Below, one piece after another: positions 1 through 64,000 of a DNA stretch of 64,000 nucleotides. The notes under the pieces were generated by a model. It did not search any database. It had not been told where the DNA came from and was given only the letters and a program-made list of their open reading frames with translations. The stretch is from Caldithrix abyssi (GTDB lineage: Bacteria; Calditrichota; Calditrichia; Calditrichales; Calditrichaceae), in assembly GCA_011369465.1 (NCBI GenBank), contig DRQG01000072.1, positions 1 to 64,000 on the forward strand. The letters are read 5' to 3'. Position 1 is the stretch's first letter. Every line of letters begins with the position of its first letter. The translations under genes were made by a program, and so were the position numbers.

Positions 1-50
1 GTTCTTCTATTACCCTTTTTAGGGAAATCAAAAACTGATTGGTTTTTAAC

Positions 51-213
51 ACAGGATGTTGCCCTGTGCTTTATTCTATCTCTCTTTCAGAGAGAACATC
101 TGTACGTTGATTTAATAACATTCCCCGAAAGGGGAACCTTAATATAGCATAGGGCAACGCCCTATGACAAGGAAGGGAATTAATGTAATCACAAATACCC
201 TGAATGGGTTTTA
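51..213. repeat. Cluster of five short tight hairpins
   Basis: Within about 160 bases there are five consecutive self-complementary segments with very small loops: ACAGG/CCTGT (51-67), TCTCTCT/AGAGAGA with a 3-base loop (79-95), TTCCCC-GAAA-GGGGAA (121-136, a GNRA-type tetraloop), CATAGGGC-AAC-GCCCTATG (148-166) and ACCC/GGGT (197-209). A related hairpin with the same CAGGG/CCCTG theme lies at 37139-37157. No gene is seen in 1-318. The arms are seen directly; any role (termination, mobile repeat family) is inference. Confidence 0.6.
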
Positions 214-318
214 CAGATAAGTGTAATGAATTTAACTAAAGGTGAAATTCATAGAATAATAGTTCTTTTAGCCGCACAAAAAGGTATAAAATCTAAACTA
301 ACATATATATGAAAAGTT

Positions 319-504
319 TTATCTGTTAACTGCCTCGTAAATAGCTGTAGCAAAGATAGTATCTATATCAAAAAGAAGGCCCCATTCAAGCCCTTTTTTT
401 ACAGAACTTAACTCATCATCTGTCAGTTCCCTTCCAATACGGTTTTTTGCTTCTAATTGAACCCATTCTATGGAAATCTCAAATATATTTTTATCTGAAT
501 TCAT
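319..504 (-). CDS. Small acidic hypothetical protein, 61 aa
   Basis: A short ORF with an ATG start and a clear AAGGGG ribosome-binding site about 9 bases upstream. The product is soluble-looking, rich in Glu and Asp, with no signal peptide or Cys. Its centre (residues 26-45, ELTDDEL...GLEWGLLFDID) looks helical. I do not recognise a family with certainty. It stands alone between the hairpin cluster and a divergent-looking AT-rich gene, in a region of lower GC than the rest of the window, which fits an accessory gene. The ribosome-binding site is the main reason to believe it is real. Confidence 0.5.
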   Translation of the reverse strand: MNSDKNIFEISIEWVQLEAKNRIGRELTDDELSSVKKGLEWGLLFDIDTIFATAIYEAVNR

Positions 505-609
505 TTTGAAACCCCTTAAATGTATGTTTTTTATGGTGTTGGTTTATATAAATTTCGTTTATTAAAATATTCTCTCTCTTTAGAGGATGCATATTGACTA
601 ATACAGTTC

Positions 610-1536
610 TTACAATCCGATTTTATATCTTAATTCATTGATACTTTTTTCCGCGCTATATAAATCACCAATTTGGATTGGCGTTATGTGTTTAAATCTT
701 TCTTTGTAAACTGGAAATGATTGAATAACCTGATTAAACCTATTTCTATTATCAGAAATTATATAAAATTTTACATTAGAATAGTCCGTTAAAGTTGAAA
801 GGCGGCCAACTCCGGACCAAGTACCAGTAGATATTTCAATTTCAAATGCCTTTTCAGGAATTAAATGACTTCCTTTTTCTTTAAACCATAATACATCAAT
901 TTTTCGTAATAGATTGTAATCAGAAAATTGTAATTCAGGGCAGGTACTCAAAGTAGCAATTGATGATAACGTTTTTTTATTAAACTTTTTTGATTTATCT
1001 GGAGAAAATGTTTGGAAACCGCGCAAATTTCCAATTTCTAATAACCTTCCCTGAATGATAGAGTGTAAACTTTCTTCAACAGTTATAACTTTAGATTTAT
1101 TATTCGTGTCAAGAAGTAAACTGTTCCAATTATTAATATAACCGCCACAATTTAATCTATTTCCTCTACCCTTTAATATTAAATCTAGGTCTCTACTAAT
1201 ATTTATTTTATATTCTCCATTTCTATCATGACTTATTTTATTCAAATTATCAAATAATACGACTGCTGGGATAATAACGGTCCTCTTGATAGAACCACAA
1301 ATAAAAGCAATAAAAGGATTGTGAAGATTTGCCATTTCCTCAACCGTTATATAATTAATTCCAAAAAAATAGTTTCTATTTCCTTCAGATGCGGCTCTAA
1401 TAAGAACATTTGCATTTCCTATTTTATAAACACGTGCTTTTAAAACCTTAACAGGCTCAATGTTATTTTGCAGCTGTGAAGCTTCTTTTAAAAAGTCTTG
1501 TGCTAATTTTTCAGTATTTGAGATATTTTTTACCAT
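610..1536 (-). CDS. Hypothetical protein with PD-(D/E)XK nuclease-like motif, 308 aa
   Basis: A full-length 308 aa ORF in AT-rich DNA. No known family is certain. The C-terminal half has an arrangement seen in many restriction-nuclease-fold proteins: an acidic residue at the start of a beta strand (IDVLWFK, 213-219), then a strand with two acidic residues (AFEIEIS, 230-236), followed by an STGTWSGVGRLSTL segment (236-249). Related proteins I recall carry FEVE-type strands followed by a similar Ser/Gly/Arg/Leu stretch, often in defence-type contexts. The N-terminal 150 residues are unassigned. The ribosome-binding site is weak. The gene sits next to an AAA ATPase that also ends in a nuclease-like segment, so an accessory or defence role is possible but unproven. 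Confidence 0.5.
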   Translation of the reverse strand: MVKNISNTEKLAQDFLKEASQLQNNIEPVKVLKARVYKIGNANVLIRAASEGNRNYFFGINYITVEEMANLHNPFIAFICGSIKRTVIIPAVVLFDNLNKISHDRNGEYKINISRDLDLILKGRGNRLNCGGYINNWNSLLLDTNNKSKVITVEESLHSIIQGRLLEIGNLRGFQTFSPDKSKKFNKKTLSSIATLSTCPELQFSDYNLLRKIDVLWFKEKGSHLIPEKAFEIEISTGTWSGVGRLSTLTDYSNVKFYIISDNRNRFNQVIQSFPVYKERFKHITPIQIGDLYSAEKSINELRYKIGL

Positions 1537-1643
1537 GATTCAGGAAGACCTGTATAAAACATTTAAATACAAATTAACAGCCTAATAAGCTTTGAATAAT
1601 ATTAAAAATCTAATTTAAAAAATCAAATCTATCTTTCTTAAAA

Positions 1644-1669
1644 CAATCACTCCACCACTCCATCTCCCC
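1644..1669. repeat. Fragment of octamer-type intergenic repeat
   Basis: The CACTCCACCACTCCATC text matches the CACTCCAC/TACTCCAA octamers that build the large palindromic repeats at 11799-12031, 13453-13662 and 53811-53897. Here only one short arm is present, so it is either a remnant or a chance low-complexity stretch. Confidence 0.35.
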
Positions 1670-1699
1670 ACAACACCAACCCTACCCGGTTGTCCCGCA

Positions 1700-1885
1700 C
1701 TGTTCCAACCACCCGCTTACGGCCGCAATTAAAAATTTTGTAAAGGTTCGGCTTTGATCCGTTGGAAACCTTTTTGGGTGAGGAAAGTTTTCAGCGAAAG
1801 CGGCCCGCGGCATAACAACCAGTCTTCGCCCACCTCCCTCAAAAAGCCGCCCTCATTCATCCACAGCCGGAGTACGGAAAAGTTA
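1700..1885 (-). pseudogene. Decayed duplicate of the 3' end of the SSS transporter gene
   Basis: This stretch aligns by eye with 3247-3480, the C-terminal coding end of the intact sodium:solute symporter gene. Shared text includes CCAACCACCCGCTTACGGCC at 1706-1725, and then CAGCGAAAGCGGCCCGCGGC, matched by CAGTGAAAGCGGCCCGCGGC in the intact gene. Relative to the intact copy there is an internal deletion of roughly 45 bases and many substitutions that break the frame. The duplicate lies in the same orientation, just upstream of the AAA ATPase gene, so the ATPase is bracketed by two copies of the symporter 3' end. The homology is seen directly; that the ATPase arrived by an insertion that duplicated its target is inference. 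Confidence 0.75.
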
Positions 1886-1912
1886 ATCATTCAGGAATAC
1901 AGATATTTTTTT

Positions 1913-1941
1913 TTGACATTTGTAGGCAATATACATACATT
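1913..1941 (+). promoter_or_regulatory. Sigma-70-type promoter for the AAA ATPase gene
   Basis: A perfect TTGACA (1913-1918) is followed after 17 bases by TACATT (1936-1941), 4 of 6 to TATAAT. The -10 lies inside the left arm of the inverted repeat at 1933-2001. Two further TTGACA hexamers lie at 1954-1959 and 1986-1991, so the exact start is not settled. Confidence 0.5.
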
Positions 1942-2001
1942 TTGTCCAACTATTTGACAAATTGCATATCATTTTGTAAAACAATTTGACAGAATGTATG
2001 T
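1933..2001. promoter_or_regulatory. Inverted-repeat operator candidate upstream of AAA ATPase
   Basis: Left arm ACATACATTTTGTC (1933-1946) pairs with right arm GACAGAATGTATGT (1988-2001) with one mismatch in 14. A second, nested pair CAAATTG (1958-1964) / CAATTTG (1982-1988) lies inside. The outer left arm covers the candidate -10 box. This layout suits a repressor or autoregulator binding two half-sites about 55 bp apart, but no binder is identified. Confidence 0.5.
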
Positions 2002-2021
2002 TTTACACATTGTAATCAAAA

Positions 2022-3233
2022 ATGGAATATTCAAAAATATTAGAGCTGCATAAACTTGCTCTTCGGCAAATTGAGCCTTACACCAAAAAACGATTGGTTT
2101 TTAGAAAGATCGTATCCGAGCTGCAACATCAAAAGCGCATACTTGCTATTGTTGGTCCCAGGGGGGCCGGGAAAACAGTTCTTCTACGTCAACTTGCCGC
2201 TCAAATCCAACAAGCTATCTATATTTCGTTAGATAGTATTGAAAATTTTGATTTATTCGAAAACATAAAAACTTTAGCGCAGGTATATAAATATTCTCTC
2301 TTTTTGCTTGATGAGATTCATTATGTTAAAAACTATGAACGGGAATTAAAAAAAATATATGATTTTCTGAATGTTCAAATCATCTGCACAAGTTCATCCG
2401 CTCTTTCAATTCATCAGTCTGCTCATGATTTGTCCCGCCGCATAAAAATAGAAGAGATGCTCCCCTTTTCTTACAGAGAATTTCTTTATTTTAAAGAGGA
2501 TATTTTACTGGAGCCGTTAACATTGTCAGATATAGTTGAGGATAACTATTCGCCGGAATACCTCAGATACGGTTATCTGTTCGATGATTATCTAAAAGGA
2601 CAACTCTGGCCATTTGCTTTGGAAGAGGCTGATGTGTTTTCAGTATTAAATAATGTATTGCAAAAAATTATTAACCGGGATGTTCCCGCTATGGTTAATC
2701 TGAGAATGGATGAACTGAATATCATTAACAAGTTAATTCGTTTTATAGGTTTATCCGATGTTGACGGAATTAATTATAGCTCGCTATCCCGAAATATTGG
2801 GATTACTAAGTTTAAAGCCGAAAGTTATTTGCGCCTGTTGGAAAAAGCCTATGTCCTGCGTATTATTTTTCCAGGCGGTACAAACGTATTGAAAGAACCG
2901 AAAGTACTTATGCAGGTGCCCTATCGGCTTCTTTTCAATGACTATCAACTTGCTTTAGGGGGATTACGCGAAGATTATTTTGCGATGGCCTTATCTCAGG
3001 CTCGTTTTAATTTTTCTTATCTCAAATCCATTCGCGGCAGCAAAACGCCCGACTATCTGGTTGAAGACGGAAAAAAGAAAACAATCATCGAAGTAGGCGG
3101 AAAGGGCAAAGGAAGGCAGCAGTTTAAAGGAATCAGCGGCACAAAACAGGTGGTATTTTATCACGGGGACATTCCACAGGGTATAAAAAAGCCTTTATTT
3201 TTATTAGGATTCCTCTCCGGTGACGATAAGTAA
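2022..3233 (+). CDS. AAA ATPase (DUF4143-type family), 403 aa
   Basis: A single-domain P-loop ATPase of the AAA_14/DUF4143 kind, whose cellular role is generally unknown. Walker A is GPRGAGKT (45-52), Walker B is LFLLDEIH (93-100), and a CTSSSA sensor-like strand follows; the LPFSYREFL segment is typical of the family. A winged-helix-like middle region follows (about residues 230-290). The C-terminal end has TPDYLV then TIIEVGG, resembling the PD-(D/E)XK remnant found at the end of these proteins, with the usual Lys replaced by Gly. No strong ribosome-binding site precedes the ATG. The gene lies between two copies of the symporter 3' end and has its own promoter/operator, which suggests a recently acquired unit. 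Confidence 0.8.
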   Translation: MEYSKILELHKLALRQIEPYTKKRLVFRKIVSELQHQKRILAIVGPRGAGKTVLLRQLAAQIQQAIYISLDSIENFDLFENIKTLAQVYKYSLFLLDEIHYVKNYERELKKIYDFLNVQIICTSSSALSIHQSAHDLSRRIKIEEMLPFSYREFLYFKEDILLEPLTLSDIVEDNYSPEYLRYGYLFDDYLKGQLWPFALEEADVFSVLNNVLQKIINRDVPAMVNLRMDELNIINKLIRFIGLSDVDGINYSSLSRNIGITKFKAESYLRLLEKAYVLRIIFPGGTNVLKEPKVLMQVPYRLLFNDYQLALGGLREDYFAMALSQARFNFSYLKSIRGSKTPDYLVEDGKKKTIIEVGGKGKGRQQFKGISGTKQVVFYHGDIPQGIKKPLFLLGFLSGDDK

Positions 3234-3243
3234 GTCATATAGT

Positions 3244-4878
3244 CTACCGCTCCAACCACCCGCTTACGGCCACAATCACAAAAAAATACAGCGCGGTGAG
3301 CGCATACACCCAAAGCCACTTTTTTTGCGAAGGCTCGGCTTCAATTTGCTGAAAATCCGTTTGGGCGAGTGGTGTTTCCAGTGAAAGCGGCCCGCGGCTT
3401 AACAACCAGGCTACGCCTACCGCCGTCAGGAAGCCGCTCACATTCCACCACATCCAGGAAACGGATGTAAACAACCAGAGAATCAGATTAGCCGCAATGC
3501 CGCCAGCCAATCCGATTTTGACAGCTTTGGCGCCGACGCGTTTGCTGAACATACCCAGTAAAAAGGCCGCTAAAATAGGGCCGTAAAGCATACTGCCCAC
3601 GGCGTTAATCAGTACAATGGTGGTCTGCCGGGTGGCCTGGCCTTCTTCGCTGAGCAACAAGGCCGTTCCGATACAGAACAGTCCCCAAAAAACGGTAATC
3701 ATTTTGGAAGCAACCAGATAATGCCGCTCACTGGCTTTTTGGCGGATATACTTTTGATAAATATCCTTCATGGTCACCGCGCTAAGGGAATTAAGGCCCG
3801 AATCCAGGCTGGACATTAAAGCGGCCATGATGGCGACAAAAATAAAACCGATCAAACCGTGCGGCAGATAGGAAAGAATAAACATGGGCACCATACGGTC
3901 GGGGTCGCGTTGCAACAGGGCGTTTAAATCCGGCACGCTCATCTTCATTGTAGCGGCGACGGGTTCGATGCCGTGCGGCGCAAAAAATACCGCACCCACA
4001 AACACACCCATCAATACATAAAACATCACTATAGGAAAGCGGCCGAAGGCATTGACCAGCAGCGATTTGCGCACGTCATCCAGACTGCCCACGGTCAACT
4101 CGCGCTGCACCTGACTCTGGTCGGTGCCGTAATAGGAGGCGTACAAAAAGAAGCCACCGATCAGCATGGGCCAAAAGCCGTAAGTGCTTTCACTGCTGAA
4201 TCCCCACTGGTCAAAGCGTAAAATCTGCAGGCGCTCCGGCGGCAGAGCCGCCCAAATGCTCTCCCAGCCCACTATGTACCAGGCTACGCTGCCGCAAATC
4301 AAGATGCCCAGAAATATGATGGCCATCTGAATAAAATCGCTTAAAATAACCACCCGGATGCCGCCCAGCACATCGTATATGAGCGTAACCACACCGATGA
4401 GCAGGATGGCCTGCGCCGTACTCATGCCGATGGCCGTGGAAAGGATGATGCCGCCGGCCAGCACAGCCACGGCCGTGGCCAGCCCGCGCCCGATCTGAAA
4501 CAGAACGCTGACCATGGTGCGCATGCCGGAATCGAAGCGCTGCTCCAGATATTCGTAGATACTGATCAGCTTTTTTTCATGAAGGACAGGAATGATAACG
4601 GCCATTACCAGAATAAGCGCCAAGGGAACGGCAAATTCATAGGCCAGCCATTTGAGGCCGCCGCCCGCTTTGAGGGCCACAAAAGCCGGGGCGGAAACAA
4701 AACTGATGGCGCTAAGCTGGGTGGCCATGGTGGATACACCCGACTGCCACCATCTGATGTTTCTCCCGGCCAGATAGTAATCCTGCGTATCGGCCTGCCG
4801 GCGGGACAGCCAGACGGAAAATCCCACAATGCCGGCGAGGTAAACAATGATCACCAGCCAGTCTAATAGATTCATCAC
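3244..4878 (-). CDS. Sodium:solute symporter (SSS family), 544 aa
   Basis: An inner-membrane Na+-coupled uptake protein of the SSS/SGLT family. The YYLAGRNIRWWQSGVS segment near the N-terminus, the following STMATQLSAISFVSAPAF and the later ALMSSLDSGLNSLS stretch are family hallmarks (the latter near the Na+ site). About 13-14 hydrophobic segments are visible, as usual. The substrate cannot be read from sequence; sugars or sialic-acid-like compounds are typical of this branch. The 3' end is partly duplicated at 1700-1885. The start is the first of two adjacent ATG codons; a TATAAT lies on the minus strand at 4902-4897, but no good -35 accompanies it. Confidence 0.9.
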   Translation of the reverse strand: MMNLLDWLVIIVYLAGIVGFSVWLSRRQADTQDYYLAGRNIRWWQSGVSTMATQLSAISFVSAPAFVALKAGGGLKWLAYEFAVPLALILVMAVIIPVLHEKKLISIYEYLEQRFDSGMRTMVSVLFQIGRGLATAVAVLAGGIILSTAIGMSTAQAILLIGVVTLIYDVLGGIRVVILSDFIQMAIIFLGILICGSVAWYIVGWESIWAALPPERLQILRFDQWGFSSESTYGFWPMLIGGFFLYASYYGTDQSQVQRELTVGSLDDVRKSLLVNAFGRFPIVMFYVLMGVFVGAVFFAPHGIEPVAATMKMSVPDLNALLQRDPDRMVPMFILSYLPHGLIGFIFVAIMAALMSSLDSGLNSLSAVTMKDIYQKYIRQKASERHYLVASKMITVFWGLFCIGTALLLSEEGQATRQTTIVLINAVGSMLYGPILAAFLLGMFSKRVGAKAVKIGLAGGIAANLILWLFTSVSWMWWNVSGFLTAVGVAWLLSRGPLSLETPLAQTDFQQIEAEPSQKKWLWVYALTALYFFVIVAVSGWLER

Positions 4879-5338
4879 AATTAAAATACTTAATAAATTA
4901 TATCAGCCCTAAATATTTGATAAATGTACTATAAATATCACTATTCAAGCATTTCCCCCCAAAATTACAGTATTGTGGAATGTAGCGTGGGGATTAAGGG
5001 ATTTTTTTAGAAATTATGAAGCTAATGTAATGGCGATATTTCAACCCCCTAACCCCCTTTTTTAAGGGGGAACTTTCAATCAACTATGATAATATTTAGG
5101 ACAGCTGTGTTAATAAATTTATTGCCAAGTTAACCAATTTAGAGGATAAAGAGAAGTAAAATTATAATAGTCTAAAATTTCTTTAAATGACCATTTTTTA
5201 TTACAACCCGCTCAATAAAATAGTATTTTTGGAAGTGATCATTCCAAAAATCCTGGAAATTTGGAAAGTACTGATTCCATTTTTTACCTCCACTAAATAA
5301 AACCGCGAGGATTACACCCATCATTTATAGAAATTCGT
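4879..5338. other. Gene-free spacer, AT-rich
   Basis: This 460 bp spacer lies upstream of the symporter gene and downstream of the VOC gene on the minus strand. It has no convincing ORF or RNA gene. It contains the CCCCC/GGGGG palindrome at 5053-5070 and otherwise unremarkable AT-rich DNA that should include the symporter promoter. Confidence 0.5.
5053..5070. repeat. Perfect palindromic hairpin CCCCCTT-TTTT-AAGGGGG
   Basis: Arms of 7 bases (CCCCCTT / AAGGGGG) with a four-T loop, preceded by the near-repeat AACCCCCT at 5044-5051. It may act as a terminator on the minus strand for the VOC gene, but no U-tract follows directly. It belongs to the general class of tight hairpins scattered through this window. 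Confidence 0.5.
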
Positions 5339-5707
5339 TTACTTTTGGGAATGTAAAGCAATCCGGTTGCCTTCGCTGTCTAAAAACAAGGCCATATAAC
5401 CGACTTCCTCGGTAATCAACGTTTTACCCTGCAATATTTTTCCGCCGTTGGGTTCAATGCGATCCAAAACCGCCTGCATATCGTCACCGACGTCAAAATA
5501 AATAAGGACGCCGTTTGTAGTGGGCGTATATTCATTATGTTGTACAATGGAACCGCCCACGTTCATTTCCTCGCCTACAAAAAAGGCCATGAAAGGGGGA
5601 AAATCAGGGTGACGCTGTACCGGTGTGTTTAAAACGGTGTTATAAAACTTGATAGCCCGATCCAGATCGGTAGCCGGTATTTCAAACCAGGTTATGGTGT
5701 TTTTCAT
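5339..5707 (-). CDS. VOC family (glyoxalase/bleomycin-resistance-like) protein, 122 aa
   Basis: A one-domain vicinal-oxygen-chelate protein of normal length. It opens with ITWFEIPATDLDRAIKFYNTVL, the standard first beta-alpha unit of the fold. A second module runs from GVLIYFDVGDD and ends with MALFLDSEGNRIALHSQ, where the DxxGNxI pattern and terminal His are typical. These proteins are metal-dependent lyases, dioxygenases or binding proteins, and the substrate here cannot be told. It is followed downstream by the symporter and preceded by the SRPBCC gene (about 65 bp gap), so the two small genes may be co-transcribed. Confidence 0.85.
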   Translation of the reverse strand: MKNTITWFEIPATDLDRAIKFYNTVLNTPVQRHPDFPPFMAFFVGEEMNVGGSIVQHNEYTPTTNGVLIYFDVGDDMQAVLDRIEPNGGKILQGKTLITEEVGYMALFLDSEGNRIALHSQK

Positions 5708-5772
5708 TTTTCATTCCTTTTACGCTTAATACTTTGCTTGTACGGAAAATTTCATTTTCATACCGCTATTGA

Positions 5773-6312
5773 TTATTGTTCCAAAATGGTTTTTAAATTG
5801 CTTAGCCCTTCGGCCAGTTGGGGGCCCAAGGCGCCGTCCATGTCCATAAACAACAACATGATATTCATGGGATATGCCATGTCCCCGGCATAGCCCCACA
5901 CCACTCTGGTTCGGGCGGAATCCAGTTGTTCACAGCTCATATAACCCTGTCCAACCGCTTCGAAAGGTTCGAAAAAGCGCAGTTCGGTATCCACCCGTTT
6001 GCCTTCTGTAATATTCACTATCTCCTGTTCGCCGCTGCCCACATCGGGATTTTTGCTTTTCCAGGAAGAAATGAAACCGACCGTCCCGTCCCGGCCCTTG
6101 AACTCCTTTTTCATATTGGGATCCGCTTTGGCCCAAACGCTGAAATTATCCTGATTTTTCAGATATTTGATATAATCGAAAACGACGCTGTCGGGACGAT
6201 TGATCACAATCTCGCGTTCCACCGCATATTCTTTGGGAGCGATCAATGCCGCTACTAATACAATTGCTAATAGAATTGCCAGAAAAATCAAAAGACGCTT
6301 TATCCATTTCAT
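5773..6312 (-). CDS. SRPBCC/polyketide-cyclase-like protein with N-terminal membrane anchor, 179 aa
   Basis: Residues 5-24 form one strongly hydrophobic segment, after which comes a START-like SRPBCC domain: EREIVINRPDSVVFDYI near residue 33 and a C-terminal helix (GALGPQLAEGLSNLKTILEQ) closing the cavity. Proteins of this layout bind hydrophobic ligands or lipids; function is unknown. The single membrane segment suggests an anchored, probably periplasmic domain. It lies directly upstream of the VOC gene. Confidence 0.75.
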   Translation of the reverse strand: MKWIKRLLIFLAILLAIVLVAALIAPKEYAVEREIVINRPDSVVFDYIKYLKNQDNFSVWAKADPNMKKEFKGRDGTVGFISSWKSKNPDVGSGEQEIVNITEGKRVDTELRFFEPFEAVGQGYMSCEQLDSARTRVVWGYAGDMAYPMNIMLLFMDMDGALGPQLAEGLSNLKTILEQ

Positions 6313-6628
6313 CCTTTTTCCTTTCCAGTAAAATTTAATAAAATTTCGGAATGTTACACTTGGAACGAGTTTACAAAGAGCTTTATTTCGAGTCTTCGAA
6401 ATTAGAATTTCAAATAATTATCCGAAACGGAATCGTAGGGGGAGCCTTCGTGGTAGATGAATTTCAGTGGAATGTCGGAGTATCGGTTCAGGAATGTTTT
6501 ATACTTATTGGTTTTGATCAGTTCCGCATTGTATTTTACCTCACCTTCTTGATAAATGAAAATTATCCAATATTTTTTACTTTCGAAATAAAAATGTAGC
6601 AGCAGAACCAAACAAAAGACGTTTCAAA
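6313..6628. other. AT-rich spacer with two overlapping weak ORFs
   Basis: Between pyk and the SRPBCC gene there are two mutually exclusive ORFs: a plus-strand one (6351-6599, ATG, 82 aa) and a minus-strand one (6402-6611, TTG start, 69 aa, 18 bp downstream of pyk). The minus-strand product has a mixed composition (YQEGEVKYNAEL..., PLKFIYHEGSPYDSVSDNYLKF) that looks slightly more protein-like and could be the tail of a decayed gene. Neither has a clear ribosome-binding site, so I do not call either as a gene. Confidence 0.3.
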
Positions 6629-8041
6629 CTAACTCACCGTGTGCAAACGCAACATATCCGTACCGCCGATCTCTTTGGAAGAACCGGCGATGATAACCAG
6701 ATTATCGCCCTTTTTTGCATACTTGTTTTCTTTTAAATACGCTTCAAGCATATGCAGATTTTTCCCGATCTCAATTTTTCGGCCGATTAGCGCCGGTGTA
6801 ACGCCCCACAACAAAGCCATACGATTGTAAGTTTCTCTATTACCGGTAAGCACCAGAATGGGAACCGAGGGCCGCAGGTTAGACATCTGTTGGGCCGTAT
6901 GGCCTGTTTCAGTGAACACGATAATATGACGCGCGTTAATTTCTATAGAACTGTAATAGGCGGCATGGCACACCGATTGGGAAAAAGTGCGTTTTTGGTT
7001 GATGCGAACTTCCGCCGGATGGAAACGAAAATAAGTTTCATTCTGCTCTGCTTCCTCGATGATGGAGCGCATCATTTTGACCGATTCCAGAGGATATTTG
7101 CCGAATGCCGTTTCACCGGAAAGCATCACCGCGTCGCTGCCGTCAAAAACGGCATTGGCCACATCCGATGTTTCAGCCCGGGTCGGCACGGGGTTAACCA
7201 TCATGGAGTCCAGCATCTGCGTGGCGGTAATAACCGATTTCCCGGCCTGCAAACATTTTTCGATGATCTGCTTTTGCACCACCGGAACCCGTTCGGCGGA
7301 AATCTCCACGCCCAGGTCGCCTCGCGCTACCATAACGATATTGGTGGCTTCGATAATGGCATCCAAATTGTCCAGGGCTTCCGGTTTTTCCAGTTTGGCG
7401 ACAATAGGCACTTTGCGTTCACCCATAAACTCTCTGAGTTGATGAATACTTTCGGCGTCACGCACAAAAGAAAGAGCTACTAAATCGATACCGCTGTCCA
7501 ATCCAAAGAGCAAGTCGTCCTTATCTTTATCGGTCAGGCTGGGTTCGGAAATTTTAACGCCGGGTAAATTTATGCCCCGTCGGTCGTATAAACTGCCGCC
7601 GTTAACCACTTCGCAAAAGATATCGGGCGCTTTTTTCTCCACCACTTTTAGTTTAATCAATCCGTCGTTCACCAGAATGAAATCGCCCGGTTCCACATCA
7701 TCGGCCAGTTTTTTATAGCTGGTGCTTACGATATGTTCGTTGCCTAAAATATCGTCTGTGGTAATGGTGAACAGGTCGCCGGGATTCAATAAAACCGGGG
7801 GATTCTCGAACTTACCGATACGGATTTTCGGCCCCTGCAAATCCTGCAATATGGCCACCGGTGCGTCCAGACGACGAGCCACTTTGCGGATGCGTTTGAT
7901 TTTGCGTAAATGTTCCTGATGCGTTCCGTGTGAAAAATTGAGACGGGCGACATTCATTCCGGCTTTGATCAGGCGCTCCAGCATCACTTCGCTTTCGCTG
8001 GCCGGACCGATGGTGCAGACGATTTTTGCTTTACGCGGCAT
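6629..8041 (-). CDS. pyk: Pyruvate kinase, 470 aa
   Basis: Catalyses the last glycolytic step, phosphoenolpyruvate + ADP to pyruvate + ATP, in the cytoplasm. The protein begins MPRKAKIVCTIGPASES, the standard start, and has NFSHGTHQEH, the active-site KLEKPEAL and MVARGDLGVEI segments, and the TATQMLDSM loop. The C-terminal regulatory domain ends in IIAGSSKEIGGTDMLRLHTV. A longer ATG at 8068 exists, but the ATG at 8041 is chosen because GGAGG lies 6 bases before it and because it matches the usual N-terminus. Even so the gene begins only 15 bases after the thioredoxin stop, so the two are probably one transcript. Confidence 0.95.
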   Translation of the reverse strand: MPRKAKIVCTIGPASESEVMLERLIKAGMNVARLNFSHGTHQEHLRKIKRIRKVARRLDAPVAILQDLQGPKIRIGKFENPPVLLNPGDLFTITTDDILGNEHIVSTSYKKLADDVEPGDFILVNDGLIKLKVVEKKAPDIFCEVVNGGSLYDRRGINLPGVKISEPSLTDKDKDDLLFGLDSGIDLVALSFVRDAESIHQLREFMGERKVPIVAKLEKPEALDNLDAIIEATNIVMVARGDLGVEISAERVPVVQKQIIEKCLQAGKSVITATQMLDSMMVNPVPTRAETSDVANAVFDGSDAVMLSGETAFGKYPLESVKMMRSIIEEAEQNETYFRFHPAEVRINQKRTFSQSVCHAAYYSSIEINARHIIVFTETGHTAQQMSNLRPSVPILVLTGNRETYNRMALLWGVTPALIGRKIEIGKNLHMLEAYLKENKYAKKGDNLVIIAGSSKEIGGTDMLRLHTVS

Positions 8042-8055
8042 GGTTTCCTCCGCTG

Positions 8056-8529
8056 TTATTTGGCCCATTTTTTCAGAAAGGCGAATATCTTGTTTTTATC
8101 GTATCCTTTACCTTTTTCCAATTCGGCCGTATTTTGAGAATGTAAAAAGGTACCGTCCGACTCCAGTACAAAATAGTGGGGATAGCCCGGAATTTTGGGA
8201 TATTTAGACAGAACGGCTTCGTTTTTATTCTCTTTACTGTAATTTATTTTAACCACGATAAAATGCGTATCCAGAAATTGGCGGACATCCTCATTGTCTT
8301 CGAAAAATTTATCCAATTTGTGACACCAACTGCACCACTCGCCGCCCACATCCAGTAAAACACGCTTGCCGGTCTGCTGCGCTTCTTTCACCGCCTCGGC
8401 AATATCTTTGGTCGCATCTCGCTGAGGATCAAATTTGGTAACCGGCTCATACCGTCCGGATGTTTTTTCCGCTGCTGAGCCAAAAAGGAATAGAGCCAAT
8501 ACAAAAAATATCGTTTTGGGTAAGTACAT
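8056..8529 (-). CDS. Exported thioredoxin-fold protein, 157 aa
   Basis: A signal peptide (residues 1-20) is followed by a thioredoxin_7-like domain whose redox motif is CSWC (66-69) in GGEWCSWCHKLDKFF. The KIPGYPHYFVLESDG stretch holds the cis-Pro region. Such proteins keep periplasmic Cys reduced or oxidised; the partner is unknown. AAGGGGG precedes the ATG. It lies between thyX and pyk on the minus strand with tight spacing, so it is likely transcribed with pyk although the functions are unrelated. Confidence 0.8.
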   Translation of the reverse strand: MYLPKTIFFVLALFLFGSAAEKTSGRYEPVTKFDPQRDATKDIAEAVKEAQQTGKRVLLDVGGEWCSWCHKLDKFFEDNEDVRQFLDTHFIVVKINYSKENKNEAVLSKYPKIPGYPHYFVLESDGTFLHSQNTAELEKGKGYDKNKIFAFLKKWAK

Positions 8530-8567
8530 ATTCTGCCCCCTTGTTCCGAGTTCCGTATCAATTAAGT

Positions 8568-9494
8568 TTATTCATGCCACGGCGCGTTTAAACCCAACTC
8601 TTTCAACTTATCTTCCAGTTCCAGCCGTTCAATGTTCATGGTCAGCTTGCCTTCTTTGTATTTGATAAAACCAAACTGTTCGGCCAGTTGTACGGCTTTT
8701 TCTTTGTCACCGGCGATAAGCGCTTTAATGATTTCTTTATCATGAAAGGACAGGTATTGCCCTTTCAGGCGATAATCGGTAAAGGCTTCCCAGGTGAGCG
8801 GCACCCAGCGGCTTACAATCTCCTCGCCGATGATTTTGGCATAGCTGCGGATTTCGTACTGGGCATGTTCGTCCATACGCAGCCGCAAAAAGCGCAGCAG
8901 GTTGTGCAAATCGATTTTCCAGTACGCTTCGGTGTAGGTGCACAGAGGCAGGTCTTTGCGAGCCTGTTCGCGGGCCACACCCAATTCGATACGCTCGTTG
9001 TAAATCCGCCGGCTCAGGTCATGTAATTCGCGTTCTTTGCGGGTCAGCTCTTTCCCTTTTTCTTTATCCAGCACGCCTTCGCTGCCCTGTACATTGATGG
9101 TGCCCTGCAACCGCCAGGCCTGCGGTTCGGTGGTTTGCGTGGCGTCGATAGCCACCGAGTAGCGGGTGGAGTATTCGTTCACATTGGCCGTGCGATGGCG
9201 TATCCACTGACGCCAGGCGTCCATGGGAACCCGGACATGCAGCTTGATTTCGCACATTTCGAATGGCGTAGTATGATCGTGGCGCATCAGATAGCGGATC
9301 AGGCCGCGGTCCTGATGGCGTTTTTTGGTTCCGCGCCCGTAGGATACCCGTGCCGCCTGTACGATGGAAGAATCATTGCCCATATAATCGATAACACGGA
9401 TAAAGCCGTCGTTTAAAACATGAAACGGTTTGCCCAGTATGTCGTCCAGTTCTTTAACCACCGGGCGTTCAAGCTGTTCGAATTGTTCGCTCAT
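8568..9494 (-). CDS. thyX: FAD-dependent thymidylate synthase ThyX, 308 aa
   Basis: Makes dTMP from dUMP using methylenetetrahydrofolate and FAD/NADPH, replacing classical ThyA. The ThyX signature RHRTANVNEYSTRYS lies at residues 99-113. The protein is longer than compact 220-250 aa ThyX enzymes, with a C-terminal extension after about residue 250. GGAG lies 5 bases before the ATG. It heads the thyX-thioredoxin-pyk minus-strand run. No thyA is present in the window. Confidence 0.93.
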   Translation of the reverse strand: MSEQFEQLERPVVKELDDILGKPFHVLNDGFIRVIDYMGNDSSIVQAARVSYGRGTKKRHQDRGLIRYLMRHDHTTPFEMCEIKLHVRVPMDAWRQWIRHRTANVNEYSTRYSVAIDATQTTEPQAWRLQGTINVQGSEGVLDKEKGKELTRKERELHDLSRRIYNERIELGVAREQARKDLPLCTYTEAYWKIDLHNLLRFLRLRMDEHAQYEIRSYAKIIGEEIVSRWVPLTWEAFTDYRLKGQYLSFHDKEIIKALIAGDKEKAVQLAEQFGFIKYKEGKLTMNIERLELEDKLKELGLNAPWHE

Positions 9495-9611
9495 GAAATC
9501 TCCGAAGCTGGTGAAAATTAATAAATTGCCAGTATGTTATTTTCCTTTATCATCCTGTAAAAAATTGTTTCAAATACTATTTAACTTTTATGTTTGTTAA
9601 AAATCTGCGTA

Positions 9612-11018
9612 TTATTTCCAAGCCTTCGATACAATTTCCCAGTATCCTCCCTTTTTAGAACCTATGCGCTTTAATACGCCTTCCTTTTTTAGTTCTTTAA
9701 TATTCCAATCAATACCGTCTATAGTCAACGAAAACATCGCCGCCAACTCTTTGCGAGTAATTTTCGGATTTTCTCGTATAGCGTCAACAATTTTTTGTTT
9801 GGTTTTTACCGTAGTTTTTACCGTAGTTTTTACCGTAGTTTTCTCAGCTTCTACGGGAAGTTTTATGATTGTTCTAAAAATCTCTCCGTCAATAAATTCG
9901 GCTGTGGAACCAGGCGCGTAATGGGACAAATATTTATAAACATTACGCATCCCCGAACCAACTTCTTCCACCAGGCCCATTTGCAGTAAAAATTTGCTTA
10001 TTATGGGATTTTTTGCAATCGGTGTGAAGTTTCGCGGGTCTAATTTTCCGAAAATGACCGGATTATTCGGATTTGTAAATTGAATGCTATCAGGTAATAT
10101 TTGAATCATAGCCGGCGCAGGATTCAAATATTCACGATGAGCAATGATATTGGCTACCAATTCCCGGAATATTTTGCTGCGCAGGCTAACCCGTTGATCC
10201 CCTTCCAGATAAAACGGATCATTAAGATGCTTTTCTACAAATGTCATAAGCAAATTATAGGTATCCAATAAATTCGTACGCACGGATATACGGTCATCAT
10301 AGCGGTCAATATTTTGACGACGCAGTAAAGCTTCAAATTTATAAGCCGGTAACACGGATTGAATGACCTCATCTCCGGCGAAGAACAAAACTGCCGCTAA
10401 AATATACCCTTCCTCTCCACCTTTTTCTCTTCTGTAAAATCCGGATCGTACCAAAAAATCCTGATCATCCAATTCTGCCCAATGGTGCACAGGATTATTC
10501 TGTTTGATCAAATTTTTAGCTCGGGTGATAAGTTGAGAATCAAAATCCGTAAAGTTTACTTCGCTTATGATTGTTTTTTCACTATAATAATTTTGTTTAC
10601 GATTTACAATTTTAGCGATTTCCGAGGGTTGAGTTACCCTATAATCACCGTCCTCGTTTCTAATGAATATTTCACCGTCCGCTTTATGTACCTGACTGCT
10701 TTCCGGTACATGAATAAGCAGAACTGTTTTATCTTGGTGATCTATATCTTCTATTGAAAGTACAACGGGAGGCGCCAATTTTTGAGGATTATTGGCAAGA
10801 TTGGATATATCTTTTTTCAGTTTACTAATTCTGGCCGGATCGATACCTGTAACCCGGCCTTTGTCATCAACCCCTAAAAAGATTGTTCCGCCTCTCGTAT
10901 TTAAAAAAGCGCAAACTGTTTGAAAGAGGTTAACCGGAAGTTTATCCCGGCTTTCCTTGAATTCCACATGAATGCTTTCACCTGTCGTAAGAATTTCTAA
11001 GAATTCTGTTTGCGTCAT
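9612..11018 (-). CDS. AlbA_2 (Schlafen-like) ATP-binding transcriptional regulator, 468 aa
   Basis: The N-terminal domain starts EFLEILTTGESIHVEFKES and continues with NTRGGTIFLGVDDKGRVTGI, the divergent AAA_4/AlbA_2 (Schlafen-related) fold. The central region has the HATPase_c_4-like segment ELVANIIAHREY and the glycine-rich MGLVEEVGSGMRNVYKYL. A TTVK triplicate linker (three 12 bp repeats) leads to a C-terminal winged helix (PKITRKELAAMFSLTIDGIDWNIKELKKEGVLKRIG). Proteins of this layout are putative transcriptional regulators or accessory defence-type proteins; the target is unknown. No strong ribosome-binding site was seen. Confidence 0.8.
   Translation of the reverse strand: MTQTEFLEILTTGESIHVEFKESRDKLPVNLFQTVCAFLNTRGGTIFLGVDDKGRVTGIDPARISKLKKDISNLANNPQKLAPPVVLSIEDIDHQDKTVLLIHVPESSQVHKADGEIFIRNEDGDYRVTQPSEIAKIVNRKQNYYSEKTIISEVNFTDFDSQLITRAKNLIKQNNPVHHWAELDDQDFLVRSGFYRREKGGEEGYILAAVLFFAGDEVIQSVLPAYKFEALLRRQNIDRYDDRISVRTNLLDTYNLLMTFVEKHLNDPFYLEGDQRVSLRSKIFRELVANIIAHREYLNPAPAMIQILPDSIQFTNPNNPVIFGKLDPRNFTPIAKNPIISKFLLQMGLVEEVGSGMRNVYKYLSHYAPGSTAEFIDGEIFRTIIKLPVEAEKTTVKTTVKTTVKTKQKIVDAIRENPKITRKELAAMFSLTIDGIDWNIKELKKEGVLKRIGSKKGGYWEIVSKAWK
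9801..9845. repeat. Three in-frame 12 bp tandem repeats (TTTTTACCGTAG)
   Basis: Three head-to-tail copies within the AlbA_2 gene encode TTVK three times in the linker between the ATPase-like part and the winged helix. The unit length is a multiple of 3, so copy-number change would alter linker length without breaking the frame. Confidence 0.85.
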
Positions 11019-11158
11019 TTTTGCTATACGGCCGAAAGGATTTGAATTTTTATGGTTTTTTTTTATCTTATTTTTTTGAATGAAATTTTCCTTAACGAAT
11101 TTTCAGATGGCGTGTTAATAACCATTGCTAAAATATCATAAAATACAAAGTAATTCAA

Positions 11159-11812
11159 ATGAATAAACGATTGAAAAAAGATACGATAAATATATCCCGC
11201 ATCCTGGATATTTTGGAACAAACCTATAATGGAACCGGCACCGCCCTTAAATACCGCTCGCCGTTTCAACTGCTTATTTCCACCATGCTGGCCGCGCAGA
11301 GTACCGACAAACAGGTAAATGTGATTACCAGAGACCTTTTTGCCCGCTACCCGGAAGCACGTCATCTGGCCGAACTTTCCACCGAAGAAATCGAGAACCT
11401 GATCAAAAGGGTGGGCCTGTATAAAAACAAGGCCAAAAATATCAAACTGACCAGCCGGATTTTGGCCGAAAAGTACAACGGCGATATCCCCTCCACCCGC
11501 GAAGAATTGATGGAATTGCCCGGTGTGGGACGTAAAACCGCCAACGTGGTGCTGAGCATCGCCAAAGGCGTGCCGGCCATTGCCGTGGACACGCATGTTT
11601 TCCGCGTAACCAACCGTCTGGGGCTGGCCGAGGCCAATAATGTGCTGGATACGGAAAAACAGTTGATGCGGAATATTCCCAAAGAAAAATGGTCGGACGC
11701 CCATCATTGGCTTATCTGGCACGGGCGCAAAATCTGCAAAGCCCGCAAACCGCTCTGTGAAGAATGCCCGGCAAAGGAGGAATGCCGATACTACCGGGAA
11801 TTGAATGGATGA
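11159..11812 (+). CDS. nth: Endonuclease III, 217 aa
   Basis: A DNA base-excision repair glycosylase/AP lyase for oxidised pyrimidines. The helix-hairpin-helix LPGVGRKTANVV carries the catalytic Lys126, the catalytic Asp is Asp144 (AVDTHVFRV), and the [4Fe-4S] ligands are Cys193, Cys200, Cys203 and Cys209 (C-x6-C-x2-C-x5-C). Length is typical. The last codons (ELNG-stop) run straight into the GAATTGAT-type octamer repeat, so the repeat appears to begin at or inside the 3' end of this gene. The gene is convergent with gatD. Confidence 0.95.
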   Translation: MNKRLKKDTINISRILDILEQTYNGTGTALKYRSPFQLLISTMLAAQSTDKQVNVITRDLFARYPEARHLAELSTEEIENLIKRVGLYKNKAKNIKLTSRILAEKYNGDIPSTREELMELPGVGRKTANVVLSIAKGVPAIAVDTHVFRVTNRLGLAEANNVLDTEKQLMRNIPKEKWSDAHHWLIWHGRKICKARKPLCEECPAKEECRYYRELNG

Positions 11813-12031
11813 ATTGATGAATTAATGAATTAGTGAATTGGTGAATTGGCTATTAAGGGGAGTATTGGAGTAATGGAATGGTGGAGTGCTGGGGTTAGAA
11901 AAAAGTGAAATAATGAATTAATGAATTGTTGAATTATTGCCAAATTACACCACTCCACTACTCCAATACTCCATTACTTCAATATTCCATCACTCCATCA
12001 TACCATTAATTCATCAATTCAATACTTCATC
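11799..12031. repeat. Octamer-built palindromic repeat, copy A
   Basis: The left half is made of GAATT-type octamers (gaattgat, gaattaat, gaattagt, gaattggt) then GAGT-type octamers (gagtattg, gagtaatg, gaatggtg, gagtgctg). A short middle segment follows, and then the reverse complement of the same themes (actccact, actccaat, actccatt ... aattcatc). The whole unit can fold into one long imperfect hairpin. Its core 11886-11973 recurs, inverted and nearly identical, at 13502-13589. It fills the convergent spacer between nth and gatD, with no gene inside. Confidence 0.85.
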
Positions 12032-12044
12032 TTTCCTTCTTGTT

Positions 12045-13427
12045 TTACCTTTTTATCTTTCGTAAAAACGCCTCTACTTCGGGGATGCCGCCCTGATAGA
12101 TGAGATAGCCGTTGTACGGCTCGCGCTCTGTTATTTCGCCGGCAATGGGCGTGAGCATGATTTCTTTTACTCTGGCCAAATCATCTGTTTGGCCCAACGC
12201 CCAGGCCAGTTTTACGTAGGCCACTTCGGGCAGCATATTGGCTGCGGGAACCACGCCTAATTGCTGCAGTTCACGGCCGGTTTCGTACACATACATCTGC
12301 ACATAACCCCACAGGGTTTGCACGGTCATATAGACGGCAATGCCTTTTTCCTGCGCCCGCTTCAGCGCCGGGTACACCGGTTTGTTGACATGCCCCAGTC
12401 CGGTTCCGGCAATGACAATGCCGCGATAGCCGTTGTCGATGAGCGAGTCGATGATGTCCGGTTTCATGTTGGGGTAGTAATAGACGATGGAAACTTTTTC
12501 CTCAAAAGCGGTGTTGATGATAACATCGCGGTCGTCGCGCCGGCGTTTGTAATCGCTGCGCAACGGTGTAATCTTTTCCCGATCCACCAGCGCCAGCGGA
12601 ATATCGCCGATGGTGCGGAAAGTGGAGCGGTAACTGGAGTGCATTTTACGCACCCGCGTGCCCCGGTGCAGAATGCCATACTGATCCGAAGTGGGGCCGA
12701 ACATACACACCAGCGTTTCGGCAATGTCGCTCTCTGCGGTGGTTTTGACGGCGTGAATCAGATTCAAAGCCGCATCCGATGAGGGGCGGTCGGAAGAGCG
12801 CTGCGAACCGACCATCACGATGGGCACCGGCGAGTTTTGCACCATAAAAGACAGGATGGCCGCCGTATGGTGCATCACATCCGTACCGTGGCCGATCACG
12901 ATGCCCTGCACGCCCTTTTCAATCTCGCGCCCGATGGCCTCGGCCGTTGCGATCCATTGTTCCGGGCCCATGTTTTCGCTGAACACGCCGTACAGTTTTT
13001 CCGTTTCCAGGTTGCAGATGTCGGCCAGCTCCGGAACCGACCCATACAATTCTCCCGGCGAAAAAGCGGGGATCACCGCGCCGGTGCGGTAATCCAGCCG
13101 GCTGGCGATGGTGCCGCCCGTGCCCAGCAGTTTTACATTGGGCTTTTTGGGATCGTAGGGAAATTCCTTTTCGGGAATTTTGTATTCGGCTTTTTTGTAG
13201 CTGATTTCCCGGATTTGCCGGATGGTATGCACGGCCACGCCGATATTGTAGCCATTGTGCAGTTTAAGTACAATATGCCGTTCATCGGCGGTTTCCGAGC
13301 GGGGCAGAATAATTCCTTTAAAATTGCCGCGGCTGGTATCCATTTCCACATCGCTCCAAACGCGCACTTTGTTTTCTTTTAATACGGCCAGCGCCGGGTC
13401 ACGGTAACCCTTGTAGGCTTCTTCCAT
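12045..13427 (-). CDS. gatD: Glu-tRNA(Gln) amidotransferase subunit D, archaeal type, 460 aa
   Basis: GatD releases ammonia from asparagine/glutamine to feed GatE, which converts Glu-tRNA(Gln) to Gln-tRNA(Gln). After an N-terminal beta domain (residues 1-95) comes an L-asparaginase-type domain with all four catalytic residues: Thr106 (LGTGGTIAS), Thr182 and Asp183 (GHGTDVM) and Lys261 (RGTRVRKMHSS). The N-terminal domain and the RVRKMHSSYRSTF segment separate GatD from ordinary asparaginases. GGGAG precedes the ATG. The partner gatE lies immediately upstream, separated only by repeat copy B. GatDE is regarded as an archaeal hallmark, so its presence in a bacterial neighbourhood is unusual. 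Confidence 0.9.
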   Translation of the reverse strand: MEEAYKGYRDPALAVLKENKVRVWSDVEMDTSRGNFKGIILPRSETADERHIVLKLHNGYNIGVAVHTIRQIREISYKKAEYKIPEKEFPYDPKKPNVKLLGTGGTIASRLDYRTGAVIPAFSPGELYGSVPELADICNLETEKLYGVFSENMGPEQWIATAEAIGREIEKGVQGIVIGHGTDVMHHTAAILSFMVQNSPVPIVMVGSQRSSDRPSSDAALNLIHAVKTTAESDIAETLVCMFGPTSDQYGILHRGTRVRKMHSSYRSTFRTIGDIPLALVDREKITPLRSDYKRRRDDRDVIINTAFEEKVSIVYYYPNMKPDIIDSLIDNGYRGIVIAGTGLGHVNKPVYPALKRAQEKGIAVYMTVQTLWGYVQMYVYETGRELQQLGVVPAANMLPEVAYVKLAWALGQTDDLARVKEIMLTPIAGEITEREPYNGYLIYQGGIPEVEAFLRKIKR

Positions 13428-13452
13428 TTTTAGAAACTCCCGTTTTCTGTGG

Positions 13453-13662
13453 GGGAATGGATGGATTAGTGAATTGGTGAATTAATTATATGATGGAGTG
13501 ATGGAGTATTGGAGTAGTGGAGTGGTGTAATTTGGCAATAATTCAACAATTCATTAATTCATCATTTCACTATTTTCTAACCCCAGCACTCCACCACTCC
13601 ACTACTCCAACACTCCGAAAATGCAACATTCCATTAATCCATTCATTCACCAATTCATTCAT
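13453..13662. repeat. Octamer-built palindromic repeat, copy B (inverted relative to A)
   Basis: Same architecture as copy A but in opposite orientation: GGAGT octamers at 13496-13525, a core (13502-13589) that is the near-exact reverse complement of 11886-11973, and ATTCATTC/ATTCACC octamers at the right end. It lies between gatE and gatD and reaches the stop codon of gatE. Together with copy A it brackets gatD as an inverted repeat pair about 1.5 kb apart. Confidence 0.85.
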
Positions 13663-15586
13663 CCTTTTCTGTATATTTTTTAACCATTTCGTTCAATTTT
13701 CCTCCTTCCACCTGCCCGCGAAATTGCTCCATCATTTTGCCCATTATATAGCGATGGCGTTTATCGGAATCCGTAAAACGTTTTTGAGCTTCGCCCGCCA
13801 CAGCCTGCAAAGCGGATTGCAGGGTCGCTTCATCGGCTGCTGTCTTTTTGTGCTTGTTGATCAGCGCCGTCCAGTCCGCCTGAGGAGCGGTAAAAAATTC
13901 TTCCGCTAAAGCATCCACACAAGACCAAAAACGCGGATTGGCGGACAGTTCGGCAAAAAGCTGCCGCCACTCCTCCTGACCGATGCGTTTTACCGGCCAG
14001 CCCCTGCGTCGCCAGTATTTGGTTTTCTCAAACAGCAGGTTGGCCGCCCGTTTTGGCGAAAGCATATAGTCTTCACAGACCTTTTCGAAAAAAGGCGCCA
14101 GCGGAGAGGCGGCGATCGGTATTAATACATGTTCCGGCAGTCCCATTTTTTTATATTTTTCGATCCGTTCCCAAACGGGCTGAGGAACATTTTTTCGGAG
14201 CCGTTCGATGCGTTCCTCCGTTATTTCCAGCGGGGGTAAATCCGTATCGGGATACATACGATCCGGCCCGGGCAGGATGCGTTCAAAACCGTTGGTACCG
14301 TCGGCCAAAGCCTGACGGGTTTCGCTGGGCACGCCGACCAGCGCCTCTTGGGCGCGAATAATGATTTCCTGTACGGCCGTTTGTACATCGCGTTCGTTGC
14401 CCCAAACCAGAATAAGAGCATCCCGGGCGGTGGCCTTCAGCGTCTTGCGTATTTTGCTCCAGGTATATGTGTCGATGGTTTCCTCGGTGCTTTCGGAAGT
14501 GAGGATGTTGGGCAGACGGGTCAGGCAGGCAATCACCCGCACACGATCGGAAATTTCTTTGGAAAAGACTTTACCGGTTTGCGTGGGATGGCTGAGGATG
14601 CCCCGATAGCCTTTCAGATTAACGGCAAATACCTTTTCCTTACGCGCCACCGCCTGCCGGATGGGTTCCCATTCGCTATTGTACACCAACGGACTCACAT
14701 CGGCGGATTCGGCCCGAAAGGTCTGCTCGGTTATACCGCGTTTATGCAGCTCGCTGCGGATTTGCAAGAGGGCATACTGTCTCAGCGCCTCGTTATAAAT
14801 AAGCCGGGGGATAAGCGGAATGCGGTGCACGCCTTTGATTTCGATACGCGTACCGCCGGTGATACTCACGTTTACATCCTGCCGGGCCGCGCCGATACCG
14901 GTGCGCACTTTACCGGTGCTGCGTACCAGCCAGCGCAAAATATTGGCCACCTCGGCCACTTCCTGCGGTGTGCGCATTTCCGGCCGGGTAACCGTTTCAA
15001 TCAGCGGCATGCCCAGCCGGTCGGTACGGTAGGTGCGCAGATGCCCCACATCGGAAACCTCGCGACAGGCGTCCTCTTCCAGCCCTAATTGGATCAGTCC
15101 GATTTTTCTGTCTTTGTATGGAATCCAGCCGTCAATGCCTACGATGGTGGTGCGCTGAAAACCGGTCGGAATACTACCGTCCAAATACTGTTTACGGGCA
15201 ATGTGAATTTCGCTGACCAGTTTGTAGTTCATCAGCATGGCGATTTCCAGAGCAATATCCAATGCCTGCGGGTTGATCTCGAAAGGCGGCGTGTCGTCCA
15301 TTTCGTAGGTGCAAACCGACTCGTGGTTGATCTGATAAATGATTTCCTTTTTGGTTTTGAATTCCATCAGCGCGGTGCCGTCGTATTCGCCCAATTCGGA
15401 CAATGTGGGCCGCATGTGGCGTAGAATTTCGGCATCGTATTCTTCCGTATAGCGGGCGGCGGGACAGCGGCAAAACAGCTTCTTTTCGGTAAGCAGCTGC
15501 TGATGGATTTCCAGGCCGGCTTTGAGGCCGATTTGGGCGTAATCGTCTCCGGTCATTTCTTCGAAGGGTTTAAGCAGGACGGGCAT
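13655..15586 (-). CDS. gatE: Glu-tRNA(Gln) amidotransferase subunit E, archaeal type, 643 aa
   Basis: GatE phosphorylates and amidates Glu-tRNA(Gln) with ammonia from GatD. The start YAQIGLKAGLEIHQQL with LFCRCP (Cys39, Cys41) is the GatB/GatE kinase domain. The insertion around residues 275-400 (FAVNLKGYRGILSH...) is the AspRS-like domain that distinguishes GatE from GatB. The segment ADGTNGFERILPGPDRMYP is a GatE signature. The C-terminal 150 residues are the YqeY-like tRNA-binding tail. At 643 aa it matches archaeal GatE (about 620 aa) and is much longer than bacterial GatB (about 475). The gene is upstream of gatD on the same strand. No GatCAB genes are in the window. Confidence 0.92.
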   Translation of the reverse strand: MPVLLKPFEEMTGDDYAQIGLKAGLEIHQQLLTEKKLFCRCPAARYTEEYDAEILRHMRPTLSELGEYDGTALMEFKTKKEIIYQINHESVCTYEMDDTPPFEINPQALDIALEIAMLMNYKLVSEIHIARKQYLDGSIPTGFQRTTIVGIDGWIPYKDRKIGLIQLGLEEDACREVSDVGHLRTYRTDRLGMPLIETVTRPEMRTPQEVAEVANILRWLVRSTGKVRTGIGAARQDVNVSITGGTRIEIKGVHRIPLIPRLIYNEALRQYALLQIRSELHKRGITEQTFRAESADVSPLVYNSEWEPIRQAVARKEKVFAVNLKGYRGILSHPTQTGKVFSKEISDRVRVIACLTRLPNILTSESTEETIDTYTWSKIRKTLKATARDALILVWGNERDVQTAVQEIIIRAQEALVGVPSETRQALADGTNGFERILPGPDRMYPDTDLPPLEITEERIERLRKNVPQPVWERIEKYKKMGLPEHVLIPIAASPLAPFFEKVCEDYMLSPKRAANLLFEKTKYWRRRGWPVKRIGQEEWRQLFAELSANPRFWSCVDALAEEFFTAPQADWTALINKHKKTAADEATLQSALQAVAGEAQKRFTDSDKRHRYIMGKMMEQFRGQVEGGKLNEMVKKYTEKDE

Positions 15587-15841
15587 AGGCTACCTTTCTT
15601 CCTGAAATCGTCTTATTGAACGCTTTTTAGCAGAGTTTAACAGGAAATAAAATTACGCAATAGAAATATAAAAGGAAAGCTGGAAGAAGGGTATTTTTAA
15701 TATCGAACAAAAATAACCACGAGGGCATAGAGAGCCCCGGGAATAAACTTCAAAAAAATGTACAGCTGTTTGAGAATGGGGCACTACAAAATACCAATTT
15801 ATACCCTTTTGAAAAAGTCCGGTACGTGCGTATTTTGTGGT

Positions 15842-16411
15842 TTATTTGATTAAATATCTTGGGGTTGATTCTTTGTATCTGATAAACGAATCGCCATGGA
15901 CAGAATATAAGTATTCTTCTTCTTTTAAAATCATTTTATGTATTAAAAAGAAACCGATTATAGAGAGAAAAAGAAGGACAAGGTTTTGTAAAAGTACAGT
16001 GTAAGAAGCAAACATTAGTAGGTATGACAAAAAATATGGATTTCTGGTATATCTATAAATACCTGTTGAAATCAATTCCGTTTTCTGCTCTTCAATTACA
16101 CCAACCCGCCAAGAATCTTTTAAGCTGATTAATGATGCGCCGGATACCACAATATTTAATGATAGCAGAACTAACCCTATAGTCATAGCTGCAGTGCTGC
16201 CAAATAACCTTACTGCTCCAACGGTTTGGTTGAAGCTGCTAATTATCAGTGCAACCCCTATAAATAACACAAAAAATGCAATGGATATATTGGCCTCAAA
16301 ATTATGGCCGCGAATCTTTTTGTCAAGTTTTCTGGACAGAATTACATTTTTTAATACAAACATTCCTTGAAATATGAGTTGATGAATTAGTATAAGTTTC
16401 CAGATTTCCAC
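15842..16411 (-). CDS. Isoprenylcysteine-carboxyl-methyltransferase/PEMT-like membrane protein, 189 aa
   Basis: A small integral-membrane protein with about five hydrophobic segments and, near the C-terminus, the ICMT/phospholipid-methyltransferase signature: STGIYRYTRNPYFLSYLLMF followed by EEEYL and FIRYKESTPRYL. These residues bind S-adenosylmethionine in the family. The methyl acceptor is not predictable. The start is GTG, supported by GAGGTG 7 bases upstream. The gene is AT-rich compared with its neighbours and stands alone, which could mean recent acquisition. Confidence 0.8.
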   Translation of the reverse strand: MEIWKLILIHQLIFQGMFVLKNVILSRKLDKKIRGHNFEANISIAFFVLFIGVALIISSFNQTVGAVRLFGSTAAMTIGLVLLSLNIVVSGASLISLKDSWRVGVIEEQKTELISTGIYRYTRNPYFLSYLLMFASYTVLLQNLVLLFLSIIGFFLIHKMILKEEEYLYSVHGDSFIRYKESTPRYLIK

Positions 16412-16528
16412 TATCCGACACCTCGCTATTTCATTTGTTTTTGAGATAGCGCCTAATTAGACCGCCTCTTCCGTTCACGCCATAAAATGAACACCATCTT
16501 TAAGATTTGCGTCTACGTTAGAGCGGAT

Positions 16529-16561
16529 AAATGGGCACCATCTTAAAGATGGCGTCCATTT
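16529..16561. terminator. Hairpin downstream of the DUF1028 gene
   Basis: AAATGGGCACCATCTT (16529-16544) pairs with AAGATGGCGTCCATTT (16546-16561) with two mismatches. It sits nine bases past the stop of the minus-strand DUF1028 gene and so could end its transcript, though no strong U-tract follows. A partial second copy of the same text (ACACCATCTTTAAGAT) lies at 16491-16506. Confidence 0.5.
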
Positions 16562-16569
16562 AATTGCGG

Positions 16570-17556
16570 CTACCTGACCATTAAAATTTTTTCCAGCGTT
16601 TTTTTATCCACATTCAGCATACCGTTGGGAACGATGCGGCGGGTCAGTTCGATATAATTCTTGTCGGCGGTAAACACGGTTTTAAAAAGCGGTAATGCTT
16701 TATCTATTTTACCGCTGTTGGCCAGCGATACGGCCGTCCAGAATTTCATTTCCACATTATCCGGGAACATTTGCTGTGCCGCGCCATATTCGCGCAAAGC
16801 GGCCGTTTCATCGCCCTTTTCAATAGCCAAATCGCCGTTGTTCATGTGTTCATAAGCGCGAAATACGCGCAGCAAACGGGCGATTTCCGCCACAGCCTGC
16901 GGATGATCTTCCACCCGCAGATCGATCAAACGATCTTCCCAGTATTTACCGTTGGAAGCGGCCTTAACTACTACAAGCGCTGCTGACTGCTGGCCGCGAA
17001 TATCGCCTCCGGCCTGCTGCGCCGCCTGCAAAGCGGCTATCATGCGTTCGGCCAGAGGGCCTTCGGCCTTTTCAAAGGCTTTGGACATGGCCGGGACTAT
17101 TTTTTTATTGAGCATCATATTTGCCTGCACCGAGTAGTTTTTCCCTACAATATGACCGGCATCGGCAATGCACTTTTCACCCGTATGGGCGGCCACTTCG
17201 CCCCGGGCATTGATCAGCGCCACCTGGCGGAAAGCGCTGCCTTCATCGCTTTGCAGCAGTTCTTTTAAGGCCTGTTTGGGCTTCTTTCCCTCTTTCATTA
17301 ACTGCAAACCGCGTGGTCCGAAGGATACGTTGACCAGGGATTGGGTAGCCACCGCGCCCACGCCCGGCTCGGCCCAGGCTACAATGGAGCCCACCGAAAA
17401 CCAATGCGACTGGACAGCCACCCCGATTTCACCTTTTTCGGCGTCATAAGCGACAATGGAAAAGGTATGGGTAAACGGCTCGCCGTTAATGTGCTGAGCA
17501 AAGGAAAACAGGGGTAGAACGGTCAACATAAGTATAAGTTGTTTTAAATTGGTCAC
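16570..17556 (-). CDS. Exported DUF1028 protein with C-terminal TPR-like region, 328 aa
   Basis: After a signal peptide (1-20) the DUF1028 domain begins HTFSIVAYDAEKGEIGVAVQS and continues GVGAVATQSLVNVSFGPRGL. This family has an Ntn-hydrolase-like fold, but its reaction is not established. The last 90 residues (EHMNNGDLAIEKGDETAALREYGAAQQMFPDN...) look like two TPR units, common in this family. The start is GTG with AGGAG 6 bases upstream. The protein is expected in the periplasm. Confidence 0.8.
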   Translation of the reverse strand: MTNLKQLILMLTVLPLFSFAQHINGEPFTHTFSIVAYDAEKGEIGVAVQSHWFSVGSIVAWAEPGVGAVATQSLVNVSFGPRGLQLMKEGKKPKQALKELLQSDEGSAFRQVALINARGEVAAHTGEKCIADAGHIVGKNYSVQANMMLNKKIVPAMSKAFEKAEGPLAERMIAALQAAQQAGGDIRGQQSAALVVVKAASNGKYWEDRLIDLRVEDHPQAVAEIARLLRVFRAYEHMNNGDLAIEKGDETAALREYGAAQQMFPDNVEMKFWTAVSLANSGKIDKALPLFKTVFTADKNYIELTRRIVPNGMLNVDKKTLEKILMVR

Positions 17557-17617
17557 GATGACTCCTGTTATCTAAGTTTAAGATTCGTAACTTTTTTCCT
17601 GTTATTGCTATTTCCAA

Positions 17618-18715
17618 TCATTCCTTTTCCGTGATAATCAGAAGTTCCGGAAATTTCAGGATAGCAGGGCTGCTTCCTTTCGCCTGTTTTACAGTAACAA
17701 GAATACCTGCAGTTATTAATCGTTTAAGGATTGGCATCAGAGTCTGCTTGGGTATTTTCGTCCGGATTTGCAAATCCGAAGTTCTGAATATGGGCTTATA
17801 AAACAGAGCATCGGTAATTTCCATACTGTACTGGGTTCGTGTCAGTTCCCGTATGCGCTTGTTTGTTGTTTTGTACAATTCCAGTATGCGCTCAATTCGA
17901 CGGATGTTTCTTTGGCCCTGGTTCCTGACCGCTTCCAAATAAAAAGTTATCCACGCATTCCAGTTATCCGATTCGGAGATATCCCTTAATCGGGCATAAT
18001 ATTCATCACGTTTTTCTTCCAGATATTCACTAAGATAAAACATAGGCCGCGTTAAACGCCTTTTATAAAAAAGGAACAATGGTATCAACAATCGTCCGAT
18101 TCTTCCATTTCCGTCTAAAAACGGATGAATTAATTCAAACTGGGCGTGAATGATTCCCGATTGGATCAGAACATCTTCATCATCGGATAGGATATATGTT
18201 TCCAGTTCAGACAAAGCGGCAGGCAACAGGTGCGGCTCGGGTGGAATATATACAGCTTGGTCCATAGGCGTTCCCGGCTTACCAATCCAGTTTTGCCTTT
18301 CACGAAACTTGCCCGGCTCACTTTTTGCGCCTCGGACTCCGGACATCAATTCTTTGTGCATCTGACGGATTAAAAACAGATTTAACGGACGTAACTCCAA
18401 CTCTTTCTCTGCCTGAATCAATGTAGAACGGTAATTTGCGATTTCCTGGATGTCAAGGCGTTTTTGTTCTTCGTTTATCTGTAAACCGGCTTCATGCCGC
18501 AATACTTCATCCATCGTAGCCTGAGTGCCTTCTATTTTAGAAGAAAGAACGGCTTCGTTGGTCGTTAACGGCGATAATAAAATTTCCGGGTTAACAACCG
18601 CCTGCAACAGGCCGTCATAACGGGCTAAAGCGGCATTCGCTTCGCCAACCAGACGGATTAACTTTTTATAATTTATGTTTTCCGGGGGAAGTTTTTTCGA
18701 AATGTAAGGATGCAC
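17618..18715 (-). CDS. Fic family protein, class II self-inhibited, 365 aa
   Basis: Fic enzymes transfer AMP or other nucleotide parts to protein hydroxyls. The core motif HPFLDGNGRIGR (about 197-208 from the chosen start) is intact with its catalytic His. An N-terminal (S/T)xxxE(G/N) inhibitory motif, SSKIEG (about 58-63), marks the self-inhibited class. The N-terminal PALP-like segment (ILLSPLTTNEAVLSSK) and a C-terminal winged helix (FRTSDLQIRTKIPKQTLMPILKRLITAGIL) complete the usual Fic/DUF4172-like layout. An ORF from TTG at 18793 exists, but GTG at 18715 is preferred: GGGAG lies 7 bases before it, and the extra 26 codons would cover the operator boxes. Confidence 0.9.
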   Translation of the reverse strand: MHPYISKKLPPENINYKKLIRLVGEANAALARYDGLLQAVVNPEILLSPLTTNEAVLSSKIEGTQATMDEVLRHEAGLQINEEQKRLDIQEIANYRSTLIQAEKELELRPLNLFLIRQMHKELMSGVRGAKSEPGKFRERQNWIGKPGTPMDQAVYIPPEPHLLPAALSELETYILSDDEDVLIQSGIIHAQFELIHPFLDGNGRIGRLLIPLFLFYKRRLTRPMFYLSEYLEEKRDEYYARLRDISESDNWNAWITFYLEAVRNQGQRNIRRIERILELYKTTNKRIRELTRTQYSMEITDALFYKPIFRTSDLQIRTKIPKQTLMPILKRLITAGILVTVKQAKGSSPAILKFPELLIITEKE

Positions 18716-18729
18716 TTGCCGCTCCCTTT

Positions 18730-18823
18730 TTGTGTCTGGTGAAATATACACAAATTTATTTGTGTCCGACAAATTAATTTTTATCGGACACAAAATATAT
18801 TAAGTATGAAATTCCGGACACAA
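18730..18823. promoter_or_regulatory. Symmetric four-box operator upstream of the Fic gene
   Basis: Four copies of TTGTGTC(C/T)G: plus orientation at 18730-18738 (one mismatch) and 18760-18768, minus orientation at 18785-18793 and 18815-18823. Boxes of equal orientation are exactly 30 bp apart, and the whole set is symmetric about 18776.5. An additional perfect palindrome ACACAAAT-TT-ATTTGTGT spans 18748-18765. The layout suits a dimeric or tetrameric DNA-binding protein; the winged helix of the Fic protein itself is an obvious candidate, by inference. Confidence 0.75.
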
Positions 18824-18889
18824 TCTTTGTTTTCTACGTGCACACTCTTCCGGCACTGTAACCGCCGTCCATAAGGTATTGCGACTGAT

Positions 18890-21800
18890 TTAAGTAGGTT
18901 CGTTTTCTTTTGTGTACAGTTTATACAATACCGGTACGACAATCAAGGTTAGAAAGGTGGACATCAGCAAACCGCCGATAATCGTCCAGCCCATGGGCGC
19001 CCATAGGGTACCACCGCGTAAGGTTAAAGGTAGAAGCCCGCCTACGGTAGTTGCCGTAGTTAATATGATCGGAATAAAACGCGTTTCGCCGGCCGTCTTT
19101 AAAGCCTCGATAATGGATTTCCCCTCGCTGCGCAACTGATTGGTATAATCCACCAGGATGATCGAATTGTTTACCACAATACCGACCAGACTGGCCAGTC
19201 CGATAAAAGCGGTAAAGGAAAACGTATAACCGGTGATTAATAAGGCCATAACGGAACCGATTATCGCCAGAGGAATGGCGCTAAAAACAACCAGGGGCTG
19301 CATATAAGAACGAAACTGCAAAACCAGAACGGCAAAGATGCCAATAATGGCTATTATAATAGCTTGCAGCATCCCGCCGAATGATTCTTCGCGGCTTTCC
19401 AGCTCGCCGCCGATAGCGTAGCGGTAACCTTTCGGCCAGTCATAGCGGTTCAGTTTTTCAATAACATTTCGGGTGATGCCGTCAACGGAATATGATCCCC
19501 AAACGTCTGCCGTAACCGTAACGCTGCGTTCAAGATTATAATGGTTAATCTGCATGGGCGAAGCGGTGAAATCGATTTGCGCCAGTTGTTTAAGAGGAAT
19601 TTCTTCGCCCAAAACGGAATTCACATACACTTTGTCCAGGTCGGACAAACGCGATTTGTTCTCTATCGGCAGACGTACAACTAGGTTATACGCCTTGCCC
19701 TCGGCATCCCGATAGGTGGAAACCGGCATACCGGCAATGGCAATCCGTACGGTTCGATCGATCTCAGCCAGCGGGACGCCCAGCAGACCGGCCTTGTCGC
19801 GGTTAATTTTAACCCGCAAATCCGTTTTCGCGGAGGCCAGAGGATTGTAAATATTGACCGCTCCCGTTTCTTCGGCAATCATCTTTTCCACATCCAGCGA
19901 AATACGGCGCAGTTCATCCAGGTTTTCTCCCAAAACCCGAATGGCGATGGGCGCTTCCACCGGCGGCCCCTGCTGCAATTCCTTCACTTCGATTTTTGCG
20001 CCGGCATAGCGGGAAAAGCTGGCGCGCAGAGTATCCAGCAGGGGAGCGTACAAATGCTTCTTGTCCTGTTTTAATTCCACAAAAATTTGGGCAAAGCGGC
20101 TGTTGGTTCGCCGGGGAATGGCGTTATAATAAACCCGGGGATTGCCATGCCCTATATTTACCGCGTAATGGCGGATTTCCTCCCGCTGATCCAAAAGAGA
20201 TTGCACGTAATCGGAAACACGTTTGGTTTCATCCAGGGAAGTTCCTTCGGGCAGAGTGATGTTTATAAAAAACTGCGGTTTCTCCGCTTTGGGAAAGAAA
20301 CTGATACCGACCAGCGCAAACAATCCGATGCTGGTAAAAAACAACACACCCGCTGCGATGAGAACAAAAACGGGTTTCTTTAAGGCAATGTCCAGCGTTT
20401 TCCGGTAACGGGTTTCCACCAAACGATTTAAAAACTGGCGAAGACGGCTTTCTTTGCAGCAGGTTTCGCGGGTGAAAAAACGGGCCGACAGGTAGGGCGT
20501 CAGCATAAGCGATATAAGCAGCGAAGCGGTTAAGGTATAGACTACCGTTATCGGCATACTGCGGATAAAATCGCCGGTAATGTTGCGCATCATCATCATA
20601 GGAACAAAGGCTAAAACCGTTGTGGCCGTGGAACTGACAATAGCCCAGGCCACCTGACCGGTTCCTTTAACCGCGGCTTCTTCATTTTTATAACCCATTT
20701 TCATAAAACGCGAGATGTTTTCCGTAACGACGATGGCATTGTCAACCAGCAGGCCCAAAGCGATAACCAGCCCGGCAATGGAAAGCTGTTCCAGACCGAA
20801 GCCGCTTAAATCCACAAAACCGATACCGATTAAGATGGAAAAGGGAATGGCCAGCATCACAATACCGGAAGCCCGCAAACCAACGGCAAGCAACACAACC
20901 AACCCGACCAGAACCAATCCCTGTAATAGATTACTGAAAAAGCCGTCAATGCGGCGCTGGACGCTTTCCGACTGGTCAAAGGCAATCTCCAGGCGCAGGG
21001 ATGGCGAAAGCTTTTTCTTGAATTCATCTATTTTTTGCGCCACGGCCCGGCGGATATCAAAAATATTGGTCCCTTTTTTTTGACTTAAGGTGACCCAGAC
21101 AGCCCGTTTTCCTTTAAAGCGAGCGAAATAGCTTTGATCTTCGTAAGCAAAGGATACATCGGCCACATCTTTTAAATAAACCACCTGTCCGTTAGCGCCG
21201 GAGATAATCGTATTTTTAATTTGGTCCAAATCTTTATACGAACCGCTTGTTTTGATATTGAAACGTTTGGGGCCTATATCGATATATCCGCCGGGAATAT
21301 TTTGATTGGCACTGCGCAGAGCATCGATGACCTGCCCGACCGGAATACGCCATAAAGCAATTTTTTGCAGGTCGAGTGCAATGCGCACTTCCTGCTGCGG
21401 ATAGGCCCAGGTTTTTACCCGCTTAACGCCGGGTACTCGTTCCAGCAGGTTTTTAAGCCGGTCGGCCTCAGCTTCCATGCGGGCATAGGGCAGCACATCG
21501 GATACCAGAGCAATTTGCATCACCTGTACATCCGTAATGCTCCACTTCTCGATCTCGATGTTTTGAGCCGCTTGCGGTAAGGAGCTGCGCACCTTATTCA
21601 CCTTTTGTACCACATCGGAATACTTATCGTCCGGGTCGCTGCCGGCCAGGAATTCCACGGCGATTACCGCCAAACCGTCCCAACTGTACGATTTTATATA
21701 CTTGATGTCCTCCAGCTCGTTGATGGATTCTTCCAGCGGCTCCATAATCAGCTCTTCCATATCTGCCGGGCTGGCGCCGGGGTACAAAACAATAATACTG

Positions 21801-21934
21801 CTGCCGGCGGGCGTCACCTGCGGGTCTTCCGAACGGGGCATGGTAAAAAACGACACCAGACCAAAAAGTACCAGCAAGGCAATGAGTGTTAGCGTAAACT
21901 GATGATTTTCAATAGCCAGTTTGGGCAGTTTCAT
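18890..21934 (-). CDS. RND efflux transporter (AcrB/HAE1-like), 1014 aa
   Basis: A full-length inner-membrane proton-driven pump. The N-terminus MKLPKLAIENHQFTLTLIAL is typical; two large periplasmic loops alternate with 12 membrane helices. The family segment GLVIALGLLVDNAIVVTENI carries the helix-4 Asp residues of the proton relay. The PEG-like ends SMALLITGYTFSFTAFIGL and VVPVLYKLY are also standard. Substrates cannot be predicted. It is the last gene of the TetR-TolC-MFP-SDR-RND operon. AGGGA precedes the ATG. Confidence 0.93.
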   Translation of the reverse strand: MKLPKLAIENHQFTLTLIALLVLFGLVSFFTMPRSEDPQVTPAGSSIIVLYPGASPADMEELIMEPLEESINELEDIKYIKSYSWDGLAVIAVEFLAGSDPDDKYSDVVQKVNKVRSSLPQAAQNIEIEKWSITDVQVMQIALVSDVLPYARMEAEADRLKNLLERVPGVKRVKTWAYPQQEVRIALDLQKIALWRIPVGQVIDALRSANQNIPGGYIDIGPKRFNIKTSGSYKDLDQIKNTIISGANGQVVYLKDVADVSFAYEDQSYFARFKGKRAVWVTLSQKKGTNIFDIRRAVAQKIDEFKKKLSPSLRLEIAFDQSESVQRRIDGFFSNLLQGLVLVGLVVLLAVGLRASGIVMLAIPFSILIGIGFVDLSGFGLEQLSIAGLVIALGLLVDNAIVVTENISRFMKMGYKNEEAAVKGTGQVAWAIVSSTATTVLAFVPMMMMRNITGDFIRSMPITVVYTLTASLLISLMLTPYLSARFFTRETCCKESRLRQFLNRLVETRYRKTLDIALKKPVFVLIAAGVLFFTSIGLFALVGISFFPKAEKPQFFINITLPEGTSLDETKRVSDYVQSLLDQREEIRHYAVNIGHGNPRVYYNAIPRRTNSRFAQIFVELKQDKKHLYAPLLDTLRASFSRYAGAKIEVKELQQGPPVEAPIAIRVLGENLDELRRISLDVEKMIAEETGAVNIYNPLASAKTDLRVKINRDKAGLLGVPLAEIDRTVRIAIAGMPVSTYRDAEGKAYNLVVRLPIENKSRLSDLDKVYVNSVLGEEIPLKQLAQIDFTASPMQINHYNLERSVTVTADVWGSYSVDGITRNVIEKLNRYDWPKGYRYAIGGELESREESFGGMLQAIIIAIIGIFAVLVLQFRSYMQPLVVFSAIPLAIIGSVMALLITGYTFSFTAFIGLASLVGIVVNNSIILVDYTNQLRSEGKSIIEALKTAGETRFIPIILTTATTVGGLLPLTLRGGTLWAPMGWTIIGGLLMSTFLTLIVVPVLYKLYTKENEPT

Positions 21935-21967
21935 TTTATAATCCCTATGCTAATAAGGCCTTTTATC

Positions 21968-22771
21968 CTATCCTTCACGTTTGCTCATAATCCAGTGCAC
22001 CAGGCCAAGCACCCAGCTGCGCGGACTGAAGCGAATACCGAGCGTCATGACCTTATTGGAAAGGCCGGTTACAATAACCGGTTTACCTTTCATAAATCCA
22101 ACGTAACCCTGCCGGGCTACTTCTGCGGCAGACATCATCACGATGAGATTGCTGGCAAACAGGCGGGCTTTCTCCATTTTAGCCCTTTTACTGAATTCGG
22201 TTTCCGTAGCGCCCGGACAAAGCGCGGTAACGGTAATGCCGCTGCCTTCCAGTTCTTTATTCAGAGCTTCCGAGAAAGACAGCACGAAGGCTTTGCTGGC
22301 ATAATAGAGCGCCATAAAAGGCCCCGGTAAAAAGGCCGCCGTCGAAGCAACATTCATTATTTTACCCCGCCCTTTTTCCAGCATAGACGGCAAAAACAAC
22401 TTGGTTAAATGCGCCAGGCTGATCATATTAAGCTGGCTCATTTTGGCTTCCCTCGCCCAGTCCGTTTCGGCAAAAGCGCCGTATGCGCCGAAGCCAGCGT
22501 TATTTATCAGAATGTCGATATCGATACCTTGGTTGTTTATCTCGTCGTATAATTCCTGCGGACTGTCAGTTAGAGATAAATCCTTATCAATAACCGTTGT
22601 GTTTACCTGATATTCTTTTTGAAGAAGTGAAGCCAGCTCCTCTAATTTTTGCCGGTTGCGCGCCACCAGAACCAAATTATAGCGGTCGCGGGCAAACAGT
22701 TTGGCCAGTTCGTATCCGATACCCGTAGAAGCGCCGGTAATCAATACGGTTTGCGGTGATGTATGTGACAT
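21968..22771 (-). CDS. Short-chain dehydrogenase/reductase, 267 aa
   Basis: A classical SDR Rossmann enzyme: NAD(P)-binding TGASTGIGYELA near residue 13, NNAGFGAYG, and the active-site pair Tyr-x3-Lys in YYASKAFVLSFSE. The PG motif follows in LCPGATETEF. It resembles the DltE/YqjQ-like general-oxidoreductase group. The substrate is unknown. Unusually it lies inside an efflux operon, between the adaptor gene and the pump gene, 18 bp after the former, with AAGGAGAA before its ATG. Confidence 0.88.
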   Translation of the reverse strand: MSHTSPQTVLITGASTGIGYELAKLFARDRYNLVLVARNRQKLEELASLLQKEYQVNTTVIDKDLSLTDSPQELYDEINNQGIDIDILINNAGFGAYGAFAETDWAREAKMSQLNMISLAHLTKLFLPSMLEKGRGKIMNVASTAAFLPGPFMALYYASKAFVLSFSEALNKELEGSGITVTALCPGATETEFSKRAKMEKARLFASNLIVMMSAAEVARQGYVGFMKGKPVIVTGLSNKVMTLGIRFSPRSWVLGLVHWIMSKREG

Positions 22772-22789
22772 GTATTATTCTCCTTATTA

Positions 22790-23827
22790 TTAACGTATGA
22801 TTTCAATGCTACTGTTCTTATCCAGATAGGACACACCGGCTGTTATAACCTGACTGGTGTTTTCCAACCCTTTACGTACGGCAACCCGGCCGTCCAGAAT
22901 GTAGGCGATTTGCACCTCTATTAAGCGTACGCTTTTTTCGTCATCGGCGGGTGCATATACTTTGCCCGTCATGCCCTTACCTTCCAGAAGCGATTCAACG
23001 GGAATCATCCACACGGTTTCTCTCTTTGATGGAAAAATGTCGATACGTCCGACAAAACCCGAAAGCAGCGGGCGGGAGGGGTTTATCAAACGGATTTCCA
23101 CTTCATACAGTCCGGTTTTGGGACTGGCGACCGCCGCCACTTCGGAAACCACCGCTGAGAAACATTGGTTCGGATACGGATCAAATTGGATGCGCGCGCT
23201 GTCGCCGAGTTGTATTTGCAGGATATCACGGTCAGCCAATCCGGTTTTTATGATCCAGCCGCTGGCCTCGTTGCCGAAAATGAGCACCGGCATGCCCGGG
23301 TTGACCATTTCGCCCTCATTAAAAAGTTTTTTGTATATTTTACCATTGGAAGGCGCGTAAATGGCCGAGTGTTTTAGATTGAATTCGGCAATGCGCAGAT
23401 TGGACCCGGCCACATCCAGGGCGGTTTGGGCATTTTGCAGCTGTTCGAAAGTAACCACACTATCCGCATAAAGTCGGCTCACCCGTTTAAAATCGCGCTC
23501 GGCTTTTCGATAAGCGCTCTGCGCCTGATTTTTACGGGCCTCTATTTCGGCCAGGTCCAGTCGGGCCAACAAAGCGCCCTTTTTGACTTCCTGACCTTCA
23601 TCAACGAAAATTCGTTTGATGATACCGCCAGTTTTAAAAGCCAGTTTGATCTCATCTTTCAGAGCCAGAATGCCTGAAGCATGAAGAGGCGGGGCGATGG
23701 TTTTGCGGACAACAGGCGCTGTTTTAACCCGTATCTTTTGGGTCAGCGGCTTTTGTTCCCGGTGATTGGAACAGGCGCTGATAAGCAAAAAGATCAAAAC
23801 AAACCAAATGGTTAAAGAAACTTTCAT
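22790..23827 (-). CDS. RND periplasmic adaptor (membrane fusion) lipoprotein, 345 aa
   Basis: Connects the RND pump to the TolC channel. A lipoprotein signal (LLISAC, lipidated Cys19) is followed by the biotinyl-lipoyl half domain (GGIIKRIFVDEGQEVKKGALLARLD), a coiled-coil hairpin (about 95-135), the second half-lipoyl (YAPSNGKIYKKLFNEGEMV) and beta-barrel/MP domains. Its start overlaps the TolC gene stop by 4 bases (ATGA), showing translational coupling. Confidence 0.9.
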   Translation of the reverse strand: MKVSLTIWFVLIFLLISACSNHREQKPLTQKIRVKTAPVVRKTIAPPLHASGILALKDEIKLAFKTGGIIKRIFVDEGQEVKKGALLARLDLAEIEARKNQAQSAYRKAERDFKRVSRLYADSVVTFEQLQNAQTALDVAGSNLRIAEFNLKHSAIYAPSNGKIYKKLFNEGEMVNPGMPVLIFGNEASGWIIKTGLADRDILQIQLGDSARIQFDPYPNQCFSAVVSEVAAVASPKTGLYEVEIRLINPSRPLLSGFVGRIDIFPSKRETVWMIPVESLLEGKGMTGKVYAPADDEKSVRLIEVQIAYILDGRVAVRKGLENTSQVITAGVSYLDKNSSIEIIR

Positions 23828-25236
23828 TTTGCATCCTCTTTAAAGTTTTCCAGCGATAAAGCGGCTGTAACCCGCTCCAGCTCAGCCTGATAAATCAAAT
23901 ATTCATAATAGGCAATTAAGCGGTTCACTTCCGCTCTGGTCATGGTTATGCGGGCGTCCAGATACTCGATATGCGCGGCCATTCCTTCTTTATATTTTTT
24001 ATTGACAATTTTGAACGATTCCCTGGCGCTGTTTACACGGTCTTCGGCAACCCGGATTGATTTTTTTGCCGTGATTACCCGATTCACCGCCTTCTGAACC
24101 TGCAAGCGAATCTGCATCCTGAATTCCTGCAATTGTGTTTCCAGCTTTTTCTTTTCCATTACCGCCTGTTGACGGCGGGCGTCGTCCTGAAAGCCGCGGA
24201 AAAGATTCCATTGCAGAATGCCGGAAACCATCCAAAAATCATCTTCTTTACCAAATCTGTATTCTTCGCCCTGATAGCCGAAATCGGCCACCAGATTGAG
24301 CGCCGGCAGAAAAGATGAAGCGGCTATTTTGCCGGAATAGTCCGCGGCGTTTACCGCTTCTTCCAATTGTTTTAATTCTTCCCGTCGTTTCAGAGCCTCG
24401 CGCCAGGCTTGTTCCGCTTCCGGGATGAGATAGGTATCCAGTTTTAGATCGTCGATCAAAGTGATGGCCTTATCCAGCGGACGATTGAGCAAAAAGTTGA
24501 AATAAAAAGCAGCAATCTGTCTCTGATTTTTAGCTTCCAGAATGCTTTGCTCTATTTTACTTTTCTCCGTTTCCGCCCGGTACACGACTTCGCGGGTCGC
24601 TTTGTCGTTTTCGTAAAGTTTTTGGCTGACGCGTAAATTTTCCTGCACAACTTCGGCGGTTTGCCGCATCAACCGCACCAGGTATTCCGTTTTGAGTACA
24701 TTAAAATATGCTTTCTTTACATCCTGAATGAGCTGCCGGGTATAAACCGCTACTTCGTTTTCGTTTATCTGCTGCAGGTTGCTCTTAATTTTATAGTTGT
24801 AATACAGGGCAGGCTGGAAAACCGGTTGAACGGCGCGGATTTTTGTCTCATGCTCGCGTTCGCGCAAAAAGGGAATGGTTTGGTTCTCCAGAGTGGGAAA
24901 CGGCCGCGGCGGCTGACCGATACCGACCAGGATGTCGTTGAGTGTGCGATAAACCGGATTCATCAAATCACCCAGCGGAAAGTCGATGGTTCGTCCGCCT
25001 CCGGCACGGGAGTAACGCGCTTCGATACCGACGGAAGGATAAAACATCCCGCGCGCTTCACGCAAAGCCTGCATACTTTTGCGGAAATCGAATTGCTTTT
25101 GTTTTAAAGCCAGATTGTTCTGCAAAGCCTCTTTGATATAGGCGTCCAAAACGGGATAGCGCGAATAGTCTCCCGCCCGGACGTAAACGACAAGCAGAAA
25201 AAATAGTGCAAACCGAATAAGATGTGTTCTCATCAT
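23824..25236 (-). CDS. TolC family outer-membrane efflux protein, 470 aa
   Basis: After a signal peptide (about 1-21) the protein shows two OEP repeats. YIKEALQNNLALKQKQFDFRKSMQALREARG begins the first, and LKRREELKQLEEAVNAADYSGKIAASSFLPAL the second; long helical stretches would form the periplasmic tunnel. It provides the exit duct for the RND pump encoded downstream. The start (the first of two ATG codons) overlaps the tetR stop by 4 bases. Confidence 0.9.
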   Translation of the reverse strand: MMRTHLIRFALFFLLVVYVRAGDYSRYPVLDAYIKEALQNNLALKQKQFDFRKSMQALREARGMFYPSVGIEARYSRAGGGRTIDFPLGDLMNPVYRTLNDILVGIGQPPRPFPTLENQTIPFLREREHETKIRAVQPVFQPALYYNYKIKSNLQQINENEVAVYTRQLIQDVKKAYFNVLKTEYLVRLMRQTAEVVQENLRVSQKLYENDKATREVVYRAETEKSKIEQSILEAKNQRQIAAFYFNFLLNRPLDKAITLIDDLKLDTYLIPEAEQAWREALKRREELKQLEEAVNAADYSGKIAASSFLPALNLVADFGYQGEEYRFGKEDDFWMVSGILQWNLFRGFQDDARRQQAVMEKKKLETQLQEFRMQIRLQVQKAVNRVITAKKSIRVAEDRVNSARESFKIVNKKYKEGMAAHIEYLDARITMTRAEVNRLIAYYEYLIYQAELERVTAALSLENFKEDAK

Positions 25237-25883
25237 TTCTTATCCTTTGAATTTTGCAGCGCTCTTTTTATTAAGTCAAAAGAAAGATCGATGATATCGT
25301 CCGGATTTATGTTGTGCTCTTCCTCAATATGTACGCCTTTCAGTGAGCAAATCTGCATAATACCCGTGGACTGACCCCACAACACGAGGGCCGTTTTCAT
25401 GGGCTCCACATCAGGCCGAATCGTCCCGTCCTTTATACCGCTTTCAATTGCTTCGACCAAAACCCGGAGTGTCTTTTCCCCCTGTTGGTCACAGGCCATG
25501 GCGCAGGAGTTATCTTCGCTAAAATCAATTTGATGGGATTCATAGTAAATCATGGCGTTAAAATAATCGGAATACTGATTTTGAAAGCGAAAATAGGACT
25601 GACCGATAGCATATACTTTTTCCAGACCGCTTTGGGCCTGCGCCGCCGCATCTATAAACATCTTCTCCAATATTTCCAAACCCCGCCTGTTGATGGCCAG
25701 GTAAAGCTCTTCTTTGTTTTTGAAATACAGATACAGCGTACCTTTGCTCAATTCCGCTTCTTCCGCCACGTCATCCATGGTGGCATTAGCTAAGCCTTTG
25801 GCAAAGAATACTTTTTCCGCCGCATCGATTATTTCATTGCGTCGTCGTTCCTTCTCCCGTTCTCTGCGTTCCGCTATGCCCAA
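25233..25883 (-). CDS. TetR family repressor of the efflux operon, 216 aa
   Basis: The N-terminal TetR helix-turn-helix reads EIIDAAEKVFFAKGLANATMDDVAEEAELSKGTLYLYFKNKEELY, highly typical; the rest is a helical ligand-binding domain. The start is TTG, supported by GGAG 6 bases upstream; no closer ATG gives the full first helix. It is the first gene of the operon and overlaps tolC by 4 bases, so repression of its own promoter would control the whole pump. A perfect palindrome just upstream (25905-25917) is the likely operator. Confidence 0.92.
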   Translation of the reverse strand: MGIAERREREKERRRNEIIDAAEKVFFAKGLANATMDDVAEEAELSKGTLYLYFKNKEELYLAINRRGLEILEKMFIDAAAQAQSGLEKVYAIGQSYFRFQNQYSDYFNAMIYYESHQIDFSEDNSCAMACDQQGEKTLRVLVEAIESGIKDGTIRPDVEPMKTALVLWGQSTGIMQICSLKGVHIEEEHNINPDDIIDLSFDLIKRALQNSKDKK

Positions 25884-25904
25884 ATTTAACTCCGTTTAAT
25901 ATAC

Positions 25905-25917
25905 TGACTTTCAGTCA
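25905..25917. promoter_or_regulatory. TetR-type operator palindrome
   Basis: TGACT-TTC-AGTCA, a perfect inverted repeat of 5 with a 3-base centre, ends 22 bases before the tetR TTG start. TGACT/AGTCA-type palindromes are common targets of TetR-family repressors. It lies in the divergent spacer shared with uppP, so it could also affect that gene. Confidence 0.7.
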
Positions 25918-26067
25918 TTTATTATTCGCGAATATAATTTATTAATTTTATTCAGTCAAGTTTTTTTATTTTTTGCTGCTTTTTTGCTATTGTTACATAG
26001 TTGTAAATTGAATATATTGATGGTTTTAATTTCGCACGCCTGCCACATATTAACAGGGAAGACCATC

Positions 26068-26880
26068 GTGGAACTTTTAAAAGCGCTGTTATTGGGGCTG
26101 ATTCAGGGATTGACCGAATTTTTACCGGTTTCCAGCTCGGGGCATTTGGTTATTTTTGCCGAAATACTGAATTTTAAGGAACAGGGAATTGCCTTCGAAG
26201 TTTTCGTTCACTTCGGGACGCTGCTATCCGTGCTGGTTGCTTTCCGCTATGAACTGAAACGTATGCTTAGCGCGCCGTATGTGATCTGGATAAAAAAGGA
26301 TCATTCGGATGCGGAACTGCAAAAATATCTTAACTGGGATTTATACATTATCGTTGCGACGATTCCTGCCGTTATTGTAGGACTTTTCTTTAAAGATGTC
26401 GTGGAATCTTTTTTCGACAGTATTCTGCTGGTCTTTTTTATGCTGTTTATTACGGCGTTCCTGATGTGGGGCACCCAATTTCTGCGCCAAAAAGATGTTG
26501 ATTTCAGCTACGGCCGTTCTTTTTTGATCGGCGTGGCCCAGGCTTTTGCCATTATGCCCGGTATCTCACGCAGCGGCAGCACTATTTTTACCGGCATGGC
26601 GCTGGGTTTGAACCGCGAAGATGTTGCCCGCTTTTCTTTTCTGATGTCCATCCCGGCCATTTTGGGCGCGGTGGTTTTAAAACTGAACGATCTGCTGGCC
26701 GCCCCGCCCTCTTCGGGGGAAATGCTGAATATGCTGGTCGGCACTCTTATGGCGGCCGTGTCCGGTTACCTGGCTATTATCTGGCTGCTGGATGTGGTTA
26801 AAAAAGGTAAATTGCAATGGTTTGGGTACTACTGTTTTGCCGTAGCGCTAAGCGGTCTGATCTGGTATTATGCGGGATAG
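26068..26880 (+). CDS. uppP: Undecaprenyl-diphosphatase, 270 aa
   Basis: Dephosphorylates undecaprenyl pyrophosphate to recycle the lipid carrier for cell-wall synthesis; the basis of bacitracin resistance. Integral membrane protein with the family motifs GLIQGLTEFLPVSSSGHL at the N-terminus and PGISRSGSTIF in the second half. An upstream ATG (25984) would add 28 residues, but the GTG at 26068, preceded by AGGGAAG, gives the usual start (VELLKALLLGL) and is preferred. Confidence 0.92.
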   Translation: MELLKALLLGLIQGLTEFLPVSSSGHLVIFAEILNFKEQGIAFEVFVHFGTLLSVLVAFRYELKRMLSAPYVIWIKKDHSDAELQKYLNWDLYIIVATIPAVIVGLFFKDVVESFFDSILLVFFMLFITAFLMWGTQFLRQKDVDFSYGRSFLIGVAQAFAIMPGISRSGSTIFTGMALGLNREDVARFSFLMSIPAILGAVVLKLNDLLAAPPSSGEMLNMLVGTLMAAVSGYLAIIWLLDVVKKGKLQWFGYYCFAVALSGLIWYYAG

Positions 26881-26913
26881 AGTGAAGGGGAATAAATTCC
26901 ATAATGACAAGCG

Positions 26914-27008
26914 TCATGGTGAGCCGTGTCGAACCAGGACGCGCCACCCTTCGACCCCGACAAGTCGAGGCAGGCTAAGCTCACCCTTCGACGAAGCTCA
27001 GGGTGACA
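26914..27008. repeat. REP-like palindromic intergenic element
   Basis: Contains CACCCTTCGAC (26945-26955), its relative ACAAGTCGAGG, and TCACCCTTCGACGAAGCTCA followed by GGGTGA, matching the ubiquitous CCTTCGAC-AAGCTCAGGGTGA type of dispersed palindrome. It fills the spacer between uppP and the NSS gene. Such elements occur as many genomic copies; function is unknown. Confidence 0.65.
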
Positions 27009-27075
27009 TTCGGCGGCGCCATAATAACAATTAAACCAATACATTTAAAAGAAAAACCATAAAAAGACGGCTAAA

Positions 27076-28521
27076 ATGGCTAAAGCAACGGAATCTTTCA
27101 CTTCACGATTCGGGCTGGTGGCGACTACTATCGGCATGGCCATCGGCGCCGGTAATATCTGGCGTTTCCCACGACTGGCCGGGCAGTACGGCGGTTCATT
27201 TTTGATCCCCTGGCTGTTGTTTTTGTTTTTGTGGTCTATCCCTTTGCTTATTGTTGAATTTTCCATCGGCAAGAAAACCAAATACGGTACGATTGGGGCT
27301 TTTAAGCAGGCCCTGGGCGAACGTTTTGCCTGGATGGGCTGGTTTGTGGGTGTCTGTACTACAGCCATCTTGTTCTACTATTCCGTGGTAACCGGCTGGA
27401 GCCTCAAATATTTTGCGATGGCTGTCAGCGGACAACTTGCAACTATCGATCACTCCGCCTACTGGACGGAATACACTGCTTCTATTTACCAGCCGCTGTT
27501 CTATCATTTTGTAGCCATCGCTATCGGCGCTTTGATAATTTACCGCGGCATTGTGCACGGTATCGAACGGTTTTCAAAAATTATCGTACCGTTGCTTTTC
27601 ATCCTGCTTGTAGTGGCGGCCGTAAAAGCGCTTACACTAAACGGGGCGGAAAAAGGCCTGGCCTATTTTTTTAATTTTGATCTGCAGGAGTTAGGCCATT
27701 ATAAAATCTGGCTGGAGGGGCTGTCTCAATCGGCCTGGTCAACCGGAGCCGGTTGGGGTCTTTTGCTAACCTACGCTATCTATGCTCGTGCCGACGAAAA
27801 GATTGTCGGCAACTCCTTTTTAGCCGGACTTGGCAACAATCTGGCCTCCATCATCGCCGGTTTGGCCATCATCCCCACCGTTTTTGCGCTCAGCGCTTCA
27901 ACCGAGGCGGCAATGGAAGGATTGGCATCGGGCAATCAGGGTTTGGCTTTTATTGTTATTCCTCAATTGTTTAACCACATGCCGGCGGGCGCTTTATTCG
28001 CCTCTGTATTTTTCCTGGCTCTTTTCTTCGCCGCCCTTTCCAGCCTCATTTCCATGATCGAGCTGGCCGTGCGTCTGCTGTTGGATTTCGGACTAAGCCG
28101 TAAAAAAGCGGTTTTGCTGGTGTCTATTTTTACCTTGCTCATTGGTGCGCCTTCGGCAGTTTCTCTTGATTTCTTCAACAATCAGGATTGGGTTTGGGGA
28201 TTGGGACTGCTGCTGAGTGGTTTTTTCTTCACCTTTGCCGTAATAAAAATTGGCGCGGAAACCTTCATTCGGGAATATCTGAAACCGGAATATAATCCAA
28301 ACTGGCTGCCCCTACTGTTTAAATTCTTATTCTACGTCCTGCTGCCGCTGGAATTTGTATCCATGCTGGTCTGGTGGCTGTGGCAGTCCGTACAATGGTA
28401 TCCCGATTCCTGGTGGAATCCGCTTGAGGTGTACAGCTTTGGCACCACTCTTTTACAATGGGCGCTAATTTTATTGGCAGGATTGCTCTTTAACCGTAAA
28501 TTTGTGAAATTACTCAAATAA
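27076..28521 (+). CDS. Sodium-dependent transporter (NSS/SNF family), 481 aa
   Basis: A Na+-coupled amino-acid-type symporter of the LeuT fold. The start FTSRFGLVATTIGMAIGAGNIWRFPRLAGQYGGSF contains the helix-1 unwound Na+/substrate site (GAGNIWRFP). Twelve hydrophobic segments are visible. Amino acids or related amines are the typical substrates. It is distinct from the second NSS gene at 49014-50357 (different sequence and length). Confidence 0.9.
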   Translation: MAKATESFTSRFGLVATTIGMAIGAGNIWRFPRLAGQYGGSFLIPWLLFLFLWSIPLLIVEFSIGKKTKYGTIGAFKQALGERFAWMGWFVGVCTTAILFYYSVVTGWSLKYFAMAVSGQLATIDHSAYWTEYTASIYQPLFYHFVAIAIGALIIYRGIVHGIERFSKIIVPLLFILLVVAAVKALTLNGAEKGLAYFFNFDLQELGHYKIWLEGLSQSAWSTGAGWGLLLTYAIYARADEKIVGNSFLAGLGNNLASIIAGLAIIPTVFALSASTEAAMEGLASGNQGLAFIVIPQLFNHMPAGALFASVFFLALFFAALSSLISMIELAVRLLLDFGLSRKKAVLLVSIFTLLIGAPSAVSLDFFNNQDWVWGLGLLLSGFFFTFAVIKIGAETFIREYLKPEYNPNWLPLLFKFLFYVLLPLEFVSMLVWWLWQSVQWYPDSWWNPLEVYSFGTTLLQWALILLAGLLFNRKFVKLLK

Positions 28522-28536
28522 CGGACAGGATGCACA

Positions 28537-29535
28537 ATGGCTGCGAGTTACAATCAAGTTATAAAAGATATTCGAGCAGGTAAAATTGCGCCGGTCTATT
28601 TTTTGGTGGGACCCGAAAAATATTTCCATGACCGCATTATCGAACAACTGGTCAGCGCAGTTTTTCCCGACCAGGGCAGCAAAGACTTAAATCTGACTAT
28701 TTTGTACGGGACCGAAAACGACGCCGGCCAGCTGCTTACTGCCGCGTTGGACTACCCCATGCTGGGCGATCGTAAACTGGTCATTGCGCGGGAATTTCAG
28801 CGTATGCCGGTTTCCGACGAAGAGAGTTTTCTTAAATATTTCAAAAACCCTCCGGCCAGTACCTGCCTGGTACTAAGCGCTGCCGAAGATAAAAAGAATA
28901 AATTGTTTCGTACAATCCGGGAATCTGCCCTCACTGTGGAGTGCAAACCCGTTTATGAAAGTCAGATCGGCGGATGGATACAATCCCTGTGCAAGGAACA
29001 GGGATATTCCATAGAGGGAGCCGCCGTTCATCTGTTAGCCGATCATCTGGGCACCAATCTGCTTGCTATTGAGCAGGAATTGGCAAAAATTTTCAATTAC
29101 AAAATCGACGATCGTTCCATTTTGGCGGAAGATGTGGAACAGATTACCGGAATTTCCAGGCAGTTTAATGTATTCGCTCTTCAGGAAGCCCTTTCCAAAA
29201 AAGACCTCAAAAGAAGTTTGTTGATCGGTTCTCATTTAATGCGCAGCGGCCAAAGTATTACTATGCTTATATCGATTCTGTTTGCCTTCTATCGCAAACT
29301 TCTTCTGGCCGCTTTTTATCGCCAAAAGGGATTTACTCCGGCTCAAATCCGCGAACAAATGCATATCAGTGAATTCCAGTATCGGGGTATAGCAGCCGGT
29401 TTATCCAAAACAAATTTTGGTCAAATCAAAAGTGTGATTGGTTACTTGCAGGATGCGGATATTCAGGCAAAAACGTCCTCCGTTGCCGAGACCTCTTTGC
29501 TGCAAATGCTCTGTTTTAAAATTTGCAGGCTTTAA
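28537..29535 (+). CDS. holA: DNA polymerase III subunit delta, 332 aa
   Basis: The clamp-loader subunit that opens the beta clamp. The start VIKDIRAGKIAPVYFLVGPEKYFHDRIIEQLV is the usual HolA N-terminal domain, followed by LDYPMLGDRKLVIAREFQRM, and a C-terminal collar domain (FNVFALQEALSKKDLKRSLLIGSHLMRSGQS). Length fits the family. It starts 15 bases after the NSS stop, so co-transcription is likely. Confidence 0.9.
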   Translation: MAASYNQVIKDIRAGKIAPVYFLVGPEKYFHDRIIEQLVSAVFPDQGSKDLNLTILYGTENDAGQLLTAALDYPMLGDRKLVIAREFQRMPVSDEESFLKYFKNPPASTCLVLSAAEDKKNKLFRTIRESALTVECKPVYESQIGGWIQSLCKEQGYSIEGAAVHLLADHLGTNLLAIEQELAKIFNYKIDDRSILAEDVEQITGISRQFNVFALQEALSKKDLKRSLLIGSHLMRSGQSITMLISILFAFYRKLLLAAFYRQKGFTPAQIREQMHISEFQYRGIAAGLSKTNFGQIKSVIGYLQDADIQAKTSSVAETSLLQMLCFKICRL

Positions 29536-29612
29536 ATCCGTATAGTATTTTATAAATAATAAAAAAACGGGAACTATATCCATTTTATCGTGTAAAAAGA
29601 GACGATTTTATA

Positions 29613-30215
29613 ATGAAACCTGACGGCAGCGAACTGCACCGCGGAAACGATCCTACGGATGAAGAACTGATACATCGATTTCAGCAAGGTGACAATTACG
29701 CTTTTGACATTTTGGTAAAACGGTATAAAGATCCGTTATTGAATTTCGTTTTTCGTTTTTTGGGCGATCGTACGGAAGCGGAAGATATTGTTCAGGAAAC
29801 TTTTCTGCGTTTATTTAAAAATAAACACTATTACAAAGAAATTGCCAGGTTTTCTACCTGGATTTATACCATTGCCGGCAACCTGGCTAAAACGGAACTA
29901 CGCAAACGCAGACGGCGCAGCTTTTTTTCCATAAGTAATTTTACCGGTACCGATAAGGATTATGATATTCCCGATTTGAACGAAAGTCCGGAAAAAGCGG
30001 CAAACTCGGTATTGACAGATGATATTATCCAGGATGCCGTAAACAAACTTTCACCCAAATTTAAAGAGGTGATCGTCTTGCGCGATATGCAGGGCTTTTC
30101 CTATGAAGAAATCGCAGAAATTGTAGGCATACCGTTGGGTACGGTTAAATCGCGTGTTAACAGAGCCCGGTTAAAGCTGCAGGAAGATCTGAAAGACTTG
30201 ATCATAGATAACTAA
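29613..30215 (+). CDS. ECF-type RNA polymerase sigma factor, 200 aa
   Basis: Contains sigma region 2 (FDILVKRYKDPLLNFVFRFLGDRTEAEDIVQETFLRLF) and region 4 (FKEVIVLRDMQGFSYEEIAEIVGIPLGTVKSRVNRAR), the RpoE/SigW layout. It directs transcription of a stress or envelope regulon. The next gene encodes a zinc-finger anti-sigma with one membrane segment, the usual partner. The target promoters cannot be assigned here. Confidence 0.92.
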   Translation: MKPDGSELHRGNDPTDEELIHRFQQGDNYAFDILVKRYKDPLLNFVFRFLGDRTEAEDIVQETFLRLFKNKHYYKEIARFSTWIYTIAGNLAKTELRKRRRRSFFSISNFTGTDKDYDIPDLNESPEKAANSVLTDDIIQDAVNKLSPKFKEVIVLRDMQGFSYEEIAEIVGIPLGTVKSRVNRARLKLQEDLKDLIIDN

Positions 30216-30403
30216 ACGATAGTTCAACCACAGAGGACATCAATAAGAGACTTTTGCTACTGTAACACTTGATTTAACAAATCGATTAGCGCGGTTTTAC
30301 AAATTCCGCATAATAATTGCTTAAACAGTTAGCTTGAGCTTGGTGTGCTCTGGGGTATAAAAATGCTTCATGGTCCAATCAACATTTGTAACGGAGTACA
30401 CCT

Positions 30404-30916
30404 ATGATTTCTTGTGATACGGTAAAGAAAGAACTTTCTGCTTTTATTGAAGGCAATCTTGCTCCAAACGATGTGTCTCTTGTGGAAGAGCATCTGACTT
30501 CCTGCCCCGATTGCAGACAGGTTGTTTCTCAGGTCGAAACCATTATGAGACGCATGCAGTCTGTTTCTTCTGTCAGCCCTTCAAGCGATTTTGACCGGCA
30601 GTTAAGAGACCGGATCATTCATTTAGACCATTCCGGTTGGTCTGTCCGCTGGCGCTCCTCCTGGTCTTACGGTTTATCCGGTGCAGCGATTTTGGTTGCT
30701 GTGTACATGTTTGTTTCCGTCCAGTTAACGGAAACACCGGTTCAGATCAACACAAGCAAAGTTCCTGTTAAAAATGTTCAACGAACCGTCAACCAAACTC
30801 AACCGGCTCAGTTTGTTAAAAACGACGAAACAGGGAATGACAAATCTGCCCCGGCAGACAGCATAAAACCGGCCAAGAATATCGAAGAAAGAAATATCAA
30901 TCTTATCGAAAAATAA
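30404..30916 (+). CDS. Membrane-anchored zinc-finger anti-sigma factor, 170 aa
   Basis: The cytoplasmic N-terminus carries the zf-HC2 motif His30-x3-Cys34-x2-Cys37 plus Cys4, the ZAS signature that holds ECF sigma factors. One membrane segment follows (about residues 88-107, SYGLSGAAILVAVYMFVSVQL), then a short polar C-terminal tail outside the membrane with many Gln, Asn and Lys. It lies 188 bp after the sigma gene, rather far for this kind of pair, with its own ribosome-binding site (ACGGAG). Confidence 0.85.
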   Translation: MISCDTVKKELSAFIEGNLAPNDVSLVEEHLTSCPDCRQVVSQVETIMRRMQSVSSVSPSSDFDRQLRDRIIHLDHSGWSVRWRSSWSYGLSGAAILVAVYMFVSVQLTETPVQINTSKVPVKNVQRTVNQTQPAQFVKNDETGNDKSAPADSIKPAKNIEERNINLIEK

Positions 30917-31112
30917 CACGTTGAGATCGTGCCGATTTGGCCGCTACTCAATTAAATATAATCCGGCACGGAACCAAAGAAAAGACCGTACCGGAGATGC
31001 CGTTCTTTTTCACCACATATATATCAACTCACCCTTTTGGGGTTTACTGTTAAAAAATTTGGCTATATCCATATATTTGATTAAATTTGTTGATTTTTGG
31101 GGATAAACTTCT

Positions 31113-32360
31113 GTGAGAAAGTACATCCTTTTGTATGTATTGGCAATTGTCGGCATATTTGTCCAATTTGGTTTTTTGGGTGTTGCCGGAAATATTATCT
31201 TTAAGCTGCTGATTTTTAGCGGCGTTTCTTATTTTTTATACGACATCTGGAAAGCAACTGGCAATCGTGAGAGAGAAACATTGCCGGAAAGCCCCCGGGA
31301 AACCGATGTCAGGCCGGATTCCCAAGCGGATACCGGCAGAAGCCGGACGATCTTTGAAAAATTATCTCTGCATACTGTTTTGGAACAGGACAACGATGCA
31401 TTGCGATTTGTGTTAAATGAGTTCTCCGTTATCTGGAATCTTATTTTACCCAACAATGGGTATCTGTATTTATATAACGGAAGAGGTTCGATTAAACTGT
31501 TACACAAAAAACAACTCTCATATATTGCGACGCACGATGACCGGCAGCCGGAGATGTTGTTTAACCTGCTCGATCAGGGCAAGGATGTATTAATCGAAAA
31601 AGATATTCAACCGGCAGCCAATCTGCTTCCTTTTTACAAAGATGATGAATACAAACCTCGTTCTCTGCTGGCGATAAAAAGCACCGTTGCGGAACAGGAC
31701 TACCTTTACTTTATTTTCGATTCCAAAACACCTAATGCTTTTAACAGTGAAGATATTCCGCTTCTCGAAACAATAAACGGCAATATTATAACCGCGTTAC
31801 GCAAATTTTTGCAAATAAACGGGATTGCTGCCGCATTGGCCGGAGAAAAAAGTTTATTGGATATTGCCAACACTCTTAATGGTGCGCAGGATTTTGAAGA
31901 ATGCGTCGAGACAATGAGTACTGTATTGGTAAACAGATTTGAAGCATCCAAACTGACCATCGCCTTTATAGAGGAGAGGGGTGGTAATGCGGCAACGGCT
32001 GTTATAAAAAAAGCGGTCGGTATAGATGATCCTTTCAAAAAAGGGTACGAATTTTCTTTGGAAGACGGATTGAACGGTTGGGTGATATCCAAAAATAAAC
32101 CCTATTTAATTGATAACATAGACAAAGGTGAATACTTTATTCCGCGATTTACCAAAGAGGAAAAAACCAATTACGATATCAAATCCTTTTTATCCGTTCC
32201 CATTCAGCTGAATGGAAATGCGGTAGGATTGATCACGTTGGAAGATATAACCATAAATAAATATTCCGAAGCCGATAAGAATCAGCTTCAGGATTTTAGC
32301 CGCATTTTTAGTTATGCGGTTAAACGATTTTTAAAAATAAATACTAAAAACGGAGGATAA
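31113..32360 (+). CDS. Membrane-bound two-GAF-domain protein, 415 aa
   Basis: The first 45 residues form two hydrophobic segments; a polar linker (50-70) follows. Residues about 75-225 and 230-405 each read as GAF-like sensory domains. The second is clearer: SLLDIANTLNGAQDFEECVETMSTVL, then DGLNGWVISKNKPYLIDNI and FLSVPIQLNGNAVGLITLEDITINKYSEADK. There is no kinase, cyclase or HTH output, so it may sense a small molecule and signal by contact. The start is GTG or TTG-like, as the first codon reads GTG. GGAGG inside its own end serves the next gene. Confidence 0.75.
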   Translation: MRKYILLYVLAIVGIFVQFGFLGVAGNIIFKLLIFSGVSYFLYDIWKATGNRERETLPESPRETDVRPDSQADTGRSRTIFEKLSLHTVLEQDNDALRFVLNEFSVIWNLILPNNGYLYLYNGRGSIKLLHKKQLSYIATHDDRQPEMLFNLLDQGKDVLIEKDIQPAANLLPFYKDDEYKPRSLLAIKSTVAEQDYLYFIFDSKTPNAFNSEDIPLLETINGNIITALRKFLQINGIAAALAGEKSLLDIANTLNGAQDFEECVETMSTVLVNRFEASKLTIAFIEERGGNAATAVIKKAVGIDDPFKKGYEFSLEDGLNGWVISKNKPYLIDNIDKGEYFIPRFTKEEKTNYDIKSFLSVPIQLNGNAVGLITLEDITINKYSEADKNQLQDFSRIFSYAVKRFLKINTKNGG

Positions 32361-32555
32361 ATGGCAAAGAAACAGGATTTTGCCAGTAAAACGGCAAAAA
32401 TGGCTAAACACGGAAAATCCTGCCCTGTTTGCGGCGAGATCTATTCTTATGTTCTCGCAGTGGATACGGTAGCTTCCAAAAAGGAGGGCGCCCATCGTTT
32501 CGCCGAGCGTCAGGTGGCCGTTTGCAAATGCAACGAAAAAGAAGTGTATGGCTAA
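32361..32555 (+). CDS. Small Cys-rich (zinc-ribbon-like) protein, 64 aa
   Basis: Starts immediately after the GAF gene stop (TAAATG) with GGAGG before it, so it is translationally coupled. Cys21/Cys24 (CPVC) and Cys55/Cys57 (CKC) could bind one metal ion in a rubredoxin-like or zinc-ribbon knuckle arrangement. The N-terminus is basic (KKQDFASKTAKMAKHGK). The family is not recognised. A strong terminator follows. Confidence 0.7.
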   Translation: MAKKQDFASKTAKMAKHGKSCPVCGEIYSYVLAVDTVASKKEGAHRFAERQVAVCKCNEKEVYG

Positions 32556-32601
32556 ATCGGAAGCAATGCGGCAGGATTAGACCCGCCACAGCATTTCTAT
32601 G

Positions 32602-32640
32602 AAATCGCCGCCCCACAAACGCGGCGATTTTTATTTTATT
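32602..32640 (+). terminator. Rho-independent terminator
   Basis: A perfect 10 bp stem AAATCGCCGC (32602-32611) / GCGGCGATTT (32621-32630), 9-base loop, then TTATTTTATT. It lies 46 bp after the small Cys-rich gene and probably ends the rightward unit. Confidence 0.9.
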
Positions 32641-32674
32641 TCGTGATCGAAGAATAGCCCATTAAACGATGGCT

Positions 32675-33142
32675 TTAATAGTAAATAAATCGAATATCGA
32701 GTTGTCCTTCTGTAACGTCCATAATTGCCACGGATTTCTGTTTACCGTGCTTTGGATGAGAAGCGCTTCCCGGGTTTACATACAAAATACCGTTATGCTC
32801 CGTTTTTTCGGCAATATGCGTATGGCCAAAGATGACCACATCCACTTCCCGGTTTATACGGAACAGTTCATAGGAAAAGGCCTTTGGCGTTCCTATGATG
32901 TGGGTTAAGCAAAAACGTGTTTTCTCCAATGTAAAAAACCGAATACGATCCAGATGCGAAACCAACGGAAAACCATCCACATTGCCGTAAACGGCAATAA
33001 CCGGAGCCAGAGTTTTTAATTCTGTAATCACTTGTTCATCGCCGATATCGCCGGCGTGAATAATGCGATCCACTCCTTTTAAATATTTAAACACCTCTGC
33101 CGGTACCCGGCCGTGCGTATCCGAAATAAGCCCTAATATCAT
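32675..33142 (-). CDS. Metallophosphoesterase (YfcE/MJ0936 family), 155 aa
   Basis: A compact calcineurin-like phosphodiesterase. Metal ligands are in SDTHGR (residues 7-12), HAGDIGD (31-37), GNVDG, and GHTH in VVIFGHTHIAEK, followed by NPGS. Substrates of the family include cyclic nucleotides or simple phosphodiesters. It starts right after the stop of the MFS transporter gene (TAAATG), so the two are coupled. Confidence 0.9.
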   Translation of the reverse strand: MILGLISDTHGRVPAEVFKYLKGVDRIIHAGDIGDEQVITELKTLAPVIAVYGNVDGFPLVSHLDRIRFFTLEKTRFCLTHIIGTPKAFSYELFRINREVDVVIFGHTHIAEKTEHNGILYVNPGSASHPKHGKQKSVAIMDVTEGQLDIRFIYY

Positions 33143-34465
33143 TTATTCTGCCCGCTCCAAAATCCCTGATTCCCTGCTGTCCGCTTTTTTTAACAGAAAT
33201 GCAAATATTAAACCGAATATTCCCAAACTGGCAAACATCAACATGCTGGCCGTATAACTATGGGTTACGTCGCGCAGTTTGCCGTTTAAATAAGGGAATA
33301 AAGCCAGTCCGATGTTCTGGATAAAGGTTATCAGCCCGAAGGCCGTTCCGACCTGTTCTTTTTTTACAATCAAAGGCACAGAGGGCCACATCGCTGCCGG
33401 TACCAACACAAAAGCGGCGCCCAGAATTATCATAGAATAAGCCGGATATATATTCGTAAGCGCCAGCATCAAATAACTCGGAATAAGCAAAATGGAACCG
33501 ACAATCATCAGGCTGGCCCGGCGTCCCACTTTATCCACCAGATGCCCGGCAAAGGGCGCAAAAACCATTGAGGCAAAGATGATAATGGATGAAATTCCCC
33601 CTGCCGTGCTGAACATGTGCAGAAAATTATTAAAAGCCTGGGCAAAAAAGCCGCCGCTGCTCTCGGCGACTTTGGCAATTTGCCACTTATCAACGAAAAA
33701 GTCGGTGGAGAGGGCTGTAAAGGGGAAAATGGCCGAATAAAACAAAACACACAACATGGCTATATACCAAAATGAGGCCTTAAAGTTTTTGACGACCGAA
33801 AAATCGATTTTTTCTTCGGCGCCCTCATCTTCCAGCTGAAGTATTTTTTCACCACGGCGATCCATAATAATATAAACCAGATTGGCAATAAGGGAAATCA
33901 GGCAGAATAAAGTTGCTGCGATCAGCGCATATTTGTAGCCTCCGTAATGGGTGGCGATGAGTTCGCCCATATTGAAACTAAATAACGTACCAAGACGACT
34001 CACGGTAAGGGCAATTCCGAAGGACAACGCTAATTCCTTGCCTTTGAACCAGCGTGATAAAATGGCGCTCTGAGCCACAACCAGTGGTTCGGAACCGGCC
34101 CCAAAAATGAAACGCCCGATAAACAGAACTTCTATACTGTTGGCAAGAGCTACCAGAGCAGCTCCAATAAAAACCAGAACGGAAAACAGCATACTGGCTT
34201 TTCTCGTACCCAGATAATCGATAAGAAATCCGCCCAACAGAACCGAAATGATGGCAGCAATGCTGTAAACGGTATAAAAGGCGCCTACCGTTCCGCGGGC
34301 CGCACCCAGTTCTTCCACCAATCTGGGAGCAATCGCTCCGATAATATCATAAGCAAAATAACTACCAAAAGTGAGCATCGAAACAAAAAAAAGAATGACA
34401 AACCGGTAAGGCTTGCCGGCAGGATGAAAAAAACCGCGGGCCTGAGCTGAATGGGGTTGATTCAT
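33143..34465 (-). CDS. MFS transporter, MFSD1-like, 440 aa
   Basis: Twelve membrane segments with the major-facilitator layout. Several segments match what I recall of animal MFSD1, a lysosomal dipeptide transporter: SRWFKGKELALSFGI, TVSRLGTLFSFNM, AIFPFTALSTDFF and GTAFGLITFIQNIGLAL. A dipeptide or oligopeptide uniporter role is therefore an inference that fits the peptidases encoded at 40831-44079. It is the first gene of a two-gene unit with the phosphoesterase. Confidence 0.82.
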   Translation of the reverse strand: MNQPHSAQARGFFHPAGKPYRFVILFFVSMLTFGSYFAYDIIGAIAPRLVEELGAARGTVGAFYTVYSIAAIISVLLGGFLIDYLGTRKASMLFSVLVFIGAALVALANSIEVLFIGRFIFGAGSEPLVVAQSAILSRWFKGKELALSFGIALTVSRLGTLFSFNMGELIATHYGGYKYALIAATLFCLISLIANLVYIIMDRRGEKILQLEDEGAEEKIDFSVVKNFKASFWYIAMLCVLFYSAIFPFTALSTDFFVDKWQIAKVAESSGGFFAQAFNNFLHMFSTAGGISSIIIFASMVFAPFAGHLVDKVGRRASLMIVGSILLIPSYLMLALTNIYPAYSMIILGAAFVLVPAAMWPSVPLIVKKEQVGTAFGLITFIQNIGLALFPYLNGKLRDVTHSYTASMLMFASLGIFGLIFAFLLKKADSRESGILERAE

Positions 34466-34857
34466 TTTATCCCTTTCTGCATGGTATCATCGTCGAATAC
34501 AAAGGTGATTCGGATTCTGATTTCGTGGCCGGGAGGCCGGTTGAAAGAATAATACTACACACCAGAATCATCTCTGCATATTACGAAGCACACTCATTTT
34601 ACGCAAATTCATATCTTCCCGTAATGGATTTATTTTCGAAAAAGACTGTATTTTTTTGTATTTATCCACATGACGGCAAAACATTTCTTTTTGGGTTTAG
34701 AATTGATTGATTTTAAAGAGGTGCTTTAAGTTTGTTTTAAAACGGGTGGTTTATCTGATTATTTTTAAATAAGTTAGATGCATATTTTTCACAAATGCCT
34801 TTGGTTTGGTAAAAAAATGGAATTGAGATGATCCAATTCAGTATAAAAATTTTTCAC

Positions 34858-34887
34858 TTATCCACAACTTTTCCACAGATATCCACA
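34858..34887 (+). promoter_or_regulatory. Cluster of three DnaA-box-like 9-mers
   Basis: A perfect DnaA box TTATCCACA (34858-34866) is followed by TTTTCCACA (34869-34877, 8 of 9) and ATATCCACA (34879-34887, 8 of 9), all in the same orientation and 10-11 bp apart, one helical turn. A fourth perfect copy lies at 34662-34670. Tight arrays of this kind occur at replication origins and in DnaA-controlled promoters; which applies here is open. Confidence 0.65.
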
Positions 34888-34890
34888 ATA

Positions 34891-34913
34891 GTTGAAAATC
34901 AATACATTTCAAC
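34891..34913. promoter_or_regulatory. Perfect inverted repeat GTTGAAA/TTTCAAC
   Basis: Arms of 7 bases (34891-34897 and 34907-34913) with a 9-base spacer, three bases after the last DnaA-like box. Possible binding site of an unknown dimeric regulator. Confidence 0.5.
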
Positions 34914-34926
34914 AAAAAAATAACTG

Positions 34927-34942
34927 TGTGACTGCAATCACA
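34927..34942. promoter_or_regulatory. CRP/FNR-family consensus site
   Basis: TGTGA-CTGCAA-TCACA is a perfect CRP-type palindrome (TGTGA-N6-TCACA). Its centre is about 103 bp upstream of the ATG at 35038, a suitable place for activation of that gene or repression of the divergent MFS gene. No CRP-like regulator is in the window. Confidence 0.65.
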
Positions 34943-35037
34943 TAACTTTAATGATAATATTTATTTATTATGTATTCTGATGGCGAGATGTCCCCTTACT
35001 TTGTTTAATCAATTTTTTACATTTACGAATTGACTGT

Positions 35038-35439
35038 ATGTTTTTATTTGAAAATTGGGAAATAACAGAGATTCTTGACGATATTGTTTTGGGCAGAGGC
35101 GTAAAAAGATCGATCCATAATCTTGAATACGACAATAACATTTACACAAGTCTTTTTATAGACCGTCTGCGTCTTTTCAAATACCGGCCTTTGTCGGTTA
35201 AAGATATTGAAGTAAAAGTAGGGCAGCGTATTCCCGCCTTTCTTCTCAGAGGAAAGACAGCCATTTTCGGCTACGTGTTTTGGGAGGTCTTCTCGGAAAA
35301 GCGAAAACGCAAGCTGTGGGGCTCGGTGGTCCGTAACGCCAAAGGGGATTGGAAATACACCCTGCCCGGCAATAGCGACACCGTTGTTTTCGCTAATTTA
35401 GCCAAACCGGAAGAAATTGATATTTATCATTTATCTTAA
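35038..35439 (+). CDS. Hypothetical protein, 133 aa
   Basis: A soluble protein with no signal peptide. Not recognised. It is rich in aromatic and charged residues, with a basic stretch SEKRKRKLWGSVVRN near 95-110. The body looks beta-rich (alternating hydrophobics around VGQRIPAFLLRGKTAIFGYVFWEVF). No ribosome-binding site is evident. It follows the DnaA/CRP-site spacer and may be the gene controlled from there. Confidence 0.6.
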   Translation: MFLFENWEITEILDDIVLGRGVKRSIHNLEYDNNIYTSLFIDRLRLFKYRPLSVKDIEVKVGQRIPAFLLRGKTAIFGYVFWEVFSEKRKRKLWGSVVRNAKGDWKYTLPGNSDTVVFANLAKPEEIDIYHLS

Positions 35440-35492
35440 AAGCCTGTCTTTATTCTATTCCATCCCCAGTCCTTATAACTTAACCGGTAAAA

Positions 35493-36407
35493 TTAACTGT
35501 TGCTATCCGGTTCCACATGAATGGATATGAATGCCGTTTCCCCATATACTGCTTTCAGGCGATCTTCCACCTGTGTGGCAATATCATGTGCCTCCACGAT
35601 ACTCAACCGGGGGTTCACTTTAATATGCATATCGATAGCCACGGTATTGCCGATTTTGCGTGTACGCAGGTTATGGGGGAATTTTGCGCCGGGAACATCG
35701 TCCACAATATTCAGAATTTCTTCCCGATGTTCCGCGCTTAATGATGCTTCCATCAGCTCATTCATAGATTCGTACAAAAAGCCGAAACCGACCTTAAATA
35801 TAAATATACTTACCGCAACGGCGGCCAGCGGGTCCAGCACCAGCCAGCGTTCGCCCAGGAACATGGCTCCCGAAACGCCAAACAAAACAGCCACGGAAGA
35901 AAAGGCGTCCGTGCGGTGATGCCAGGCGTTGGTAATGAGGGCCGGGCTGTTCAGGGCATGCCCCTGCCGCACTGTGTACTGGTACAAGCCTTCTTTGATA
36001 ACAATGGAAAACACAACAATCAGCAGCGCCAGCCAGGTGGGGCGGTCCACATGCTGACCCTGAAAGTGTTCCACAATATTACTTATACCGTTCCAGAAAA
36101 TACCAATGCCCACCAAAATCAGCAGCAGGCTGATAAATATATTACTCAGGGTTTCAAATTTGCCGTGACCGTAATTGTGGGTTTCATCCACCGGTTTTCC
36201 GGCTATTTTAAGGCCGGCCAGGATGGCAATATCTCCGGCAAAATCGGATAAAGAATGAACCGCATCGGCAACAAGCGCCGAACTTTTTCCCACAATACCG
36301 GCAACGAATTTGGTTATCACTAAAAACACATTCCAGTATATACCGATCCATGTAACTCGCCGGGCTTGTTTTATTCGCGCGCCTTCCGTTAGTGTATCCG
36401 TTGTCAT
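35493..36407 (-). CDS. Cation diffusion facilitator (CDF) transporter, 304 aa
   Basis: A metal (Zn2+, Fe2+, Mn2+) efflux antiporter of the inner membrane. The core shows SSALVADAVHSLSDFAGDIAI with the metal-binding Asp residues, ETHNYGHGKFETL, then the second ALITNAWHHRTDAFSS site, and the C-terminal cytoplasmic domain (DMHIKVNPRLSIVEAHDIATQVEDRLK). The ORF can be read 45 codons further upstream, but that overlaps the AMMECR1 gene; the ATG at 36407 overlaps the AMMECR1 stop by 4 bases and is preferred. Confidence 0.9.
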   Translation of the reverse strand: MTTDTLTEGARIKQARRVTWIGIYWNVFLVITKFVAGIVGKSSALVADAVHSLSDFAGDIAILAGLKIAGKPVDETHNYGHGKFETLSNIFISLLLILVGIGIFWNGISNIVEHFQGQHVDRPTWLALLIVVFSIVIKEGLYQYTVRQGHALNSPALITNAWHHRTDAFSSVAVLFGVSGAMFLGERWLVLDPLAAVAVSIFIFKVGFGFLYESMNELMEASLSAEHREEILNIVDDVPGAKFPHNLRTRKIGNTVAIDMHIKVNPRLSIVEAHDIATQVEDRLKAVYGETAFISIHVEPDSNS

Positions 36408-36973
36408 CGGTTTAATCCCATTTCTTTTTCGGAAAAAATTATGGCCGAGAATTTCCAGATTTCCGTATTTTCTTCCTTCCAGGCGTCGGGCGGCAGGCCG
36501 GCTTTGCGGCAGGTATGTTCCAGAAAGGTTTGTACATCCCAATCGTATTCGGTAGCCACCTGCGGCAGCAACAGGCCTTCGTAGGGCGGCCGCTTTATCA
36601 GCAACCCGTCCCGCCCAATTTTTATTTCCGAAATGGAACTCACCCGTTCCAGCGGCGTCAGGACCGATATTTCCAGATCAATCCGCTCGAATTCGTCTTT
36701 GGCAAGCGGAGGGAAGCGCGGATCGTTGAAAGCGGCCGAGATCGCCAAATCCTGTACGGCTTCCTGCAGCGGTTTAAAACCCGTTACATAGCCTATGCAA
36801 CCGCGCAATTCTCCCTGTTTGTGCAGGGTTACGAAAGCGCCGGTTTCGGTCTTAAGATTTTCGGAAAAATACTTTTCCTCTTTTTCCACCCGTCCGTCGA
36901 GAAAATTTTTTATGGTTTTGCGGGCCAGTTGAAGCAGAAATTTCTTTTCTTCATCGTTTAGCCGGAAAGCCAT
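36404..36973 (-). CDS. amrA: AMMECR1 domain protein, 189 aa
   Basis: A conserved one-domain protein of unknown biochemical role; the family signature GELRGCIGYVTGFKPLQEAV is present, as are FNDPRFPPLAKDEFERIDLEISVL and the C-terminal WDVQTFLEHTCRKAGLP. A longer ORF from 37000 exists, but the ATG at 36973 has AAGGAG about 7 bases upstream. It is coupled by a 4-base overlap to the CDF gene downstream. No AmrS radical-SAM partner is seen nearby. Confidence 0.88.
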   Translation of the reverse strand: MAFRLNDEEKKFLLQLARKTIKNFLDGRVEKEEKYFSENLKTETGAFVTLHKQGELRGCIGYVTGFKPLQEAVQDLAISAAFNDPRFPPLAKDEFERIDLEISVLTPLERVSSISEIKIGRDGLLIKRPPYEGLLLPQVATEYDWDVQTFLEHTCRKAGLPPDAWKEENTEIWKFSAIIFSEKEMGLNR

Positions 36974-37000
36974 TGCCTGTCTCCTTATTATACAATGCAC

Positions 37001-37308
37001 CGTACCGTTAAAAATACAATAATTTTTTTGATCTTCAAAGAATTAAGAAGAATCCGTGTCGATTCGTATGGGTATTTGTGAGAATAGACGCTCTTTTATT
37101 TCCCTTCCAAATATATTAAATAAAACCGTCTATTTTTCCACAGGGCTTTGCCCTGTGCCGCAATTTACCTCTCTTTCGGAATAAGCCTTATTTTACGCGG
37201 CGCCGGAATACCAGTCCCCGAAAAGAGACACATAAAACAGTACAGTACCGCAACTTGTTTAGCGGTTGTGCAGTTGTTTCAATCCCACTATTTTAGTAAA
37301 CTGAAGCC
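37001..37308. other. Spacer with hairpin-type repeat text
   Basis: No gene. It contains the perfect hairpin at 37139-37157 and text (CCTCTCTTTCGGAATAAG, then CCCCGAAAAGAGAC) similar to the hairpin cluster at 51-136. It should hold the AMMECR1 and RecQ promoters, which I cannot place with confidence. Confidence 0.45.
37139..37157. repeat. Perfect hairpin CACAGGGC-TTT-GCCCTGTG
   Basis: Eight-base arms and a three-base loop. Its sequence theme (CAGGG/CCCTG) and neighbouring CTCTCTTTC text match the cluster at 51-95, which suggests one dispersed repeat family. Confidence 0.7.
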
Positions 37309-38799
37309 ATGACGTCTCCATTACAAAATACCGGCTTAACGCCCGAAGAGGCTCTGCGGCATTACTTCGGTTTTAACGCCTTTCGCGGACGGCAGGCAGA
37401 AATCATACACCAGGTTTTGCAGAGACGATCCGTGCTGGCCATTATGCCTACCGGCTCGGGTAAGTCGTTGTTGTACCAGTTGCCGGCATTGCTGCTGCCG
37501 GGCCTGACCATAGTTATTTCGCCTCTGATCGCCTTAATGAAAGATCAGGTGGATGCCCTGCGTCGTAAAGACATCGCGGCCACATTCGTTAATTCATCCC
37601 TCAGCAAAAAAGAGCGGGAGCACCGCTATGCGAATTTGCGCCGGGGGCAATATAAGCTGCTCTATGTTACGCCGGAACGCTTCCGCAAAAACGATTTTAC
37701 GGACTTGATCCGCCAGAGAGAAATCAGTTTAATGGCCGTGGATGAGGCGCATTGCATCAGTCAATGGGGGCACGACTTCCGGCCCGATTACACCCGGCTG
37801 AAGGATATCCGCGCCCTGTTGAACCATCCGCCCGTTATCGCTCTAACGGCCACGGCCACGCCGGAAATTCAAAAAGATATTATCGCCCAGCTCGGGCTAT
37901 CCTCTGCCGAAACGGTTTTGTTTCACGAGGGCATTAACCGGCCGAATCTTTTCCTGAGAGTCGATACCGTTTGGGGTGAAAAAGAAAAGCTGGAGCGCAT
38001 CATCCGCTTCCGCAAAGAGCATGCCGGCGCAGGCATTATCTATTTTTCTCTGATCAAGGATTTGAAAGGTATGAGCGATTTGCTCAGTCGTCATGGTATT
38101 CGGCATCTGACCTATCACGGCGATCTCGATGCGCAGGAACGCAAACGGGTGCAGGAACGATTTATGCGCGAAGAAGGACAGCTTATTTTGGCGACCAACG
38201 CCTTTGGTTTGGGGGTAGATAAAGAGGACATCCGTTTTGTACTACACGCCCAAATCCCAGCATCGCTGGAATCCTACTACCAGGAAATCGGCCGGGCCGG
38301 GCGCGACGGGAAACCCGCCCAATGCCTGCTGTTTTACGACGAACAGGATCTGAATATTCACATGGAATTTATCAAATGGAACAATCCTTCGGCTGAATTT
38401 TACCACCGCGCCTACCAATTGCTGGCCGGACAGCTGGAGCGCATTAACGCCGAGGGGCTGGATTATTTTAAAGAGCAGTTAACCTACAAAAACCGACGCG
38501 ATTACCGTACGGAAACGGTACTGAATATTTTTGAGCGCTGGGGGGTTACCGAAGGAAGTCTGGATGAAAAGAATCTGCGCCTGGCCGGCCCTTTGCCGGC
38601 GCGTCTGCTGGATCAGGATTTTTTAGACATTAAAATGAAACGCGAGCAGGAACGGTTGTACAAAATGATGCTGTACGCCAAACTGGATACCTGTCGCAAG
38701 GCCTATATTCACGAGTACTTTGGCATCGAACATCCCTCTGCCTGCGGCGCCTGCGATAACGACGCGAGCGTAGAACAGGCAACCCAACCCATATTGTGA
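37309..38799 (+). CDS. recQ: RecQ-type ATP-dependent DNA helicase, short form, 496 aa
   Basis: Unwinds DNA 3' to 5' in recombination repair. Walker A is MPTGSGKS (46-53), the DEAH box is at 145-148, and the RecQ aromatic loop CISQWGHDFRPDY follows. Motif VI reads YYQEIGRAGRDG. A Cys-rich RecQ-Ct zinc segment is near the C-terminus (CRKAYIHEYFGIEHPSACGACDND), but the winged helix and HRDC domain of full-length RecQ (about 610 aa) are absent. A short bacterial RecQ of this size is common. Confidence 0.9.
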   Translation: MTSPLQNTGLTPEEALRHYFGFNAFRGRQAEIIHQVLQRRSVLAIMPTGSGKSLLYQLPALLLPGLTIVISPLIALMKDQVDALRRKDIAATFVNSSLSKKEREHRYANLRRGQYKLLYVTPERFRKNDFTDLIRQREISLMAVDEAHCISQWGHDFRPDYTRLKDIRALLNHPPVIALTATATPEIQKDIIAQLGLSSAETVLFHEGINRPNLFLRVDTVWGEKEKLERIIRFRKEHAGAGIIYFSLIKDLKGMSDLLSRHGIRHLTYHGDLDAQERKRVQERFMREEGQLILATNAFGLGVDKEDIRFVLHAQIPASLESYYQEIGRAGRDGKPAQCLLFYDEQDLNIHMEFIKWNNPSAEFYHRAYQLLAGQLERINAEGLDYFKEQLTYKNRRDYRTETVLNIFERWGVTEGSLDEKNLRLAGPLPARLLDQDFLDIKMKREQERLYKMMLYAKLDTCRKAYIHEYFGIEHPSACGACDNDASVEQATQPIL

Positions 38800-38887
38800 T
38801 GGATATTTACCTGTCCGGCGGAGCTTCCACGTAAGGACAGCGAGGTACGTTTTATGATCCCGAACGCAGCGAAAAATCCCCGTTAAT

Positions 38888-40156
38888 CTATTTAAAAAAC
38901 ACCCGCCCGTTGCCGGTATTCTGCCAGCGCTCGATCAAATAGTATTTTTCCTTTTCAAACACGCGCATAATATTTTCCAGATACTCTTCCGACTCGCGGA
39001 TTTCCGAATCGCGTGTTTTATTGACAAAGGAAAGCACCCGGGAATGGTAAAAAGGAATCAACGCTTCCACCAGCTCGTCTTTATCCAACTCACCGTTACG
39101 GTAAGCGATGGCAAAATCGAACAAAATACGCGCCCACAAACTGCTGGAATAGTAAAACTGGTCTTTATTGCTTATTTTGGCGTATTTTTGTATTTCCGTA
39201 CAATCGGGCAAGGGCAGAATTTTACCGCATAATTCTTTATGCTGTTCCATCCCTTTTTTAAAGCTGTCGAAAAGCGCCTGTGTGTTCACATCCACCGCAG
39301 GAGGTTTTTCGTCAACGCCCAGTCCGAATCCGAAAATACTGCTGGGCCGGCTGTTTGCCGTATCCATCCACAGATATTCAAATTCGATCATCAGGTCAAA
39401 GATTGTAGAGACCACCTGCGTGAACATACTGGTTAAATCCGCCGCCGGGTCTTTTGGTTTGTGGATTTTCGGCGTACCCAAAAAGGCCTGGCATACGTTA
39501 AACTGGCGGGCAATGGCGATGGTGGTCATCCAGATATCGATGCCAAAATGAGCAATTTTGTTATTCCACAGTTTCTCATTCAAAAAGGCGCGCGCCAGCC
39601 TTCCGGAAAAACCGAAATCCCCGCCGATGGGTTGGCGCACCCGCAAACCGAACAGAGTGCGCAGCATGGGATAAGCAATGTGATTGGTAATGGTGCCGTC
39701 GTATTTGTGCCGTACATAAATCGGAGTAACATAGTCGAAACGGCCCAGCAGCGGTTCTCCCAGATACCGTATCCAGTTGGGGGTAATGCTCTTCAGGTCG
39801 GCGTCCACTACGATAATGGCTTTGGCGCCCAGTTCCACTGCGGCCCGGAAGAGATTGCGGAAATTATTCCCTTTGCCCCGTACGTGCGGCGGTGTGGAAA
39901 TATATACTTTGGGCACTTTGGTGGGCGTTTTCAAAAATATCTCGCCGGTGCCGTCGGGCGAATGGTTATCCACATTAATGATAACCGATTTCATCCCGCC
40001 AAAAAATTCTTCCAAACCGCGGCTGGCCACATCGGTCGGATAAGCGATATTGTCGGCTTCGTTATACGAAGGAATGCCGACAATGATATCAGCCGATGTT
40101 ACATTATTGGGATTTTTGATAATGGCTTTTTTGGCATCTTCCATGGCTGCATGCAC
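38888..40156 (-). CDS. GT-A glycosyltransferase, mannosylglycerate-synthase-like, 422 aa
   Basis: A nucleotide-sugar transferase with a GT-A fold: IVGIPSYNEADNIAYPTDVA, then RGKGNNFRNLF, then the metal-binding IVVDADLKSITPNWI. The arrangement GKG...DAD...S..P.WI followed by QPIGGDFGFSGR and HFGIDIWMTTIAI resembles what I recall of mannosylglycerate synthase (GT78) and related compatible-solute enzymes. That would mean it makes an osmolyte, but the acceptor is not proven. No phosphatase or second pathway gene is adjacent. Confidence 0.7.
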   Translation of the reverse strand: MHAAMEDAKKAIIKNPNNVTSADIIVGIPSYNEADNIAYPTDVASRGLEEFFGGMKSVIINVDNHSPDGTGEIFLKTPTKVPKVYISTPPHVRGKGNNFRNLFRAAVELGAKAIIVVDADLKSITPNWIRYLGEPLLGRFDYVTPIYVRHKYDGTITNHIAYPMLRTLFGLRVRQPIGGDFGFSGRLARAFLNEKLWNNKIAHFGIDIWMTTIAIARQFNVCQAFLGTPKIHKPKDPAADLTSMFTQVVSTIFDLMIEFEYLWMDTANSRPSSIFGFGLGVDEKPPAVDVNTQALFDSFKKGMEQHKELCGKILPLPDCTEIQKYAKISNKDQFYYSSSLWARILFDFAIAYRNGELDKDELVEALIPFYHSRVLSFVNKTRDSEIRESEEYLENIMRVFEKEKYYLIERWQNTGNGRVFFK

Positions 40157-40287
40157 CTTTTCTATCTTTATATTTATTTTTAACTGACATTGTTTGCCCC
40201 CCCTTTAACCCGTGCCGAAGGGAAAGCGGAAGTGGCAACTTGAACGGTTTTTATTTCAATTTGTTTTTTAAGGCCGGAAGGCCCCCG

Positions 40288-40758
40288 TCATTTTATAAAT
40301 TGCAGCGGGTCAATTGCCTTTCCATTTTTTCGCACCTCATAATGAAGTTGGGCTATGGCGGAGATACCGGTATTTCCAACCGTCCCGATTTGGTCGCCCT
40401 TTTCAACCTGCTGCTCTTCTTTTACCGATATTTTATCCAGATGAGCATAAACGGTCTGATAACCGCCGGGATGCTCAATCTTAATTACTTTGCCATAACC
40501 GCCGTCTATGCCGGTAAAGACGACTTTCCCGGCTGCGCTGGCGTACACAGGCTGGCCCAGCGGCGCTTTTATATCGATGCCGTCGTGATGCCGTTCGATT
40601 TTTAAAACCGGGTGAACACGGTTACCGAACGGTGCGGTTATTTCGCCTTGCGTCGGTTTGATAAACTTAGGCGGTTTATCGGTCGGACTGCCGGCCAATA
40701 TAACAACTGTAAATATTAACACAAATAACGCTGCGGAAAACGCGGTTTTGTAACGCAT
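40288..40758 (-). CDS. M23 (LytM-like) peptidase with altered active site, 156 aa
   Basis: A signal peptide (1-23) is followed directly by a LytM domain. Zn ligands His58 and Asp62 (HHDGID), Tyr104-x-His106 (YAHLDK) and His139 are present. In the usual HLH motif the first His (catalytic base partner) is replaced by Gln137 (AQLHYEV). Such changes are known in degenerate activator LytM proteins, so catalysis is in doubt. It lacks coiled-coil or LysM parts and is small for the family. GGAGGT precedes the ATG. Confidence 0.85.
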   Translation of the reverse strand: MRYKTAFSAALFVLIFTVVILAGSPTDKPPKFIKPTQGEITAPFGNRVHPVLKIERHHDGIDIKAPLGQPVYASAAGKVVFTGIDGGYGKVIKIEHPGGYQTVYAHLDKISVKEEQQVEKGDQIGTVGNTGISAIAQLHYEVRKNGKAIDPLQFIK

Positions 40759-40830
40759 GATGACCTCCGAAACGAATTGGGTGAGATGAATAAATACGTT
40801 ATTTATAAACGATCCTACTCCAAAATAGTT

Positions 40831-42048
40831 CTATTTTTTCCCGGCCTGTACCGACCGGAAGACACGCATAAAATTTCCGCCCAAAATTTTTTCCACGCTT
40901 TCTCTGCTATAACCGCGCCACAGCAATTCTTTGGCAATCTCCGGCATTTTAGTTACGTCTTCTAACCCGTTTGGCGTAATGCTTATTCCGTCAAAATCCG
41001 ATCCGAGCCCCACATGATCATCCCCGATCAACCGAACCACGTAATCGATGTGATCGGCCAGGGTACCCACATCGGGCATGAGCGAATCGATTTGACTGTG
41101 AATGTAGGCGGCGCGATCGAAAGGCTCGGATGATCCTACATTTTTTAACGAATCCTGAATGGCTGTGGCCCTTTTACGCGCCTCCATATAAATACGGTCA
41201 AAATCTTTTACCAGATAACCGGGATAAAAATTGATAAAGATTACGCCGCCGTTCTCGGCCAGCGCCTTGAGCTGATCGTCCTTTAAATTGCGAAAATGCG
41301 GACAGATGGCATACACACAGGAATGCGAACAAATGACCGGCTGGGTTGTTATCTTGAGTACATCGTAAAAAGTTTGTTCGCCGCTGTGCGACAGATCCAC
41401 GATCATCCCCAGCTCGTTCATCTTACGGATCACTTTACGGCCGAAATCGGTTAAACCCTTGTGTCCCTGCCAGTTGGGATCGGTTTCATCTTTGGCGCTG
41501 CTGGCCCAATCGTTACTGTCATTCCAGGTTAGCCCCAGGTAGCGGACGCCGCGGTTGTAAAAATAGAGCAGTTTATCCAGACTGTTTTCGATTGCCGTAC
41601 CCCCTTCGATGCCCATGCAGGCGGCAATTTTTCCGTCGACCACCGTCTGCTCTATTTCCGCAGGATTACGGCAAAGCCGTATTTTATCCGGATTGCGGGA
41701 GACCACCGCCGTAACGCTATCCAGCAGGGTGACCGTTTGCCGATACATTTTATCCGGCTTGTAACGTCGCGGGTCGGGCCAGAGTGCAAAAAACTGCACA
41801 TCCACGCCTCCCTCGGCCAATCGGATCAAATCCACGTGCCCCTTGTCCGAACGTACTTCGATGCTTCTGCCGTGTAAGTGGCTGTAAATAGCATCCGTAT
41901 GGGTATCGACCACCAGCGCCTGGCGATACCAATTCAAATCAAAATTCTGAGCCGAAAGAAATGAGTAAGACGACAGCAGGACAAGAACAGTAAATATCCG
42001 GTTAACAACAATTTTTCGGCTTACAAGCCGGATTGGTTGTATTTTCAT
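40831..42048 (-). CDS. Exported membrane-dipeptidase-type (M19) peptidase, 405 aa
   Basis: A signal peptide (about 13-33) is followed by the renal-dipeptidase fold: VVDTHTDAIY with metal ligands His50 and Asp52, the bridging Glu in CMGIEGG, LTWNDSND, IVDLSHSGEQTFYDVL, and VGLGSDFDGI near the end. It hydrolyses dipeptides, typically with a wide range. It follows the M1 aminopeptidase gene by 12 bases on the same strand, so the two form a peptide-use operon. Confidence 0.92.
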   Translation of the reverse strand: MKIQPIRLVSRKIVVNRIFTVLVLLSSYSFLSAQNFDLNWYRQALVVDTHTDAIYSHLHGRSIEVRSDKGHVDLIRLAEGGVDVQFFALWPDPRRYKPDKMYRQTVTLLDSVTAVVSRNPDKIRLCRNPAEIEQTVVDGKIAACMGIEGGTAIENSLDKLLYFYNRGVRYLGLTWNDSNDWASSAKDETDPNWQGHKGLTDFGRKVIRKMNELGMIVDLSHSGEQTFYDVLKITTQPVICSHSCVYAICPHFRNLKDDQLKALAENGGVIFINFYPGYLVKDFDRIYMEARKRATAIQDSLKNVGSSEPFDRAAYIHSQIDSLMPDVGTLADHIDYVVRLIGDDHVGLGSDFDGISITPNGLEDVTKMPEIAKELLWRGYSRESVEKILGGNFMRVFRSVQAGKK

Positions 42049-42060
42049 AAATAATCCTTT

Positions 42061-44079
42061 TTATTGTAGATGGACCACCTTGACGCTTTTCCCTGTTTGA
42101 ATGCCGGTTGTTGTATTCAACACAGGGCGTACGAAATAAATGCCGCTGGCCGTTTTTTTACCTTGATTGTTCCGTCCGTCCCATTCGAAAAATTCCAGGT
42201 TGCGGGAATGATTTATCGGATCCAGTTCCCTTACCAGACGGCCAAGTACATCAAATATTTGTAATCTGGAACGCTGATTAAGCCAGTTTTCCGTAATAAT
42301 TGTTTGCCGGGCATTGAAAGGATTGGGATACCATAAACGAATATTCACGGTTTTAGGAATTTGATCCGGTATTTTTTCCTCGGCTATTTTGAGCACCCAA
42401 TCATCCTTATCCAGTACTGCCGAAAGAGGCATTTTATTTAACCGAAAAGTATATTCCTGTTCCTGTAAGTAGTTTTGAATCGTCAGGGTGCTGTCACTGC
42501 CATCGATAAAATAAAAGGTCACATCCAGCGGCATTTCGTAAACCGTTGTTTCCTGGGTTTGCGTTATTTTAAAGCGAACTTCTGTTTTTGACGCCGTATT
42601 TCTTTCCATTTTCCACTCATATTTATAAGAAGGAAAATACGGATAATATAACCACTGATTAAAAAATTGGGCCAAATCCAGGCCGGACACTTCTTCGCAT
42701 ACGGTTTGGAAATCCTGCGTGCGCACAGAGCCATACACCCAACGCGGGTCGGAAACATACTGACGCAGCGCCGTAAAAAAATCGTCATCCCCCATTACGT
42801 GCCTCAGCATGTGCAGAACCCAGGCGCCTTTGAAATAGACAACCACATTAAAAATATTATAGATGTTAGTCGTATCCTCAACGAAGACCGTCTTTTCATC
42901 CGTATAGCGTATGCGCCCCATATAGGCCCGGTAAGCTTCAATACCCGGAGGGTAACCGGCATATCCGGCCCATTCGGCGTACAGCGCTTCCGAATAGGTA
43001 GCAAAGCCTTCGTTCAACCAGATTTCCTGCCAGCTGGCGCAGGTTACCGCATCGCCGAACCATTGATGCCCCAATTCGTGTACGTATAAGCTCCAATAAT
43101 TGGGGTGCACGCCGCCTATGCTGGTCATGGTTTGGTGTTCCATTCCGCCGCCCCAGCCAAACTGCACCTGCCCGTATTTTTCCCGTAAAAAAGGATACGG
43201 CCCAAAATAGTGGCTCAGAGCATCCAGATAATCGGACATATCTTTGAAGGCATCCTTTCCTTTATCGGTATAACCGGGATACACATAGTAATCCAGCAGC
43301 ATGGAATCGGCCTGCCCGTAATGGTAATATTCCTGAAAATGTTCGTAATTGCCCACGGCCAGCGAAACGAGATAGGTGGCAATGGGATAACTTTCGTGCC
43401 AGTGAAAATAGGTCATCGAATCGATGCTTACCACATCGCGCAGCACGCCGTTGGAAGCGGCCAACTGGCCGGTCGGCGCGCCGATGATAAAATCCACAGA
43501 ATCGGGTTTATCCGTAGGCGTATCTTTGCAGGGCCACCAGTATTTGGCGCCGTAGGGCTCGCTTAAAGACCAGACCTGCGGCGAACCGTCGGGCATACTT
43601 CGAAAAGAGAAATAACCGAATCCCTGGTTGGAGGGCTTTCCCGAATAGCTGATCCGCACCGAAACTATTTCGCCGGGTTGATAGGTGCGATCGAGGGCAA
43701 GACTGAGGATCTGCCCGTTGTGTTGGAAACTCACGGCAGCTTCCGATACGGTTTTTACCTGCATGCCGTCGTCAAAATCCAGACGTAAGGTATCGGCGGG
43801 TTGTTGCAGCACCCGAAACCGTCCCGTTACCGATCCCTCGATAAAATTCGGATCGTAATGAATATCTATTTCCAGCTTGTAATACAGGGCGTCAAAATTG
43901 GACTGCCCGGGAGCCAGTGTATGCTGTTCCTGCATTCTTTTTTGAAAAGCCGCCACCAGTCGTTGTTTGTGTTCCAATAAAGCGTCGTCTTCCGGCACCG
44001 GCAGGTAGGGCTGGCTCAACACAGCCTGCTCAAAACAAAACAGAAGCGACAGGACAATCGAATAAACAAACATTTTCAT
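42061..44079 (-). CDS. Exported M1 family metallopeptidase with C-terminal sorting domain, 672 aa
   Basis: An aminopeptidase-N-type zinc enzyme. Signal peptide about 1-22; the exopeptidase loop reads GGGMEHQT (310-317; canonical GAMEN, here with His for Asn), and the zinc site HELGHQW (334-340) with Glu357 in NEGFA. The last 90 residues form a surface-sorting domain starting LWYPNPFNARQTI and ending in ASGIYFVRPVLN. It probably works outside the cell on peptides taken up later, with the M19 dipeptidase encoded 12 bp downstream. Confidence 0.92.
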   Translation of the reverse strand: MKMFVYSIVLSLLFCFEQAVLSQPYLPVPEDDALLEHKQRLVAAFQKRMQEQHTLAPGQSNFDALYYKLEIDIHYDPNFIEGSVTGRFRVLQQPADTLRLDFDDGMQVKTVSEAAVSFQHNGQILSLALDRTYQPGEIVSVRISYSGKPSNQGFGYFSFRSMPDGSPQVWSLSEPYGAKYWWPCKDTPTDKPDSVDFIIGAPTGQLAASNGVLRDVVSIDSMTYFHWHESYPIATYLVSLAVGNYEHFQEYYHYGQADSMLLDYYVYPGYTDKGKDAFKDMSDYLDALSHYFGPYPFLREKYGQVQFGWGGGMEHQTMTSIGGVHPNYWSLYVHELGHQWFGDAVTCASWQEIWLNEGFATYSEALYAEWAGYAGYPPGIEAYRAYMGRIRYTDEKTVFVEDTTNIYNIFNVVVYFKGAWVLHMLRHVMGDDDFFTALRQYVSDPRWVYGSVRTQDFQTVCEEVSGLDLAQFFNQWLYYPYFPSYKYEWKMERNTASKTEVRFKITQTQETTVYEMPLDVTFYFIDGSDSTLTIQNYLQEQEYTFRLNKMPLSAVLDKDDWVLKIAEEKIPDQIPKTVNIRLWYPNPFNARQTIITENWLNQRSRLQIFDVLGRLVRELDPINHSRNLEFFEWDGRNNQGKKTASGIYFVRPVLNTTTGIQTGKSVKVVHLQ

Positions 44080-44141
44080 CGCAAACCACTCCGAATATGC
44101 AATGGATTTTTACGTTAAATCGCAATAAATCGCCGATATTT

Positions 44142-45881
44142 TTAACCTGCTTTCTGCAAGGACTCTTCCAGAAGCTGCATTTCGTGCAGGCGCGCGTATA
44201 AACCGTTTTGTTGAATCAGATGGTCATGACGTCCCTGTTCCACGATACGCCCGTTATCAAGAACGATAATGTGGTTGGCGTCTTTTATGGCCGAAATACG
44301 GTGTGAAATCCACAAACAGGTTTTTCCGCGCATCACCTGTCGTAAATTGTTCAGGATGGTTTCTTCGGTAATGGTATCCACAGCCGAAAGAGCGTCGTCC
44401 AGCAGCAAAATGGCCGGCTTTTTTAATATGGCCCGGGCCAGAGCAATGCGCTGTTTCTGACCTCCGGACAGATTAATGCCCCGCTCGCCAAGCATGGTTT
44501 CATATCCATCGGGAAAATCCATGATCGCTTCGTGAATACCGGCCAGAGCCGCGGCTTCTTCCACCTCCCGCCTGTCCGCATCGGGACGGCCAAAAGCGAT
44601 ATTGTTATGAATGGTATCGGAAAAGAGAAACGATTCCTGCGGTACATAACCGATGTGGGCGCGTAACGTTTTCGGATCAATGGAAAGGATATCCTGTCCA
44701 TCCACAAAGAGTTGGCCTTTTGCCGGATCGAATGTCCGGGTAAGCAGGTGCATTAAAGTAGATTTTCCGCTGCCCGTCTTACCCACTACGGCAGCAATTT
44801 TCCCCTGGGGAATTTCAAAATGTATGTCCTGCAATACAGCCCGCCTGGTATATGGATAATGAAATGAAAGATGACGGAAAGCAATTTCACCGCGAACAGC
44901 GGATTGTGGAGAAGGCGGTAAGGCCTGCTGCTGCATCGGCTGCTCCAGTAAAATATGATCCAGCCGCTTCATGGAGGCCACCCCCTGATAAAACAGACCC
45001 ATTACCCATCCCAAAGCGATAGAAGGCCAAACCAGCATATTCATATACAGATTAAAGGCCACAAACTGTCCCAGTGTAATGGTTCCGTTAATAATCAATC
45101 GTCCGCCAATTAACAGAATCATGGCGATACCCGCACCAACGATCAGCATCATTATCGGCCGGAAGGCGGCGTACACCTTCATATAATGCATATTCTTTTT
45201 TATATAGTCTTTATTCAGCACATTGAACAGATCAATTTCGGAACGCTCGCGCACATAAGCCTTAACAATCCGGATACCGGCCAGATTTTCCTGCGTACGT
45301 GTGCTGATGGCGGCAAACTGGTTTTGCACATCCAGAAACCGGCGGTTGATTTCCTGATTGAGACGATTAACCACATATACCATTAGCGGCGCCGGAATAA
45401 GCGCAATTAAAGTAAGCAGCGGGCTGATCTTCAACATCATGGTAATGGCAAACACAAAGGCGGTTACGGTATTAAAGGTGTACATCAACCCCGGGCCCAG
45501 CACGGATCGTATGGCCGTTAAATCATTGGTAAGCCGGGCCATAATATCACCGGTATTGTTACGCAGATAAAAGGCTGCCGGCAGGCTTTGCAAGCGGGTG
45601 AATAAATCATTTCGTAAATCGTTTTCGATCAGGCGGGAAACCACAATTACCGTTTTTCTGGTAAAAAAGCGAAATACGCCGGCTATAACGGTTACCCCGA
45701 CAAGCAGCAACCCATAGCGCAGCAGGCGCAAAGGAACTATTTGCCGCCCCAGGTAGTCGATCGCTTCCTTTACAATAAGCGGGTTTACAATGGCAACAAG
45801 ATTGCTAAGAACGATAAACAAAAATCCCGCTGTTAGTCGTGCTTTATACTTTAGCAGATACGGCCAAAGCCGTTTGATCAT
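44142..45881 (-). CDS. ABC exporter, fused permease and ATPase, 579 aa
   Basis: A half-size ABC export protein that should work as a dimer. Six membrane helices fill the first 300 residues; the ATPase follows with Walker A GKTGSGKST, the signature NLSGGQKQRIALARA and Walker B AILLLDDALSAVD. Lipids, drugs or peptides are typical cargo. GGAG is 16 bases upstream of the ATG, slightly far. It is 32 bp downstream of the TPR gene, so they may share a transcript. Confidence 0.92.
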   Translation of the reverse strand: MIKRLWPYLLKYKARLTAGFLFIVLSNLVAIVNPLIVKEAIDYLGRQIVPLRLLRYGLLLVGVTVIAGVFRFFTRKTVIVVSRLIENDLRNDLFTRLQSLPAAFYLRNNTGDIMARLTNDLTAIRSVLGPGLMYTFNTVTAFVFAITMMLKISPLLTLIALIPAPLMVYVVNRLNQEINRRFLDVQNQFAAISTRTQENLAGIRIVKAYVRERSEIDLFNVLNKDYIKKNMHYMKVYAAFRPIMMLIVGAGIAMILLIGGRLIINGTITLGQFVAFNLYMNMLVWPSIALGWVMGLFYQGVASMKRLDHILLEQPMQQQALPPSPQSAVRGEIAFRHLSFHYPYTRRAVLQDIHFEIPQGKIAAVVGKTGSGKSTLMHLLTRTFDPAKGQLFVDGQDILSIDPKTLRAHIGYVPQESFLFSDTIHNNIAFGRPDADRREVEEAAALAGIHEAIMDFPDGYETMLGERGINLSGGQKQRIALARAILKKPAILLLDDALSAVDTITEETILNNLRQVMRGKTCLWISHRISAIKDANHIIVLDNGRIVEQGRHDHLIQQNGLYARLHEMQLLEESLQKAG

Positions 45882-45913
45882 ATTGCGGATAAGAGAACTC
45901 CTTTGTAAAATCT

Positions 45914-47440
45914 TTATAAATGATCCAAAGCCCGATTTACCTGAATGCGCAGTCGGGGATTATCGGATTCTCCCGCCCTTTCGTAATGGGCCCGGGCGGC
46001 TTCTTTTTTATTGAGCCGCAGATAAGCGTTCCCGATCTGATAGTGCGTGTAGGGCAGCAGCCAGTCCGGTTCCTCCGGCTGCTCTGCCAGAATTTTTTTA
46101 AACAAAGCAATCGCTTCGGAAGTTCGTCCTTTTTTAAGATAAACCAAACCTAAATTATAGAAGAATTCGTTTTTCTTATCGACATAGCGGCCGCTATCGA
46201 TTTCTTCCTTCAGACGATTTAGCACCACCAACGCGGAATCCAGCTTTTGAGTTTCCCGATAGTTGCGGGCATAGATCAATTGTTTGTCAAACCAGGTAAG
46301 CGGATTTTGCAGGCGCTGCCGGGCATTTTTAACCGCCCCTTGCATGTAAGCGTATATCTCCTCTTTTCCCGCCACGTCTCTGTAGCACTGTTCCGCTTTG
46401 GCGCGGTTACCGAGCATCTCGTAACTCTCACCCAAATGAACCATGCCCCAGGCATAAATCCAGTGGCGCTTCCCGTCTTTGGGCGGTATGTTCTTCACCG
46501 CCAGTTTGTAGTGTTCAACCGCCTCTCCGAAACGGTTCATTTTAAAATATATCTGGCCCACAAAATAATGTGCACGGTTCATAGCAAATTTTAAACGGGC
46601 GTCTTTTCTGGCCAGCGCTTTTTTATATAGTTGAAGCGCCGCCGGATAGTCATTCATGTACATTTCGCAGCGCGCCTGGGATAAGATAAAAAAGGTGTTT
46701 TCCGGATAGGCTCTGGCCAGTTTAGCCCATAAATCCCGCGCTCTGAGGTAGTTGTATTCAAAATACATGTAGGTCATTGCCAGGAAAAACCGGGCTTCAC
46801 TCTTTACAAAACTTCCTTTGCTGATGGCCAGTTTCAGCTCTTCCAGACCCTTTTTTTTATCCCCTTCAATACCGAGAATATAGGAAAGCATCTTTATTAC
46901 GCCCGGCAGAATATCGGCGTAGTAATGATAAATTCCCAACCCCAGATAGGCATTGTAATATTCGGGATCGGCTTCAACGATCTCTTCCAGCAGGTCTTTG
47001 CCTTCCTTACCATACCAATAGGCTTTTATCCAGCTGCTGTTCATGATATAATAGCGGCCCAGATTCCCGTAAATAGCGCCCAGAAAAAATTTGGCGTCCA
47101 GGTCTTCTTCGTTTTTTTCGAGCTGTTTCTCGGCTGCCTCTATGCCCTGATCGGATATCTTTTCAAATTGTTCGGCCACATCGGCCATGCGCACATCCTG
47201 CGTGTACATCCAAAAATACACGGCCGACTTAAGGAAATAACCGGCAGGGTCCTGCGGATATTCCCGAATGAGACTGTCGAACAGAGCGATAGCCTGTTCA
47301 AAACGCATATTCAGGGTGAGGTCAACCCCGCGCTGAATCAATTTTTCATTCAGAGCCGCCCGGGCAGGTTGATTAGCGGCAAGTATAAAAACGATTATAT
47401 AAAACAGCGGCTTGAGAAATCGCATTATGAGAGCTCTCAT
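45914..47440 (-). CDS. Exported TPR-repeat protein, 508 aa
   Basis: After a signal peptide (two ATGs, Met1 and Met6, both possible; 1-28) come many tetratricopeptide helices (QAIALFDSLIREYPQDPAGYFLKSAVYF, ALKLYKKAL-type segments, YNLGLVYLKKGRTSEAIALFKKIL). It is a scaffold for periplasmic or outer-membrane contacts. The partner is unknown; its neighbours are an ABC exporter downstream and an AGCS symporter upstream (29 bp). Confidence 0.8.
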   Translation of the reverse strand: MRALIMRFLKPLFYIIVFILAANQPARAALNEKLIQRGVDLTLNMRFEQAIALFDSLIREYPQDPAGYFLKSAVYFWMYTQDVRMADVAEQFEKISDQGIEAAEKQLEKNEEDLDAKFFLGAIYGNLGRYYIMNSSWIKAYWYGKEGKDLLEEIVEADPEYYNAYLGLGIYHYYADILPGVIKMLSYILGIEGDKKKGLEELKLAISKGSFVKSEARFFLAMTYMYFEYNYLRARDLWAKLARAYPENTFFILSQARCEMYMNDYPAALQLYKKALARKDARLKFAMNRAHYFVGQIYFKMNRFGEAVEHYKLAVKNIPPKDGKRHWIYAWGMVHLGESYEMLGNRAKAEQCYRDVAGKEEIYAYMQGAVKNARQRLQNPLTWFDKQLIYARNYRETQKLDSALVVLNRLKEEIDSGRYVDKKNEFFYNLGLVYLKKGRTSEAIALFKKILAEQPEEPDWLLPYTHYQIGNAYLRLNKKEAARAHYERAGESDNPRLRIQVNRALDHL

Positions 47441-47468
47441 TTCTGGTTTGGCTGAAAATCCAATGACC

Positions 47469-48929
47469 TCATATTTTTTGTTTGCCCAACCGCTCTTTGG
47501 TTATGGCTGCCACCGTTCCGGCTAAAAATAGCAATCCCACCAAATTAGGAAAGGCCATCAGTGCATTCCCGATATTTCCTATATGCCACACAATATTCAA
47601 GTAATCAAAGCTTTCGCCAGCAATGGGTGTTACAACCGCGCCGATAAAAAGAAATAGTATAAAAACCCACCGATAGGGTAAAATTACTTTGTTTCCGCCG
47701 AAATACTCGATGCATTTTTCTCCGTAATAGGACCAGCCGATCAGAGTTGTATAGCCGAAAACAAAGGAAGCAACGGCGATAATCGTACCTCCCAGGCCAA
47801 AAGGGATAACCGTGTTAAACGCTTTTTGGGTGACAAGGATGCTGGTGATGTTGTTTTCCATGCCCAACCCCTGCCAGGCCTGGGTTTGCATGTAAGCGCC
47901 GGTGAGAATAATTGTAAGGGTGGTCATTGTGTTAACCAGAATCGTATCGATAAACACACCGGTCATGGCAATGAGGCCGTTCTTGGTGGGTTCTTCCGAA
48001 GCCGAGGCACCCTGTGCAATAGCTGCCGAACCCAGCCCCGCTTCGTTGGACAGCAGCCCCCGGCTCACTCCGCTTTGTATGGCCAAACCGGCCGTGGCGC
48101 CGATCATCGGTTGAAGACCGAACGCCGATTTAAAAATAAGTACAAACGCTTCGGGAATATGTGTAATATTGGCGATAATTACCCATAAGGCAAAGAAAAT
48201 ATAGAATATGATCATCGCCGGAACCAGTTTTTCGGAAACGCGTCCGATTTTTTTAATGCCGCCAATGATCACAATACCTACCAGAAAAGCAATGACGGCG
48301 CCGATGATAAAATAATAAATAGCCGGCGCCTGTTGGCCGGCTACCCCGCCATGAAAAATGCGATTTATGGAATTGGCCAAAGATGCGGTCATCGAGTTGG
48401 ACTGAGCCATATTACCCGTTCCGATCAGGCAGGCAATGGCTCCAAACAGAGCAAAGGCGCCGCCCAGCCACTTTCCAAGGGTTTTATTCTTTAGTCCGTT
48501 TTTTACATAGTACATGGGGCCGCCGGCCATAGTGCCGTTGGGCGCCACTTCCCGGTAATAGACGCCTAAAAAACCTTCGGCGTATTTGGTAGCCATACCA
48601 AACAGACCGGCAATCCACATATACAACGGCGCTCCCGGTCCGCCTATAGCTATCGCCGTTGCCACTCCGGCAATGTTGCCGTTGCCAACCGTTGCCGCCA
48701 AAGCCGTCATCAGAGCGGCAAATGGCGAAATATCACCTTTACCTTCCTCACTATGCGTTTCTTTGGAAAAAATCAAACGAAGCGAAGCAAAAAATCGGGA
48801 AAATTGTACACCCCGCGTTCTGAAGGTTAAATAGACTCCCGTTCCCAAAAGCAATACGATCATCTCCGGGCCCCATAAAAGCAGATCCATTTCTCTGGTC
48901 CACTGCAGAAGTCGGTCAAAAAAACCCAT
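47469..48929 (-). CDS. Alanine/glycine:cation symporter (AGCS family), 486 aa
   Basis: A Na+-coupled small-amino-acid symporter. The family hallmarks GNGNIAGVATAIAIGGPGA, FGMATKYAEGFLGVYYR and GAGSAAIAQGAS-type text (EAGLGSAAIAQGASAS) are present, with about eight to ten hydrophobic helices. AAGGAGAA lies before the ATG. It may be transcribed with the TPR gene. It is one of four Na+-dependent symporters in this window. Confidence 0.93.
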   Translation of the reverse strand: MGFFDRLLQWTREMDLLLWGPEMIVLLLGTGVYLTFRTRGVQFSRFFASLRLIFSKETHSEEGKGDISPFAALMTALAATVGNGNIAGVATAIAIGGPGAPLYMWIAGLFGMATKYAEGFLGVYYREVAPNGTMAGGPMYYVKNGLKNKTLGKWLGGAFALFGAIACLIGTGNMAQSNSMTASLANSINRIFHGGVAGQQAPAIYYFIIGAVIAFLVGIVIIGGIKKIGRVSEKLVPAMIIFYIFFALWVIIANITHIPEAFVLIFKSAFGLQPMIGATAGLAIQSGVSRGLLSNEAGLGSAAIAQGASASEEPTKNGLIAMTGVFIDTILVNTMTTLTIILTGAYMQTQAWQGLGMENNITSILVTQKAFNTVIPFGLGGTIIAVASFVFGYTTLIGWSYYGEKCIEYFGGNKVILPYRWVFILFLFIGAVVTPIAGESFDYLNIVWHIGNIGNALMAFPNLVGLLFLAGTVAAITKERLGKQKI

Positions 48930-49013
48930 ATAGTATTCTCCTTATACTGCGTAATGCAAACAGACGGCTGTTAAATCATTCGGTTTTAATCAACAATCGT
49001 TGGTCCGTTTTAG

Positions 49014-50357
49014 TTAAAATATCCCAAAGAGGTTAAGTAAAATTAAAAAGATGATTACCGGAATAAAATAGCGGATCATAAAAATCCAGAGCTGCCGTCC
49101 TTTGGAAAAAGCGGATGAACCGGTTTCGATTTCATCGGCCGCATATTTTGCGCCCCATACCCAGCCGATAAATATGGAAAGTACAAAAGCGCCAAAGGCC
49201 AGGGAAAAATCACCGAAAATAAAACTCATCTGGCTAAGAAAGTCCTGTGAAGCCAGCCGCTTCGGTATCCAGCCGAAGTGACTCCAATATGCGCTGGCGC
49301 CCTGCGAAAGCGCGGAAGGCAGACCCAGCAAAAAGGCGACAAAGGCTACAATCCACACCACGGTTTTCCGACTCATTTTCATTTCGTCCACCACATAAGC
49401 CACAGGCACTTCGAGCAAAGAGATGGTAGATGTAAGCGCGGCTACGGACAGCAGAATAAAAAATAGCGCCCCAACAATGAGGCCGCCGGGCATCTGCAGG
49501 AACAATTCCGGAAGTACGACAAAAACCAGCGTTGGACCTGCTTCGGGACTTTTGCCCATGGCAAACAAGGCCGGGAAGATAACCAGCCCGGCCATAATGG
49601 CGATCAGCGTATCAAATAGAGCAATATACACCGCGGAAGTTACCAGGTTTTCCTTTTTGGACACATAACTGCCATAGGTTATCATCAGCCCCATTCCCAG
49701 GCTAAGCGAAAAAAAGGCCTGTCCCAATGCGGCCAGTATGGTTTTTCCGCTAATTTTACTGAAGTCGGGCATCAGATAAAATGACAAACCTTTTTCCGCC
49801 CCGTCAAGTGTAACCGAGTACACGATAAGCCCCACCAGCAGGATAAAAAAAATGGGCATTAAAATTTTGGACCATTTTTCGATACCGCCGGAGACTCCGC
49901 CATGTACGATAAGTGCGGTAATTATGATAAAAAAAGCAAAAAGCGGGATCACCGTCAACGGATCGCCAATGAACTGGCCAAAATTTCCCGGATTGCCCAC
50001 AAACATTTTATAGATATACCCAACTGTCCATCCGGCAATGACGCCGTAAAAAGAAAGGATACCCAGGCCGGTTATTACGCCCAGATACCCTACCGCTTTC
50101 CAGGCGCTGCCGGGTTTAATAGCCTCTATGGCTCCAACAGGGTTGCGCTGCACGGAACGCCCCAGAGCCAATTCGGCAAACATATACGGCAAACCGATCG
50201 CGATAACAAAAAAGACATAAACAAATACGAAAGCCGCCCCGCCGTTTTCACCCACAATATACGGGAAGCGCCAGATATTGCCTAAGCCAATTGCGGAACC
50301 GGCCGCGGCAAATACAAATCCTAATTTTGAACTCCACTCTCCTCTGTGTGCTGCCAT
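49014..50357 (-). CDS. Sodium-dependent transporter (NSS/SNF family), 447 aa
   Basis: A LeuT-fold Na+ symporter: KLGFVFAAAGSAIGLGNIWRFPYIVGENGG gives the helix-1 site, and eleven to twelve helices follow. It is the shorter, prokaryotic 11-helix type, unlike the 481 aa NSS protein at 27076. The substrate is probably an amino acid. GGAG stands 8 bases before the ATG. It shares the leftward run with the AGCS gene. Confidence 0.93.
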   Translation of the reverse strand: MAAHRGEWSSKLGFVFAAAGSAIGLGNIWRFPYIVGENGGAAFVFVYVFFVIAIGLPYMFAELALGRSVQRNPVGAIEAIKPGSAWKAVGYLGVITGLGILSFYGVIAGWTVGYIYKMFVGNPGNFGQFIGDPLTVIPLFAFFIIITALIVHGGVSGGIEKWSKILMPIFFILLVGLIVYSVTLDGAEKGLSFYLMPDFSKISGKTILAALGQAFFSLSLGMGLMITYGSYVSKKENLVTSAVYIALFDTLIAIMAGLVIFPALFAMGKSPEAGPTLVFVVLPELFLQMPGGLIVGALFFILLSVAALTSTISLLEVPVAYVVDEMKMSRKTVVWIVAFVAFLLGLPSALSQGASAYWSHFGWIPKRLASQDFLSQMSFIFGDFSLAFGAFVLSIFIGWVWGAKYAADEIETGSSAFSKGRQLWIFMIRYFIPVIIFLILLNLFGIF

Positions 50358-50700
50358 CGCTGAGTTCTCCTACATTATTTGTGACCGGGATGTTTCGCGT
50401 TGAGGTTTTATCGAAAGGATAAAATATAAATAAAAGAGGCTTCGGTTAAAAATAAAAATACAGATGTAAGATATTCGGCGCCCACGCCTTCATCTGATTT
50501 AACATTTCCCCTACCCCTTGTTTCTTCTAAAAAACCCAAAGGAAGTAAACTTTCCAAAAGTAATCATAAAATGATATAATTAGTACAGATTTTTTATTCT
50601 TTTGACATTTAAATTCGTGATACTTATAACAGTGCTTGTATTATTTAGTTTTATATTTTAAATTTTAGATTGGGTTTTATTATTGCCTTAAAGAGTTTAT
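50358..50700. other. Divergent spacer with promoter
   Basis: 343 bp between the leftward NSS gene and the rightward PEGA/Omp28 cassette. It has no gene; its main visible content is the strong rightward promoter at 50602-50630. Confidence 0.5.
50602..50630 (+). promoter_or_regulatory. Strong sigma-70-type promoter for the exported-protein cassette
   Basis: TTGACA (50602-50607), a 17-base spacer, and TATAAC (50625-50630), 5 of 6 to consensus; about 70 bp before the ATG at 50701. It is the best promoter match I found in the window. Confidence 0.8.
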
Positions 50701-51906
50701 ATGAAAAAATCCGTCATCTTTCCTATTATTATTCTGTCATTTCTGAACTCATGCGGACTAAAACAACCGACGCAGGGCATGGGGCCGGAACGTGACAACG
50801 GTTCTATCTATGTCAAATCCAATCCCGCCGGGGCGCAGATTATCCTGGATGGCACGGATCAGGGCAAGGTTACACCGGATACGCTCTATGCCGTTCCCGT
50901 AGGGAATCACACCATACGTCTTTTTAAAGAGGGTTACCAAAGCAAACCCGATTCGTTTGTTGTCACCGTTGAAAAAAATAAATTAACGGCTTTGGCCGTT
51001 ACTCTGGAAAAAATTGAACGCCTCGGAAAAATTGAAGTGCACAGTTTTCCGGAAGGCGGCGAGATCGTTGTGGACGGACAGACCACCGGCCGAAGCACAC
51101 CCGATACCATTGCCCTGGAGCCCGGACCTCATTTAATTGAAATTATTAAAAACGGCTACCGCAATCAGGCCAAAGAAATTAACATCCTTCAGGATTCTAC
51201 GGTTGTTTTTAATGCCAATCTGCCCATATTCCAGCGTGTTTTATTCGAATCATTCGCCAATGTGTCCTGCATCCCCTGCGTGCCGGCAACCGAAAATCTG
51301 CTGCGGTTTGTAGAAAAAGACACGACCAACCAATACGCCATCATCGAATACTTTGCTTTCTGGCCCAGCCGAAACGATCCTTTTTATAACGTTGCTCCCG
51401 ATGATGTCAACGAGAGATTGCAATATTATACCATATCCGGCTTGCCCACACTTTATCTGAACGGCCTGGTAAAACTGACCGATGAGGATGTAAAGGATTC
51501 GACGAAACTGGATCAAAGTTTCTATAATACTCTAAATGAACAAAACAGTCCCGTGGGTATCTCCGTTAGCAAACAGAGAGAGGGGAATACCCTCACCGTA
51601 CAAATAGAGGTGTTTGATTTTGATTCAAATTTTCTTGGCACAGATCATAAACTGTTTGTAGCCATTATCGAAAACGAAATTCACCTCTCCGAGCCTCCCG
51701 GCAGTAACGGGTTAAAAGATTTTGAATATGTTTTCAGGGGATTTTTAAGCAGCAGTACCGGTGATCCTATCACCCTCCCTGCCGTACCGTTTACAATAAC
51801 ATATCAGATAGATTGGCCTAACGATTGGAATTACGAGAATTCGCGTATCGTGGCCTTTATTCAGACAGAAGCCAGTAAACGTGTCGTTCAATCATCTATT
51901 AATTAG
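50701..51906 (+). CDS. PEGA-domain lipoprotein with Omp28-like thioredoxin fold, 401 aa
   Basis: Lipobox FLNSC with the lipidated Cys18. Two PEGA carbohydrate/surface-contact repeats follow (SIYVKSNPAGAQIILDG, about 34-103; IEVHSFPEGGEIVVDG, about 108-175). The C-terminal half resembles the Omp28 thioredoxin-like family: FESFANVSCIPCVPATENL holds a CxxC at 190-193, followed by YYTISGLPTLYLNG with the cis-Pro. It may carry out disulfide exchange at the cell surface. It is the first gene of the rightward cassette, starting 9 bp before the next gene. Confidence 0.82.
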   Translation: MKKSVIFPIIILSFLNSCGLKQPTQGMGPERDNGSIYVKSNPAGAQIILDGTDQGKVTPDTLYAVPVGNHTIRLFKEGYQSKPDSFVVTVEKNKLTALAVTLEKIERLGKIEVHSFPEGGEIVVDGQTTGRSTPDTIALEPGPHLIEIIKNGYRNQAKEINILQDSTVVFNANLPIFQRVLFESFANVSCIPCVPATENLLRFVEKDTTNQYAIIEYFAFWPSRNDPFYNVAPDDVNERLQYYTISGLPTLYLNGLVKLTDEDVKDSTKLDQSFYNTLNEQNSPVGISVSKQREGNTLTVQIEVFDFDSNFLGTDHKLFVAIIENEIHLSEPPGSNGLKDFEYVFRGFLSSSTGDPITLPAVPFTITYQIDWPNDWNYENSRIVAFIQTEASKRVVQSSIN

Positions 51907-51915
51907 GGAGGATTT

Positions 51916-53784
51916 ATGAAATTCTTTACCGCAATCTTAACTATGACACTATCGCTTGTTATAATTCTTACGGCGGGAGTAAATGAACAGATCCAATTAA
52001 GTGAATCATTCGAAAACGGTGTTCCGCCCAGCGGATGGAAAACCATCAATAACGGTTTTATTTTGGACAATTGGGAAGCCAGCGGTTGGAAAGCGCATTC
52101 CGGTCAAAAATCGGCTTTTGCGGAAGCGTATTACGCTACTTTGGATCACTGGCTTGTCACACCCGCTATCGACCTGTCATCCTTCAGCCACGCTTATCTT
52201 TATTTTTACGAAGATGAAGATAATTGGAGTAACGGCGGAAGCCACCATTACATCAAAGTTTCAACAACTTCCCAAACCAATACATCCAGCTTTACCACCG
52301 TACTGGATATGACTCCTTCAAACCATACCATTGACGGCATACACGGAAACGTTGTCCAGGTGGACCTCAGCGCTTATGTTGGCAACAGCACGGTATATGT
52401 TGCTTTTCATATTCAGGGCGATGATAACTGGTATATTGACGATGTTTCCGTTACCGGTTCACAGGCACATGACGTACGGGCCATCAGCGTAGATATGAAC
52501 AGCCATTATACGGCCAACAGCTCCGTGACCCCGGGAGGCGTTGTTTCCAATGTTGGCGATAACGCCGAATCGTTTGATGTGGATTTTGGATACTATAACT
52601 GGGACGGCTCGTTAACGGTTTTAGATACGAAAACCGTTTCCAATCTGGCGGCCGGTGCTTCTGCCAGCATAACGTTTAATGCCTTTACTATCGGTGATTA
52701 TGAACGCAAATTCTTTATTCAAACCAAACTTGCCGGCGACAATGACCCAAGTAATGATATTGCCTCAAAATTTGTAAATACATTTAGCGACAATAAATCC
52801 ATGGTTGTGGTAGAAGAGGGGACCGGAACCTGGTGCCAATACTGCCCCGGCGCCGCGAGGGCGTTGGATTCTTTGTATAAAGCCCACCATGGTAGTGTAG
52901 CCGTTATCGCCAATCATAACGGTGATGATTTTACAACCACGGAAAGCGACTATCGCAACGATTATTATGGAATTAACGGTTTCCCGACTTCTGTGTTCGG
53001 AGGCACGCACCGCAAGGTTGGCGGCGCGGGGTGCGATAGCGATTGGAGCGGATTATATAATTCCTATGAATCCTTGTATAACACCGTTTTAGGCGAAAAT
53101 ACAGGATTGGAAATAGTCAATCTGAGTTATGTTGAAAACGGCGCCACGATAACAGCCACAACGCGCACACGTTACTTGACCTCCTCCTACAATACAGCCT
53201 ATCGCATGTTTTTTGTATTAATTGAGTCCCATATCGCCTACAGCTGGCAGAACTGTATGGATTCGTTGCAGCATGTAATGCGTAAAATGTACCCCGATTC
53301 GCTTGGTCAGATTTTTTATGACGGTTCCACGGCACCAACCGCAGGTATGGAAGTGGAACATCAGGTTGATTTTACCATTCCTTCCGGAGTGGTACAGGAC
53401 AACTGCCATCTGATTGCGTTTGTCCAGGAACCGACAACTAAAGAAATTTTTACCGCAGCCATTGTTCCTCTGGACGGCTCTGTAAGCGCTTTGCCCGGTG
53501 ATCATACAGCCGGTACTCCCACGCAGTTTGAGTTGCTGCAGAACTTCCCGAATCCGTTCAATCCCGTTACAACCATTCGCTTTAATGTTCCGAAAAAGTC
53601 CGGAGTGACTTTAACCGTTTATGATGCTGCGGGTAAAAAAGTACGTACCCTGGTTAACAGATTTCTGAATGCCGGTCAACATGCCGTTCGCTTTGATGGG
53701 TCTGATCTGGCCTCAGGCGTTTATTTTTACAGGCTAAGTGCCAACAATTTCAGCCAAACGAACAAGATGCTGCTCATTAAATAG
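51916..53784 (+). CDS. Surface-sorted Omp28-like thioredoxin protein, 622 aa
   Basis: A signal peptide (1-21), then a choice-of-anchor-J/MAM-like beta domain (SFENGVPPSGW ... NWYIDDVSVTG, about 30-180), a CARDB-like domain (about 187-290), and an Omp28 thioredoxin-like domain with CxxC at 307-310 (GTGTWCQYCPGAAR) and YYGINGFPTSVFGG. The C-terminal sorting domain starts NFPNPFNPVTTIRF and ends FSQTNKMLLIK. GGGAGGA precedes the ATG. Together with the PEGA protein it suggests redox work at the outer surface. Confidence 0.85.
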   Translation: MKFFTAILTMTLSLVIILTAGVNEQIQLSESFENGVPPSGWKTINNGFILDNWEASGWKAHSGQKSAFAEAYYATLDHWLVTPAIDLSSFSHAYLYFYEDEDNWSNGGSHHYIKVSTTSQTNTSSFTTVLDMTPSNHTIDGIHGNVVQVDLSAYVGNSTVYVAFHIQGDDNWYIDDVSVTGSQAHDVRAISVDMNSHYTANSSVTPGGVVSNVGDNAESFDVDFGYYNWDGSLTVLDTKTVSNLAAGASASITFNAFTIGDYERKFFIQTKLAGDNDPSNDIASKFVNTFSDNKSMVVVEEGTGTWCQYCPGAARALDSLYKAHHGSVAVIANHNGDDFTTTESDYRNDYYGINGFPTSVFGGTHRKVGGAGCDSDWSGLYNSYESLYNTVLGENTGLEIVNLSYVENGATITATTRTRYLTSSYNTAYRMFFVLIESHIAYSWQNCMDSLQHVMRKMYPDSLGQIFYDGSTAPTAGMEVEHQVDFTIPSGVVQDNCHLIAFVQEPTTKEIFTAAIVPLDGSVSALPGDHTAGTPTQFELLQNFPNPFNPVTTIRFNVPKKSGVTLTVYDAAGKKVRTLVNRFLNAGQHAVRFDGSDLASGVYFYRLSANNFSQTNKMLLIK

Positions 53785-53810
53785 GTATGGAGCGTTGTAA
53801 CATTTTAAAG

Positions 53811-53897
53811 TAATGGAGTTGTGGAGTATTGTGTATATTAATAGGTCTATAATTTCATCTGTTTTCACAATACTCCGTTACTCCCTTACCCCATTCA
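53811..53897. repeat. Octamer-type palindromic repeat, short copy C
   Basis: Left arm TAATGGAGTTGTGGAGTATT, extended by GTG (53811-53833), pairs with right arm CACAATACTCCGTTACTCCC (from 53866), with an unrelated 32-base middle. The arms use the same TGGAGTA/TACTCCA octamers as copies A and B at the gatD locus. It lies between two genes of the exported cassette and could attenuate transcription. Confidence 0.8.
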
Positions 53898-53922
53898 TAG
53901 ATAATAAACATTGAGGTAGATT

Positions 53923-54978
53923 ATGAAGTTTATTTTTTCATTTATATTTTTTATGCTGGTTGGCTTTTCTTTTGGGCAGTCTTTCGTTATTTCGCCGCAC
54001 GATACGGCCGGCAGCGGGGAACCCGGCGGTTCATTTGAGCTGGAAGTATATATTATAAATCAAACCGCCGAGCAACGCACCATGCTGGCTACCCGTAAAA
54101 ACGAGCTTTTGCCGGATGAGAACTGGAATACTTCTATGTGTTTTGATGTACAATGTTACCCGCCCTATGTTGATCAAGTCGGTGGAAATATCCCCGCTAA
54201 CGACAGTATGAAATTCTCCATCACTTTCAACACCTCCGATCAGCCCGGTTACGGTGAAGCTCTGGTCGTTTTTGAAGATTACGGCTCGGGTGATAAAGAT
54301 TCGGTTCTGTTTACAATGGAAACGGCCCGGCAGCCCGTTTTTACCATAACTTATAAAGATACCACTGTTCAGGGTATTGCCGGACAGGACCTTGAAGGAA
54401 GCGGATACTTTCATAATATCAGTAACGATTCCATTATAGCGTATGTTTCCCGCATAAGCAACGATATTCCTGAAACCTGGTCTTCCGTTCTGTGTTTCAA
54501 CATCTGCCTGCCGCCCTATCTGGACACCGACTCCACCAAGTTGGGGCCCGGCGACAGCCTGCTGTATAAGCTCACTTTTTTTACCGACAGCGTCGCCGCA
54601 AACGGTTCCGCCACACTAGCGTTTTACGCGGATGCCGGAACGGATACGGTCAAACAGCTTTTTTCTGCCACCACCACGCCCACCGCACTGGAGGACGAGG
54701 ATCCTATTGTTTCCGGAGCCTTCCGTTTGCTGGGCAATTATCCCAATCCTTTCAATCCGGGAACCACCATTCGATATTATCTGCCAAAAGCTGCGCACGT
54801 TCGGATTACCGTATTCGATATTTTAGGTAAAACCGTGGCACAGATTGCGGATGAACGTCAAGCCGCAGGTTATCAGGCCGTATATTTCGACGCAAAGCAC
54901 CTGCCTTCCGGCGCCTATTTTTATCGCGTTCAGGCCGGAAGCTGGATACAAATTCGCAAAATGTTACTGCTTAAATAA
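53923..54978 (+). CDS. Surface protein with two paired-Cys modules and sorting domain, 351 aa
   Basis: A signal peptide (1-18) is followed by two homologous beta modules, each with an aligned WNTSMCFDVQCYPPYVD (Cys73, Cys78) or WSSVLCFNICLPPYLD (Cys191, Cys195) segment. The modules are thus internal repeats with paired cysteines that could form disulfides or bind metal. The C-terminal sorting domain begins LGNYPNPFNPGTTIRY. No family name is known to me. Its position between two thioredoxin-type genes hints that its Cys pairs are their substrate. GAGGT precedes the ATG. Confidence 0.75.
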   Translation: MKFIFSFIFFMLVGFSFGQSFVISPHDTAGSGEPGGSFELEVYIINQTAEQRTMLATRKNELLPDENWNTSMCFDVQCYPPYVDQVGGNIPANDSMKFSITFNTSDQPGYGEALVVFEDYGSGDKDSVLFTMETARQPVFTITYKDTTVQGIAGQDLEGSGYFHNISNDSIIAYVSRISNDIPETWSSVLCFNICLPPYLDTDSTKLGPGDSLLYKLTFFTDSVAANGSATLAFYADAGTDTVKQLFSATTTPTALEDEDPIVSGAFRLLGNYPNPFNPGTTIRYYLPKAAHVRITVFDILGKTVAQIADERQAAGYQAVYFDAKHLPSGAYFYRVQAGSWIQIRKMLLLK

Positions 54979-54992
54979 ATACAGGGAGTCTT

Positions 54993-55481
54993 ATGAAAAA
55001 ACTAATCGGTTTGTTGTTGATTATACCATTTTTACTGCCCGCGCAGGAACTGGAACGCTATAAACTGGATGATGTGGACGGCAACAGTTTCCTCTTCAGG
55101 AAGAACCTCGATCACGACGCCAATATACTTATTTTTTGGGCTACCTGGTGCCTGCCCTGCAAAAAGGAATTCCCTGCCTTGCAGGACTTAAAGGAAAAGT
55201 ATAAAGACAAAGACATTCAGATTATCGCCATCTCTGTTGACTCTCCACGCAGTTTGGCCAAAGTGAAAATGTTTACCAAATCGCACTCATACGATTTCGT
55301 TTACCTGGTGGATCCCAGCGGGGATGTGAGCAATAAACTGCTGGTAAAAGAAGTACCGCATACGATGCTGGCCGATAAAACGGGCAAGGTGATTTACAGC
55401 CTTACCGGCTACCGTAAGGGCGACGAAAAACAGTTGGAAGAAGCGATGTTAAAATTATGGAATACAGAAAAGAAAGAGTAG
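54993..55481 (+). CDS. TlpA/ResA-like thiol-disulfide oxidoreductase, 162 aa
   Basis: A signal peptide (about 1-18) and a thioredoxin domain with CLPC at 53-56 (FWATWCLPCKKEF), plus the VPHTMLADKTGKV cis-Pro region. A periplasmic reductant or isomerase. It starts 14 bases after the surface protein stop with GGGAG before the ATG, and is followed by the outer-membrane gene 12 bases later. Confidence 0.9.
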   Translation: MKKLIGLLLIIPFLLPAQELERYKLDDVDGNSFLFRKNLDHDANILIFWATWCLPCKKEFPALQDLKEKYKDKDIQIIAISVDSPRSLAKVKMFTKSHSYDFVYLVDPSGDVSNKLLVKEVPHTMLADKTGKVIYSLTGYRKGDEKQLEEAMLKLWNTEKKE

Positions 55482-55493
55482 GAAAACCGATAT

Positions 55494-56915
55494 ATGAAAC
55501 GGACGGCGGCGGTCATTCTTGTGCTTTTTTGCGTTCAATGGATTCACGGTCAGATATCTTTTCGCAATCAATTTAAATTTACCAATTGGCAGGACTATGA
55601 TACCGACAAGCTGGCCGGGCCCAATCTGCTTTTGAACTGGGCTGACCTTACGTATCAGCATGATTGGTTTTCCATCGGTTTACGTTACGAGATTAACCTG
55701 CCGCCCGATCCATATATTTTTGAAAATGATACCCTCCTCAATCAATATGACCTGACGTTTCGTTATGCCGAATTTTATTTTAATGATTTTACGGCAACGA
55801 TTGGAACATTTTATACCATCTTCGGCCGCGGTCTGACTCTGCGCACCTACGAAGAACGCAATTTACGTGTGGATAATAACATCGACGGTATCCGTTTTAA
55901 TTATGACGGTTCGTTTGTTCGCGCCCAGGTTTTGGCCGGAAAAATGCGCGATAAATACAACCGCCGGGAGGATACCGTTTACGGCGCCGACGCCGAAATT
56001 AAACCTTTAAACGATTTGACTATCGGCGGCAGTTTTTTACGCCAGAACGAGCCGGGAGACCAATTCAGTCAAATCTGGGCAGCTCGGCTGAAGTATAGTT
56101 ATCAATGGCTGGAATTTTACGGCGAGCTGGTCCGCCCGGACTGGTACGATGCCTATAGCTATTATGCATCCCTCAATGCCGTGCTCGGACAATTTGCCAT
56201 TACCGGCGAGTACAAAGATTATGATCATCTGTCTTTTCGCAATAGCTTTGGCCAGGAATACAACGCTCCGCCGTCCCTGTCCCGCGAACATACCTTTACC
56301 TACCTGAACCGTCATCCTCACGCGCTTAATCTGGATGACGAGGTAGGTTACCAAGTTGAAGTGAACTGGTTTCCCAGTGACGAGTGGGAGATTATTTTGA
56401 ATCACAGCCGCACCGATATGCACAGCGGCGTAACCGCTTTTAAGGAATATTATGCCGATGTGCATAATTATTTTAACGCCGATCTGGAATGGCGCGTGGC
56501 CGGAGCTTTAACATACGATCTGACCACCAATACCGATAATATTACGCCGATTGCAGAAGTGTATATGAATGTGAACGAATTGGATCAGATTCACCTCAGT
56601 TTTCAGCATCAACACACCAAAAACCTCAGCGATTTAAGTGAGTATGATAACAATATGCTCATTGTGGAGTTTACCCGCTCGCCCTGGCTTAATGTGGCGA
56701 TTGTCGGTGAGGAGACCAATCAACATTTGCTGACTAACGTAAATATGGACAAACACACCTGGCTGTATGCCACGGCCACCTTTACATTCTGGAATAACCA
56801 GCAGGTAAGTGTGCTGTACGGTTCGCGCAGGGAAGGGTTTGTTTGTGTGGGCGGCATCTGCCGTTACGAACCGGAGTTTCAGGGTCTGGAACTAAAGTTT
56901 ACGATGAGACTGTAA
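55494..56915 (+). CDS. DUF6029-like outer-membrane beta-barrel protein, 473 aa
   Basis: A signal peptide (1-18) followed by a sequence of alternating aromatic and polar residues with no hydrophobic helices, ending in LELKFTMRL (a terminal aromatic/hydrophobic strand suited to BAM insertion). The FRNQFKFTNWQDYDTDKLAG and RLRGLTLRTYEERNLRVDNNIDG-type stretches resemble the DUF6029 family of exported proteins. It is the last gene of the cassette. It may be a porin or anchor for the exported redox proteins; this is inference. Confidence 0.7.
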   Translation: MKRTAAVILVLFCVQWIHGQISFRNQFKFTNWQDYDTDKLAGPNLLLNWADLTYQHDWFSIGLRYEINLPPDPYIFENDTLLNQYDLTFRYAEFYFNDFTATIGTFYTIFGRGLTLRTYEERNLRVDNNIDGIRFNYDGSFVRAQVLAGKMRDKYNRREDTVYGADAEIKPLNDLTIGGSFLRQNEPGDQFSQIWAARLKYSYQWLEFYGELVRPDWYDAYSYYASLNAVLGQFAITGEYKDYDHLSFRNSFGQEYNAPPSLSREHTFTYLNRHPHALNLDDEVGYQVEVNWFPSDEWEIILNHSRTDMHSGVTAFKEYYADVHNYFNADLEWRVAGALTYDLTTNTDNITPIAEVYMNVNELDQIHLSFQHQHTKNLSDLSEYDNNMLIVEFTRSPWLNVAIVGEETNQHLLTNVNMDKHTWLYATATFTFWNNQQVSVLYGSRREGFVCVGGICRYEPEFQGLELKFTMRL

Positions 56916-56917
56916 CG

Positions 56918-57062
56918 CTTGTAACACAACATTTATGTTGTGTACCATTTATTCCCGATATATGTTCACAACTGTAACACAACATTTTTGTTGTGCCCGT
57001 TCATCCCTGGTATTTGTTCACAACCGAAATGTTGTGCGCCGCCAGCGCGACATAAATGTCGC
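56918..57062. repeat. Tandem hairpin repeats in a convergent spacer
   Basis: Two imperfect copies of a 52-base unit (56920-56971 and 56973-57024), each with a TAACACAACA-type palindrome: ACACAACAT-TT-ATGTTGTGT (56924-56943) and CACAACA-TTTT-TGTTGTG (56978-56995). A third, GCGCGACAT-AA-ATGTCGCGT (57045-57064), overlaps the stop codon of the GHL10 gene. They could end transcription from both sides. Confidence 0.75.
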
Positions 57063-57063
57063 G

Positions 57064-59940
57064 TTACTTTAGAAATACCATCCGTCTTATTTGTACATTT
57101 TTTCCCGCTTTAAGACGATAGACGTACACACCGCTGGCCACCAGCTGTCCCGCATCGTTTCGTCCGTTCCATACCGTTTCATAGGTTCCTGCCGATAGAT
57201 GCGCAGCGACCAGAGTACGCACTTTCTGTCCAAGGCTGTTGTAAATAATCAGTTGTACTTCCTCCCCCTTCGGAAGCTGGTAACGGATGGTTGTACTCGG
57301 ATTAAAGGGATTGGGATAATTCTGGTATAATTCAAACGAGAGAGGCGCTTTTGCATCGATCGATTTAATATCGGTAATTTTGCCTTCAAAAAAGTCGAAG
57401 GCCATGCTCATAAATTCAATTCGTTTATCTTCCGGATAAATGGTCTCAAAAGGCACCGCCAGATATATGAGTTTTCCTTTGGCCTGGCCGTCCGGAAACA
57501 GGCCTTCAAATACAATACCGGCAATATTGCTGCCTGAGGGCGCGTTTTTATATTTCAGGATATTTTCCGCCCCGTTAATAGCTTCAATGGCGTCCGGCCA
57601 GTCCACATCAATTGTTCCGTGTTTTCCGTTATCAAAACTGAAATCGGACATATCGGCAAATAAACCGTTACTGAGCGCCTGACAGGTGTAATACGTACTT
57701 TGCTGTCCGCCGGGAGCGTCGTCCTTATATCTGGCCTTTAAAAATTTCTGGTAAAAATCAATATCGCTGTTGGAAGAGCTTCCGCTTCGGCCCAAATCCC
57801 AGCCGATTTCCGATCCGGAAACAAATAATCTTCCGCCATTGCGTAAAAACGATTTCACCCTGCTTTGTTCGGCTGAACTAAAGGTTTCGTCCGCTGTGCT
57901 TTCATCGCCTAAAATCCAGATAACCGTTTTATAATCATTGAGCGCTATTTTATCTTTGATCACGCTTTCGTTCATGGTGTAGGAAAAGCCGTAACCCCGT
58001 TCCCGAAGCGGTTTGGCATAATAGCGGATATAATCGAACCGTTCGTTTGTACCGCGGTCAAATCCGTTTACAACGAGTACCTTAGTGGCCGAATCGGATG
58101 GTACGCCGGCATACAGTCGTTCGTTATATGGCGAAAGACCGCCCTGATTATAAGCGCAAATTTTAAAATAATAGGCCCGGCCTGCAGACAATCCATTTAT
58201 CGCTATCTCCGGATACGTGGTTCGAACCGTATCCGTAAAATGCGTTCCGTCTGTACTGACCAGAACCTGGTAACCCGTTGCCTGTTCAACCGTATCGCAA
58301 AGTATGGTTAGAGAAGAATCGTTTTCACTAAGCACGCGTACATATTGCGGCGCCGCTGAGGGTGGTTTGATAAACATGGGGATGGAATCGCTTTCCACCA
58401 CATTGGATATATCCGAAATAATCTGGTAGCGATCATACATCAACGCAAAATAACGATAGGTGCCTTCAAAATAATCACCTGTCCAATAAGAATCGGTAAA
58501 GGTGTGTTCATCCCTGCCAAAATGGATATCCACAATTTCATCGGAAGCAATGCTGAGAATACTGTCCGGCGATCGATAAATGGCAAACCAATAGTCTTTA
58601 TCCAAAGAAACCGGCGGAGAGACGGATATATCGTTATGCATATCATCCACTTTTGTTAAAGCGATTGTAGGCGCGGGTGGAATGGAATCGGGATTGTCGT
58701 AGATAGACCGCACTCTGGCTTTTCCGGCAAAAAACGTTTCCGCCGGTTCTGCCCAATAGTTGTGCTTGTCCCAGCTGGCGTAACTGAAAAACTGGAATCC
58801 GTCCACCCAGGAAAGGGTGCGTACTTTATTCACAATATCGGCGTGGTTGTTCCAATAGCCCAATTCATCCAGCATATAAGACCCCGGCCCGTTGGAATAT
58901 AGTCGCCCGGCATCGATGCCCTCCTGTATATACGGTTTCCAGTCATCCTGCAGTTCTTCTTTCATGGAATTTCCGGTGTACCAGTGATAGTGCATCGGCG
59001 TCAACTGGTCGATATATCCTTTGTTAAACCAGAGGGCGGCATCCTGAAATACGATATAGTAACCGTTCCAGCCGGAGGTGCCGCCTTTTTTGTATTTGCC
59101 CAGGGCCGCCGGCGAAAGGCGCACCCAGGGTTTGACCGCTTTTATGGAATCCTGCAGCGTACGCACAAATTCGGTTACGCTCCAGCGCCGCCAATCATCC
59201 CAGGATGAAAACCCGTCCGGAATACCGCCGCTGGCGGGATGTTCCACATCATAAATATAACGTTTTGTTCCGGTTGTTTTACTCAAGCGGTTTAGCTTTT
59301 CCTCGCTTATCATGCCGTCCAGTTTGCTGATTTGCTCTACTTCGCTGACCGCTTTTTGCATATCGTCTTCATCGTATTCATTCCAACGGATATAATCCAA
59401 ATGCAGACCATCAATATCATAATTACGCACAATTTCCATGGCTACCTGTACCGTGTAATCCCGAACGGCCTGCAAGCCCGGCGAGGCGCTTCTGTATTTG
59501 GGCATAAATTCGCCGTCTTCATTGGTACAAATCCATTCCGGATGTTCGGCGGCAATGGTGCCGTCATGCGTGGAAGAGGTTTGGAATACGTTAAACCAGG
59601 CGTGGAGCTCTATTCCGCGTTTATGCGCTTCCTGTATGGCATAGGCCAGAGGATCGTATCCCGGATATTCATATCCTGCATAGTAACCCCACGGTTCATA
59701 CGAGGAGTTGTAATAGGCTGTGCCGCTCTGCCTGGCTTGCCAGAGCACGGCATTTATGTTGGCTGCTTTTAAATTATCAAGAATTTTACGCACATTGGCC
59801 ATATTTTCCGAAGCCGATTTGTAACGGTTTATGTGTTCCCAGGTTACCACCCAGATAGCGCGGAATTCTTCGCTGTTTTTAGCCAGTGATATTTGGACGA
59901 GCATTAAGACAGCAAGAAAGAAATTGACCTTTTTTTTCAT
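57064..59940 (-). CDS. Exported GHL10 (DigH/YddW-like) glycoside hydrolase, 958 aa
   Basis: Signal peptide 1-20. The GHL10 (DUF187) barrel starts EEFRAIWVVTWEHINRY and has the core NYDIDGLHLDYIRW (about 173-186). The best studied relative, E. coli DigH/YddW, cuts glycan strands from which the stem peptides have been removed. A fibronectin type III domain follows (about 535-620), then a GATase-like domain (VLVVNGFDRGTNER ... FVSGSEIGWDLGR), and a sorting domain (YPNPFNPSTTIRY ... VQIRRMVFLK). It lies downstream of the amidase gene on the same strand. Confidence 0.88.
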   Translation of the reverse strand: MKKKVNFFLAVLMLVQISLAKNSEEFRAIWVVTWEHINRYKSASENMANVRKILDNLKAANINAVLWQARQSGTAYYNSSYEPWGYYAGYEYPGYDPLAYAIQEAHKRGIELHAWFNVFQTSSTHDGTIAAEHPEWICTNEDGEFMPKYRSASPGLQAVRDYTVQVAMEIVRNYDIDGLHLDYIRWNEYDEDDMQKAVSEVEQISKLDGMISEEKLNRLSKTTGTKRYIYDVEHPASGGIPDGFSSWDDWRRWSVTEFVRTLQDSIKAVKPWVRLSPAALGKYKKGGTSGWNGYYIVFQDAALWFNKGYIDQLTPMHYHWYTGNSMKEELQDDWKPYIQEGIDAGRLYSNGPGSYMLDELGYWNNHADIVNKVRTLSWVDGFQFFSYASWDKHNYWAEPAETFFAGKARVRSIYDNPDSIPPAPTIALTKVDDMHNDISVSPPVSLDKDYWFAIYRSPDSILSIASDEIVDIHFGRDEHTFTDSYWTGDYFEGTYRYFALMYDRYQIISDISNVVESDSIPMFIKPPSAAPQYVRVLSENDSSLTILCDTVEQATGYQVLVSTDGTHFTDTVRTTYPEIAINGLSAGRAYYFKICAYNQGGLSPYNERLYAGVPSDSATKVLVVNGFDRGTNERFDYIRYYAKPLRERGYGFSYTMNESVIKDKIALNDYKTVIWILGDESTADETFSSAEQSRVKSFLRNGGRLFVSGSEIGWDLGRSGSSSNSDIDFYQKFLKARYKDDAPGGQQSTYYTCQALSNGLFADMSDFSFDNGKHGTIDVDWPDAIEAINGAENILKYKNAPSGSNIAGIVFEGLFPDGQAKGKLIYLAVPFETIYPEDKRIEFMSMAFDFFEGKITDIKSIDAKAPLSFELYQNYPNPFNPSTTIRYQLPKGEEVQLIIYNSLGQKVRTLVAAHLSAGTYETVWNGRNDAGQLVASGVYVYRLKAGKNVQIRRMVFLK

Positions 59941-59968
59941 ATTCTTATCTTTTTTATTCGTTTAAGAA

Positions 59969-62488
59969 TTATTTTGTTAATATCATCTTCCCGGTTTGAT
60001 GATATGCCCCGGCGCGCATGGTATATATATAAACACCGGAAGGCAGATGAGTGCCGTCAAAACGAATGGAGTAACGGCCGGCGTTACGGACTTCATTCAC
60101 CAGCGTACGAACATGTTCGCCAAGAATATTGTAAACATCTATCTGTACTTGTTCTCTTTTCGGTAGTGCAAAACGGATTTGAGTGACCGGATTAAACGGA
60201 TTGGGGAAATTCTGGCTTAACTCATATTGTACAGGCACACTTTGATCCTTTTCCGTAATTGCCACCGGAACCGCCTCTTTTTTCACCACGCGCAAATCAT
60301 CAAAATATATGGTTCCCGTAAGCGAAGCACCGGCTACGTGGGTTAGTTGAAAACTGTCGATACGCAGCGTTCCGTCGAGATTCCCGTCACCCAACCATTC
60401 GCCGGTGCCGTCATTGACCATATCCCAGGAAACCAGTTTCCATCCGATCCAATCAATCGTGATCCATGGGCTTACTTCGTGGTAGGACCCACTGGTGGCA
60501 GGCAGACGATCATCTACGGCAAAGCGGAACTGATTGCCGCTGCCATCGCCAAATACATAAACCTGCAGAATATTGTTTTTATCAAATTGTACACTACGGG
60601 GCGCTCCGCCGGATAGATATTCCCGAATCAACCATTGCTCCGCATTTCCGTCCCAACCGTAATCCAGTTTCATCGCTTTTGTACTTTGAGTCAGCACATT
60701 GGTGATATCCGTAGCGGTAAACATTTTTGTATCTTCCGTATGCCCTGTCGTGCTCCCGCTTTGGGATGGCTGCCACCAGTTGCCTGTTCCACCTTCAAAG
60801 TTATCAATAACAGATCCGACAAAATTATATTCTCCGGTACGGAATGTGATGGAATTATAGTCGCTAACCTCATTGCCCAACAGGTCTTTTAAACCCGGAT
60901 AAATTCGCATTATGTAAATATTATCCGCAAATAAACCCGCCTGCGGAACAACGTTTATTACGGTTTCGTCTCCCACATCATATTGTAACAAATCCACGGG
61001 GACAATAGATTTATCGGTAAACCGTTCTAATTTAAACACATCCTCCGTAACCGAGGCCGAATCGATGCGTTCGTTATATCGGATGCTGATAATGGGCTCA
61101 CGTTCCACTTGCTGCTGGTTCTCAGCAGGATATTTTGCGATGATTTCCGGTGGAATCTGATCATGCCCGGTCCTAAAGCTGAGCTGAAATGTATCGCCCG
61201 GTGCACCGTCTCCGTTTGCATCCAGCAAATGTCCGTATTTATCGCTCACATGGCCCGGAATGGTGATGGTGTATTCGGTTTCAAATAATAGTGAATCGGT
61301 GCGAATATACAGTTCTCTCGAGCTGTTTTTCCACACCAGCTTGTGGGCAAACATGGGTTCTATAACCAGCGATGTATCCACCGATTCTTCATTCATCGGC
61401 CGGCTGAATTTAATTGTGATGTCGTTCAATACGGAAAAGGCTGTATCCCCCTGTACAGGTGTTGTGCTTACGATTGTGGGGGGAATGGTGGAAACAAGAT
61501 AGAAATCTTTAAACGTAAAAAAGTCGTCACGCACAGCTATCGTTGCGGTATCGGGATAAAAATTTTCCGCGCTAACGATAATGGTTATAGAGTCATTTAC
61601 CGGTTCCACGTCTTCTATATAATAAAATCCATTGCTCAACTGGTCCGGGTCGTTACTGTATTTATAAAACAGGCTCTCGTATGTATCCGTTATGTATGTT
61701 TGGCCGTCTATGGTAATCTGCGCACCGTTGATGGGTTTACCGCCTTCTTTATTTTTGACGATACCCGAGGCGATTCGTACCGGCGGCCGGTCTATTCCAT
61801 GCAAATCGAGAATGCTCCAAAACATGGTACGGGCTTCCAGACGTTTCCAGTCGGCATTCATATTGAGGGTATTTTGGGTCGGATTGGTGTGATACCCTGC
61901 TTCGCTGAGTTCCGACGGCATATTTGTAGTGCGGTTTACATGTAAATAAGGCCCGCCGGAAGTAGCGCAATAATCGCTCCAGGTGTAAAAACTGCAGTCT
62001 CCTATGGAACCCCGTGTACTTATACGCATGCCATTGGTTAACAGGTTTATCATGATATCGGAAAGCGCTTTGCCGCCTTTTGGATTTTTTTCATCACCGT
62101 TGTAATACTGGCCCCACAGCAAAAGTGTGCTGTTCCGGTCGGCAGAGCCGGCATCGCTATGAATGGAATGATACCATGCAGCGCCTAAAGAATTGGCCTG
62201 ATCGGTACGTTGACTTAGGGACACATACTGCTGATCGTTGGTTCGACAAATGTAAGCCGTATCGATATCCGTTTCCGAAAGAAGCATTTGTCGTAAGGCC
62301 AAACCCACGCCCAGATTTTTTTCGGCCTCCGAATAGTTGTATATGCCCATGTTTTCTTTTTGGCTATGACCCGGATCAAGATAGATATTCCAGCCGCTTA
62401 ATCCCTGAATTTGTGCATTGACATTAGAAACAAAAAAAAGATTTGCCGCAATCAGCAGAAAATAAGATATATTTATACTTTTCATCAT
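59969..62488 (-). CDS. Exported N-acetylmuramoyl-L-alanine amidase with CBM-like and sorting domains, 839 aa
   Basis: Splits the bond between MurNAc and the stem peptide. The Amidase_3 domain (about 30-230) keeps the zinc site: His41 (IYLDPGH), a Glu in the EAEKN segment (54-56), His110 (SIHSDA), and catalytic Glu196 (PSELSEAGYH). Then a carboxypeptidase-like domain, two Big_5-type domains (TTPVQGDTAFSVLNDITIKFSRPMNEESVD, then a second), a carbohydrate-binding-like domain (about 565-745, IDNFEGGTGNW ... IYFDDLRVV), and a sorting domain (SQNFPNPFNPVTQIRF). It overlaps the upstream PD40 gene by 4 bases and feeds the GHL10 gene downstream. Confidence 0.9.
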   Translation of the reverse strand: MMKSINISYFLLIAANLFFVSNVNAQIQGLSGWNIYLDPGHSQKENMGIYNYSEAEKNLGVGLALRQMLLSETDIDTAYICRTNDQQYVSLSQRTDQANSLGAAWYHSIHSDAGSADRNSTLLLWGQYYNGDEKNPKGGKALSDIMINLLTNGMRISTRGSIGDCSFYTWSDYCATSGGPYLHVNRTTNMPSELSEAGYHTNPTQNTLNMNADWKRLEARTMFWSILDLHGIDRPPVRIASGIVKNKEGGKPINGAQITIDGQTYITDTYESLFYKYSNDPDQLSNGFYYIEDVEPVNDSITIIVSAENFYPDTATIAVRDDFFTFKDFYLVSTIPPTIVSTTPVQGDTAFSVLNDITIKFSRPMNEESVDTSLVIEPMFAHKLVWKNSSRELYIRTDSLLFETEYTITIPGHVSDKYGHLLDANGDGAPGDTFQLSFRTGHDQIPPEIIAKYPAENQQQVEREPIISIRYNERIDSASVTEDVFKLERFTDKSIVPVDLLQYDVGDETVINVVPQAGLFADNIYIMRIYPGLKDLLGNEVSDYNSITFRTGEYNFVGSVIDNFEGGTGNWWQPSQSGSTTGHTEDTKMFTATDITNVLTQSTKAMKLDYGWDGNAEQWLIREYLSGGAPRSVQFDKNNILQVYVFGDGSGNQFRFAVDDRLPATSGSYHEVSPWITIDWIGWKLVSWDMVNDGTGEWLGDGNLDGTLRIDSFQLTHVAGASLTGTIYFDDLRVVKKEAVPVAITEKDQSVPVQYELSQNFPNPFNPVTQIRFALPKREQVQIDVYNILGEHVRTLVNEVRNAGRYSIRFDGTHLPSGVYIYTMRAGAYHQTGKMILTK

Positions 62489-63426
62489 TTGCTTTCCAGT
62501 TCTATTATGTAAATCGATCCTGCTCTATAGTCGTCATAAGCTATTTTTTTCCCATCGGGCGACCAATGGGGATTCATTTCCAGTCTGTCATCGCTGCCGG
62601 TTATATTTTGCTTTTCGTTACCGTACACACTCACAACATAAATATCCGATGCAGTGTAGTCATGGCCGTTATCTTCCGTTAGCATATATACAATGTATTT
62701 ACTATCCGGCGACCATTGCGGGCGGTAACCCCTGCCCAGGTCCCGCACATTTGTTCCGGTAACATCCATCACATACATATTGCCGCCCATAAGTTCAAAA
62801 GCTATTTTTTTCTGATCCGGTGAAAGAACCACGTTGAGGTAGCCACCTTTTCTCAGAGGATCTTGCAATACAACCTTATCTTTATCCGGTCGATAAACGG
62901 CAATATAACCGTTTTTTATAAACACAATCGTATGTTCATTTATTTTGTTTACATTGTCCTTTACCTTAATGGAAGCCAGCTTTTGTCCATCAAAATAAGA
63001 AAGCATTCCATCGTTTTGCCATTGAGGTGTCCCGGGGAGCTGTCTGGAAAAAGAGGTTAACATCTTTTTGGATGGCCCGTTTATTTCAAGCAATTCCACC
63101 GCATTGAAGCGTAAGAAATTTTCATACCGGGCCACGCGTGTTGCAATCTGATCGGAAGCAGGCGACCAGCGAAAATCAAATCCTGCGGCCGGTTCGTTTG
63201 TAAGCTGACGAATATTTGCACCGTTGCTGTCGGCCACCCATAAACCTTTATAATTGGATGAAGTAAAGGCGATCAGGGTGCCGTCCGGCGACCAGCGGGG
63301 CTGCATAAACCCGCTTTCATCCGTACCGATTCTTTGTTTAGGAGGCGATTTGAGATGAAAAAGCTCCTGTGCAAACAGGAGCGAAGCTAACGAGAGACTT
63401 AGAAGCAATATCTTTTTTACATCCAT
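62485..63426 (-). CDS. Exported PD40/TolB-like beta-propeller protein, 313 aa
   Basis: A signal peptide (1-19) followed by six or so WD40-like/PD40 blades, each with a PRWSPDGTLIAFTSS-type unit (FRWSPASDQIATR, VLSPDQKKIAFEL, PQWSPDSKYIVYML, PHWSPDGKKIAYDDY). It works as a protein or glycan contact platform in the periplasm. Its 3' end overlaps the amidase gene by 4 bases (translational coupling), so it is presumably part of the same wall-degrading unit. Confidence 0.88.
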   Translation of the reverse strand: MDVKKILLLSLSLASLLFAQELFHLKSPPKQRIGTDESGFMQPRWSPDGTLIAFTSSNYKGLWVADSNGANIRQLTNEPAAGFDFRWSPASDQIATRVARYENFLRFNAVELLEINGPSKKMLTSFSRQLPGTPQWQNDGMLSYFDGQKLASIKVKDNVNKINEHTIVFIKNGYIAVYRPDKDKVVLQDPLRKGGYLNVVLSPDQKKIAFELMGGNMYVMDVTGTNVRDLGRGYRPQWSPDSKYIVYMLTEDNGHDYTASDIYVVSVYGNEKQNITGSDDRLEMNPHWSPDGKKIAYDDYRAGSIYIIELESK

Positions 63427-63501
63427 GTTTTTATCCCATCATTTAAATAGTAAATTCGCTTAATACGATTAAATTATATTTTTTTTCAATGTACCTTTCG
63501 C

Positions 63502-64000
63502 TTATTTTAAAAGTAACATTTTTTTGTTCAGCACCGTACCATTCACTTGTAAGCGGTAGATATATGTGCCGCTGGCCAATCGGCTGCCGTCAAAGAAGAC
63601 CTTGTATCGGCCTGCCGGTTGATACTCTTTAACCAGTTCGGTAACCCGCTCACCCAGGATATTATATACGGTCAAAAAAACCTGTCCCGCTTCGGCCAGT
63701 TGATATTCGATAGAGGTGATAGGATTAAACGGATTGGGATAATTTTGCTTTAACTGATAGGTAAGGGGAATATTACCTCCCTCTTCTTCTATGCCTACCA
63801 ATTCGCTGGTTTTTTTCACCAGCCGAAAATTATCAAAATACAACTTACCGCTGACCGCTCCCACCGAATCCTCATGACCAAACTGAAAACTATCTATACG
63901 AAATTTGGAGCCGGTTAGTTCCTCGTTACTGCTGATCCAACTGCCGACAGAATTGGGATCGCTTAATTTCCATTCCACCAGTTTCCAGCCATACCAATCA
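63502..64000 (-). CDS. Partial surface-sorted protein with CBM-like domain (cut by window end)
   Basis: Only the C-terminal part is in the window; the frame stays open to base 64000. Its first residues here (DWYGWKLVEWKLSDPN) continue into FRIDSFQFGHEDSVGAVSGKLYFDNFRLVKK, paralogous to the carbohydrate-binding-like domain of the amidase (IDWIGWKLVSWDM ... IYFDDLRVV). The sorting domain begins KQNYPNPFNPITSIEY and ends VLNKKMLLLK. The GTG at 63978 is internal and not the start. It is 75 bp upstream of the PD40 gene on the same strand. Confidence 0.9.
   Translation of the reverse strand, partial: DWYGWKLVEWKLSDPNSVGSWISSNEELTGSKFRIDSFQFGHEDSVGAVSGKLYFDNFRLVKKTSELVGIEEEGGNIPLTYQLKQNYPNPFNPITSIEYQLAEAGQVFLTVYNILGERVTELVKEYQPAGRYKVFFDGSRLASGTYIYRLQVNGTVLNKKMLLLK

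Follow-up and report, generated by a model that had tools for sequence, protein, structure and literature searches.

Why would a bacterium that has a GlnRS also carry GatDE, an amidotransferase that reviews of 2021 and 2022 call archaea-only in their passages on the enzyme (PMC8007984, PMC9499178)? The question is raised by two adjacent genes in a Caldithrix abyssi contig (DRQG01000072.1), of which a stretch of 64,000 nucleotides, here called the window, was analysed. A sequence-only reading of this DNA had described an archaeal-type GatDE pair in a bacterial chromosome and had noted that established knowledge confines the enzyme to archaea, which is indeed what both reviews state. The features concerned are the following.

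13655..15586, minus strand: gatE, Glu-tRNA(Gln) amidotransferase subunit E, 643 aa, complete (NCBIfam, PDB and Foldseek)
14204..15523, minus strand: GatB/GatE catalytic domain of GatE, residues 22-461, split by the insertion (PF02934, Pfam, 172 bits)
14375..14662, minus strand: AspRS-like GAD insertion of GatE, residues 309-404 (PF02938, 17.7 bits, sub-threshold)
13676..14092, minus strand: GatB/YqeY tail domain of GatE, residues 499-637 (PF02637, 29.1 bits)
13428..13654, no strand assigned: gatE-gatD intergenic stretch with an 8-nt-periodic palindromic repeat
12045..13427, minus strand: gatD, Glu-tRNA(Gln) amidotransferase subunit D, 460 aa, complete (TIGR02153, PF18195, T106/T182/D183/K261)

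Both subunits had been described as complete, and both ORFs were recovered at full length. GatD scored 523 bits against the NCBIfam model TIGR02153 (gatD_arch, cut-off 324) and contains the GatD_N domain (Pfam PF18195). It also scores above the cut-off of the model for the asparaginase I subfamily (394 against 260 bits), because the core is common to both families; a stand-alone type I asparaginase was considered and rejected on the presence of the GatD_N domain and of the gatE partner. The four catalytic residues that the earlier reading had listed, T106, T182, D183 and K261, are present and invariant in an alignment of nine homologues.

GatE scored 490 bits against TIGR00134 (gatE_arch, cut-off 320) and 559 bits against NF003107 (cut-off 456), with only 130 bits against the gatB model, far under the cut-off of 315. 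The signature ADGTNGFERILPG was found in the ORF translation as had been noted, and the YqeY tail is likewise recognised above threshold (PF02637, cut-off 27) and appears as a helical tail in the predicted model. The claim of an AspRS-like insertion stands as well: the GAD domain (PF02938) is recognised in 26 of 30 homologues and the model aligns to archaeal GatE, although the window copy itself is weak and remains below the gathering score of 23.4 bits. In Foldseek the best match of the AlphaFold model of GatE (mean pLDDT 84, pTM 0.82) was archaeal GatE (1zq1_C, E 7e-46); GatB followed, and AspRS was matched weakly, which is expected because of the GAD insertion. Among PDB entries the best match of GatE was the GatE of 1zq1/2d6f, and both subunits matched the Pyrococcus and Methanothermobacter GatDE best. 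Furthermore, H28, E170 and E197 of GatE align with H15, E157 and E184 of the Methanothermobacter protein, which we take to be metal-site and catalytic residues, and are invariant in 30 homologues. An ordinary asparaginase I beside a GatB, the identity that the earlier reading had set against its own, is not what the models returned: the GatD and GatE equivalogs are both passed. Judged from sequence, the window pair is a true GatDE, and this identity can be regarded as established; its activity is something that we infer, and the enzyme is very probably a real Glu-tRNA(Gln) amidotransferase.

The surroundings of the pair had been called plainly bacterial, and the flanking ORFs tested (ThyX, Schlafen/AlbA_2, endonuclease III-like, RND transporter and outer membrane efflux protein) are indeed all ordinary bacterial types. 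In nearly all loci long enough to judge, gatE is followed by gatD. The two genes overlap or abut in most relatives, whereas in the window a gap of about 230 bp holds the palindromic repeat, with a predicted RNA fold of -84.2 kcal/mol (z -7.4). No conserved neighbour of gatE-gatD was found across loci apart from glnA, which in six loci, spread over four or more named phyla, lies directly upstream of gatE and would suit a glutamine-consuming enzyme; no informative tRNA genes were found near gatDE. In GC content gatD and gatE stand near the top of the window's ORFs (54.7% and 53.4%, respectively, against a mean of 47% with an sd of 5%).

The pair is by no means restricted to the window. A scan of one genome per species gave at least 588 loci encoding relatives, of which 80 were kept, all titled bacterial; many of the other loci may be archaeal. 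The bacterial loci, at least 80 in number, represent about a dozen phyla, their hosts falling in Calditrichota, Neomarinimicrobiota, Cloacimonadota, KSB1, Aminicenantes/Acidobacteria, Latescibacterota, Ignavibacteria, Kapabacteria and other Bacteroidota/Chlorobiota, Krumholzibacteriota, Fermentibacteria/Aegiribacteria, Zixibacteria and Planctomycetota. The gatE-gatD operon also occurs in four records described as chromosomes (CP070707, CP070631, CP054675 and CP070718). GatD is remarkably well conserved across the sampled phyla, with identities of mostly 75-88%; those of GatE are lower, 51-73%.

In the GatE tree, which included two archaeal sequences, a branch with full support sets 44 bacterial rows apart from the archaeal side, which lies a total of approximately 3.2 changes per column away. 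Full support is also given to the group of 13 that holds the window GatE; its further members come from other Calditrichota, from Neomarinimicrobiota and Cloacimonadota, and from a single Acidobacteria record. The family to which the window belongs is not monophyletic in this tree, and lateral movement of GatDE among bacteria is therefore likely. A further locus (L049, genome G045), in which gatD precedes gatE, falls with the two archaeal GatE rows on a very long branch and may be a separate case. The earlier reading had left the choice between a transfer and an old trait of the lineage. Because the bacterial clade is large and a long branch separates it from archaea, a trait that is old or widely shared in bacteria is the better explanation of the two, ahead of transfer into the window's lineage.

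We then consider how Gln-tRNA is made in this host, which the sequence-only reading had posed as its puzzle together with a genome-wide search for gatA, gatB, gatC, glnS and gltX. The genome (Calditrichota, 4.31 Mb in 161 contigs, 98.5% complete, 3.7% contamination) encodes GlnRS (757 bits, cut-off 426), two bacterial GluRS, one AspRS and one LysRS. The GatCAB set is incomplete, since GatC alone was detected, as an intact orphan. No GatB was found, GatE being the sole PF02934 match genome-wide, and no GatA, the single amidase-family protein scoring 229 bits against the GatA cut-off of 481. The search thus answers how Gln-tRNA can be made, and the puzzle becomes why both routes are kept. AsnRS was not found in the assembly, nor was tRNA-Asn recovered among the matches listed; since all 14 same-family relatives have AsnRS, its absence is probably an assembly gap. 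In both GluRS, an Arg occupies the position of Thermus thermophilus Arg358 or the one beside it. This residue was dropped as a test of tRNA-Gln discrimination, since it marks a discriminating GluRS in T. thermophilus only.

Co-occurrence was examined in 50 GatE-bearing bacterial genomes, picked by similarity to the window GatE and hence not a random sample. GlnRS is present in 42 and AsnRS in 45 of them, so that GatDE looks redundant in these bacteria. GatB accompanies GatE in 27 (two copies being fragmentary), and 18 have GlnRS and AsnRS without GatB, including the chromosomes CP070707 and CP054675. Within the window's class, one of 40 genomes has both GatE and GatB, nine have GatE only, 23 GatB only and seven neither. 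This mutually exclusive tendency (Fisher p 3e-4 for the 40 genomes and 0.015 for the 24 that are at least 90% complete, p values that ignore kinship) suggests that GatE and GatB do the same job in the class; given the 27 genomes with both, the exclusion does not extend outside it.

A possible reason for keeping both routes lies in the tRNAs. In the window genome and in CP070707, both Calditrichota with GatDE, the matches listed comprise a canonical tRNA-Gln(UUG) and a divergent tRNA-Gln(CUG). The tRNA-Gln(UUG) of the window genome is 83% identical to E. coli tRNA-Gln(CUG), whereas its tRNA-Gln(CUG) shares only 56% identity with its own tRNA-Gln(UUG) and 67% with its own tRNA-Glu(CUC), which lies in the same cluster. 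The pair in CP070707 is 70% identical, and its tRNA-Gln(CUG) is 89% identical to that of the window genome; for comparison, the E. coli isoacceptors are 91% identical. The divergent tRNA-Gln(CUG) has a tRNA-Glu-type D-stem and variable loop (U11-A24, U13-G22, nucleotide 47 absent), together with U1-A72 and a short D-loop, which lacks the additional nucleotides seen in the tRNA-Glu of the same genome; the first base pair and the D-loop are the elements by which GatDE recognises its tRNA. CAG makes up 59% of the Gln codons in the window. In Acidithiobacillus, passages of PMC3927822 and PMC9976931 describe a GluRS1 that charges tRNA-Gln(CUG) and not tRNA-Gln(UUG), and that needs the augmented D stem and the lack of nucleotide 47.

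The divergent tRNA pair is established from the gene sequences. In view of this pair and of the Acidithiobacillus GluRS1 precedent, we infer an allocation in which canonical tRNA-Gln(UUG) would be charged by GlnRS, and tRNA-Gln(CUG) would be glutamylated by a GluRS and then amidated by GatDE. GatD would free ammonia from an amide donor, and GatE would activate the glutamate of Glu-tRNA(Gln) and amidate it to Gln-tRNA(Gln). We rate this division of labour just short of an even chance. The wider statement, that Gln codons are split between two charging systems by isoacceptor and that GatDE is an old, multi-phylum bacterial enzyme, is tentative and in our judgement somewhat more likely to be wrong than right. 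For the account as a whole, namely a functional bacterial GatDE beside GlnRS with the isoacceptor split as the most likely reason that both persist, the chances appear about evenly balanced. Since tRNA-Gln(CUG) retains G73, U1-A72 and G2-C71, acceptor features of the GlnRS type, GlnRS might charge it too. Moreover, an Ignavibacteria genome (G074) has two tRNA-Gln, 57% identical, with augmented D-helix features in both, so the augmented D-helix alone is no proof of charging by GluRS. In a GatB-bearing single-contig relative (G005), taken as a GatDE-free control, no tRNA-Gln was present among 14 tRNA genes in the approximately 2 Mb of 5 Mb sampled.

GatDE could be a genuine Glu-tRNA(Gln) amidotransferase and nevertheless serve only as a safety net, repairing Glu-tRNA(Gln) made by a relaxed GluRS, with no dedicated isoacceptor and a patchy distribution because GlnRS does most of the work. 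The distribution is indeed patchy, some genomes of the class (G001, G009, G022 and G028) have GlnRS but lack GatB and GatE alike, and only one GluRS was seen in several GatE genomes. However, the 75-88% identity of GatD across most sampled phyla suggests strong constraint, and the divergent tRNA-Gln pair would stay unexplained; we consider this reading unlikely. Less probable again is that bacterial GatDE has been repurposed, acting on another substrate or in nitrogen status, and is no longer mainly translational. The presence of both GlnRS and AsnRS in most hosts and the glnA gene upstream of gatE are in line with such a change of role, but that neighbour equally suits a glutamine-consuming enzyme, the catalytic core, GAD insertion and tail are all kept, and GatE and GatB exclude one another in the window's class.

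An assembly without AsnRS and without GatCAB also prompted the thought that GatDE makes Asn-tRNA(Asn) or asparagine in the window host. This was dropped, AsnRS being present in all same-family relatives and in most GatE-bearing genomes, which makes an assembly gap the probable cause; archaeal GatDE is, furthermore, described as never used for Asn in the part of PMC7541841 that treats it, and an Asn role appears very improbable. Nothing was found in favour of contamination, of an archaeal-bacterial assembly chimera or of a recent, isolated gain from an archaeon, although the high GC of gatD and gatE could reflect lateral arrival. Chimerism, which the earlier reading had named as a finding that would overturn its own, is contradicted by the same operon in several single-contig bacterial chromosomes and many independent bacterial assemblies, and recent transfer from archaea into the window's lineage was dropped on the long branch between the bacterial clade and archaeal GatE (two archaeal sequences in the tree). 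Apart from lateral exchange among bacteria, this reading is already refuted and we give it almost no weight.

If the isoacceptor split is true, a single cell would use direct and indirect Gln-tRNA synthesis in parallel, each for its own isoacceptor, and the divergent tRNA-Gln pair makes the reason for keeping both routes directly testable. A widespread bacterial GatDE clade in cells with GlnRS is contrary to the standard account. In the titles, abstracts and passages of the literature naming GatDE, no report of a bacterial GatDE was found. Such proteins are probably labelled GatD and GatE by public annotation pipelines already, and the novelty therefore lies in recognition and co-occurrence and not in an unknown family. 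Last-universal-ancestor scenarios, as set out in passages of PMC9499178, are built on an archaea-only GatDE and would need reworking in the light of a bacterial clade that takes in Calditrichota, Ignavibacteria, Aminicenantes, Latescibacterota, Krumholzibacteriota, Phycisphaerae and others. Likewise, a 2014 survey divides bacteria, in the passages concerned, by mutually exclusive GlnRS or GluRS2 (PMC3927822), and Calditrichota with GlnRS, two GluRS and GatDE fall outside that division.

Compared with known systems, the window pair resembles archaeal GatDE (Methanothermobacter 2D6F, Pyrococcus 1ZQ1) in both subunits, domain order, GatD catalytic residues, GatE catalytic motifs, GAD insertion and YqeY tail. 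It differs in its bacterial host and in its separate clade on a long branch; the host has GlnRS, which archaea lack (a property of the host and not of the enzyme), and tRNA-Gln of the window genome has U1-A72 where a passage of PMC9499178 gives A1-U72 for archaea. With bacterial GatCAB it has in common the catalytic core of GatB and GatE, and the two replace each other in the window's class, but the window genome is without GatA and GatB, and the glutaminase is asparaginase-like instead of amidase-like. Bdellovibrio, Deinococcus and Thermus, with GlnRS, AsnRS and GatCAB, similarly keep an amidotransferase beside both direct synthetases, as stated in passages of PMC4206432, although there GatCAB is proposed for Asn synthesis, whereas the enzyme here is GatDE, described in archaea only for Gln. 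The two-GluRS system of Acidithiobacillus ferrooxidans is alike in its two tRNA-Gln isoacceptors, one of them with an augmented D stem and without nucleotide 47, the GluRS reading being our proposal for the window host; unlike A. ferrooxidans, which is without GlnRS in the accounts excerpted from PMC3927822 and PMC9976931, the window host has GlnRS together with GatDE.

Directly upstream of gatE lies a glutamine synthetase gene, glnA, at six loci from several bacterial phyla (L127, L082, L103, L123, L070 and L118), suggesting a glnA-gatE-gatD operon at these loci. The opposite order, gatD-gatE, was found in genome G045, whose divergent pair shares 32% and 43% identity with that of the window and whose GatE is placed with archaeal GatE in the tree.

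L049, 4278-7561: divergent GatDE pair of G045

In the window, gatD is flanked by paired copies of a palindromic element assembled from 8-nt units, with 10 motif matches within the window vs 0.03 expected. It may be a miniature mobile element or a repeat element.

Window, 13457-13662, 11866-11973 and about 1648: intergenic palindromic element, TGGAGTAG-like units

The window genome retains an intact GatC in the absence of GatA and GatB, and this orphan is perhaps the leftover of a lost GatCAB.

L008 (contig C2), 1480-1782: intact orphan GatC
L189 (contig C53 of the window genome), 64-418: cluster of tRNA-Gln(CUG), tRNA-Arg(ACG) and tRNA-Glu(CUC)

A tRNA-Sec was predicted in the GatB-bearing relative G005 (L304, 11058-11150).

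Among the synthetases, the GlnRS of a Phycisphaerales genome, G086, occupies an unusually long open frame and is perhaps a fusion.

G086 contig C66, 15140-16720: GlnRS, 929-aa frame

Two different GluRS copies (L004 and L003) are encoded by the window genome, and both types are mostly present together in families f1, f3 and f6 of the class. One copy is closest to E. coli GluRS and T. maritima GluRS2; T. thermophilus GluRS is the closest to the second.

Follow-up and report, generated by a model that had tools for sequence, protein, structure and literature searches.

The fic locus of the window

The window, a stretch of 64,000 nucleotides from Caldithrix abyssi (assembly GCA_011369465.1, contig DRQG01000072.1, positions 1 to 64,000 of the forward strand), carries a fic gene on the minus strand (17618..18715). 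The gene encodes 365 amino acids from a GTG start codon (18713-18715), and a Shine-Dalgarno-like AGGGAG (18722..18727, minus strand) lies 6 nt 5' of this start. The product has the domain order Fic_N, Fic and winged-helix C-terminus of the SoFic type, class II. Pfam matched Fic_N (5e-24), Fic (5e-19) and SoFic-like_C (1.9e-5, below the cut-off of that family), and the PADLOC SoFic profile matched at E 4.1e-113. The score against the NCBIfam SoFic equivalog NF046030 was 186.6 bits and missed the cut-off of 550; therefore, we describe the protein as SoFic-type and not as a strict SoFic ortholog.

The Fic motif HPFx[D/E]GNGR occurs as HPFLDGNGR at residues 197-205, with H197, P198, D201, G202, N203, G204 and R205 invariant among 30 sequences. 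The class II inhibitory motif is defined as [ST]xxxE[GN]; SSKIEG, at residues 58-63 in the N-terminal part of the protein, has this form, and S58, E62 and G63 were also invariant (30 sequences). The accessible part of the paper on CccR, a Fic protein compared below, agrees with this definition (PMC9755527). By both motifs, the window protein is a predicted class II Fic AMP-transferase. Its AlphaFold2 model (pLDDT 91.9, pTM 0.89) ends in a C-terminal winged helix with helices at 297-306, 312-319 and 323-335 and wing strands at 340-343 and 352-354; residues 323-335 form the recognition helix. The best fold match of the model was Shewanella SoFic (SO_4266, PDB 3EQX/3ZCN; TM 0.83 to 3eqx), the closest solved fold, which has the same domain order but only 27% identity in the fold alignment.

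By sequence reading, the neighbours of fic are an RND pump gene and a DUF1028 gene, with no restriction gene beside it. Upstream of fic and on the same strand lies an apparent RND efflux operon (18890-25236, minus strand), whose members read as an outer-membrane factor, a fusion protein, a short-chain dehydrogenase and the pump.

A four-box array before fic

Four exact TTGTGTCYG boxes lie between the stop of the RND-type transporter gene (18890) and the start of fic: 18730-18738 and 18760-18768 on the plus strand, and 18785-18793 and 18815-18823 on the minus strand. Boxes start 30 bp apart inside each pair and 25 bp apart between the inner boxes, and this 30/25/30 bp spacing makes the array symmetric about 18776.5, exactly as the first-pass annotation had described. 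Over its 94 bp, the array agrees with its reverse complement at 60 positions. The annotation had also called 18748-18765 a perfect 18 bp palindrome; here only 16 of 18 positions match the reverse complement, and the two that fail are the central bases.

We next compared these boxes with the rest of the 4.31 Mb genome. A single box was no commoner than chance (41 exact matches vs. 40 for the reversed control), which rules out the lone box as a regulon marker. A pair of box matches on contig C15, 147 bp apart, was not array-like. In contrast to the single box, the genome-wide chance of four boxes within 94 bp, calculated from the single-box density, is about 8e-10. The exact inner inverted pair occurs in one place only; with up to 3 mismatches it was found in 4 places vs. 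2 for the control, and the one in the window was alone in being exact. Since the inner pair is unique, the array looks dedicated to fic in this genome.

The geometry is conserved beside fic in relatives

Loci were collected by protein similarity alone, giving 140 distinct Fic proteins. The phylum itself supplied 12 matches (40 genomes) and the genome contigs the best 80 of 556; 12 viral-contig loci and 14 re-searched genomes were added, and further groups of 244, 369, 58, 345 and 337 genomes were also searched for Fic homologs. A DNA-similarity search for an E. coli relative gave no match. Arrays were scored by the likeness of four 9-mers placed at A, A+d, inverted and inverted+d, a measure that does not presuppose any box sequence, with a threshold of at least 37 of 54. 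In a scan of 609 geometries over 130 upstream regions, from which the window locus was excluded, d=30 ranked first with 19-20 regions at inner spacings of 25-27, whereas the best other d reached at most 5 of the 130. The same peak at d=30 had come from 1054 geometries scanned earlier on 81 loci, the window among them. The first set of control stretches was flawed in that it contained arrays downstream of fic, which thereby came to light.

A whole-locus scan (733,195 positions) found the array on either side of fic. It lies beside fic in 72 of the 140 loci (score at least 37), upstream in 17 and downstream in 55, and 68 loci had no scored array. Three viral-contig loci were left out of these counts, L132 and L134 because of chance scores in low-complexity, A/T-rich sequence and L126 because of an unusual box; L169, at a contig edge, was counted as having a downstream array. 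Outside both fic-flanking zones there were only 4 matches, one in L076 and three at a single place in the near-identical L154-L156. Grouped by family-model score, 64 of 100 close homologs (at least 440), 8 of 23 intermediate and none of 17 distant homologs had the array; of the 68 loci lacking one, 36 are close homologs, and the flanks were short in 5 of those 36. The downstream arrays mostly begin 5-6 bp past the fic stop codon. Orthologous loci are thus not devoid of the boxes, which the annotation had named as a result that would speak against it. The check it had proposed, a search for the boxes in front of Fic homologs, finds the array there in 17 loci; in 55 the array follows the gene. 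From behind fic the array cannot autoregulate fic through a promoter before fic; since this is the arrangement in most relatives, autoregulation is one of two layouts only.

Some downstream arrays seem longer than the standard, with extra boxes. In L079 and L124 the extra boxes were second, overlapping array matches; in L053 and L059 they were judged by eye.

The full putative operator has six half-sites

Alignment of 51 non-redundant arrays revealed six half-site hexamers instead of four. TTTGTG stood at offsets 0, 30 and 70 in 39, 45 and 27 of the 51 loci, and CACAAA at offsets 20, 60 and 90 in 29, 42 and 36; the background averaged 0.35 per offset. In the window, half-site 1 (box A on the gene strand) is ATTGTGTCCG at 18815..18824 (minus strand). 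The position of half-site 2 (18799..18804, minus strand) is degenerate and reads CTTAAT on the gene strand. Half-sites 3 (box B; 18785..18794, minus strand) and 4 (box C; 18759..18768, plus strand) are both TTTGTGTCCG. Half-site 5 is the hexamer TTTGTG on the gene strand (18749..18754, minus strand), and half-site 6 (box D; 18729..18738, plus strand), which is TTTGTGTCTG with a leading T, adjoins the ribosome-binding site of fic. The imperfect 18 bp palindrome corresponds to the conserved pair of half-sites at offsets 60 and 70, and half-site 5 belongs to it. The annotation had proposed, from the 30 bp spacing, binding on one face of the helix. The data agree with this idea: all six hexamer offsets are multiples of 10 bp, and the 30 bp spacing is kept across phyla. 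Binding might also be cooperative, as the annotation had suggested.

Half-site sequence follows the recognition helix

The first half of the 12-mer half-site, TTTGTG, is nearly constant, and variation falls in positions 7-10, which read TCCG in the window and TATC, GAGY, TAAC or TCTC in relatives. Differences between half-sites were set against those between the proteins, taken in sliding windows of 10 residues and corrected for overall protein distance. Loci scoring below 37 were dropped, and then 21 of the 72 remaining, each at least 80% identical to one kept, leaving 51. Only protein windows starting at about 314-326 covaried with the half-site, with a peak at 320-329 (partial r 0.56). Elsewhere, in a profile sampled every 10 residues, the value was at most 0.17, and the largest of 1000 maxima from shuffled half-site labels was 0.277. 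The covarying residues 315-330 span the turn and the first part of the recognition helix in the C-terminal winged helix. Per-column mutual information was noisier. Q324 and K323 headed its ranking, and 11 of the 25 best column/position pairs fell in 312-332.

In 46 of 51 loci, half-site position 7 agreed with residue 323: it was T where this residue is lysine (Lys323) and G where it is not. The sequence TCC went with a helix carrying Q/T324 and L/V326 in 7 of 8 loci, and none of the 43 others had this helix type. The helix IPKQTLMP accompanies TTGTGTCCG in the window and in L045 and L050, which are named Pseudomonadota; close variants of this combination occur in L110 (Planctomycetota) and L044 (Fidelibacterota). 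IHEKTT accompanies TTGTGGAGY, IHKPTAMG accompanies TTGTGTATC and INKKTAMA accompanies TTGTGTAAC. Close pairs with unlike half-sites (cores 82-87% identical) differ at the helix. For example, L075 shares 82-87% identity with IHEKT-type proteins in its core, yet its helix is IHKPTAMG and its box is the TTGTGTATC that goes with this helix. For remote relatives, helix similarity predicted 2.2 of 4 half-site positions vs. 1.6-1.7 for core similarity. A strict tree-based pair test was underpowered (5 and 2 independent pairs with good support; median p 0.25 and 0.5), so part of the covariation may reflect common descent.

The covariation, confined to the region of the recognition helix, gives strong indirect evidence that the Fic protein itself binds the array, and we take such binding as very probable. 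Together with the two motifs and the modelled winged helix, the covariation supports the proposal that the boxes form an operator before a self-inhibited Fic protein.

Restriction-modification genes often neighbour the downstream arrays

Neighbours were searched with phmmer, using as probes 40 selected neighbour proteins typed with Pfam. A restriction-modification gene was present in the flank of at least 32 of 55 downstream-array loci, at least 5 of 17 upstream-array loci and at least 14 of 68 loci without an array; these counts are lower bounds because the flanks span at most 1.5-3 kb. Typical orders in the restriction-linked downstream-array loci are mod-fic-[array]-res (L071) and hsdS-fic-[array]-hsdR (L109; also L063, where a single gene separates hsdS from fic). 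Pfam typing of the neighbours also gave fic-[array]-hsdM in L102, fic-[array]-AIPR in L045, res-[array]-fic-mod in L089, of the upstream class, and hsdR-fic-hsdM without a scored array in L090. Because the operator stands before restriction genes in relatives of the downstream class, Fic is predicted to control a restriction subunit there.

Two further neighbours were noted. In L033, the nearest ortholog (75%), a NotI-type restriction endonuclease gene (PF12183; 142-1035, minus strand) lies behind fic. In L087, the array is followed at a short distance by the gene of a second, different Fic-domain protein of 450 aa (4800-6152).

Predicted autorepression and the alternatives

A sigma-70-like putative fic promoter lies inside the array (18743..18772, minus strand), with TTGTCG (18772-18767) and TATATT (18748-18743) separated by 18 bp. 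The sigma-70 type was assumed, and this sole promoter-like match in 18600-19000 on both strands does not exceed what shuffled sequences yield (mean 0.8). At offset 75, 4 of 13 upstream-array loci carried a -10-like hexamer and so did 2 of 38 downstream-array loci, vs. 0 and 3 in the mirror direction; since this is weak, we make no general promoter claim for all arrays. In the 27 readable downstream-array loci, the median distance from the last box to the next start codon was 50 bp, and in 12 it was at most 35 bp. Both the site inside the array and these short distances fit repression by blocking a promoter. With the only promoter-like site of the region inside the array, autorepression of fic is the most likely mode of control in the window. 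DNA binding and AMPylation might in addition be coupled into the switch that the annotation had suggested.

From the array, its geometry and conservation, the helix/half-site covariation and the gene neighbourhoods, all obtained by computation, we infer physical binding by Fic dimers, repression, and a signal that lifts it. Dimerisation is suggested by SoFic and CccR. The C-terminal winged helix would dock its recognition helix (323-335) into TTTGTGTCCG half-sites at multiples of 10 bp. Bound Fic would cover the sole fic promoter-like site and so repress its own synthesis; little would then be made of an AMP-transferase that is potentially toxic and auto-inhibited by its N-terminal part. This operator would act, in relatives, from behind fic and in front of the restriction genes. 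We consider it probable that the array is Fic's own operator, with autorepression predicted here and control of a restriction subunit in relatives.

Fic might instead bind the array as an activator, so that accumulating Fic turns the restriction gene on late. C proteins act in this way to delay restriction genes, according to the part of that literature covered, and in 15 of the 27 readable downstream-array loci a gap of more than 35 bp precedes the next start codon, so that a promoter past the array would have space. However, the other 12 loci offer scant promoter space, the only promoter-like site of the window lies inside the array, and CccR is described as a repressor in the accessible part of its paper (PMC9755527). 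We regard activation as unlikely, though it may apply at the restriction loci.

Still less credible, to the point of being very improbable, is that the array is the target of another protein, such as a host regulator, a recombinase or a transposase, with fic a mere neighbour. Similar proteins do occur in many phyla, which makes the fic loci look horizontally mobile. The ends of mobile elements also bear inverted, repeated boxes. Against such a target, the half-site sequence follows the Fic recognition helix and the array flanks fic on either side, with only the 4 places elsewhere, three of them effectively one. As to the boxes being coding sequence of a longer fic that begins at the TTG at 18793, the case the annotation had allowed for, the frame is indeed open from there, but there is next to no chance of it: homologs align from the GTG at 18715, in-frame stops 3-27 bp 5' of the gene's own start sever most or all of the array from it in 8 of 13 upstream-array loci examined (L044, L052, L055, L096, L100, L103, L154 and L157), leaving no more than the last box as potential coding sequence there, and the array lies behind fic in 55 loci.

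Comparison with known systems

CccR of Yersinia pseudotuberculosis is the one close precedent for Fic-HTH autorepression, with a different operator. In the accessible part of its paper it is a class II Fic toxin that has a C-terminal HTH and acts through inverted boxes near -35/-10 as a repressor of its own promoter; two inverted 10 bp repeats are protected by the HTH half, and the dimer is needed for site recognition (PMC9755527). The CccR operator is one pair of 10 bp repeats (N26) and differs in sequence from the window array, which has six half-sites phased at multiples of 10 bp; the CccR layout is not matched by a 30/25/30 array of TTTGTG-type half-sites. CccR is also secreted, and the word "restriction" does not appear in the accessible text of the paper (PMC9755527).

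SoFic has been reported as anti-phage in the available part of one study (PMC12249575), and another, as far as its accessible text goes, states that SoFic DNA binding had not been demonstrated (PMC10628234). CbFic2 of Coxiella is a Fic enzyme with a DNA-binding C-terminal HTH; according to the same accessible text it differs in that only random DNA was assayed, its N-terminal domain is DUF4172 and a host histone was proposed as the target (PMC10628234).

From the side of restriction control, C proteins are small regulators without an enzyme domain. They and RptR resemble the predicted Fic operator system in being DNA-binding controllers beside restriction-modification genes with repeated operator boxes; RptR too is a small regulator lacking an enzyme domain, and "Fic" is absent from the accessible part of the RptR paper (PMC12255303). 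Fic control of restriction genes, the 30/25/30 operator geometry and the helix code were not found in the PubMed Central literature searched.

Possible meaning of the operator

A Fic-family enzyme, of a kind that modifies proteins, seems to read precisely spaced boxes beside its own gene, and the same spacing beside the restriction (anti-virus) genes of relatives suggests that Fic enzymes may also be gene switches for bacterial defence. The six half-sites and the recognition-helix code offer a testable answer to the role of the SoFic-type winged helix. The code has a built-in specificity test, as exchanging a few helix residues should change the predicted boxes too. The link with restriction genes suggests Fic-based regulation of type I and type III restriction systems. 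A wider reading, to which we give an even chance, is that SoFic-type Fic proteins are widespread enzymatic controllers of restriction-modification and defence operons, each combining an AMP-transferase and a repressor with a readable code. If so, loss of repression, e.g. on phage attack or after transfer, would raise the restriction subunit, and the Fic toxin would serve as a second, abortive line.

Finally, a sister Fic group (L042, L038, L040 and L043) carries distinct repeated boxes upstream of the gene, spaced with a period of about 40 bp, which suggests a phased operator of its own for each Fic-HTH subfamily. In L038 the boxes are GAAAATATA at -128/-88/-48; in L042, the second fic of the genome under study (G000:C67), they lie at -105/-64/-24.
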